Origin: an uncultured Pelagibacteraceae bacterium
Lineage (GTDB): Bacteria > Pseudomonadota > Alphaproteobacteria > Pelagibacterales > Pelagibacteraceae
Assembly (NCBI GenBank): GCA_902565935.1
Contig: CACFGT010000015.1
Location: 1 to 34,610, forward strand
DNA: 34,610 nt
Reading direction: 5' to 3'
The notes under the pieces: model-generated
What the model was told of the DNA's origin: nothing
Databases searched by the model: none
Seen by the model: the letters and a program-made list of their open reading frames with translations, nothing else
Translations under genes and position numbers: made by a program
Shown here: positions 1-34,610 of the stretch, in pieces
Layout of the letters: every line of letters begins with the position of its first letter
How positions within the stretch are numbered: position 1 is the first letter of the stretch

Positions 1-164
1 TGTGATCGCATTGATGATAAGAAAAGAAGTATTTTTTGTTTATGATGTTTTTCATAAGTACATAGTTGGTAATCTTCAGCCATAAAAAACAGGTGGTCTT
101 TTTTGAAGCGGTCCAAGTATTTTGATGGAAATAATTGATTACCCAGTATAAAAAATAACTTCAT
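1..164 (-). CDS. FeS-BCP/cryptochrome-like photolyase (DPRP family), N-terminal part only
   Basis: A reading frame starts at an ATG at 164-162 on the minus strand and runs out of the window, giving about 54 residues. It begins MKLFFILGNQLFP, then has MAED near residue 28, a TYEKHHKQK segment and LLFLSSMR. This series is the usual start of the deoxyribodipyrimidine photolyase-related family, the (6-4)/FeS-BCP photolyases that use blue light and FAD to repair UV lesions and often carry a 4Fe-4S cluster. The catalytic and cluster-binding parts lie outside the window, so the exact class cannot be checked. Only 27 bases separate its start from the divergent SDR gene. DNA photorepair fits a surface-ocean organism. 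Alternative: a related cryptochrome-like photoreceptor. Confidence 0.8.
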   Translation of the reverse strand, partial: MKLFFILGNQLFPSKYLDRFKKDHLFFMAEDYQLCTYEKHHKQKILLFLSSMRS

Positions 165-191
165 AATTAAATATAACTAATAAAATTTTTT

Positions 192-902
192 ATGTCAGAA
201 AAATATCTCATTTTTGGTGCGACAGGTTCAATCGGATCGAGCTTAGCTGAACAATTGGTAAACTCAGGAAATTCTGTTCATTTAGTTGGAAGAAATCAAA
301 ATGAAACAAAAAGTATTTCAGAAAAGCTTGGTTGTGCTTTTACCATTGCTGATGTTTTAGAAGATAGATTTATAGAAAAGGTAAAAAATGACATTTCAGA
401 TATTAAAGGTGTTGCTTACTGTGTTGGCTCAATAGATTTAAAACCTTTGAGAATGGTTAATGAGCAAGATTTTAATAAATGTATGAAACTAAATCTTTAT
501 TCTGCTGTGGAAGTTATTAAGGGTTATCAAGAAAGTTTAAAAAAAAATAAAGGATCTGTTGTTTTATTCTCTACGGTTGCAGCACAAAGAGGATTTACAA
601 ATCATGCAATAATTGCTTCTGCTAAAGCTGCAGTTGAAGGTTTAACAGTTTCCCTAGCAGCTGAATTTGCACCAAACATCAGAGTTAATTGTATTGCACC
701 AAGCTTAACTAATTCGAAGATTGCGGAACCAATGCTGAAAAACAAAGCATTAGCAGATGGAATAGCAAAAGCTCACCCATTAAAAAGATTGGGCGAAGGA
801 AAAGACTCAGCTTCACTTGCAAAATTTCTAATTACTGATGACAGCTCTTGGGTTACAGGTCAAATTATTGCTGTTGACGGTGGTAGGTCAAAACTATCTT
901 GA
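192..902 (+). CDS. Short-chain dehydrogenase/reductase-like protein lacking the catalytic Tyr
   Basis: A 236-residue Rossmann-fold protein of classical-SDR length. The nucleotide-binding loop GATGSIG is at residues 9-15, an SDR-type Asn is at N101, the active-site-type Ser is S127 in LFSTVA, and a C-terminal WVTGQ...VDGG segment is typical of the family. The YxxxK motif is not intact: Lys145 is present, but residues 140-141, where Tyr should be, are both Ile, and no Tyr lies between 128 and 145. The NNAG-like motif is also altered, to CVG near 77-79. It may therefore be a binding or non-canonical protein rather than an ordinary oxidoreductase. It is divergent from the photolyase gene, and the next gene begins one base after its stop, so it probably heads a plus-strand transcript to about 3020. 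The substrate is unknown. Confidence 0.8.
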   Translation: MSEKYLIFGATGSIGSSLAEQLVNSGNSVHLVGRNQNETKSISEKLGCAFTIADVLEDRFIEKVKNDISDIKGVAYCVGSIDLKPLRMVNEQDFNKCMKLNLYSAVEVIKGYQESLKKNKGSVVLFSTVAAQRGFTNHAIIASAKAAVEGLTVSLAAEFAPNIRVNCIAPSLTNSKIAEPMLKNKALADGIAKAHPLKRLGEGKDSASLAKFLITDDSSWVTGQIIAVDGGRSKLS

Positions 903-903
903 A

Positions 904-1968
904 GTGAAAAAATTTTTTATTTCAGTAATCCTCTTTTTAATTTCTATTAAGGTCTCTTTTGCAGGAAATTTTAATTTTAAAAAAATTGTAGATTTAAATG
1001 ATCCGTGGAGTTCTACATTTATCAACAATAATGAATTATTAATCACTGAAAAGAGTGGGAAAATAAAGTTGGTTAATTTTAATTCCAAAAAAGTTTTAGA
1101 AATTAAACATAATCTTAATTATCTGGAGCACGGTCAAGGTGGATTATTAGATATTCTTTTTAAGGATGATTATGTTTATATTTCTTACACAGAAAATAGA
1201 GGAGATGGTAAAACAAGTACATCAATAGCTAAAGGTGAATTTAACAAAAATAATTTAATATTTAAAAATATTTTTCAAGCAAACCCACCAATCGACTCTG
1301 GTTATCATTTCGGATCTCGTCTAGCTATAAAAGATAATTTTCTTTTTGCATCAGCTGGTGAAAGAGGGCAAGGGATGATAGCACAAGATCCAACTCAACA
1401 TCCTGGTAGTATAATCAGAATAAATATTGATGGTACTATTCCAAAAGATAATCCAAAATTTCAGGGTAAATCAGATTGGCTTCCAGAAATTTATCAAATT
1501 GGAGTCAGAAATCCACAAGGCCTTACATTATCGCCCTTTGATAATAAAATTTATTTAAGTAACCATGGGGCAAGAGGTGGGGATTGGTTTGGTGAAGCAA
1601 AAAAAGGAGAGAACTATGGATGGAAAATTTTAGGATGGGGAGGAACTAATTATTCAGGCATCCCTATTGGCCCAAAGTGGAAACCAGGCTTTACAAAAGC
1701 GATACACTATTGGGTACCCTCAATAGCAACAAGTGCGATAACTATTTATAAAGGTGAAGAATTCAACGAATGGAATGGACATGCTTTAATTACTTCTCTT
1801 AAAGATCAATCTCTGAGAAAATTAGTATTCAATGACTTATCAAATGTTAAGGAAGATATAATTTTTAAAGGTAAAATTGGAAGAATAAGGGATATACAAG
1901 TTGATCCAAATAATGGAAAAATTTATTTTTTAGCAGGAGATAGTTTGTGGTCGATGGAAAAAAATTAA
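904..1968 (+). CDS. PQQ-dependent aldose sugar dehydrogenase (YliI/GSDH family), exported
   Basis: Predicted 354-residue soluble PQQ glucose/sorbosone-dehydrogenase-type beta-propeller that would oxidise aldoses in the periplasm. Family hallmarks are the HGQGGLLDI segment (H76 is the candidate catalytic base), the HFGSRL...GERGQG stretch, QDPTQHPGSIIRIN, GVRNPQGL and the NHGARGGDW/ENYGW segments. I chose GTG at 904 because it is immediately followed by a clean signal peptide (KKFFISVILFLIS...SFA, cleavage near residue 20). The in-frame ATG at 838 would lie inside the SDR gene and bury the signal. The start is one base after the SDR stop, and the 3' end overlaps the next gene by 22 bases, so the genes are probably co-transcribed. 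No PQQ synthesis genes are seen here. Whether PQQ is made or scavenged cannot be told from this window. Confidence 0.85.
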   Translation: MKKFFISVILFLISIKVSFAGNFNFKKIVDLNDPWSSTFINNNELLITEKSGKIKLVNFNSKKVLEIKHNLNYLEHGQGGLLDILFKDDYVYISYTENRGDGKTSTSIAKGEFNKNNLIFKNIFQANPPIDSGYHFGSRLAIKDNFLFASAGERGQGMIAQDPTQHPGSIIRINIDGTIPKDNPKFQGKSDWLPEIYQIGVRNPQGLTLSPFDNKIYLSNHGARGGDWFGEAKKGENYGWKILGWGGTNYSGIPIGPKWKPGFTKAIHYWVPSIATSAITIYKGEEFNEWNGHALITSLKDQSLRKLVFNDLSNVKEDIIFKGKIGRIRDIQVDPNNGKIYFLAGDSLWSMEKN

Positions 1969-3020
1969 TACATATTTCATTAATTTTAATTGGAATTTTT
2001 TTTTATAATTGTTTAAGTATTGCAATGGAAAAGCCCTATCATCATTTGCCAGATGGAACTTTTAGAAATCCAGAAGGTTCTCCAAAAAGAGATCCAAATA
2101 TTAAGTGGTCTTATAAAATATTTAATCAGGAGAAAAAGAAGCTTGATATGACAGTGCCTAAAGAGCACGTTGTAGAAAGAGAAAAGGTTTTATCAGATTT
2201 AAAAAAATATCAGGATGATGATTATATAGCTTGGATAGGTCATGCTACTTTTCTAATAAAGCTTGGAGAAACTACAATAATTACTGATCCCGTATTTTCA
2301 AAGAATGCAGGTCCATTAATCTTTGGACCAGATAGATTTACCGAACCAGCTTTAAAACTTAAAGAAATTCCAAAAATAGATTTATTTTTACTAACACATA
2401 ATCATTATGATCATCAAGACATGTCTACTATTAGAAAGTTTCCATATAAAAATGCAAAAGTTTTGCTCCCTCTTAAACTAAGTAAATATTTTAAAAGATA
2501 TAAAGATGTTAATGAAATGGATTGGTATGATGAGATTGAAATTAATGATAATTTAAAAGTTACATTCTTACCTGCTGTTCACTGGTCTAAAAGAAGTTTA
2601 ACAGATACAAACAAATCATTGTGGGGAAATTTTTTGATTGAATATAATGGAAAAAAAATTTTATTCACATGTGACACCGGAATTGGAAATATTTATAAAG
2701 ATATAGGTAATAATTATGGTCCAATTGATCTTACGTTTATAAATATTGGAGCCTATAATTTTTATCCAATAATGCCTTACAAAGATAAATCAGTTTATCA
2801 CACCAACCCTGAAGAAGCTTTGGAAATTGCTAAAAACCTAAAAAGTAAAAAAGTGATTGGAATGCATTGGGGAACTTTCGTCCTCTCTCTAGAGCCAATT
2901 ATGGAACCTCCAAAAAGGTTTAAAGCTGGTGCAGAAAAATATGGTTTTAAAAATGAAGACGTAATTGTTTATAAAATAGGTGAGTTTGGATCATTGAAAA
3001 AATTACTGAATTACAATTAA
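1947..3020 (+). CDS. NAPE-PLD/UlaG-like metallo-beta-lactamase-fold hydrolase, probably exported
   Basis: A 357-residue metallo-hydrolase. The zinc site HNHYDH is at residues 151-156, preceded by WIGHATFLI and TDPVF, and followed by AVHW, a CDTG aspartate motif and GMHWG near the C-terminus. This order matches the N-acyl-phosphatidylethanolamine phospholipase D-like branch of the metallo-beta-lactamase fold. The start is GTG at 1947, overlapping the aldose dehydrogenase by 22 bases. It supplies a hydrophobic N-terminal segment (residues 7-26) that looks like a signal peptide or anchor; ATG at 2025 would remove it. Phospholipid or N-acyl lipid hydrolysis is only an inference from the family. 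The stop codon shares the palindrome TTAA (3017-3020) with the convergent gene. Confidence 0.8.
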   Translation: MVDGKKLIHISLILIGIFFYNCLSIAMEKPYHHLPDGTFRNPEGSPKRDPNIKWSYKIFNQEKKKLDMTVPKEHVVEREKVLSDLKKYQDDDYIAWIGHATFLIKLGETTIITDPVFSKNAGPLIFGPDRFTEPALKLKEIPKIDLFLLTHNHYDHQDMSTIRKFPYKNAKVLLPLKLSKYFKRYKDVNEMDWYDEIEINDNLKVTFLPAVHWSKRSLTDTNKSLWGNFLIEYNGKKILFTCDTGIGNIYKDIGNNYGPIDLTFINIGAYNFYPIMPYKDKSVYHTNPEEALEIAKNLKSKKVIGMHWGTFVLSLEPIMEPPKRFKAGAEKYGFKNEDVIVYKIGEFGSLKKLLNYN

Positions 3021-3280
3021 TTATCTAGTAGTTTTTTTTTTGCTTTTTCAAATTCCTCTTGAGTTAAAACTCCATCTTTTAAAAGTTGATTTAATTTTTC
3101 AATTTCATCACTAAGTTTATTTTCATCGCTTGGAAGTTCACTACCATTTTCATTTTCTATATTTTCATTTGATTTATTTGCACTTTTAGCACTAAAGCCC
3201 TTCATAATGGCTGTGGCTCCTAAATATAATACAAATCCAAGAATCGGGATTACTAAACCAAAAAAAATAATTTTTTCCAT
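3017..3280 (-). CDS. Small membrane protein with C-terminal SHOCT domain
   Basis: An 87-residue protein. One hydrophobic membrane segment spans about residues 4-25, followed by a polar Ser/Asn/Glu-rich linker (about 30-55). A C-terminal helix pair from about 58 to 86 shows the SHOCT pattern (LNQLLKDGVLTQEEFEKAK...LL). SHOCT domains are short oligomerisation or membrane-associated modules with no enzymatic role, so no specific function can be assigned. It is three bases downstream of another small membrane-protein gene on the same strand and probably co-transcribed with it. It ends in the TTAA shared with the convergent metallo-hydrolase. Confidence 0.75.
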   Translation of the reverse strand: MEKIIFFGLVIPILGFVLYLGATAIMKGFSAKSANKSNENIENENGSELPSDENKLSDEIEKLNQLLKDGVLTQEEFEKAKKKLLDN

Positions 3281-3283
3281 TAA

Positions 3284-3487
3284 TTAATCTTCATCTTCCT
3301 CTCTCCATTTTTTTTCATACATTAACCATGCAGCAAATATGACTGAAAATGTTCCTACGATCATACCATAATCGAATCCAGTTTGTTGATCATAAAAATA
3401 CCAACCTAATTGCGTTGCCCCAATTGGAGGAATTGTAAGTATAGCCATAAGGATTGCTATTCTATAAGGATACTTAGGTTTTTTCAT
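3284..3487 (-). CDS. Small two-helix membrane protein, unknown function
   Basis: A 67-residue protein with two predicted transmembrane helices (about residues 8-30 and 40-58). It has a basic N-terminus (MKKPKYPYR) and an acidic C-terminus (KKWREEDED). I recognise no family. It sits three bases upstream of the SHOCT-domain gene and 37 bases downstream of folD on the same strand. The charge pattern suggests an Nin-Cin hairpin in the inner membrane. Coding status is supported by a start-to-stop frame that tiles exactly between neighbours and by its protein-like hydropathy. Confidence 0.65.
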   Translation of the reverse strand: MKKPKYPYRIAILMAILTIPPIGATQLGWYFYDQQTGFDYGMIVGTFSVIFAAWLMYEKKWREEDED

Positions 3488-3524
3488 AACCTAACTTATC
3501 AAAGATTGTTAAATGGATTAAATA

Positions 3525-4370
3525 TTAAATTTGCGATCTTTTGAAACAGTCAATCGTATTTTTAAGCAAACACGCAATAGTCATTGGTCCCACACCACCA
3601 GGAACAGGGGTTAAAGCTTTTGCATTTTTTGAAACCTCTTCAAATGCAACATCACCTACTATTCCTTTGTCTGTTTTATTAATACCCACATCGATTACAA
3701 TTGTATCCTTTTTTACCCAATCTCCTTTAACCAGTTCTGGTATACCAACTGCTGCAATAATTATATCGGCCTCTAAACATTCTGCTTTCAAATCCTTAGT
3801 TCTTGAATGAGTAATTGTAACTGTACAATTTTCTTTCAATAAAAGTTGTGTCATTGGTTTACCATTTAGATTAGATCTACCAACTACTACAGCTTTCTTT
3901 CCACTTAAATTTGGCTCTATTTTCTTTATTAAAAGATAACATCCTAATGGCGTGCATGGAACTGAACTTTCATACCCTGATGAAAGATTCCCTACATTCA
4001 TAGGATGAAAACCATCTACATCTTTAGAAGGATCAATGGTCTCAATAACTTTTTGTTTATCGATATGTTTTGGAAGTGGCAATTGTACCAAAATACCTGA
4101 GACTGAAATATCTTTATTTAATTCTTTAATTTTATCTAAAACAATTTTTTCCTCCACATTATCAGGATATTTTATAACCTCTGATTTAAGACCGACTTCA
4201 TTTGCTGATTTTTCTTTGTTTCGAACATAAATTTGACTCGGAGTTAAATCACCAACTAAAATCACAGTTAACCCAGGAACTTTATTATATTTTGTTTTTA
4301 AGCTTGAGACTTCTTTTTTAAGTTCTTCTCTTAGAAGTGCGGCCTCTTTTTTTCCATCAATTAAAATCAT
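3525..4370 (-). CDS. folD: Methylenetetrahydrofolate dehydrogenase / methenyltetrahydrofolate cyclohydrolase
   Basis: Bifunctional cytosolic enzyme interconverting 5,10-methylene-, 5,10-methenyl- and 10-formyl-tetrahydrofolate, supplying formyl groups for purines (compare purH in this window) and recycling one-carbon units. At 281 residues it is the normal FolD length. Visible motifs are the catalytic YxxxK (Y48, K52 in IYVRNKEKSA), VQLPLP, the DVDGFHP segment, the GRSNLNGKP dinucleotide-binding loop and the C-terminal PGGVGPMT. The next gene upstream on the same strand (YggT) ends 6 bases before its ATG. It could also serve oxidation of methyl-group carbon, which is prominent in SAR11; that is inference from the lineage. 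Confidence 0.96.
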   Translation of the reverse strand: MILIDGKKEAALLREELKKEVSSLKTKYNKVPGLTVILVGDLTPSQIYVRNKEKSANEVGLKSEVIKYPDNVEEKIVLDKIKELNKDISVSGILVQLPLPKHIDKQKVIETIDPSKDVDGFHPMNVGNLSSGYESSVPCTPLGCYLLIKKIEPNLSGKKAVVVGRSNLNGKPMTQLLLKENCTVTITHSRTKDLKAECLEADIIIAAVGIPELVKGDWVKKDTIVIDVGINKTDKGIVGDVAFEEVSKNAKALTPVPGGVGPMTIACLLKNTIDCFKRSQI

Positions 4371-4376
4371 AAATTT

Positions 4377-4667
4377 TTAAAATATCATTGGTGCAATGTA
4401 AAGCTTCATACACATTTCTATGAACCAAATCAATAGAAGTAAAATTATTGGTGATATATCTAAAGCACCTAAATTGGGAAGAAATCTTCTTATTCTGTTT
4501 AAAAAAGGCTCCGTAAGTCTATAAGTAAAATCTAAAATTACATACACAAATCTATTTTGAGTATTCAAAATATTAAAAGCAATCAACCAACTTATAATAA
4601 CATTTGCAATAACGACATAAGAATAAAGTTTTAATAATTGTAAAACCAAATAAAAGATGGCAATCAT
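4377..4667 (-). CDS. YggT family integral membrane protein
   Basis: A 96-residue protein with two hydrophobic segments (about residues 3-34 and 70-92) separated by the characteristic YggT motif region: a TYRLTEPFLNRIRR stretch at about 48-61 followed by the LGALDISPIILLL segment. YggT proteins are small inner-membrane proteins of uncertain function, linked in some bacteria to cell division or osmotic tolerance. The start overlaps the stop of the MscS gene by four bases (ATGA type), indicating translational coupling. A second YggT-like gene lies at 13917-14273. Confidence 0.85.
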   Translation of the reverse strand: MIAIFYLVLQLLKLYSYVVIANVIISWLIAFNILNTQNRFVYVILDFTYRLTEPFLNRIRRFLPNLGALDISPIILLLLIWFIEMCMKLYIAPMIF

Positions 4668-5749
4668 TTTTTTTCTACATAAATAGATTGACTTGGAAAA
4701 GCAAACGAGGCCTTATTGTTTTCGACTATCTGTTTAATTGCTATAGCTAAACGCTCTTTTACTGCCAACCATTCGTTCCAACTATCTGTTTTTGTAAAAC
4801 ATCTTACGTACATATCTATCGAACTATCTGAAAATTTATCAACCCTTACAGCAACCCCAATACTTGTATTGAAATCTTCACTTTTATTTACATGATTTTC
4901 TATTTGATCTCTTATGATTTTTAATTGATCAACTGTGGTATCGTATTGAAGAGTTATTATCCAGCTAATTAACCAATTAGAAGTTTCACTAACATTAATA
5001 ACCGCATTTTCAGCAAACTGAAAATTTGGAATAATAGCCAAAGATTTATCAAATTTTCTTATTGTGGTTGATCTAAAACCAATTTTTTCAACAATACCCT
5101 CTATTATTCCTTCAACTAAAATCCAATCACCAATTTTAAATCTTTTTTCAACAAGAACTAAAATTCCTGAAATTAAATTTTTAAATAAATCTTGAGCACC
5201 TAGTGCTACGGCGACACCAAATAAACCTAGTCCTGCAATTATTGGCCCAATTTTTATTCCCCATAATTCTAAAACTGCAGCTAAACCTAAAATAAATATA
5301 AGTATTTTTAATGATTTTATGATCCACCCAATTAGTTCTCTAGTTAAAAGCTTATCGAGACCACTTAAAATATAAGAGACTGGTTCTATAATTTGGTGAA
5401 TGACCCAAAAAATTAAAATTGTAATTAAAGTTCTATTTATTGTATCAACTATTTCTCTTCCTTCAGTCGAGAATGTCATATAATAACTTGCAATAAAAAA
5501 ACCTAAAACAATTGGAATAAACCTTGCAGGACCTACAAGTGAACTTACAAATGTGTCATCTAATTTATTTGTAGTTCTTTTTGAAATTACCTCTAATTTT
5601 TTGATTATTAATTTACTTATCAAACCCCTAAAAATAAGAAATATTAAAAAAATTCCTATACCAATTAATATTTGAAAAATATCTACACCTAGAATACCTT
5701 TATTCCATACCGACAAAAATGTTTCTGAAAAATTTTTTAACATTTCCAT
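4664..5749 (-). CDS. MscS-family small-conductance mechanosensitive channel
   Basis: A 361-residue protein. Several N-terminal transmembrane helices (about 20-45, 75-95, 110-130, 145-165) precede the pore-lining helix, rich in Gly/Ala (GLGLFGVAVALGAQDLFKN, about 172-190). The MscS beta domain follows (KRFKIGDWILVEG...IVEKIGFRSTTIR) and then a C-terminal alpha/beta domain. It releases solutes on hypo-osmotic shock. It is translationally coupled to YggT (4-base overlap) and begins 2 bases after hemD in a minus-strand run. Pairing of a channel with YggT would fit a membrane or osmotic role, but this is inference. There is no long periplasmic KefA-type domain. Confidence 0.9.
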   Translation of the reverse strand: MEMLKNFSETFLSVWNKGILGVDIFQILIGIGIFLIFLIFRGLISKLIIKKLEVISKRTTNKLDDTFVSSLVGPARFIPIVLGFFIASYYMTFSTEGREIVDTINRTLITILIFWVIHQIIEPVSYILSGLDKLLTRELIGWIIKSLKILIFILGLAAVLELWGIKIGPIIAGLGLFGVAVALGAQDLFKNLISGILVLVEKRFKIGDWILVEGIIEGIVEKIGFRSTTIRKFDKSLAIIPNFQFAENAVINVSETSNWLISWIITLQYDTTVDQLKIIRDQIENHVNKSEDFNTSIGVAVRVDKFSDSSIDMYVRCFTKTDSWNEWLAVKERLAIAIKQIVENNKASFAFPSQSIYVEKK

Positions 5750-5751
5750 AA

Positions 5752-6450
5752 TTAAATTTTATATAACAAAAACTCCTCTTCACCAGGATTAAAAAGAAAT
5801 ATTTTTTTCCATTTAATCTCGTTTAATATAGATGATGTTTTTTCACCAATACACATTAAATTCGTATTCATCCATAAGCTCTCTGATTGATAATTCTTTA
5901 TAAAATTCAAAAAACTTGCTGCTGAATTTTGAGAGTAAACGTAAACTATATCTGGAATCTGTAATTTTAATTTTTCAACAAATTTTTCATCAAATGTTTC
6001 ATTGTGGATAGTTTTGTAATTAACAATTCTTTTTAAGTTATAGCCCTCTTTAATCAATTGATTATCCAAGTCGCTAGATAGAAGTTCTCCACTAATATAA
6101 AGAATCTTCCCATCTGATGAGTTAAAATTCTGAAAAATTATTTCTTTTAAATTAGAAACATTTCCATCTGCTGTAAAAACATTTTGAAATCCTGCACTTC
6201 TTGCTTTTTTCTCTGTTGCGTTACCTACGCAAAAACAAGGAATATCTTTATCGAAATCTTTTGAATTAAGATACTTAATAGCATTAGCACTAGTAAAAAT
6301 CATTGCATTAAAATCAGTCAAATTAATTTTTTCATACTGAACAGCCTCTATCTTTAAAAGTGGTAAATGTGAAATTTGATGACCTAAATTCTTTAATTTT
6401 AAAATCATTTCAGAACAATCTTCTAAAGGTCTCGTTAATAAAATATGCAT
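5752..6450 (-). CDS. hemD: Uroporphyrinogen-III synthase
   Basis: A 232-residue protein; the family is poorly conserved and of this size. It begins with HILLTRPLEDC, the usual LxTRP start. It contains FTSANAIKYL (about 51-60), a CVGNATEKKARSAGF segment and YSQNSAASFLNFI near 155-167. These match the bilobed HemD fold that closes and inverts hydroxymethylbilane to uroporphyrinogen III for haem. It lies one base after hemC on the same strand, which strongly supports the call, since the two act consecutively. HemD sequences drift quickly, so the assignment rests on motif plus context. Confidence 0.9.
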   Translation of the reverse strand: MHILLTRPLEDCSEMILKLKNLGHQISHLPLLKIEAVQYEKINLTDFNAMIFTSANAIKYLNSKDFDKDIPCFCVGNATEKKARSAGFQNVFTADGNVSNLKEIIFQNFNSSDGKILYISGELLSSDLDNQLIKEGYNLKRIVNYKTIHNETFDEKFVEKLKLQIPDIVYVYSQNSAASFLNFIKNYQSESLWMNTNLMCIGEKTSSILNEIKWKKIFLFNPGEEEFLLYKI

Positions 6451-6451
6451 G

Positions 6452-7372
6452 TTATTTTTTATATAAATTACCAGATTTTTTTTTTAAATTTATTCCAACT
6501 TCCTGTCCTAATTTCTCAGCAGACTCAAGTGTACCAATTTTTTTTTCATTATATCTTTTTGTACCATCTAATGAAAAAAGTTCAGCATCTAACTCTATTT
6601 CATTATAATTGATTTTAGCATGAACACCGACTGCTGTTTCACAATCTCCCTCTAAAATTTTCAAAACATTCCTTTCAGCTAAAGCACAAAAATGAGTATG
6701 CTTATGATTAATTTTTTTTAATAATTCGATCATGTCATTATCACTTTTTCTACATTGCAAGGCTATTATTCCTTGACCAGCACTAGGAATTATCTCTGAA
6801 GTTGAAAAAAATTGAGTTATTTTATTTTCTAAATCTAAAGATTTTATTCCTGCACTAGCAAGTAATATCGCATCATATTCTCCTTCATTTAATTTGTTGA
6901 TACGAGTATCGACGTTACCTCTAATTAATTTAGTGTTAAGATCTTTTCTTAATTTTTTTAACTGAAATTCTCTTCTTAATGATGAGGTTCCAATAATTGA
7001 ATTTTTATCTAGTTCACTCAATTTTTTATTTTGAGAACTAATTAAAATCTCTCTAGGATCATTTCTCTCTAAAAAACAATTAGTTATTAATCCTTTTGTT
7101 TCTATAGCTGGCATATCTTTTAAAGCATGTATGGCAATATCAATTTTTTTTTCAATTAATTCATTTTCTATATTTTTTGAAAATAATCCTTTTCCACCCA
7201 AGTCAGATAATCTTTTATCTTTAACTTCATCACCCGTTGTAACAATTTCTTTTATTATGATTTGTTCATCGTTGTAATCATTTAAATATTTTAACAATTC
7301 TTCTTTAGCTTTTTTTGCATAAATTAAAGCTAATTTACTTCCCCTTGAGCCAATAATTATTTTTTTTTTCAT
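6452..7372 (-). CDS. hemC: Hydroxymethylbilane synthase (porphobilinogen deaminase)
   Basis: A 306-residue cytosolic enzyme joining four porphobilinogens into hydroxymethylbilane. Visible landmarks are the GSRGSKLAL start, TTGD near 46, GGKGLFSKNIE, the catalytic aspartate D86 in HALKDMP, the RRE and RGNVDTR arginine motifs, and the cofactor-bearing Cys244 in LEGDCETAVG. Length is as expected. It is first in the minus-strand run hemC-hemD-mscS-yggT-folD and divergent from tsaD with a 54-base spacer, which must hold both promoters. The spacer is too AT-rich for me to choose a promoter reliably. Confidence 0.96.
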   Translation of the reverse strand: MKKKIIIGSRGSKLALIYAKKAKEELLKYLNDYNDEQIIIKEIVTTGDEVKDKRLSDLGGKGLFSKNIENELIEKKIDIAIHALKDMPAIETKGLITNCFLERNDPREILISSQNKKLSELDKNSIIGTSSLRREFQLKKLRKDLNTKLIRGNVDTRINKLNEGEYDAILLASAGIKSLDLENKITQFFSTSEIIPSAGQGIIALQCRKSDNDMIELLKKINHKHTHFCALAERNVLKILEGDCETAVGVHAKINYNEIELDAELFSLDGTKRYNEKKIGTLESAEKLGQEVGINLKKKSGNLYKK

Positions 7373-7426
7373 TAAAAATTTATGTTTCTTGTATAAAGAT
7401 TGTACTATTTAAAAAAAACTATTTGA

Positions 7427-8500
7427 ATGATCAAAAAGCCTTTAATTCTTGGAATTGAGTCTAGCTGCGATGAAACTGCTGCATCAGTTATTACTCAAAA
7501 TGAGCAAAATATTCCGATTATTCTATCTAATATCATATCAAGTCAGATTGACATACATAAAGAATTTGGAGGAGTAGTGCCTGAATTAGCAGCTCGATCA
7601 CATATTGAAAAAATTGATTTGATAGTTGAAAAAGCAATAAAAGATAGTGGTATTCAAATTGAAAATTTAGATGCAATAGCATCTACCGCTGGACCTGGAT
7701 TAATTGTTTGTCTTTCAGTGGGACTCGGTTTTGGTAAAGCTTTAGCAATATCACTTAACAAACCTTTTATAGCTGTAAATCATTTAGAGGGTCATGCTCT
7801 AAGTCCAAAACTTAATTGTAAACTAGATTATCCGTATCTTCTTTTGTTAATATCAGGTGGGCACTCTCAATATTTAAGTGTTGAAGGATTAGGAAAGTAT
7901 AAAAGACTCGGCACGACAATAGATGATGCTTTAGGTGAAGCATTTGACAAAACAGCAAAAATTTTAGGTATAGAGTTCCCCGGAGGCCCGCAAGTTGAAA
8001 TTCTTGCTTCTAAAGGAAATCCCAGAAAATTTGAACTGCCAAAACCAATATTTAACAAAGGTGGATGTAATCTGTCGTTCGCAGGTTTAAAAACAGCAGT
8101 GCTTAGAATTTCAAAAGATTTAAAATCAACCCAAGATAAGTATGATCTTGCAGCATCTTTTCAAAAAACAATTGAGGAAATACTTTATAAAAAAACTCAA
8201 ATTGCTTTTAAAGAATTTGAAAAAGTAAATAAGATTAAAGCTGATAAATTTGTTGTAGCCGGAGGTGTTGCCGCAAATTCAAATATAAGAAAAATGTTAA
8301 TCAATCTATGCAAGGAAAATGCTATTACACCAATATTTCCTAAGCAAGAATTATGTGGTGATAATGCAGCAATGATAGCCATGGTTGGATTAGAAAAATT
8401 TAAAAAGGGCGAGTTTAGTGAACTAAGTCATCCAGCAATTCCAAGATGGCCTCTAGATGAAAATGCAATTTTTCTTAAAGGGGCAGGAGTAAAATTATAA
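7427..8500 (+). CDS. tsaD: tRNA N6-threonylcarbamoyladenosine (t6A37) synthase subunit TsaD
   Basis: A 357-residue ASKHA-fold protein that transfers the threonylcarbamoyl group to A37 of ANN-decoding tRNAs. The N-terminus LGIESSCDETAASV is diagnostic. The metal-binding HLEGH motif is at residues 119-123, followed by LLISGGHSQY, the GEAFDKTAKILG segment, LSFAGLKTAV and AGGVAANS. The ATG start at 7427 fits the usual family start. Divergent pairing with hemC is seen in other Alphaproteobacteria. The EVE gene starts 3 bases after its stop, so the two are likely co-transcribed. Confidence 0.97.
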   Translation: MIKKPLILGIESSCDETAASVITQNEQNIPIILSNIISSQIDIHKEFGGVVPELAARSHIEKIDLIVEKAIKDSGIQIENLDAIASTAGPGLIVCLSVGLGFGKALAISLNKPFIAVNHLEGHALSPKLNCKLDYPYLLLLISGGHSQYLSVEGLGKYKRLGTTIDDALGEAFDKTAKILGIEFPGGPQVEILASKGNPRKFELPKPIFNKGGCNLSFAGLKTAVLRISKDLKSTQDKYDLAASFQKTIEEILYKKTQIAFKEFEKVNKIKADKFVVAGGVAANSNIRKMLINLCKENAITPIFPKQELCGDNAAMIAMVGLEKFKKGEFSELSHPAIPRWPLDENAIFLKGAGVKL

Positions 8501-8503
8501 TTA

Positions 8504-8923
8504 ATGAAAAAATCTTATTGGTTATTAAAATCTGAACCAGATGTTTGGTCAATTGAACAACAAAAGAGAGCAGGTGATAAGGGTGCACCTTGGGATGGCG
8601 TAAGAAATTACCAAGCTGCAAAAAATTTAAAATCAATGAAGAAAGGAGATCAGTGTTTTTTTTACCATTCAAATATTGGAAAAGAAATTGTTGGCATAGT
8701 GGAGGTTATTCGAGAGGCTTACTTGGATAAAACTGACCAATCTGGTCGGTTTGTAGCTGTCACAGTGAAATATGTGAAAAAATTAAACAAACCAATTACC
8801 TTAGAAAACATAAAAAAAAACAAGGAATTAAGCCATTTATCTTTAATTAAACAAAGTCGACTTTCAGTAATGCCAATTGACTCTAAAAGCTGGAAAATTT
8901 TAAATAACATGAGTAAACTTTGA
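8504..8923 (+). CDS. EVE domain-containing protein (THYN1-like)
   Basis: A 139-residue protein that is almost all EVE domain. It begins YWLLKSEPDVWS (residues 4-15), then DGVRNYQAAKNLKSM, GDQCFFYHSN and IVGIVEVIREAYLD; this order is characteristic. EVE domains belong to the PUA-like superfamily and are thought to bind modified bases in DNA or RNA; some partner with modification-dependent nucleases. No nuclease is next to it here, so a housekeeping RNA- or DNA-related role is more likely. It starts 3 bases after tsaD and ends 9 bases before the acs start. Confidence 0.92.
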   Translation: MKKSYWLLKSEPDVWSIEQQKRAGDKGAPWDGVRNYQAAKNLKSMKKGDQCFFYHSNIGKEIVGIVEVIREAYLDKTDQSGRFVAVTVKYVKKLNKPITLENIKKNKELSHLSLIKQSRLSVMPIDSKSWKILNNMSKL

Positions 8924-8932
8924 GAATTAAAT

Positions 8933-11029
8933 ATGCCTAAAAAAAAGAAAAAACCTAAAACAAAAAAGAAATTGTCCAAAATTAAAAGGAAAAAAGGTAC
9001 ATCAAAAAAAAGAGTTTCGAAAAGAAAAAAAGTTCTTACAAGAAAGAAAGTATCAAAAAATAAAACATCTAAAGTTAAAAATGATAACTCTACACAAGAA
9101 ACTATTTTTAAGACAAGGCCCGACTGGTTAAAAAATAGTCTTGTAAATAAATCTCAATATCAAGCTAAATATAGTGAATCTATTAAAAATAATAATACAT
9201 TTTGGAAAAAAGAAGGAAAGAGAATTACCTGGATAAAACCTTACAAAAAAATTAAGGATGTAAAGTATAGCAAAGAAGAAGTGAGAATTAAATGGTATGA
9301 AGATGGAACATTAAATGCGTCTGCTAATTGTGTTGATAGGCATCTAAAAGATAAAAAAGACAAAACCGCAATTATTTGGGTTGGGGATGACCCTAAGGAC
9401 TCTCAAAAGATTTCTTACAAACAACTACATCAAAAAGTTTCAAAAGCAGCTAACGGATTAAAAAAATTAGGTATCAAGAAAGGTGACAGAGTTACAATAT
9501 ATTTAACTATGATCCCAGAGTTAGCAGTATTAATGTTGGCTTGTGCAAGAATTGGTGCAATCCATTCAATTATCTTTGGAGGTTTTTCTGCAGAGTCTAT
9601 AGCCGGTAGGGTAAATGATTGCGAGTCTGAATATATAATAACTGCGGATGAGGGTGTAAGAGGAGGAAAAACCATTCCTTTAAAAGCTACAACTGACGAA
9701 GCTCTTACCAATTGTCCAAATGTGAAGAAATGTATTGTTGTTAAAAGAACTGGAAATTATGTTTATTGGGATAATGATAGAGATGTTTGGTATCATGAAT
9801 TAATCAAAGATGTTTCAAACATTTGCGAGCCAGAAGAGATGAATGCGGAAGATCCTTTATTCATCTTGTACACTTCTGGATCAACAGGAAAGCCAAAAGG
9901 AGTTTTGCATACTACGGGTGGTTACATGGTCTATGCATCAATGACTCATCAGTATATCTTTAATTATAAACCAAAGGATATATATTGGTGCACTGCTGAT
10001 ATTGGTTGGGTTACTGGACACAGCTATATTATTTATGGACCATTATCAAACGGAGCTACCACTATTATGTTTGAGGGTGTTCCAAATTATCCTGACAGTT
10101 CAAGATGGTGGCAGATTGTTGATAAATATAAAGTGAATACTTTCTACACAGCACCAACAGCAATCAGAGCACTAATGCGAGAAGGTGATCAGCCAGTAAA
10201 TAAAACATCAAGAAAATCTTTAAAATTGTTAGGCACTGTTGGAGAGCCAATAAATCCTGAGGCCTGGATGTGGTATTTTAATACAGTTGGGAATTCAAAA
10301 TGTCCAATTGTTGATACATGGTGGCAAACTGAAACTGGTGGAATTTTAATTGCACCACAAACTGGTGCTATTCCTTTAAAACCAGGTTCTGCTACTAAGC
10401 CTTTTTATGGTATTAAACCGGTCTTGGTAGACAAAGATGGAAAAGAAATAAAAGGGCAAGGAGAAGGTAGATTATGCATAGCTCAATCTTGGCCAGGTCA
10501 GATGAGAACAGTCTATGGAGACCATCAAAGATTTATAGATACTTATTTTTCTCAATTTGATGGTAAATATTTTACAGGTGATGGATGTAGACGAGATAAA
10601 GATGGTTACTATTGGATTACAGGTAGAGTCGACGATGTAATAATTGTATCAGGACATAACCTTGGTACTGCAGAGATAGAAAGTGCATTCGTTGCTCATC
10701 CTAAAGTTGCTGAAGCAGCTGTTGTTGGATATCCACATGATATAAAAGGAAATGGATTATATTGTTATGTAACTCTTAACGCAGGCGAGTCTGAAACTGG
10801 AGATCTTGAAAGAGAATTAAAACTTTGGGTTAGAAAACAAATTGGACCTTTGGCTACTCCTGATCTAATACATTTTACACCAGGACTTCCTAAAACAAGA
10901 TCTGGAAAAATTATGAGGAGGATTTTAAGAAAGATTGCTGCTAATGAACACGGTCAATTAGGTGATACCACCACTTTAGCAGATCCAAGTGTGGTAGATA
11001 GTTTAGTTGATAATAGAAAAAATACCTAA
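8933..11029 (+). CDS. acsA: Acetyl-CoA synthetase with N-terminal Lys/Arg-rich tail
   Basis: A 698-residue AMP-forming acetate-CoA ligase. The adenylate P-loop [11 protein letters not shown] is at residues 313-323, TWWQTETGG lies in the middle of the chain, and the C-terminal [11 protein letters not shown] carries the Lys (K659) that is acetylated in Acs homologues. The core starts near residue 60. Before it is a tail in which 24 of the first 50 residues are Lys and 4 are Arg. No other ATG lies upstream of the core, so the tail is probably real. There is no clear Shine-Dalgarno sequence. The nearby sodium/acetate-type symporter (11776-13850) suggests uptake followed by activation to acetyl-CoA. 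The stop overlaps the convergent gene's stop by four bases. Confidence 0.97.
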
Positions 11030-11649
11030 AGATTAATTCTCTCTTTAAATTCTTTTTTAACAATATCCCATTTCAAAATAACTGAGTTTAGAACTATTTT
11101 TCGATCTAATACTTTTAATTCCTCAGCTATTGGGGCCCATTTATACAGTGATAGCGCACTTGGATTAAATGGTAAGTCACCATGATAAGTGTCCCAATTA
11201 ATATCTTTTAGTCTTTCTTCAAAATTTTTTTTTGCTTCCTCAATTATATCATTTGGCATTTTATTAGAGATTTCATCATCTAGAATGTTCAAAAAAATTT
11301 CTTTAGCCTTTTCTATCCCATTGTAATTAAAATTTGTTTTTAAATATGAAAAAGTAAAAAAGGTAAGGTCTTGTAATGCCATTGCATAAATATTCCATTT
11401 GGCTAAGTTGACTGAAGCCATAAATTCATCATTTTCAAAATGAAGAACATACCTAGTTCCCATTCTGGTCTTTAAATATCCATATAATGTCACCTGCGTA
11501 ACCCAGGCAGATTTTGTTTGGATAAAATTTTCAAGGGCGTTCAGATCTTTAATTTTTGATTTTGGGACAAAAGCCTTGAAAAGTGCAAAAAGGTAGATCT
11601 TAAAATCTCTCCAAGTTAAATCTTTCCAGGTAAGTTTGTATTTTCCCAT
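11026..11649 (-). CDS. Conserved-looking unknown protein between acs and the symporter operon
   Basis: A 207-residue soluble-looking protein rich in aromatic residues ([12 protein letters not shown] start; [17 protein letters not shown], and [14 protein letters not shown] in the middle). I recognise no enzyme motif and no signal peptide. ATG at 11649 is preferred over an in-frame TTG at 11661, because GAGGG lies about five bases before the ATG on the minus strand (11655-11659), a good ribosome-binding site. It ends convergent to acs with shared bases (CTAA, 11026-11029) and is divergent from the symporter across 126 bases. Its place between acetate-activation and uptake genes suggests, but does not show, a link to that pathway. 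Confidence 0.75.
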
Positions 11650-11764
11650 AAAAACCCTCAATTTCTAGTATTTATACCTCAAAAACCCCCCTAATATGAA
11701 CAATTTTAACACTTTAAATCTCTTTCATAATGGTTATGGTTTTGGCCAGTTATAACTAAAAAGA

Positions 11765-11770
11765 GAGAGG
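11765..11770 (+). promoter_or_regulatory. Strong Shine-Dalgarno sequence for the symporter small subunit
   Basis: GAGAGG, within AGAGAGAGG, stands five bases before the ATG at 11776. Most genes in this window show no comparable purine-rich site, so this one points to efficient translation of the symporter operon. The spacer upstream also holds a ten-base palindrome AGTTATAACT (11748-11757), which could be an operator or chance in AT-rich DNA. I could not assign -35/-10 boxes with confidence. Confidence 0.7.
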
Positions 11771-11775
11771 TATAA

Positions 11776-12036
11776 ATGTCAAAACAAGCACAACACTGGG
11801 AAAAAACCAGGGGATTGTTAATGGTAACGTTAGCAATCTGGTTTGTATTCTCAATTGGCATCTTCCTTTTCGGAGCAGAGATGAACGAAGTAACAGGTCC
11901 ATTTGGATACCCGTTAACTTACTGGTTCACTTGTCAAGGTTCTCTTGGAATTTTCGTAATCTTAATTTTCTGGTTTGCGAATAGACAAGAAAAAATTGAT
12001 GAAGAGTTCGGCTTCAGTGAAAGAGGAGACGACTAA
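11776..12036 (+). CDS. Sodium/solute symporter small subunit (DUF4212 family)
   Basis: An 86-residue protein with two transmembrane helices (about residues 15-35 and 48-70). The order is HWEKTRGLLMVTLAIWFVFS, then FGYPLTYWFTCQGS, then an ANRQEKIDEEFG tail. This matches the DUF4212 small subunit always found directly before VC_2705-type sodium/solute symporters. Its stop and the next start share one base (TAATG), so the two proteins are translationally coupled and probably form a complex in the inner membrane. Start choice is supported by the strong Shine-Dalgarno sequence. Confidence 0.92.
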   Translation: MSKQAQHWEKTRGLLMVTLAIWFVFSIGIFLFGAEMNEVTGPFGYPLTYWFTCQGSLGIFVILIFWFANRQEKIDEEFGFSERGDD

Positions 12037-13850
12037 TGATAAAAGGTAATTTTATAGACAATTTGCCTAAAGTTTATGGAATCTATACAGGTGGATTTTT
12101 AGCTTTCATAATCATTATGGCAATTGCTGAGCAGATGGGTATGTCAGCTAAAGCTATCGGAATTTGTTTCGTAGCATTTACAGTAGCCATCTACGCGATA
12201 ATTGGATATCTATCACGTACAGCTCAAGCAGATGCGTATTACGTAGCTGGAAGACAAGTGCCTACCGTGTTCAATGGAATGGCGACTGCAGCAGACTGGA
12301 TGTCTGGTGCATCGTTCGTTGCCATGGCGGGTGGTATCTACTTCAAAGGTTACGGCTATATGGCACTACTTGTTGGTTGGACTGGTGGATATGTGTTAGT
12401 TGCGTCTTTATTAGCACCATACCTAAGAAAGTTTGGCTGTTACACAGTTCCAGATTTCATTGGTACAAGATACGGTGGTAATTTAGCAAGGTTACTTGCA
12501 GTAATAGTTTTAACTGTTGCTTCATTTACTTATGTGACTGCACAAATTAACGCTACAGGTACTATTGCATCTGTTGCTCTTGATATTCCATTCCAATACG
12601 CAGTTTATGTTGGACTAATAAGTATCTTATTATGTTCAATGTTAGGTGGAATGAGAGGAGTAACTTGGACACAAGTAGCACAGTACATTGTACTAATTAT
12701 AGCTTATTTACTTCCAGTATTCTGGATCAGTAACAAAATGGGTGCGGGTTTCTTCCCACACTTTATGTTAGCTGATGAAGTTTCTAGGATTGCTGAATTA
12801 GAAGCTCAGTTTGGTTTTGTAAAAAACTCAGCTGAAAATCTAAAGGAAGTACCTAAAGGCTTAGCTGGAATAACTAAAGCTCACTCAGCGGTTAATGCTA
12901 CACCTTGGGCATTTATTTCATTAGCACTAGCGATGATGATGGGAACAGCTTCATTACCGCACGTGATGATGAGATATTTCACTACTCCAAGTGTAAAAGC
13001 AGCTAGAAAATCAGTAGGTTGGTCATTATTCTTTATCTTCCTACTTTATTCTTCTGCTCCAATGTTAGCTACGCTGTCTAAATTGTCATTGATTGATCCG
13101 TCATTACCAACTGGTATTATCGGTAAATCAATTGCAGAAGTTCAATCGATAGATTGGTATCAAAACTGGAACCAAGCAAACTTAATGTTTGTAAGCGACT
13201 TTAACGGAAATGGAACTCTTGAATTAAACGAGTTTTTCATGGGTGGTAAAGCCGTTGTGTTAGCAACTCCAGAAATAGCTGGATTACCATATGTAATCTC
13301 AGGTCTAGTTGCTGCTGGAGGTATGGCTGCTGCCATGTCTACAGCTGATGGTTTGATTCTAGCGATTGCAAATGCTTTATCTCATGACTTGTACTACAAG
13401 ATCATTGATCCAAAAGCAGAAACTGCAAAACGACTAGTTGTTGCAAGGGTATTACTTGTAGTAATTGGTTTTGCTGGAGCAACTATTGCAGCAATGGAGA
13501 TCCAAGGTATCTTAGGTTCGGTAATCTGGGCTTTTGACTTTGCGATGTCTGGATTGTTCTTCCCACTTGTACTAGGTGTATGGTGGAAGAGAGCTAACAG
13601 AGAAGGTGCTATAGCTGGTATGGCTTTAGGATTAATTTCTGGTGCTGGTTACCTAATTTGGGTAAGAAACGGCGGAAGTGGATTCTTAGGTATTACACAG
13701 TTAACGTTTGGTATCTTTGGTTCAGCTGTCAGCTTAGTAGCTATGGTAGTAGTAAGTTTAATTACTGCAGAGCCTAATGCTGCAACGCAAAAAATGGTTG
13801 ATGAGGTTCGAGTACCATCTGGTAAATCGATCCTTGGTAAACAACACTAA
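12036..13850 (+). CDS. Sodium/solute symporter large subunit, probable acetate/short-chain carboxylate transporter (ActP-like)
   Basis: A 604-residue SSS-family permease with about 13 hydrophobic helices. Family features are YYVAGRQVPTVFNGMATAADWMSGASF (about 67-93), GYVLVASLLAPYLRKFG, PHVMMRYFTTPSVKAAR and the STADGLILAIANALSHDLYY segment. It fits the VC_2705 subgroup that pairs with DUF4212. An EF-hand-like loop DxNxNGxLxxxE lies at residues 388-399 in a hydrophilic loop. The substrate is inferred as acetate from acs nearby and from ActP relatives; other monocarboxylates or amino acids are possible. Codon use here looks richer in C-ending codons than in its neighbours, consistent with high expression. 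The operon ends at an intrinsic terminator 12 bases downstream. Confidence 0.92.
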   Translation: MIKGNFIDNLPKVYGIYTGGFLAFIIIMAIAEQMGMSAKAIGICFVAFTVAIYAIIGYLSRTAQADAYYVAGRQVPTVFNGMATAADWMSGASFVAMAGGIYFKGYGYMALLVGWTGGYVLVASLLAPYLRKFGCYTVPDFIGTRYGGNLARLLAVIVLTVASFTYVTAQINATGTIASVALDIPFQYAVYVGLISILLCSMLGGMRGVTWTQVAQYIVLIIAYLLPVFWISNKMGAGFFPHFMLADEVSRIAELEAQFGFVKNSAENLKEVPKGLAGITKAHSAVNATPWAFISLALAMMMGTASLPHVMMRYFTTPSVKAARKSVGWSLFFIFLLYSSAPMLATLSKLSLIDPSLPTGIIGKSIAEVQSIDWYQNWNQANLMFVSDFNGNGTLELNEFFMGGKAVVLATPEIAGLPYVISGLVAAGGMAAAMSTADGLILAIANALSHDLYYKIIDPKAETAKRLVVARVLLVVIGFAGATIAAMEIQGILGSVIWAFDFAMSGLFFPLVLGVWWKRANREGAIAGMALGLISGAGYLIWVRNGGSGFLGITQLTFGIFGSAVSLVAMVVVSLITAEPNAATQKMVDEVRVPSGKSILGKQH

Positions 13851-13861
13851 ATAAATCTTCT

Positions 13862-13888
13862 AAAGGGGCGATTAATTTCGCCCCTTTT
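13862..13888 (+). terminator. Rho-independent terminator of the symporter operon
   Basis: A perfect ten-base stem AAAGGGGCGA (13862-13871) / TCGCCCCTTT (13878-13887) encloses a six-base loop TTAATT and is followed by T-rich sequence. The GC-rich core is striking in this AT-rich window, and it begins 12 bases after the permease stop. The symmetric A-run and T-run would let it act on both strands, but only the plus-strand operon ends here. Confidence 0.9.
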
Positions 13889-13916
13889 ATAATTCAGTTT
13901 TCAAGTATTTTTTTTA

Positions 13917-14273
13917 ATGTCAGCTAACTTTCATCCTCTAGTTTATATAATTGATTATATATTGGGTGTAATCATGTGGACTTTAATTGGAAGAGTAGCA
14001 ATGAATATATTTCAAAGAGAAGACTCACAATTTTTTTTCATGAAGGTATTTGTTAAATTTACAAATCCTTTAATTGTTTTGTTTAAACCAATAACTCCTT
14101 CATTTATAATTGGTCCTTTAGTTCCCTTATATGTGGCTTGGTTTTTTTTCATGATAAGATTTTATCTAATGCCTTGGGTTTTAGGATATTCTGTGATGGG
14201 AATGTTATCTTTTCCATTGGAAAGCGAAATTTCAAGACAAATTTATCAATTTTTTAATTCAATTAAATTTTAA
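13917..14273 (+). CDS. YggT-like integral membrane protein
   Basis: A 118-residue protein. A hydrophobic helix near residues 8-30 is followed by NIFQREDSQFFFMKVFVKFTNP and LFKPITPSFIIGPLVPLY. The latter resembles the YggT core, in which a partner helix pair flanks a 'TNPxxxxxxPIxPsf' element. A further hydrophobic region covers about 68-100. Function is unknown. It lies after the symporter terminator and 27 bases before rpe, so it probably begins a new transcript. Family membership is less certain than for the 4377-4667 protein. Confidence 0.65.
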   Translation: MSANFHPLVYIIDYILGVIMWTLIGRVAMNIFQREDSQFFFMKVFVKFTNPLIVLFKPITPSFIIGPLVPLYVAWFFFMIRFYLMPWVLGYSVMGMLSFPLESEISRQIYQFFNSIKF

Positions 14274-14274
14274 A

Positions 14275-14302
14275 ATTGATACTAGTAAATTTAGTTATCA
14301 AT
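14275..14302 (+). promoter_or_regulatory. Hairpin covering the rpe start codon
   Basis: ATTGATACTA (14275-14284) can pair with TAG-(T)-TATCAAT (14292-14302), giving ten base pairs with one bulged T and a seven-base loop. The first two bases of the rpe ATG (14301-14303) lie in the stem, so the structure could limit initiation. There is no T-tract after it, which argues against a terminator. It is AT-rich, so stability at growth temperature is uncertain. Confidence 0.4.
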
Positions 14303-14960
14303 GAAAAAAATACAAATTTCACCTTCAATTTTATCTGCTGATTTTAGCAACTTAGGTGAAGAAATACGAAAATTAGAAAAAGCTGGTGCAGACATGATCC
14401 ATGTGGATGTAATGGATGGTCATTTTGTTCCAAATCTTACTATTGGGCCTCCTGTAATTAAAGCTTTAAAAAAATATACTTCATTGATTTTTGATGTTCA
14501 TTTAATGATTTCACCAGTGCATAAATACATAGAGGCTTACTCAGACTCAGGTGCAGATATCATTACTATACACCCTGAAGCAACAGACGATTTAAGCGCA
14601 TCTATTTTAAAGATAAAAGAATTAAAAAAAAAGGTTGGTGTTTCTTTAAATCCTGAAACCAAAATTGATACAATTTTAAAGCACTTAAGCAAAATTGATT
14701 TAGTATTAATAATGAGTGTAAACCCAGGTTTTGGAGGTCAAAAATTTATGCCTGAAGTTTTAGATAAAGTAAAAAAGTTAAAAAAAATTAGAGATGAAAA
14801 GAAACTCAATTTTGATATTGAGATTGATGGTGGAATAAATTTTGAAAATTCAAAAACAGCTATAGAAGCAGGAGTAAATATTCTTGTATCAGGCACAACA
14901 ATTTTTAAAAGCAATAATGGAGATATAAAAAAAAATATTGAGTTATTAAAATCTATATAA
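14301..14960 (+). CDS. rpe: Ribulose-phosphate 3-epimerase
   Basis: A 219-residue TIM-barrel enzyme interconverting ribulose-5-phosphate and xylulose-5-phosphate in the non-oxidative pentose phosphate pathway. Motifs: SPSILSADFSNLG (start), the metal-site segment HVDVMDGHFVPNLTIGP, FDVHLMI, VNPGFGGQKF with the phosphate-binding glycines, and the C-terminal DGGIN plus a VSGTTIF segment. Length is normal. The neighbours rpe, heparinase-family gene and purH in a row are a known alphaproteobacterial arrangement. Initiation may be affected by the hairpin at 14275-14302. Confidence 0.96.
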   Translation: MKKIQISPSILSADFSNLGEEIRKLEKAGADMIHVDVMDGHFVPNLTIGPPVIKALKKYTSLIFDVHLMISPVHKYIEAYSDSGADIITIHPEATDDLSASILKIKELKKKVGVSLNPETKIDTILKHLSKIDLVLIMSVNPGFGGQKFMPEVLDKVKKLKKIRDEKKLNFDIEIDGGINFENSKTAIEAGVNILVSGTTIFKSNNGDIKKNIELLKSI

Positions 14961-14964
14961 CATA

Positions 14965-16560
14965 ATGGTTTATATAAATCAGTTTTTTTCAAATATTTCA
15001 AATAATTTAAGGAAATTATATTTAAACTCAAATATTTATGACAAAAAAATTTCTAAAGAAATCAGTAATGATTTTTTTTATAAACCGAGTCCTTATTTGC
15101 TAACATCGCTAATTAAATATCAAAAAAAAAGATTCAAAATTGATAACTTATCCATTTCTAATCTTGACCAAAATAATTTAGATAAGAAAGAATTTGATAA
15201 ATTCAATAGTTTCAACTGGTTTTTAAGTTTAGATTTAAAATCAGAGAAAGATACAATTCAATCTCTAATTTCAAAATGGATACAAATTAACTCTAAATTT
15301 AATTCAAAAAGTTGGAATTTTGATCTTACAGCAAAAAGAATAATTTCATGGTTATCATGTCATAGTCTTACTTTTGATAAAGGTAATGAAAACTATAAAT
15401 TAAAATTTAATAGAATTATTCAAAAACAGACAAATCATTTAATGAACGAAATAGACAAAACAAAACAGATCGAAAATAAAATTATAGGAAGTGCTGCAAT
15501 TATTCTTGTTGGACTTTGTTATAAAAATGGAAAAACTTATTTAAACTTCGGATTAGAAAGTCTAAAAAGAATTTCTAAAATATCTTTAAATAATTCTGGT
15601 TTTCCGAAATCTAGAAATACAAAACAATTAATATTTTATTTAAAATATTTCATACTTATAAGAGAATGGTTTAAAGAGTCTCAAAATCAAATTCCAGAAC
15701 ATGTTGATGAAACTATTTTTTATCTTGGTCAAGCATATGCTTTCATATGGCAAAATGTTAATTTAGATCTATTATTTAATGGAAATACAAACTCTAATAA
15801 CGTCGATTTTGATAATTATTTGAAACGATTGGGTTATAAATTTAAAAATGATAATCATGACTATGGTGGATACGTTATTTTAAAAGATAAAAACACCCTT
15901 TTAACAATGGATGTTGGTTCAACTCCAAGTACAAAATACACTCAAGATTATCAATTAGGAGCTTTATCATTTGAAATCATTAGAAAGGGCAGAAAATTGA
16001 TTAGTAATTGTGGTTACTATAATGATATTAATAAAAAACTAAACCGAATTTCAAAATCAACGGCATCACAAAGCACTTTAACTATCGATGATCACTCATC
16101 AGGTAGTATAAATAGGTTTTCTTTAATAGATAGAGGTTTAAAAGTAATAAAAAAAGAAACTATTTTTGAAAAGAATTATTGGAAGATTAATGCTGTACAC
16201 GATGGCTACATTAAAAATTATGGATCATTACATGAAAGACAAATTGAATTTTATCCAGAAGAAATGAAATTTATAGGAAAAGATAAAATAATTAAAAAAA
16301 AAAAATATAATTATAAATTTGATATCAGATTTCATGTAGAACCGAATATTAAATTGATGAAAACACAAAACAATAAAACAATTTTAATTGAATTGGCCGA
16401 TGAGGGATGGAAATTTACATGTGAAAACTATGATATTAATATTGATAATGGCTTGTATTTCGGTAATAAAAATTCTTATATTGAAAACCAAAATATTTTT
16501 ATAACTGGGGTTACCAATCATCAAATAGAAAGTATAAATTGGGAGATTTCAAAAATATAA
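14965..16560 (+). CDS. Heparinase II/III-family protein
   Basis: A 531-residue protein. The N-terminal half is helical (as in the alpha/alpha toroid of polysaccharide lyases: FNWFLSLDLKSE..., then W/L-rich helices to about 300). The second half is beta-rich (from YGGYVILKDKNTLLTMDVG onward), including LGALSFEIIRKGRKLISNCGYY near 330-352 and the STLTIDDHSS segment. This is the heparinase II/III-like layout. No signal peptide is visible, so a cytoplasmic or unknown role is likely and substrate lysis is unproven. It starts 4 bases after rpe; its TAA overlaps the purH ATG. It contains a run of 12 A (16294-16305), encoding four Lys. Confidence 0.82.
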   Translation: MVYINQFFSNISNNLRKLYLNSNIYDKKISKEISNDFFYKPSPYLLTSLIKYQKKRFKIDNLSISNLDQNNLDKKEFDKFNSFNWFLSLDLKSEKDTIQSLISKWIQINSKFNSKSWNFDLTAKRIISWLSCHSLTFDKGNENYKLKFNRIIQKQTNHLMNEIDKTKQIENKIIGSAAIILVGLCYKNGKTYLNFGLESLKRISKISLNNSGFPKSRNTKQLIFYLKYFILIREWFKESQNQIPEHVDETIFYLGQAYAFIWQNVNLDLLFNGNTNSNNVDFDNYLKRLGYKFKNDNHDYGGYVILKDKNTLLTMDVGSTPSTKYTQDYQLGALSFEIIRKGRKLISNCGYYNDINKKLNRISKSTASQSTLTIDDHSSGSINRFSLIDRGLKVIKKETIFEKNYWKINAVHDGYIKNYGSLHERQIEFYPEEMKFIGKDKIIKKKKYNYKFDIRFHVEPNIKLMKTQNNKTILIELADEGWKFTCENYDINIDNGLYFGNKNSYIENQNIFITGVTNHQIESINWEISKI

Positions 16561-18095
16561 TGAAAAAAATTAGATCTGCTTTAATCTCAGTTTCTGATAA
16601 AAAAAATTTAATACCATTATTAAAAGTACTACAAAAGAACAAAATAAAAATTATAAGCTCGGGAGGAACTTTTGAAAAAATTAAAAACCTGAAATTTAAA
16701 TGTGTTGAAGTATCGAATTTTACTGGATTTAATGAAATACTTGGAGGTAGAGTAAAAACTCTACACCCGAAAATTCATGCTGGAATATTAAACAAAAGAA
16801 ATAATAAAGTTCATCAAAATGATTTAAAAAGAAATCATTTTGAAAATATAGATTTAGTCATAGTTAATTTTTATCCATTCGAAAAAACTTTAAAAAAAAC
16901 AAAAAAACACAGCGAGATAATAGAAAATATAGATATAGGCGGCCCAACAATGGTTCGAGCTGCAGCTAAGAATTATAATGATGTAACAGTAATAACTTCA
17001 AGTGACTATTATGATGATCTTATTAATGAATTAAAAAAAAATAAGGGATCAACTTCACTTAAATTTAGAAAAAAGATGTCCCAAAATGCCTTTTTAGAAA
17101 CCGCTTATTATGACTCAGTGATATCCAAATATTTAAATAAATCATCAAATGTAAATTTTCCTCAAAAAAAGATCATAATTGGAAATCTTTTTGAAAAATT
17201 AAGATATGGTGAGAATCCACATCAAGAAAGCTCAATTTACACTATGAGTGGAGAATTGGGTTTAAAAAAACTTAATGGAAAAGAATTAAGTTATAATAAC
17301 TTTAATGATATTTTTTCAGCTTTATCAATTTCCAAATCACTTCCAAAAAATATTGGTACTGTAATTGTAAAACATGCAAATCCATGTGGTGTTTCAATTA
17401 AAAAAGATAATTTAGATAGTTATAAAAGTGCATTATCATGTGATCCAATTAGTGCTTTTGGTGGTATTGTATCATGTAATTTTAAGATAAATCTGAAATT
17501 AGCTAAAGAACTTAAAAATATTTTTTTGGAGGTAATAATTGGAAATGGTTTTGAAAAAAAAGCATTGAAAGTTCTTAAATCAAAAAAAAATTTAAGATTG
17601 ATCGATGCAACAAATTTTGAATTAACTGAAGACTTCAAATTTAACTCGATGAATAATGTAATTTTGTATCAATCTCAGGATCAAAAAAACTTTACAAAAA
17701 AAGATTTTAAAATTGTTTCGAAGAAAAAACCAACCAAATCTCAATTAGAAAACTTATTATTTGGTTTCAATGTTTGTAAATTTGTAAAATCAAATGCGAT
17801 AGTTTTAGTAAATAACAAATCAACAATAGGTATTGGATCGGGTCAGCCAAGTCGACTAGACAGCTGTCAGATAGCTATAAATAAAATGAATAAATTCGGC
17901 AAGAACAAAGGTGATATTATTGCGGCCTCAGATGCTTTTTTTCCATTTGTGGATGGAATTGAAAAGTTAGTCCAATCGGGTGTATCAGCAATTATTCAAC
18001 CTAAAGGATCAATAAGAGATAAAGATATAATTAAATTTGCTAATGATACAAATACAATATTAGTTTTCTCTAATACACGTCATTTTAAACATTAA
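16560..18095 (+). CDS. purH: Bifunctional AICAR transformylase / IMP cyclohydrolase
   Basis: A 511-residue enzyme for the last two steps of IMP synthesis. The N-terminal IMP cyclohydrolase domain (about 1-190) begins RSALISVSDKKNL, with SSGGTFEKIK, GGRVKTLHPKIHAGIL and NIDIGGPTMVRAAAKN. The C-terminal transformylase domain has LRYGENPHQ, VKHANPCGV with the catalytic Lys-His pair, DPISAFGG, GSGQPSR and DAFFPF. I chose ATG at 16560, which overlaps the upstream stop as TAATG and puts the family start at residue 1; an in-frame start at 16539 would add seven residues inside the previous gene. It uses 10-formyl-THF, the product of FolD (also in this window). Confidence 0.96.
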   Translation: MKKIRSALISVSDKKNLIPLLKVLQKNKIKIISSGGTFEKIKNLKFKCVEVSNFTGFNEILGGRVKTLHPKIHAGILNKRNNKVHQNDLKRNHFENIDLVIVNFYPFEKTLKKTKKHSEIIENIDIGGPTMVRAAAKNYNDVTVITSSDYYDDLINELKKNKGSTSLKFRKKMSQNAFLETAYYDSVISKYLNKSSNVNFPQKKIIIGNLFEKLRYGENPHQESSIYTMSGELGLKKLNGKELSYNNFNDIFSALSISKSLPKNIGTVIVKHANPCGVSIKKDNLDSYKSALSCDPISAFGGIVSCNFKINLKLAKELKNIFLEVIIGNGFEKKALKVLKSKKNLRLIDATNFELTEDFKFNSMNNVILYQSQDQKNFTKKDFKIVSKKKPTKSQLENLLFGFNVCKFVKSNAIVLVNNKSTIGIGSGQPSRLDSCQIAINKMNKFGKNKGDIIAASDAFFPFVDGIEKLVQSGVSAIIQPKGSIRDKDIIKFANDTNTILVFSNTRHFKH

Positions 18096-18096
18096 A

Positions 18097-18753
18097 ATGA
18101 AAAAAAAACTTTTTATAATTACACCCTGTTCTAGAAAAAAAAATCTTAAAGTTGTTTTCAAAAGTATAAATTTCAATGACAATATTGAGTGGATAATTGT
18201 TTACGATGCAAAAAAAATTGAAAAAAAAATTTTCTCACATAATAAAATTAAGGAATTTGCTTTTTTTGATGAAAAAAGTAAACACGGGAATTCACAAAGA
18301 AATTTTGCTATTGATTATTTAAGAAAAAAAAAAGACTTAAATTTTTTTATATACTTTTTAGATGATGACAATATTTTACATAAAGACTTTCAAAAATTTG
18401 TCAATAAACTCGAATATAAAAAAATCTATACTTTTGATCAAGATAAAATGTGTAAAATGTATTTAAACAAAAAATTTCAATTTGTTAAAGTTATTAGAGG
18501 AAATAAACCTTTACCAGGCAAAATTGATACTGCACAATTTTTATCTGATTTTTCTTTAATCAAAAATATAAAGTTTAAAACTTTAAAAAATGGAGATGAT
18601 TGTGATGGTCGTTATATTCAGAAATGTGTATCAAAAAATAAAAAAAAATACAGGTATATTTCAAAAATACTTTGTCACTATAATTATCTAAACAGAAAAA
18701 ATTTTGCTTCAAAAATTTTAGAGTTAAAGAATTTTATCAATTTTAGCTGCTAA
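18097..18753 (+). CDS. Glycosyltransferase-like protein (GT-A fold), specificity unknown
   Basis: A 218-residue protein. The start FIITPCSRKKNL is followed by IEWIIVYDAKK (about 32-42), HGNSQRNFAIDYL (about 64-76), and an acidic metal-binding motif YFLDDDN (about 89-95). A GKIDTAQFLSDFSL segment near 145-160 resembles the acceptor-side region of GT-A glycosyltransferases. The DDD cluster would bind a nucleotide-sugar via a divalent ion. The gene is unusually rich in A-runs (9 A near 18134; 10 A near 18324). It follows purH by one base. Its last 30 bases overlap the convergent phhB. The acceptor is unknown; surface glycan is a guess from the other glycan-type genes around. Confidence 0.6.
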   Translation: MKKKLFIITPCSRKKNLKVVFKSINFNDNIEWIIVYDAKKIEKKIFSHNKIKEFAFFDEKSKHGNSQRNFAIDYLRKKKDLNFFIYFLDDDNILHKDFQKFVNKLEYKKIYTFDQDKMCKMYLNKKFQFVKVIRGNKPLPGKIDTAQFLSDFSLIKNIKFKTLKNGDDCDGRYIQKCVSKNKKKYRYISKILCHYNYLNRKNFASKILELKNFINFSC

Positions 18754-19062
18754 GATAAAATCACTTTCTGCTAAACCTTGTATAGCATGAGTAAAAATCT
18801 TAATTTTGGCATAGCCCCAACCAAACCAAATATCTGGATGATGCCCCTCATTTTCAGCAATTTCCCCGACCTTATTTACAAAATTCTGACTGTTCAAAAA
18901 ATTTTCAAATTTAAATTCTTTAATTAAGTAGTAATGAGATAAATCATCTTGTTTGACGTCCCAGCCATCAACTTTTTTTAAATAATTATGAATTTCAGAA
19001 ACATCAAATGGGGGGATACCACCCTCGCATGGCATACATTTTTTTTTAGATAAATCATTCAT
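18724..19062 (-). CDS. phhB: Pterin-4a-carbinolamine dehydratase
   Basis: A 112-residue protein of the PCD/DCoH family, dehydrating 4a-hydroxytetrahydrobiopterin. Motifs: the N-terminal CMPCEGGIPP, WDV near 34-36, then the active-site histidines in EGHHPDI (H74, H75), YAKIKI and the THAIQGL segment with H92. Length is normal. No phenylalanine hydroxylase is next to it; free-standing PCD genes are common and may serve other pterin chemistry. The ATG is only 7 bases after the CCA end of tRNA-Gly on the same strand, so it is most likely transcribed from the tRNA promoter. Its 3' end overlaps the convergent glycosyltransferase gene by 30 bases. Confidence 0.93.
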   Translation of the reverse strand: MNDLSKKKCMPCEGGIPPFDVSEIHNYLKKVDGWDVKQDDLSHYYLIKEFKFENFLNSQNFVNKVGEIAENEGHHPDIWFGWGYAKIKIFTHAIQGLAESDFILAAKIDKIL

Positions 19063-19069
19063 AACTTTT

Positions 19070-19144
19070 TGGAGCGGGCAAAGGGGCTCGAACCCTCGAC
19101 CTTCTCGTTGGCAACGAGACGCTCTACCACTGAGCTACGCCCGC
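19070..19144 (-). tRNA. tRNA-Gly (anticodon GCC)
   Basis: Read on the minus strand the gene starts GCGGGCG and ends TGCCCGC-T-CCA. The acceptor stem pairs (with one G-T), the D arm is GCTCAGTGGTAGAGC, the anticodon stem CTCGT/ACGAG encloses a TTGCCAA loop, and the T arm is GAGGGTTCGAGCCCC-like. The anticodon GCC reads GGC/GGT glycine codons. The CCA end is encoded. A protein frame drawn across this gene is not real. The next gene downstream, phhB, begins 7 bases after the CCA. Confidence 0.97.
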
Positions 19145-19154
19145 ATATGAAAAT

Positions 19155-19182
19155 ATTATAGATCATGACTATATTTAAGCAA
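19155..19182 (-). promoter_or_regulatory. Sigma-70-type promoter for tRNA-Gly and probably phhB
   Basis: On the minus strand TTGCTT (19182-19177) is followed after 16 bases by a perfect TATAAT (19160-19155). The predicted start is a few bases before the 5' end of tRNA-Gly at 19144. This is the best housekeeping promoter match I see in the window. No promoter is possible in the 7 bases between the tRNA and phhB, so phhB should depend on it. Confidence 0.65.
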
Positions 19183-19236
19183 GAATAATAAAAATAGATA
19201 TTATAAATCATTTGTATAAAATATTGGTATAGTTCA

Positions 19237-21318
19237 ATGGACAAATCTATTAATCAATTAATATCTGATACTAAAAATTTTTTGTCATTGAAAAAATTTG
19301 ACGAGGCTCTTGAGAGTTTAAATTTAATTATTGTTAAAGACCCTAATAATATTAGCGCATTATCTACCATAGGAGATATTTACGTATTTAAAAAAAATTA
19401 TGATGAAGCTATAAGGATATTTGATAAAATCATAAAAATAAATACGAAATTATCATTTATCTATAACAATAAAGGTTATTGTTTATTAAATAAAAAATCT
19501 TTTGAAGAGGCTATTAAAAATTTTAAAGAGGCAATTCAACACAATCAAAATTACCCTGAAGCATATAATAACTGTGGTTTAGCTTTAAATAAAGTTGGAA
19601 AAAAAAAAGAAGCTCTAAAATATTTCTTAAAAGCTACTCAAATTAAAAATGATTATATTCAAGCTTATAATAATCTTACTTTAATTTATCTTGAATTAAA
19701 TAACGTTGATGAGGCTTTAAAAACATGTAACAAATCAATTAAAATCAATCCAACAAATATTGAAGCTTATAATTTTGCAGGTTTAATTCACCAAAGAAAA
19801 AATGAAATCAATAAATCTTTAGATAATTTTAAGCAAGCATTGAAAATTAAGTCAAATTATTTTCCATCGTTATTAAATATTGCAAAAAATTATCAAAAAT
19901 CAAATGACTATGAAAATGCTAATAAATATTACATTAAAGCCTTAACTGTAGACTCTGAAAATATAAATGCATTATCAAGTTTTCTTCATTTTAAACTTGA
20001 GTTCATAGATTACTCAAATTTTAGAAATTTAAAAAAAAAATTATTTGATTTAATTAACAATAATGATCATAAACTAATACAACCATATTATATTCTTCTG
20101 TTAACGGATGATATTCAGTTTCAAAAAAAAATTACTCAAAAATGGTGTAATAAATTTTTACAAAATCCACAAACTTTGGAACTTAGAAATATAAATGACA
20201 AAATAAGACTTGGATATTTTTCCTCAGATTTCAAAAATCATCCAGTTATTAGCCTAATCAAAAACATATTTAAGTTTCACGATAAAGAAAAATTTGAATT
20301 ATTTGGTTTTAATCTAAGTATGGAAAACTATAAAAAAGACATTGATGAAAATTTAATTGATCATTTTAATGAATTTTTTGATTGTGGATTAAAATCAGAC
20401 GACGAAGTAATAAAAATTTCTAAAGATTTCAAAATTGATATTGCTATTGATTTAAATGGATACACAAAAGGTGGAAGATCTTTAATATTTAGAAATAAAT
20501 GTGCACCTATACAAATAAATTATCTTGGTTATCCTGGAACAATGGGAGACAAGTCATATGATTATATAATTGCAGATAAAGAAGTTATACCAAATGATTA
20601 CATCAAAGATTATTTAGAAAAAATAATTTTTTTACCTAATTCATTTTTACCCAATTCACTTGAAGATATAAATATTGTTAATAAATTAGAAAAAAAAGAT
20701 TTTCAAATTCCTAATAAAAAATTTATATTTTGTTGTTTCAATAATATCATAAAAATAAATGAAGAAATAATAGATATATGGTCAGAAATTTTAAGATTAT
20801 CAAAAAATTCTATTTTATGGTTATCAATATCAAAAAATACTATCCAAAGTAAAAATATTTTAAAAGAATTTAACCAAAGAAAGATTGATGCTGACAGAAT
20901 TTTTTTTTCTGAAAAAATTGAATACAAAAAGTATCTCGAAAGATTTCAATTAGCTGACCTATTTTTAGATACTTATCCATATGGAGGACACACCACGTCT
21001 ATTGAGGCTCTCGCAGCAGGATTACCAATTTTAACACTTCAAGGTAAAACTTTTCAAAGTAGAGTAACTGCGAGTCTTCTTAAGAACATTAATTTAAAAG
21101 AGTTAATTACCACTAATAAAGAAGATTACATAAAGTTAGCTGTGGAATTATCTCAAAATCATCAAAAATTGAATTTATTTCAAAATGAGATCAAAAAACA
21201 AAAAAATATATCTAATTTATTTAACAGCCAAAAATATACCAAAAATCTTGAAAAAGCATACTTTGAAGCATATGACAAATATACTAATCAAAATTTAGAT
21301 AATATTGATTTAAGTTAA
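19237..21318 (+). CDS. TPR-repeat protein with O-GlcNAc-transferase-like (GT41/SPINDLY) domain
   Basis: A 693-residue protein. About seven 34-residue TPR units fill residues 4-241 (recurring A-Y-N-N-x-G and EA...F...I patterns). The C-terminal GT41 domain, about 320-690, has YFSSDFKNHPV (His matching the active-site His of OGT), DLNGYTKGGR, APIQINYLGYPGT, an FCCFNNIIKI segment whose Lys matches the UDP-contacting Lys, and GGHTTSIEALAAGLP with SRVTASLL. Both catalytic landmarks are present, so activity is plausible. The target may be protein or a glycan; bacterial GT41 proteins are poorly characterised. No signal peptide is seen. It is divergent from tRNA-Gly. Confidence 0.9.
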   Translation: MDKSINQLISDTKNFLSLKKFDEALESLNLIIVKDPNNISALSTIGDIYVFKKNYDEAIRIFDKIIKINTKLSFIYNNKGYCLLNKKSFEEAIKNFKEAIQHNQNYPEAYNNCGLALNKVGKKKEALKYFLKATQIKNDYIQAYNNLTLIYLELNNVDEALKTCNKSIKINPTNIEAYNFAGLIHQRKNEINKSLDNFKQALKIKSNYFPSLLNIAKNYQKSNDYENANKYYIKALTVDSENINALSSFLHFKLEFIDYSNFRNLKKKLFDLINNNDHKLIQPYYILLLTDDIQFQKKITQKWCNKFLQNPQTLELRNINDKIRLGYFSSDFKNHPVISLIKNIFKFHDKEKFELFGFNLSMENYKKDIDENLIDHFNEFFDCGLKSDDEVIKISKDFKIDIAIDLNGYTKGGRSLIFRNKCAPIQINYLGYPGTMGDKSYDYIIADKEVIPNDYIKDYLEKIIFLPNSFLPNSLEDINIVNKLEKKDFQIPNKKFIFCCFNNIIKINEEIIDIWSEILRLSKNSILWLSISKNTIQSKNILKEFNQRKIDADRIFFSEKIEYKKYLERFQLADLFLDTYPYGGHTTSIEALAAGLPILTLQGKTFQSRVTASLLKNINLKELITTNKEDYIKLAVELSQNHQKLNLFQNEIKKQKNISNLFNSQKYTKNLEKAYFEAYDKYTNQNLDNIDLS

Positions 21319-21340
21319 ATTATATTTAAAGATTAATTAA

Positions 21341-21988
21341 ATGAAAAAAGAGAGCTTACCTAATATCTTACCAGTTTTTCCATTAAGTAATTTTATAATT
21401 TTTCCAAATACTTCAGTACCATTAAATATTTTTGAGCCCAGGTATATCGATATGATAAATGATAGCATGAAGTCAAATAAGCTTATTGGTATGATACAAC
21501 CAAAAAACTCAAAAACAGATGACGACTACACTCCAAAACTATATCAAGTTGGCTGTATGGGAAAGATAACAGCATTTAAAGAGACTGATGATAAAAGATA
21601 TTTAATTGAGTTAAAAGGAATAATAAGGTTTCATATCAATAAAGAAATCAAAACAAATAAAAAATATCGTGAATGTGAAGTTGATTTTAAAAATTATTAT
21701 GAGGATCTAATTGAAAAAAAAGTAGAACTTAAATTTTCTGATTTAGAATTGATATTTAAAGATTTGAAATCTCTTTTTGAAAAAAGAGGTTTTATTGTAA
21801 ATTGGAAAGCACTAGAAAACCAAAGTTTAGATGAAACAATAAATGCTTTAGCAATGGCATCACCTTTTACACTTGAAGAGAAACAAGCACTATTAGAAGC
21901 ACAAAGTTTAGATGTTAGAAAAACTAAAATTGCTAAAATATTGAACACATATTCTTTTGACCAATATAATAATACAACAATTCAGTAA
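21341..21988 (+). CDS. Lon-N (LAN/PUA-like) substrate-binding domain protein
   Basis: A 215-residue protein with the Lon N-terminal fold only. LPVFPLSNFIIFPNTSVPLNIFEPRY at about 10-35 is the typical beginning, followed by GMIQPK, YQVGCMGKITAF and a beta-rich region. A helical tail (about 130-205) contains the INALAMASPFTLEEKQALLEA segment found in this family. No ATPase or protease domain follows, so it is not Lon itself; the family role (adaptor or regulator) is unknown. It starts 22 bases after the TPR/OGT gene. Its stop lies one base before the convergent ubiH-like gene's stop. Confidence 0.88.
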   Translation: MKKESLPNILPVFPLSNFIIFPNTSVPLNIFEPRYIDMINDSMKSNKLIGMIQPKNSKTDDDYTPKLYQVGCMGKITAFKETDDKRYLIELKGIIRFHINKEIKTNKKYRECEVDFKNYYEDLIEKKVELKFSDLELIFKDLKSLFEKRGFIVNWKALENQSLDETINALAMASPFTLEEKQALLEAQSLDVRKTKIAKILNTYSFDQYNNTTIQ

Positions 21989-21989
21989 G

Positions 21990-23045
21990 CTAAATTGTCA
22001 TTCCGGTATCAGCTAATTTTTTAACAGTCCTATTAAAAATTTTATTTTTTCCTAAAAATTTGATTGAATTGCTTAAAAGTTGATTTTTAAATCGTCTTTC
22101 AAAATTAAAAAATTCATAAATAAAATCTACTCCTGAGGAAAAAAGAAAATTCTTATGTTTTATTTTTTTTTGAAAATCAGAGCAAACGGAGCTATTAAGG
22201 TCTAATCCATTGCTAATTCTTAGCTTAATTAATTCTGTCAAAACTTTTATATCTCTTAAAGTCATATTAAAACCCTGGCCTGCCAATGGATGTATCTGAT
22301 GAAGTAAATCACCGAATGCTAAAATGTTTTTATGATAATAAAATCTTAGATTATTTGATTTTATTTCAAATTTTTCTATTTTATCAACTTTTGTAAGAGC
22401 ATATTTTTTTCCATATTTTTCAATCAAATATCTTAAATTCACATCACCTGTACCTCTTGCTGAAAAAACAATTGAAGTTTCTTTGGATGATAAAGGTAGA
22501 AATGCCAAAGGACCTCTTTCTGTAAATATTTGAACAGCAACATTATTTTTAATTAATTTCTTATGTTTAATTATGGTTGTATAAGCAAAACTTTTATAAT
22601 TTTTTTTTACCTTATTAAAAAAAAACTTTTTTGATAAAGGAGTATTTTTTTCACAATTAATGATAAGCTCGTAATTCTTAATTTCCAATTTTTTTTTAAA
22701 TTTCACAAATTTATTTTTTTTTAAAGTAAAAAATAAATATTCAAGTACTTCGTCATTTTTAAATAATGCAAAAAGATAATTTTTACTATTTTCAAATTCT
22801 AATACTTTATTTTCTTTTAAATTTTCTGTGAAAACTTCAATCTTATTTACTTTCCACAAAAATTTATTTATATCGAATATTTCCTTATTCAAAAATTCTA
22901 CATTTGATTTTGAAATACCAATTGTTCTAGTCTTATTTTTAATATTTTTTTTATTCAAAATAATATCTACTGATATTCCCAAATTTGCTAAATTTTTAGC
23001 TAATGTAAGACTGGTTAAGCCTTCGCCTAAAATACATACTTTCAT
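21990..23045 (-). CDS. UbiH-type FAD-dependent ubiquinone hydroxylase
   Basis: A 351-residue flavoprotein of the UbiH/UbiF/COQ6 family, hydroxylating the ubiquinone ring. It starts with the Rossmann loop ILGEGLTSLTLAKNL, a GxGxxS form of the usual GxGxxG. The RTIGIS segment is near 41, and the FAD/ribityl-binding AFGDLLHQIHPLAGQGFNM motif lies near 260-278, followed by LRDIKVLTELI. It is slightly short for the family (usually about 380-400). Which ring position it modifies cannot be said; several SAR11-like genomes use few, broad-specificity hydroxylases (recalled, not checked). It is divergent from ftsK across 61 bases. Confidence 0.88.
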   Translation of the reverse strand: MKVCILGEGLTSLTLAKNLANLGISVDIILNKKNIKNKTRTIGISKSNVEFLNKEIFDINKFLWKVNKIEVFTENLKENKVLEFENSKNYLFALFKNDEVLEYLFFTLKKNKFVKFKKKLEIKNYELIINCEKNTPLSKKFFFNKVKKNYKSFAYTTIIKHKKLIKNNVAVQIFTERGPLAFLPLSSKETSIVFSARGTGDVNLRYLIEKYGKKYALTKVDKIEKFEIKSNNLRFYYHKNILAFGDLLHQIHPLAGQGFNMTLRDIKVLTELIKLRISNGLDLNSSVCSDFQKKIKHKNFLFSSGVDFIYEFFNFERRFKNQLLSNSIKFLGKNKIFNRTVKKLADTGMTI

Positions 23046-23106
23046 GATAATTTAATTTTAACAATAAAAATTAGATGATACAAAGTGATAATTTGATTCA
23101 TTTATT

Positions 23107-25203
23107 ATGAACATAAATAAATTTATTAATAATTTTTTAATTTTTGTAGCGAAAAGACTAATAGAGATTTTTGGAGTAATAACCTCAATTTTTGGAATTC
23201 TATTACTTTTCGCCCTAATTTCGTATTCACCTGAGGATCCAAATTTTATTTTTCCAGAAAATACTAAAATAAAAAATTTACTAGGTTTTCAGGGAAGTTA
23301 TATTTCAGATATATTTTTGCAATCAATTGGACTGATTTCATTTTTGATTCCATTTACATATATTTTCACTGGAATAAAAATTTTTAAAAGTAAAGAAATT
23401 TTCGTATTTTTAGAAAATACATTTTATATTATTTTATATTTAATAATTGGAGCCTTATTTTTTAATTCTTTTTACTATTCAGATATATTTACAGTATATT
23501 ATCTTAATGGAAATGGAGGATTTGTAGGAAATTATTTAAGTAATAATTTTATTGGAGATCTAATTTCAACAAATCAAAAATTTTCATACTATATTTTAAT
23601 TATTTTTATATTACTGTTTTTTTTACTTAGTATTAATTTTAATATGAATACTTTTTTATTAATAATTAAAACAATATTCAAAAAAATCTTTAAAAATAAA
23701 AATCAAAACTATACTAATAAAAATGAAATTATTAATGAATATATTCCTCAGGAAGAAATCAAAAATTTGATACAAGAGGATTTACCCTTTATAAAATCAG
23801 ATGCTGCTAAAGAGTCTCAGAATATTAAATTTCAATTACCAAAAATAGATTTACTAAAAAAACCATTAAGTTCAGAAAAGAATAAATCAATTGATAATGA
23901 ATATAAAGATCCAAAATTTCTTGAAAAAATTCTTTTAGATTTTGGTGTTGATGGAACAATTAAAAAAATTAATCAAGGACCCGTGGTTACTCTTAATGAA
24001 TTTGAGCCTGCAGCTGGAATTAAAGTATCAAAAATTATCAACCTATCTGATGATATTGCTCGAAATACTAGTTCAGAGTCTGCTAGAATAGCCACAATAC
24101 CTGGTAGAAATACTATTGGAATTGAGTTACCGAATTCTACAAGAGAAAATGTTTACCTAAGTGAAATATTAAATAATTCAGAATTTAAAAAGAAAGATAT
24201 TAAATTACCTATTGCTTTAGGTAAGAATATTTCTGGCATTCCTATTATTAGTGACCTAACTTCAATGCCTCATCTTCTTATCGCAGGTACAACCGGCTCA
24301 GGGAAATCTGTTTGTATAAACACCATTATTCTCTCACTTCTCTACAGACATACACCTGAAAAATGCAAATTTATTTTAATTGATCCTAAAATGTTAGAGC
24401 TCTCTACATACGAAGGTATCCCACATTTACTTTGTCCTGTAATAACAGAAGCAAAAAAAGCAGCTTCAGTTTTAGGATGGGTGGTTAAAGAAATGGAAAG
24501 TAGGTATAGGTTAATGACTAAAGAGGGAGTTAGAAATATAGATAGTTATAATTTAAAACATAAACTTCCAATGCCATATATTGTTGTTGTGGTGGATGAA
24601 ATGTCAGACTTAATGTTAGTAGCAGGAAAAGAAATAGAAAATTATATTCAAAAATTATCTCAAATGGCAAGAGCAGCTGGTATTCACATTATAATGGCGA
24701 CACAGAGACCTAGTGTAGATGTGATTACTGGAACTATTAAGGCAAATTTTCCAACAAGAGTTTCTTTTCAGGTTTCATCTAAAATTGACAGTCGAACTAT
24801 TTTAGGTGAACAAGGTGCAGAACAATTACTGGGTAAAGGCGATATGCTTTTTATGTCCTCAGCAAATAGAATAATTAGAATTCATGCACCATTTGTATCC
24901 GATGATGAGATAGAAAAAGTAAATAATTTCATTAGATCACAAGCTGAGCCTGATTATGTAGATGAAATTTTAAATTTTGCGGATGAAAAGGAAATGAATA
25001 ATAAATCAAAAAGTGATGGAGATAAGGATGAGCTTTATCAAACTGCGGTGGAAATCGTAAAATCTGAGGGAAAGGCTTCAACATCTTTTTTGCAAAGAAA
25101 ATTACAAATTGGTTATAATAGAGCTGCAAGAATAATTGATATGATGGAGACTGAAGGAATTGTAAGTAAAGCAAATCATGTTGGTAAACGTGATGTTTTA
25201 TAA
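23107..25203 (+). CDS. ftsK: DNA translocase FtsK
   Basis: A 698-residue hexameric DNA pump at the division septum that clears and aligns chromosome termini. Four or so N-terminal membrane helices (about 18-40, 72-95, 105-122, 160-180) are followed by a short charged linker (about 190-260, far shorter than in E. coli), the alpha/beta motor with Walker A GTTGSGKS (394-401), a VVVDEMSDLM Walker B, and MATQRPSVDVITG. The gamma winged-helix domain follows (DELYQTAVEIVKSEGKASTS... to GIVSKANHVG at the end), which in other bacteria reads KOPS DNA signs. The gene overlaps lolA. Confidence 0.96.
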   Translation: MNINKFINNFLIFVAKRLIEIFGVITSIFGILLLFALISYSPEDPNFIFPENTKIKNLLGFQGSYISDIFLQSIGLISFLIPFTYIFTGIKIFKSKEIFVFLENTFYIILYLIIGALFFNSFYYSDIFTVYYLNGNGGFVGNYLSNNFIGDLISTNQKFSYYILIIFILLFFLLSINFNMNTFLLIIKTIFKKIFKNKNQNYTNKNEIINEYIPQEEIKNLIQEDLPFIKSDAAKESQNIKFQLPKIDLLKKPLSSEKNKSIDNEYKDPKFLEKILLDFGVDGTIKKINQGPVVTLNEFEPAAGIKVSKIINLSDDIARNTSSESARIATIPGRNTIGIELPNSTRENVYLSEILNNSEFKKKDIKLPIALGKNISGIPIISDLTSMPHLLIAGTTGSGKSVCINTIILSLLYRHTPEKCKFILIDPKMLELSTYEGIPHLLCPVITEAKKAASVLGWVVKEMESRYRLMTKEGVRNIDSYNLKHKLPMPYIVVVVDEMSDLMLVAGKEIENYIQKLSQMARAAGIHIIMATQRPSVDVITGTIKANFPTRVSFQVSSKIDSRTILGEQGAEQLLGKGDMLFMSSANRIIRIHAPFVSDDEIEKVNNFIRSQAEPDYVDEILNFADEKEMNNKSKSDGDKDELYQTAVEIVKSEGKASTSFLQRKLQIGYNRAARIIDMMETEGIVSKANHVGKRDVL

Positions 25204-25750
25204 AAAAAAAATATTTTTAATTTTAATTATCCTTTTCTTTAATTCAAAAACCCTTGCCTCAATTAAAGAAAATATAGTTCAAAACTTAAAAGATATTAAT
25301 AATGTTTCTTTTAATTTTGAACAAAATATAAATGGAAAAATAGAAAATGGATCATGCATAATTGAATATCCAAAAAAAATATATTGTAAATATGACTTAA
25401 GTAACCAAAAAATTTTAGTCTCTAATGGTCAATCCCTTGTAATTAAAACAATAAGTGGTTTTTATCAATATCCAATATCTAAAACACCATTGAATTTCAT
25501 TCTCAACAAAGAATTTTTATTGGAGAAAATAAATAATTTAAATGAAAGAATTGTTGAAGAAAAATTTGTCAATTTCAATTTTATAGAAAACGATAACGAA
25601 GTTAATATTTTTTTTGATACAAAAACTCATAACTTAATTGGTTGGCAAACTTTGGATATTTATCAAAATTTAAGTATTACTTATTTAAATTCTATCATTA
25701 AAAATCAAAAACTTAAAAAAAATATTTTTGAACTTCCCGATAGAAATTAA
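25193..25750 (+). CDS. lolA: LolA-like outer-membrane lipoprotein carrier protein
   Basis: A 185-residue periplasmic chaperone that would carry lipoproteins to the outer membrane. The first 22 residues are a signal peptide (FYKKKIFLILIILFFNSKTLAS). The mature part shows the LolA pattern: IKENIVQNLKDINNVSFNFEQN, a CIIEYPKKIYCKY strand, and VSNGQSLVI followed by YPISKTPLNFIL. I chose ATG at 25193, which overlaps the end of ftsK by 11 bases and puts the basic residues at the front of the signal; an in-frame ATG at 25178 adds five residues. Position after ftsK agrees with other Alphaproteobacteria. Its stop shares the bases TTAA with the convergent acetyltransferase gene. Confidence 0.88.
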   Translation: MFYKKKIFLILIILFFNSKTLASIKENIVQNLKDINNVSFNFEQNINGKIENGSCIIEYPKKIYCKYDLSNQKILVSNGQSLVIKTISGFYQYPISKTPLNFILNKEFLLEKINNLNERIVEEKFVNFNFIENDNEVNIFFDTKTHNLIGWQTLDIYQNLSITYLNSIIKNQKLKKNIFELPDRN

Positions 25751-26250
25751 AGAAAAACTTTTTCTTTTTTAAAAATTTTCATTCCTCTTGATAAATAATT
25801 TTTTAATGCATTTTTATGATCTAAAGAGCAAGTATGGACCCAGACTCTTTTCACTTTTATTAAAAAAGAATTTTTAATTGCTTCTGATAAAAGAAATGAA
25901 CCTAGTTTTTGATTTTGATATTCCTCAAGCAATCCTAAATAAGCTATTTCAATTTCATTTTTATCCTTATGAAAAATTAGCTCAAAATACCCAGCAAGAT
26001 CATCTTTTTTTTTCAAAACATAAGTTTGAACCTCTTTATTAAAAACATATTCTGTCCATTGTTTATCGGTCCAAACAAGACGATCAATCCAATGATGGTT
26101 CTTACCTATATTTTTATAAAAAAATTTGTTCAACTGAAAATTTTTTGGCTCTAAAATATTTAAAGAAAGATCTATTGATTTATTTTCAACAGCATTTAAT
26201 TCTTGAATTGAATTAATTTCTAAATAATTTCTTTCGACGTTTTTTATCAC
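25747..26250 (-). CDS. GNAT-family N-acetyltransferase
   Basis: A 167-residue protein with the GNAT core: YFELIF...IEIAYLGLLEEYQNQKLGSFLLSEAI (about 92-128), where the Q/R-x-x-G-x-like acetyl-CoA loop is QNQKLGS, followed by VWVHTC and NALKNYLSRGMKIFKKE, the typical final strand. The N-terminal 60 residues are less conserved. Substrate unknown. Its start overlaps the HIT gene's stop by four bases on the same strand, so it is translationally coupled and is the last gene of the his-containing run. Confidence 0.82.
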   Translation of the reverse strand: MIKNVERNYLEINSIQELNAVENKSIDLSLNILEPKNFQLNKFFYKNIGKNHHWIDRLVWTDKQWTEYVFNKEVQTYVLKKKDDLAGYFELIFHKDKNEIEIAYLGLLEEYQNQKLGSFLLSEAIKNSFLIKVKRVWVHTCSLDHKNALKNYLSRGMKIFKKEKVFL

Positions 26251-26612
26251 TCGACCATTTTACCAACTTTTTCACCTCCAAATAAATGAAAATGTAAATG
26301 AGGTACTTCTTGACCGCCGTGCTCACTAATATTTGCTAAGGCTCTGTATCCTTTTCCAGTATCAACAGAGATACCAAGCTTAGTTGCAACAATGTTAATA
26401 CCTTTTAATAATCCAACCATTTCATCTGATGAAGCATTTAGACAAAAATCATCCAGATCAACAAATTTACCTTTTGGTATGACTAATGCGTGAATTTTTT
26501 TTTGAGGATTAATATCGTAAAAAGATAAAATAAATTTATCCTCATATATTTTTTTACAAGGTATTTCTCCTTTTAGTATTTTTGCAAAAATATTATTTTC
26601 ATCATATTTCAT
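26247..26612 (-). CDS. HIT family nucleotide-binding protein (HinT-like)
   Basis: A 121-residue protein of the histidine triad superfamily. The start FAKILKGEIPCKKIYED and the DINPQKKIHALVIPK segment are typical of HinT, and the catalytic HxHxH triad is H105-L-H107-F-H109 in VPHLHFHLFGG. Such proteins hydrolyse nucleoside phosphoramidates, including adenylated lysine. It is adjacent to hisE and the methyltransferase on the same strand and is coupled to the GNAT gene. Confidence 0.94.
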   Translation of the reverse strand: MKYDENNIFAKILKGEIPCKKIYEDKFILSFYDINPQKKIHALVIPKGKFVDLDDFCLNASSDEMVGLLKGINIVATKLGISVDTGKGYRALANISEHGGQEVPHLHFHLFGGEKVGKMVE

Positions 26613-26633
26613 TAATATATTATCATTTATTAA

Positions 26634-27488
26634 TTAAGCTTTTTCTATAAAAATAATTTCAGGTAAACTTTGATTTTTATAAAAAAAATTACCTTTTTCA
26701 AAAAAGATATTCTTAATATCAGATTGAATATTTTTTTTCTCTACAGAAGTTAAGTACTGTGATTTGTGATCACCATTCTTTTTTACTGACTCCAAAAACT
26801 CATTAACACCATAATCCATTTTATCATGATTTAATGAGGGTATTTGCAAATATTGTGTGGTGTCTTCTATCACATATATGCCCTTTTTTTTAAGTTTAGG
26901 TAAAAAACAATTTAATGTTAAAATTTGGTCTCGCTTATTATGACTACCATCATCGATAATTATATCAAAATCGTCTTTAATATAATGTGCTAATTCATTT
27001 ATTATATTTTTTGATTGAGTATCGATAAAAATTGATCTAATTTTTTTTGAATAATACCTCATATTAAAAGGATTGATATCTAAAGAAACAATTTTTGAAT
27101 TTTGAAAATATTTGATAAAACTGGCGGTACCTGATCCTAACAAAGAGCCAATTTCTAAAATTTTTATGACATCGTTATTTTTGAATTTTGATAAATATTT
27201 CTCATAATGTACAGAATAATTATGTCCTTTCTGAATTTTATTAACAATTTTTACTTCTGAACCTTTATCTGTATTAAAATAAACAAACAATTTATTTAAA
27301 TCATTAGAATCCAGTCCAATTATTTTATCTACATTTATTTTATTGATATTGAGAAAAATTTTAATTTTGAACAATAAAAATTTATAAGGAAAGCTAAAAA
27401 GTTTGCTTAAAGCTTTAATAAAATTTTTTTTTTCGATTTGTGATTTAATCAAAGTTCTATAAGAGAAAAAAAAATCGTTTAAGTTCAT
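26634..27488 (-). CDS. Class I SAM-dependent methyltransferase (macrocin/MycE-like O-methyltransferase type)
   Basis: A 284-residue protein. The SAM-binding loop ILEIGSLLGSGT (about 112-123) is followed by SLDINPFN, an IDTQ segment and a DDFDIIIDDGSHNKRDQ motif (about 171-187), then GIYVIEDTTQYL. The IIDDGSH plus EDT pattern is shared with sugar O-methyltransferases such as those for demethylmacrocin and mycinose. A sugar or surface-glycan methylation role is inference. It sits 13 bases after hisE and is probably transcribed with the his genes, though it has no evident link to histidine synthesis. Confidence 0.8.
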   Translation of the reverse strand: MNLNDFFFSYRTLIKSQIEKKNFIKALSKLFSFPYKFLLFKIKIFLNINKINVDKIIGLDSNDLNKLFVYFNTDKGSEVKIVNKIQKGHNYSVHYEKYLSKFKNNDVIKILEIGSLLGSGTASFIKYFQNSKIVSLDINPFNMRYYSKKIRSIFIDTQSKNIINELAHYIKDDFDIIIDDGSHNKRDQILTLNCFLPKLKKKGIYVIEDTTQYLQIPSLNHDKMDYGVNEFLESVKKNGDHKSQYLTSVEKKNIQSDIKNIFFEKGNFFYKNQSLPEIIFIEKA

Positions 27489-27501
27489 ATAATTAAACTT
27501 T

Positions 27502-27774
27502 CTATTTTCTTCTTTTGTCTAATTCATTCATGACATCCTCAATCTTAATATCATTAGCTTCTAAATACATCGTTAAATGATAAAAGACGTCAGCGGCCTC
27601 GTGGATTTTATTTGTATCTTTCTCAATAGCCTCAATTAATTCATTTATTTCTTCAAGAACCTTTTCTTTGCTAAGAGATTTATTGTCTAATAATTTATTT
27701 GTATAGGATCCATCAATTGGTTTTTTTTTTCTTTCTCTTGCAATATTAAATAACTTTTCTAAGGAACTAAGCAT
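27502..27774 (-). CDS. hisE: Phosphoribosyl-ATP diphosphatase
   Basis: A 90-residue all-alpha MazG-like enzyme releasing pyrophosphate from phosphoribosyl-ATP in the second step of histidine synthesis. Motifs: the helical start SLEKLFNIA..., SYTNKLL, KEKVLEEINELIEAIE (metal-binding Glu cluster) and HEAADVFYHLTMYL. A stand-alone hisE, not fused to hisI, is usual in Alphaproteobacteria. It begins one base after hisF. Confidence 0.95.
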   Translation of the reverse strand: MLSSLEKLFNIARERKKKPIDGSYTNKLLDNKSLSKEKVLEEINELIEAIEKDTNKIHEAADVFYHLTMYLEANDIKIEDVMNELDKRRK

Positions 27775-27775
27775 C

Positions 27776-28531
27776 TTAAATTCTAACAGGTATTCCTTTT
27801 GAGTCCAAATAATCCTTAGCTTCTTTTATAGAATATTTACCATAATGAAATATTGAAGCCGCTAAAACTGCACTAGCCTTACCTAGTTTAATTCCATCTA
27901 TCAGATGATCTAAATTGCCTACACCTCCTGATGCAATTACAGGAATATTCACTTTAGATGAAATTTTAGACATTAAATCAATATCGTAACCAACTTGTGT
28001 GCCGTCTCTGTCCATAGATGTTACCAATAACTCTCCTGCACCATTTTCTTCCATTTGTTTTGCGTATTCCAAAGCATCGATACCACTATTATTCCTTCCT
28101 CCATGAGTAAATACTTCCCATCTATCTCCATTGTTCTTTGCATCTATCGCAACTACAATACATTGAGATCCAAACTTTTTTGAGCTTTCAATTACAACTT
28201 TTGAGTTTTCAACTGCAGCTGTGTTAATTGAGACTTTATCAGCACCACAATTTAATAATTTATTGATATCCTCTACACTTCTTATTCCCCCACCTACAGT
28301 CAAAGGAACGAAACACTTCTTTGAAGTTTTTTCAACAACATCATAAATAATATCTCTATTTTCATTAGAAGCAGTTATATCCAAAAAACAAATCTCATCA
28401 GCTCCACCATCACTATAAATTTTTGCTTGTTCAACAGGATCACCTGCGTCTTTTAAATCAACGAAGTTAATTCCTTTTACAACACGTCCATTTTTAACAT
28501 CTAAACAAGGAATAATTCTATTTTTAAGCAT
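27776..28531 (-). CDS. hisF: Imidazole glycerol phosphate synthase, cyclase subunit
   Basis: A 251-residue TIM barrel. It begins [20 protein letters not shown], where D11 is a catalytic acid, and contains [32 protein letters not shown], a DAKN segment (the second catalytic Asp), [11 protein letters not shown] and ASGGVGN. It works with HisH, which supplies ammonia from glutamine, to form imidazole glycerol phosphate and AICAR. The AICAR feeds PurH, also in this window. Its start overlaps hisA's end by 8 bases. Confidence 0.97.
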
Positions 28532-29240
28532 CTTCCTTCACAAGCTCCTCTAATTTTATATCACCATCATAAATAGCTTTACCAACTATTATACCTTCAA
28601 TATTCTTTAAACTCTTCGCCTTTTTAATATCATCTATAGATGAAACTCCTCCGGATATGATCACGGGACAATTTGATATCTGAGCAATCTTTAAAGTTTC
28701 TTCAAAATTTGGACTTTGTTTCATTCCATCCCGATTTATATCGGTATAAATCAATCTACTAACACCATAATCATTAACTTCTTTTAAGAAATCTAAAACT
28801 AATTGATTAGAATTTTCTTTCCATCCAGACAAAGATAAAAAACTATCCTTGGTGTCTAGACCTAAAGCAATTTTGTTTGGAAATTTTTTGCATGCTTGTT
28901 TTAAAAAATTTTTATCTTTTATAGCAGCACTTCCTAGAATTACTTTCTCAACACCAATATCAGTATATTTTTGAATACTATCGAAGTTCCTAACGCCACC
29001 ACCTATCTCAATATTTAGATCATATTTCGCAACTATATCCTGAATAATATCTAAATTTACTGTCTTACCTGTCAAAGCTCCATCTAAATCAACAATATGT
29101 AAATTTTTAAAACCATAATCTTTATATTTTCCAGCTTGCTCAATTGGAGAAATTTTGTACTCAGTTTTATTATCAAAATCTCCTTTAATTAACCTCACAC
29201 ACTTTTTGTCTTTGATGTCTATAGCTGGAAATATTTTCAT
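28524..29240 (-). CDS. hisA: ProFAR isomerase
   Basis: A 238-residue TIM barrel related to HisF, converting ProFAR to PRFAR. Signature sequences: [19 protein letters not shown] with catalytic D8, [42 protein letters not shown] with the second catalytic Asp, and SGGVSSIDD. It starts directly after the hisH stop (no spacer) and overlaps hisF by 8 bases, so the order hisB-H-A-F-E is kept on the minus strand. Confidence 0.97.
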
Positions 29241-29867
29241 TTATAACTCTAAAAAATTGTTGATTATTTTTAGCCCTATTTTGTCACTCTTTTCAGGATG
29301 AAACTGGGTTCCGAAAATATTTTCCTTTTCAACAGAGCAGACGATATTTGAAGAATAATCTGTAGTTGAGGAAATTATGTTTTTATCATTTGGAATAAAT
29401 TCATAACTATGCACAAAATACATATGAGAATTATTTTTTATATCTTTAAAAATTTTACTATCTTTAACAATATTGATTTGATTCCACCCAATATGAGGTA
29501 GTTTATACTTACCGTTTTGATTATCTATTTTTGAAACTTTACCTGAAATCCAGCCCAATCCTTTTGTTTCAGTTTCTTCATACCCAATATCAGCAAACAT
29601 TTGTAAACCAACACAAATTCCAAGAAGTGGTTTTTTGTTAGTTATTGCAAATTCGTTAAGTGTATCTGTAAGGCCATTAATCTTTTTTAAAGCGTCTACA
29701 CAGCTTTTAAACGAGCCCTGCCCTGGTAATACAACTTTGTCGCTTGATTTGATTTTATTTAAATCTGAAGTAACTTTGATATTTATATTATTTTTAGCAA
29801 CTTCCTTAAAAGAGTTTATCACCGAGCTTATATTGCCCGAATTATAATCAACAATTGTTACGTTCAT
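29241..29867 (-). CDS. hisH: Imidazole glycerol phosphate synthase, glutaminase subunit
   Basis: A 208-residue class I glutamine amidotransferase that feeds ammonia to HisF. Landmarks: VTIVDYNSGNISSV start, VLPGQGSF, the nucleophile C85 in GICVGLQMF, GLGWISG, PHIGWNQ, and the His-Glu pair in TQFHPEKS near the end. It begins 5 bases after hisB and abuts hisA. Confidence 0.97.
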   Translation of the reverse strand: MNVTIVDYNSGNISSVINSFKEVAKNNINIKVTSDLNKIKSSDKVVLPGQGSFKSCVDALKKINGLTDTLNEFAITNKKPLLGICVGLQMFADIGYEETETKGLGWISGKVSKIDNQNGKYKLPHIGWNQINIVKDSKIFKDIKNNSHMYFVHSYEFIPNDKNIISSTTDYSSNIVCSVEKENIFGTQFHPEKSDKIGLKIINNFLEL

Positions 29868-29872
29868 TAAAC

Positions 29873-30463
29873 TTACAAAGAACCTTTAGTAGAAGGAATT
29901 GATTTTTTATTTCTTGGATCCATTTCCAGAGCAGTTCTCAAGGATCTTGCTAAGCCTTTAAAACAAGACTCAATTATGTGGTGACTATTATCACCATAAA
30001 TGTTTTCAACGTGCAATGTAATTCCAGCAGCTTGCGAAAAAGCTTGGAACCATTCTTTGAATAATTCTGTATCCATCTCTCCAAGCTTTTCTACTTTAAG
30101 CTTAACTTTCCAAATTAAATAAGGTCTATTTGAAACATCTATTGCAACTCTAGTTAATGTTTCATCCATTGGTATCATGGCATGTGCGTATCTCTTAATT
30201 CCTATGAATTTTTTTGATGCTTTTTTTAAAGCTTCTCCAATTGCAATCCCTGTATCTTCTGTTGTGTGATGCAAATCAATGTGAGTATCACCTTTAGCTT
30301 TGATATTCATATCTATTGATGAATGCTTAGACAATTGTTCAAGCATATGATTTAAAAAACCAATACCTGTGTCAATTTTATATTTACCTTTACCATCAAT
30401 ATTTAGGTCAACACTGATACTTGTCTCTTTAGTCTTTCTACTAATTTTGCCTTTACGCGTCAT
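29873..30463 (-). CDS. hisB: Imidazoleglycerol-phosphate dehydratase
   Basis: A 196-residue single-function HisB with no phosphatase domain, the normal form outside Enterobacteria. Motifs: [16 protein letters not shown], the manganese-binding [10 protein letters not shown] (LHHTTED visible at about 69-75), DVSNRPYL, and [16 protein letters not shown] near the C-terminus. It is the first gene of the his unit. A promoter match at 30475-30503 would give a leader of only about five bases. Confidence 0.97.
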
Positions 30464-30474
30464 AATTAAAAACA

Positions 30475-30503
30475 GGTATACATATATTATCCAATTATGG
30501 CAA
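30475..30503 (-). promoter_or_regulatory. Possible sigma-70 promoter for the his operon
   Basis: On the minus strand TTGCCA (30503-30498) is followed after 17 bases by TATACC (30480-30475), 12 bases before the hisB ATG. The -35 box matches the consensus TTGACA in five of six bases; the -10 box matches in four of six. The predicted RNA would start about five bases before the start codon. No attenuator or T-box-like leader can fit, so his regulation of that type is absent here. Confidence 0.45.
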
Positions 30504-30519
30504 TAATACTAAACCTGCT

Positions 30520-30548
30520 CTTGAACTATGAAAATTAGTATCCATTTA
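30520..30548 (+). promoter_or_regulatory. Sigma-32 (RpoH)-type heat-shock promoter for hslVU
   Basis: CTTGAA (30520-30525) and, after a 14-base spacer, ATCCATTTA (30540-30548) match the heat-shock consensus CTTGAA ... CCCCATTTA, missing only two of the four C bases. Only six bases remain between the -10 element and the hslV ATG at 30555, so the predicted RNA starts at or next to the start codon. hslVU is a classic RpoH target, which supports the call. Confidence 0.65.
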
Positions 30549-30554
30549 TAAGCT

Positions 30555-31070
30555 ATGACAACAATTGTATTAGTAAGAAAAAATAAGGAAGTAGTTGTAG
30601 CAGGTGATGGCCAAGTAAGTATGGGAAACACTGTTGTTAAAAGCACTGCATCTAAAGTAAGAAAAATTGAAAAAAGAGGTGTTGTTGCAGGATTTGCAGG
30701 ATCAACAGCAGATGCTCTTACACTTTTTGAGAGATTAGAAGCAAAATTAGAAAAGCACGCAGGTAATTTATCTAGAGCTGCTGTTGAGCTAGCTAAAGAT
30801 TGGAGAACAGATAAATATTTGAGAAGATTAGAGGCTTTGATGGCTGTAGGTGATAAAGAAAATAGTTACATAATTTCTGGAACTGGAGATGTTTTAGAGC
30901 CGGAGGGTGATGTAATAGGAATTGGCTCAGGTGGTAATTACGCTTTAGCAGCAGGAAAGGTATTAATGGGAACAGATTTAAATGCTGAACAACTTGCTAA
31001 AAAAGCAATAGAGGTCGCCGCTGAAATATGTGTTTTTACCAATAATAATGTCAAAGTTGAAAAAATATAA
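30555..31070 (+). CDS. hslV: ATP-dependent protease subunit HslV (ClpQ)
   Basis: A 171-residue threonine protease forming the core of the HslVU complex. It starts MTTIV, so removal of Met exposes the nucleophile T2, and continues [27 protein letters not shown] and [11 protein letters not shown]. This places the catalytic Thr correctly and fixes the ATG at 30555 as the start. No Shine-Dalgarno sequence is present, consistent with a leaderless transcript from the heat-shock promoter. The hslU start overlaps its stop by one base (TAATG). Confidence 0.97.
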
Positions 31071-32443
31071 TGGACAATTCAAACGTTACAAAATTACATC
31101 CAAAAGACAAAAATTCATCTAAAGAAAATTTTTTAGGAACATCCCTATCTCCAAGAGAAATTGTCTCTGAACTTGATAGATTTGTAGTTGGGCAAAATAA
31201 AGCTAAACGAGCTGTTGCGGTTGCGTTAAGAAATAGATGGAGAAGACAAGCACTTAAAGGTGAAATGAAAAATGAAGTTTTGCCAAAAAATATTTTAATG
31301 ATTGGACCTACAGGTGTTGGTAAAACAGAAATATCTAGAAGATTATCAAAACTAGCTGAAGCACCTTTTGTAAAAGTTGAAGCTACAAGATTTACTGAAG
31401 TAGGCTATGTGGGTAGAGATGTTGAACAAATTGTAAGGGACCTAGTTGAAATTGCCATTTCAATGGAAAAAGTTAAAAAAAGAAAAGAGGTTAAAGCCAA
31501 AGCACAAAAATTAGCTGAGGATAAAGTTTTAGATGCATTGGTTGGCAAAAAAGCTAGTGCTGCAACACGAGAAAGTTTTAGACAAAGACTAAGAAATGGT
31601 GATTTGGATGATAATGAAATAGAAATCGCAGTGAGTGACTCTGGAAATAATTCTACATCTTTTGAAATTCCAGGAATGCCGGGTGCAAATGTTGGGATGA
31701 TTAATATCGGAGAGATGCTTGGAAAATCTATGGGCACTAAAGAAAAAAAGAAGAAAATGACTGTAAAAGAGTCTCATGAAATATTAATTAATGATGAGTC
31801 TGATAAATTAATAGAGAAAGATAAAATTATAAAAGCAGCTAAAATTTCAACTGAAAATAATGGGATAGTTTTTTTGGATGAGATCGATAAAATTTCAGGA
31901 AGAACTGACAGAGTTGGGGGTGATGTATCAAGAGAGGGAGTACAAAGGGATTTGCTTCCATTAATTGAAGGTACAACAGTAAATACAAAGTATGGTCCAA
32001 TTAAAACAGATCACATCTTATTTATTGCATCAGGAGCATTTCAACTTGCAAAACCATCTGATTTATTGCCAGAATTACAAGGTAGATTACCAATAAGGGT
32101 AGAACTTGAAGCTTTGACAAGTGAAGATTTTAAAAGAATCCTAAAAGAGCCAGATTACAGTTTAATTAAACAATATATAGCTCTTTTAAAAACCGAAAAT
32201 GTTGATCTTGAATTTTCTGATGATGGTATTGATGCGATAGCAAATATTGCGTCCGAAGTTAACTCTACAGTAGAAAATATTGGTGCAAGAAGACTTCATA
32301 CGATAATAGAAAAAATTTTAGATGAAATTAGTTTTACTGCAACTGACAGATCTGGTGAAAAAATTGTTATAAATAAGGAATATATTAATAAAAATTTAGA
32401 TAATTTGGTGAAAGATACAGATCTATCAAAGTTTATTTTATAA
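31070..32443 (+). CDS. hslU: ATP-dependent protease ATPase subunit HslU (ClpY)
   Basis: A 457-residue AAA+ unfoldase. [16 protein letters not shown] (about 27-41) is the normal HslU beginning, here preceded by an extra polar stretch of about 25 residues. Walker A GPTGVGKT is at 79-86; the intermediate I domain spans about 110-230, with VFLDEIDKI (Walker B), and [18 protein letters not shown], then [13 protein letters not shown] (sensor 2). It is coupled to hslV. Its 3' end overlaps the convergent methyltransferase gene by 11 bases. Confidence 0.97.
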
Positions 32444-33086
32444 TTTTTTTAATTGGGGATAAAAAATCTCTCATTTTTTTTCCAAAAAATTTTCTAATCA
32501 AAGTGAAAAATGTAATCTTTTTTTCTGATGGATATGTTTCTCCCTTTACTAAATCAATTTTATCTTCCCAATATAATTGTAAAATCAAACTATCTTCAAA
32601 AAAATTTTGAAATTTATTAATTGATCCTACAGATAAAAATTTTTGTAACACATCTAATTTTTTGGTATATTTGAGCTGGTTTTTTACATCATCAAATTCC
32701 AACCACCATTTATGACCAATATCTTCCTCATCACAACCAATCACTAAATTATCTGCTAATTTTGTTGGAAGTTCAATATAACCCGCTTTAGCAATCCTCT
32801 CAACTTCTTGAGTAAATTCATTAATATTTGGTACATGTTCTAAAACATGACTTAAAATTACATAATCAAATTCTTTATCTTTAAATGGTAATTTCTTATC
32901 TACTTCTAAGAGAGTGAAATTTAAATTTTTTTCTGAAAACTGCTTTGTATAATCAACTATATCTGCAAAATGATTAGCTTCCTCCCAATAATTAACATGG
33001 GTGCAGCCTAAATCTAATATCTTTAAATGATTGTTTTTTTTTAAATACTCTTTTTGAAATAATTTATGTGTTCTTTTTATTGTCAT
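32433..33086 (-). CDS. Class I SAM-dependent methyltransferase, Methyltransf_11 type
   Basis: A 217-residue protein. [12 protein letters not shown] (about 23-34) is the SAM loop in slightly altered form (DLGCxxxxx). Then come [28 protein letters not shown] (about 58-85), the standard motif 2-3 region, followed by a C-terminal part that resembles methyltransferases of polysaccharide loci ([18 protein letters not shown]). Substrate unknown. It is translationally coupled to the smr gene (four-base overlap) on the minus strand and overlaps hslU by 11 bases. Confidence 0.8.
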
Positions 33087-33496
33087 TTTTTTTTACGTAA
33101 ATATACATAAAAAGCACCTTCTCCTCCATCCTCAATTCTAGCTGGAGCAATTTCTTTAATCAAACCGCTTAATGATAAGTTATTTTTTAAAAAATCAGGT
33201 ACAGAATATTTTAAAATTCCCAATTTTTTTGAAGTATAAGGATCCTTATCGTTTTGTGAGTGAATTCCTTTACCTGTAACTATTATTAATTTTTCAGATC
33301 CAAAAGCAAATGACTCCTCTATAAATTGTTTTACTTTAATATTTGCATCATCAAGTGAATATCCATGTAAGTCTAACAATCTAATTTTGATATTTTTTTC
33401 TTTAGAAAAATTTTTATCTTTATTCTCAAGTTTTTCATTTTTAGATATAAAGTTCTCCCAATCCTTTTTATCTTTTTCTGAAATTTTTTTATTCAA
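33083..33496 (-). CDS. Smr domain protein
   Basis: A 137-residue protein: a Lys-rich N-terminal part (about 1-37), then a Smr domain. LLDLHGYSLDDANIKVKQFIE (about 39-60) carries the LDLHG motif, followed by LIIVTGKGIHSQ (the TGKG motif) and the C-terminal ARIEDGGEGAFYVYLRKK strand. Smr domains are nucleases or nicking modules linked to RNA cleavage and ribosome rescue. Coupled to the following methyltransferase; it begins directly after timA. Confidence 0.92.
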   Translation of the reverse strand: MNKKISEKDKKDWENFISKNEKLENKDKNFSKEKNIKIRLLDLHGYSLDDANIKVKQFIEESFAFGSEKLIIVTGKGIHSQNDKDPYTSKKLGILKYSVPDFLKNNLSLSGLIKEIAPARIEDGGEGAFYVYLRKKK

Positions 33497-34093
33497 CTAT
33501 GTAAGTGTATCTACTAACTGCCAATTTGGATTATTTGATCTTATGTCTCTTGAAAACACCCAAGTGTCATAAATCTTTTTAATTTTATCGGGATCTCCTG
33601 AAACAATTTTTTTATCTTTATCTCTTATGCAAGTAATAATCTCTCCAACGAAGTCAACTGTAACCTGAAGTGCCTTATCAATTTTTTTATGATCTTTTAT
33701 CTTTGCAGAATTAATACCTATAAATGTAATTTCAGCAAAATGACCTCGCTTGTCTCTCTCCTTCAAAGCTTTATCAAACTGATTGTATATTTTTTCACTA
33801 AGTAGAGGTTTGCTATTTGTTATTTTGTTATCATTATCACTAAAATCTGTAATAATTGTTTCATAAGCAATTTTCGCTCCATTTAAAAATTCACTTTGAG
33901 CTCTTTCATCAAATTCATTATTTTTGTTTGCTTTTGTTTCAAGATTGACATTTTTGAGAACTTCCTGAAACTGAGTGGGTGTTTTTCCATCAAAACCAGT
34001 TCGTTTACCTAAAATTCCTCTTAATCTTAAAAAAATAAATCCTGCGATCATTGCTAGCAAAATTATATCTATATACTCAAAACTGTAATTCAT
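33497..34093 (-). CDS. timA: Tim44-like (TimA) membrane-associated protein
   Basis: A 198-residue protein: one N-terminal membrane helix (IDIILLAMIAGFIFLRLRGILG, about 7-28), a G-K-R/T-G-F-D-G segment, a linker and a C-terminal Tim44-like domain (about 75-195: FLNGAKIAYETIITDFSDND, KALKERDKRGHFAEITFIG, DTWVFSRDIRSNNPNWQL). The C-terminal WVFSRDxxSxxPNWxL block is diagnostic. I preferred ATG at 34093 over one 14 codons upstream (34135), since the extra residues are not part of the family. It is divergent from fxsA over 57 bases. The bacterial function is related to envelope assembly or protein export; it is uncertain. Confidence 0.9.
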   Translation of the reverse strand: MNYSFEYIDIILLAMIAGFIFLRLRGILGKRTGFDGKTPTQFQEVLKNVNLETKANKNNEFDERAQSEFLNGAKIAYETIITDFSDNDNKITNSKPLLSEKIYNQFDKALKERDKRGHFAEITFIGINSAKIKDHKKIDKALQVTVDFVGEIITCIRDKDKKIVSGDPDKIKKIYDTWVFSRDIRSNNPNWQLVDTLT

Positions 34094-34099
34094 GATTAT

Positions 34100-34129
34100 A
34101 TAGTAATTACTATGTTGAATAATTTCAAC
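34100..34129. promoter_or_regulatory. Two adjoining inverted repeats in the timA-fxsA intergenic region
   Basis: A perfect 14-base palindrome ATAGTAATTACTAT (34100-34113) touches GTTGAA-TAAT-TTCAAC (34114-34129). Both lie in the 57-base spacer between two divergent starts, so they could be operator sites or promoter parts. In DNA this AT-rich, perfect palindromes of this length are expected a few times per window, so chance is not excluded. Confidence 0.3.
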
Positions 34130-34150
34130 TAACAATTACATTAAAGACAA

Positions 34151-34573
34151 ATGAACACAGTTTTATTAGCACTAATTACGATTCCAGTAATAGAAATTTA
34201 TCTGTTTATTAAAATAGGATCAAAGATTGGGGCTTTAAGCACAATTTTATTAATTTTTTTTACAGCTATCTTAGGTGTATTTTACGCAAGATATGAAGGT
34301 CTCAATACTATCAGATCTGGACTTACTCAATTAATTAAAAATCAGATTCCAGCCTATGAGATGATCTCAGGTGCTGCAATCGCTTTCGCTGCATTGTTAT
34401 TAATCATACCTGGTTTTGCTACAGACTTTTTGGGTTTTTTAATTTTGATACCATTTACAAGAAAATTAATTTTTAAAAAATTTGCTAATAAAATACAAAA
34501 AAGAAATGAGAAAAATGATTTTATAGAGGGTGAGTTTCAAGATATAGAGGACGATAATGACAGAAAAATATAA
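34151..34573 (+). CDS. fxsA: FxsA family membrane protein
   Basis: A 140-residue protein with hydrophobic segments at about 2-20, 26-45 and 74-105. The order TVLLALITIPVIEIYLFIKIGSKIGALST, ARYEGLNTIRSGL and LLIIPGFATDFLGFLILIPFTRKLI is typical of FxsA, an inner-membrane protein whose excess inhibits phage T7 exclusion in E. coli. Its natural role is unknown. The charged C-terminus (about 115-140) is cytosolic. Its last 17 bases overlap secB. The fxsA-secB-timA neighbourhood is widespread in Alphaproteobacteria. Confidence 0.94.
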   Translation: MNTVLLALITIPVIEIYLFIKIGSKIGALSTILLIFFTAILGVFYARYEGLNTIRSGLTQLIKNQIPAYEMISGAAIAFAALLLIIPGFATDFLGFLILIPFTRKLIFKKFANKIQKRNEKNDFIEGEFQDIEDDNDRKI

Positions 34574-34610
34574 AATTTTAGCAAAATATATAAAAGACTC
34601 ATCAAGTGAA
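34557..34610 (+). CDS. secB: Protein-export chaperone SecB, N-terminal 18 codons only
   Basis: ATG at 34557 opens a frame giving MTEKYKILAKYIKDSSSE before the window ends. This is the typical alphaproteobacterial/SAR11 SecB beginning (KYKILAKYIKD-SSE). SecB keeps precursor proteins unfolded and delivers them to SecA. It overlaps the fxsA end by 17 bases in another frame, so it is probably co-transcribed. The rest of the protein is outside the window, so only position and N-terminus support the call. Confidence 0.8.
   Translation, partial: MTEKYKILAKYIKDSSSE

Follow-up and report, generated by a model that had tools for sequence, protein, structure and literature searches.

How is a protein gene expressed when its start codon lies only seven bases behind a tRNA? 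The question is raised by one locus of the window, by which we mean the whole stretch of 34,610 nucleotides analysed here, from an uncultured SAR11 bacterium of the Pelagibacteraceae whose genome assembly comprises 1.09 Mb in 34 contigs. A preliminary description of this DNA had regarded phhB and a tRNA-Gly as fused in one transcript, driven by a strong TATAAT-containing promoter just before the tRNA. The position of the phhB start, seven bases past the CCA of tRNA-Gly(GCC), was corroborated by ARAGORN, by Rfam and by a reading of the minus-strand junction, which runs ...GCCCGCTCCA-AAAAGTT-ATG with the phhB ATG at 19062. The word fused overstates the case for two genes seven bases apart, but a shared tRNA-led transcript is backed by the sequence comparisons described below. 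The features of the locus are as follows:

19155..19182, minus strand: promoter-like element, with TTGCTT at 19182-19177, a 16-nt spacer and TATAAT at 19160-19155 (read from the sequence)
19070..19144, minus strand: tRNA-Gly(GCC) gene, with the encoded CCA at 19072-19070 (ARAGORN; Rfam RF00005, 69.2 bits)
19063..19069, minus strand: spacer AAAAGTT, seven bases, where tRNA 3' processing and the message leader are presumed
18724..19062, minus strand: phhB, pterin-4a-carbinolamine dehydratase family, 112 aa (Pterin_4a, PF01329, E 3.3e-25, 88.5 bits)
18724..18753, no strand assigned: tail-to-tail overlap of 30 bp between phhB and a convergent ORF (ORF coordinates)

Our preferred reading, to which we assign a probability of roughly 0.7, is that of a tRNA-mRNA operon with its promoter before the tRNA, from which tRNA 3' processing would release a protein-coding message whose leader is very short. 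The tRNA and phhB share a strand and the 7 nt between them are too few for a promoter, and the TATAAT hexamer of the minus strand (19160-19155) lies 10 nt 5' of the tRNA. The convergent ORF behind phhB (18097-18753, plus strand) showed a sub-threshold match to a glycosyltransferase family (Pfam score 22.4 bits, cut-off 27), and the ORF found 5' of the tRNA is divergent, beginning at 19237 on the plus strand and leaving 92 bp to the tRNA. Folding of the junction RNA was no better than that of shuffled sequences (z -0.73).

Conservation of the tRNA-Gly/phhB linkage

Whether this linkage is conserved in SAR11 genomes had been raised by the preliminary description as a point to be checked, and for most of the family the answer is positive. 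The PF01329 family was matched in 180 of the 197 genomes of the order, 135 of them belonging to the window's own family (f1, Pelagibacteraceae) and 45 to a sister family (f2). Within f1 we examined 115 of the 135 loci, that is, 88 of the 108 in the window's genus and all 27 in the other genera, with 20 lower-scoring loci left out; the set is made up of the own locus, 105 others and 9 further ones, and L002 was dropped because it showed a tRNA match and no phhB. A tRNA-Gly(GCC) gene stands 4-50 nt upstream of phhB on the same strand in 86 of these 115 loci (81 located by ARAGORN, L045 read by eye at a contig edge with a gap of 9 nt, and four more), another 26 loci carry an inserted gene between both partners (23 plus L173, L174 and L176), and in three there was no tRNA within the fetched stretch (L048 and L172 of genus g3, L179 of genus g5). 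Over the 81 loci, the gap has a median of 10 nt, being at most 5 nt in 8, at most 10 in 41, at most 22 in 76 and 43-50 nt in the remaining 5. Hence the earlier remark that a promoter does not fit between both genes holds not only for the 7 nt of the window but also for the 4-22 nt of 76 of the 81 near-adjacent relatives. Similar figures were obtained for the nearest 80 phhB loci of named records, a set that shares some genomes with the 115 and is not an independent count: 59 showed a gap of at most 25 nt, 3 of 26-60 nt and 15 beyond 60 nt, and in the 3 without a tRNA the contig extends for less than 1 kb ahead of phhB.

Beyond the family, tRNA-Gly was found near phhB neither in the sister family f2 (30 loci; its PhhB proteins are 23-28% identical to that of the window) nor in 30 loci of other Alphaproteobacteria. 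One of the latter, L208, harbours a tRNA-Arg at the phhB locus, on the opposite strand as fetched. Judged from these sequence comparisons, the adjacency of tRNA-Gly and phhB is real and is kept among relatives beyond what chance would give.

As for the function of the encoded protein, PhhB carries the PF01329 domain expected of a helper of phenylalanine hydroxylase, but the hydroxylase domain itself (Biopterin_H, PF00351) was found in none of 13 genomes of the order, and among 14 control genomes only Caulobacter matched. We have therefore discarded the helper role as an explanation, and phenylalanine hydroxylation is an unlikely task of PhhB in SAR11. A role in molybdenum cofactor metabolism has been recorded for the family (PMC3223725).

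The promoter region and the genes inserted behind the tRNA

The TTGCTT/TATAAT pair of the window was unlisted in a strict promoter scan, where TTGCTT counts as 3/6, and the overall promoter count of that scan was at chance (25 vs 22.2 in shuffles). The claim of a strong promoter consequently rests on comparison among relatives, for which we used the 102 Pelagibacteraceae loci in which 65 nt or more precede the tRNA, together with 500 shuffles. A -10-like hexamer (at least 5/6) ending 4-14 nt before the tRNA occurs in 61 of the 102 loci, compared with a mean of 28.8 and a maximum of 43 in shuffles. The full arrangement of TTG, a 16-19 nt spacer and a -10 (at least 4/6) is found in 53 loci (shuffles: mean 4.4, maximum 13), although many loci come from close relatives and these 53 do not amount to 53 independent events. 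In this way the TATAAT element described before the tRNA stands, with its strength owed to the family comparison (53/102) and not to the strict scan.

That transcription of phhB might start inside the tRNA gene, a finding which would have spoken against the preliminary description, or depend on an unrelated promoter farther upstream, is very improbable. Among hexamers within the tRNA gene with A at position 2 and T at position 6, the best -10 match was 2/6 in 99 loci and 3/6 in the other three; with nothing above 3/6 in any of the 102, a promoter within the tRNA gene was rejected. Moreover, a divergent gene (19237, plus strand) lies upstream of the tRNA here, and nothing in the window favours a separate start, the only hint coming from displaced phhB genes in three relatives (L052, L127 and L108), which seem to have a promoter of their own. 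Taken together, the enriched promoter before the tRNA, the lack of room between both genes, the absence of a recognisable promoter inside the tRNA and the family-wide linkage make co-transcription the economical reading, and it is very likely, as far as sequence can tell, that tRNA-Gly and phhB are co-transcribed from a promoter ahead of the tRNA.

The 26 inserted genes are of several kinds, comprising ten sulfotransferase-like genes, four FkbM methyltransferases, four alpha/beta hydrolases, three Methyltransf_24 and three TPR genes, a group-1 glycosyltransferase and a 2OG-Fe(II) oxygenase, the last one on the opposite strand (the names come from Pfam for eight representatives, and for the rest from translations judged by eye or from tblastn). 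The hydrolases, three of which are 66-78% identical to the fourth, occur in genera g2, g4 and g5. Examples of such loci are L033, L060, L065, L093, L108, L126, L173 and L174. Reading in the operon direction was observed for 25 of the 26 inserts, 20 of which start 4-22 nt past the CCA (17 with ATG and 3 with GTG), and the other five at 53 (L108), 85 (L120), 106 (L126), 142 (L066) and 147 nt (L173). Among the 21 inserts with a listed ATG ORF, one of them antisense, 13 overlap the start of phhB. In L173 a separate ORF of 44 aa with a lipoprotein-like start is found 5 nt past the CCA of tRNA-Gly, with the hydrolase following at 147 nt.

A tree of 115 phhB genes, quickly built from 333 bp and to be taken as a rough guide, required at least 16 changes of the binary linkage state, or 19 when the kinds of insert were told apart. 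Integrase-type insertion at the tRNA found no support, as no exact tRNA word of more than 9 nt was repeated in the insert or in the first 100 nt of phhB for the 23 inserts checked (L173, L174 and L176 were left out). Repeated and varied inserts in the operon direction, arriving without duplication of the tRNA, point to the tRNA 3' end as what looks like a recurrent entry point, where a newcomer would inherit the tRNA promoter. The three displaced phhB genes mentioned above (L052, L127, L108) show TTG, a 16-17 nt spacer and a TATAAT ending 6-8 nt before the ATG, which is what one would expect of a leaderless start and suggests that phhB can be read in that manner.

Proposed release and translation of the phhB message

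In the proposed mechanism, RNA polymerase would initiate just before tRNA-Gly(GCC) and continue into phhB. The 5' end of the tRNA would be made by RNase P, an endonuclease, most likely of the RNase E/G type, would cleave the A/U-rich spacer directly after the encoded CCA, and exonucleases would then trim the tRNA 3' end. The phhB message freed in this way would lack a Shine-Dalgarno (SD) sequence and be translated as a leaderless or near-leaderless mRNA. Such a release, which would leave the message some 0-7 nt of leader, is a plausible step. PhhB output might then follow tRNA transcription and RNase activity, as the preliminary description supposed.

With regard to the nucleases, all 8 genomes of the order that were searched gave an RNase E/G-family match over the cut-off, and in the same 8 genomes no match over the cut-off was obtained for RNase Z, an absence that is soft and unproven because 5 of the 14 control genomes in the search also fell below it. 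The sub-cut-off hits, which we did not count as RNase Z, scored no higher than 44 bits in the family of the window and 66 in the sister family, the cut-off being 293, and genome G001 gave none; in two loci, the neighbours of such hits are genes that we take to be tatD and metG. Altogether, an encoded CCA, the presence of RNase E/G and the lack of RNase Z matches over the cut-off fit an endonucleolytic cut a few nt past the CCA followed by exonuclease trimming. Precedents can be found in two studies: in Propionibacterium acnes, where no RNase Z is obvious, tRNAs with an encoded CCA are cleaved a few nt beyond the tRNA, with some cuts inside the CCA judged unlikely to be due to RNase E (PMC3848588), and in E. 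coli it is RNase E that separates tRNA precursors (PMC9841416). SAR11 shares with both systems the encoded CCA, the A/U-rich sequence that follows it and RNase E/G, whereas the E. coli precursors cited there are polycistronic tRNAs and those of SAR11 would be tRNA-mRNA pairs with a presumed cleavage (PMC9841416, PMC3848588).

The leader of phhB in the window would be at most AAAAGTT. Among phhB leaders of up to 11 nt, an SD 4-mer was present in 0 of 46, a result partly forced by their short length, and an SD-like word occurred in 17 of the 30 leaders of 12-22 nt. SD-like words preceded 16 of 152 sampled SAR11 gene starts (8.8 in shuffles), and being so uncommon there, a phhB gene without SD is not an odd case. 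Leaderless messages can be initiated by 70S ribosomes (PMC9031893). A TATAAT peak at leaderless spacing was not visible over 151 SAR11 gene starts inspected by eye with no shuffle control.

A different possibility is that the unprocessed tRNA-phhB transcript is the one translated, with the tRNA as a structured 5' leader, so that processing would end the message rather than release it. The SD-like words in 17 of the 30 longer leaders could be used before cleavage in such a case, but 41 of the 81 phhB leaders do not exceed 10 nt, and a distance of a few nt between CCA and AUG would place the acceptor stem inside the upstream footprint of the ribosome, which opposes translation of the uncut transcript. 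We regard this alternative as improbable, and favour the tRNA-mRNA operon with release by tRNA 3' processing.

Such a release has a well-known counterpart in mitochondrial tRNA punctuation, where excision of the preceding tRNA sets the 5' end of the message and gives rise to leaderless or near-leaderless mRNAs. The likeness would lie in the proposed generation of the 5' end by tRNA excision; the differences are that SAR11 would do so on a bacterial chromosome, for some genes only and with an encoded CCA. This encoded CCA and the lack of RNase Z matches over the cut-off indicate that the nuclease is probably another one than in mitochondrial punctuation.

Other tRNA-led genes and the weight of genome compaction

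The preliminary description had treated the locus as a single oddity; the arrangement was described correctly, but it is not singular, being one case of a family-wide class. In this regard, we surveyed two genomes, the own one and G015, in which 30 and 32 tRNAs were detected by covariance model and 29 and 32 by ARAGORN, whose default setting missed the tRNA-His of the own genome. CCA is encoded in all 61 tRNAs found by ARAGORN in stretches of the two genomes. With gene starts taken mechanically as first ATGs, a same-strand protein gene lies at most 20 nt past the CCA of 7 of the 32 tRNAs in G015 and of 8 of the 29 in the own genome, which are few genes for a genome of 1.1-1.4 Mb and fall short of genome-wide punctuation. 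The gaps, in nt, are the following:

G015: Trp-secE 16, Pro-NDUS4 5, Leu(UAG)-trigger factor 9, His-hisS 4, Gln-cca 3, Leu(CAA)-AMP-binding ligase 7, Gly-phhB 10
Own genome: Leu(UAA)-NAD kinase 5, Trp-secE 20, Glu-GIY-YIG 2, Pro-NDUS4 8, Gln-cca 3, Met-methyltransferase 13, Leu(CAA)-AMP-binding ligase 6, Gly-phhB 7

Ten of the linked proteins were checked by Pfam, six from G015 and four from the own genome, where secE, NDUS4 and the ligase were named by likeness to the G015 proteins. The gene linked to tRNA-Gln gave a PolyA_pol match, which does not distinguish a tRNA nucleotidyltransferase from a poly(A) polymerase. SAR11 stretches also show tRNA-Trp ahead of secE (Pfam), as well as tRNA-Tyr/tRNA-Gly(UCC) ahead of a gene recognised from its sequence as EF-Tu-like.

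Two of these pairs were followed across the family, with cca matched in 38 and hisS in 37 of 41 genomes and gaps taken from 30 Pelagibacteraceae loci each. The tRNA-Gln gene lies 3-7 nt before the cca-type gene in 28 of 30 loci (L211-L240), the other two, both of genus g3, having 496 nt, and tRNA-His lies 4-5 nt before hisS in 29 of 30 (L241-L270), one of them read by eye at a contig edge. Since other SAR11 genes stand behind tRNAs in the same way, phhB can be seen as one member of a family-wide set. Outside the family, a tRNA directly before hisS was found in none of 29 loci over the cut-off (L308, with a hisS match below it, was dropped), and a tRNA directly upstream of the cca-type gene in 1 of 30. 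This exception, L409, carries tRNA-Arg(ACG) 20 nt ahead of a PolyA_pol-type gene on the same strand, and is apparently an independent tRNA-led case outside the order. In the f2 genome G002, tRNA-His is found about 1.4 kb upstream of hisS.

Plain compaction offers a more sober view of these data, in which phhB sits behind a tRNA by happenstance and shares its promoter as genes of any operon do, the order being devoid of functional meaning. Such a view is compatible with release by tRNA processing, of which it denies only the significance, and we give it an even chance of being right. The spacer between hisS and its next gene is as constant as that between tRNA-His and hisS (-23 in 18 of 30 loci, -4 to 2 in the other 12), so that a mechanism cannot be argued from constant gaps alone, and the constant tRNA-CDS gap is weakened as a proof of function. 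The same control for cca was uninformative, since in 30 of 30 loci its rule gave no downstream neighbour. Moreover, the genes found no more than 20 nt from a tRNA 3' end in the two genomes comprise 16 convergent and 15 same-strand ones (a recount that omits a 60-aa ORF overlapping a tRNA region and a masked stretch, the tRNA-Ala neighbour of L144), indicating that abutting tRNA 3' ends is not peculiar to the operon direction. The phhB gap itself is variable (4-50 nt), and the median intergenic region of 3 nt in P. ubique (PMC2704228) together with the largely conserved gene order of SAR11 (PMC2217521) likewise favour compaction. What compaction alone leaves unexplained is that 20 of the 25 same-direction inserts start so close to the CCA, and neither does it predict the pairing of tRNA-His with hisS and of tRNA-Gln with an enzyme of tRNA 3' ends, although two pairs could be due to chance. 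Much of the tight spacing between tRNAs and genes is, in any case, ordinary SAR11 compaction.

A more ambitious proposal extends release by tRNA processing to a punctuation with feedback. In this line, near-leaderless messages such as those of hisS and the cca-type gene would exist only after tRNA excision, tRNA maturation would set their output, and HisRS could regulate itself through the tRNA of its own transcript. We consider it rather doubtful. The tRNA-His/hisS and tRNA-Gln/cca-type pairs are possible feedback pairs.

Mixed tRNA-mRNA operons occur in bacteria, as exemplified by the tRNA-tufB operon of E. coli, with which the SAR11 loci would share the presence of a tRNA and a protein gene on one transcript. 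They differ from it in a spacer of 3-22 nt, often without SD, instead of a normal leader, and in the protein genes concerned, which include hisS, the cca-type gene and phhB. A tRNA-led mRNA arrangement in SAR11 was not found among the titles and abstracts searched, a scope with most subscription journals outside it. SAR11 is among the most abundant groups of marine bacteria and is difficult to manipulate, as the abstract of PMC7029224 also states. If several of its genes, including those for a tRNA synthetase and for an enzyme acting on tRNA 3' ends, were expressed solely via tRNA processing, tRNA maturation would act as a control point of gene expression in a streamlined genome, and mitochondrial transcript punctuation would gain a bacterial parallel open to testing. 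The conserved tRNA-His/hisS, tRNA-Gln/cca and tRNA-Gly/phhB junctions are concrete sites for inspection in SAR11 RNA-seq.

Some loci show spacings of their own. In the own genome (L246), tRNA-His and hisS stand 29 nt apart, with a small inverted repeat in the spacer, compared with the 4-5 nt of 29 relatives. In genus g3 the tRNA-Gly/phhB link is seen in 0 of 2 loci (L048, L172) and tRNA-Gln is at 496 nt from the cca-type gene (L238, L240), with tRNA-His still lying 5 nt before hisS (L248-L250, L256).
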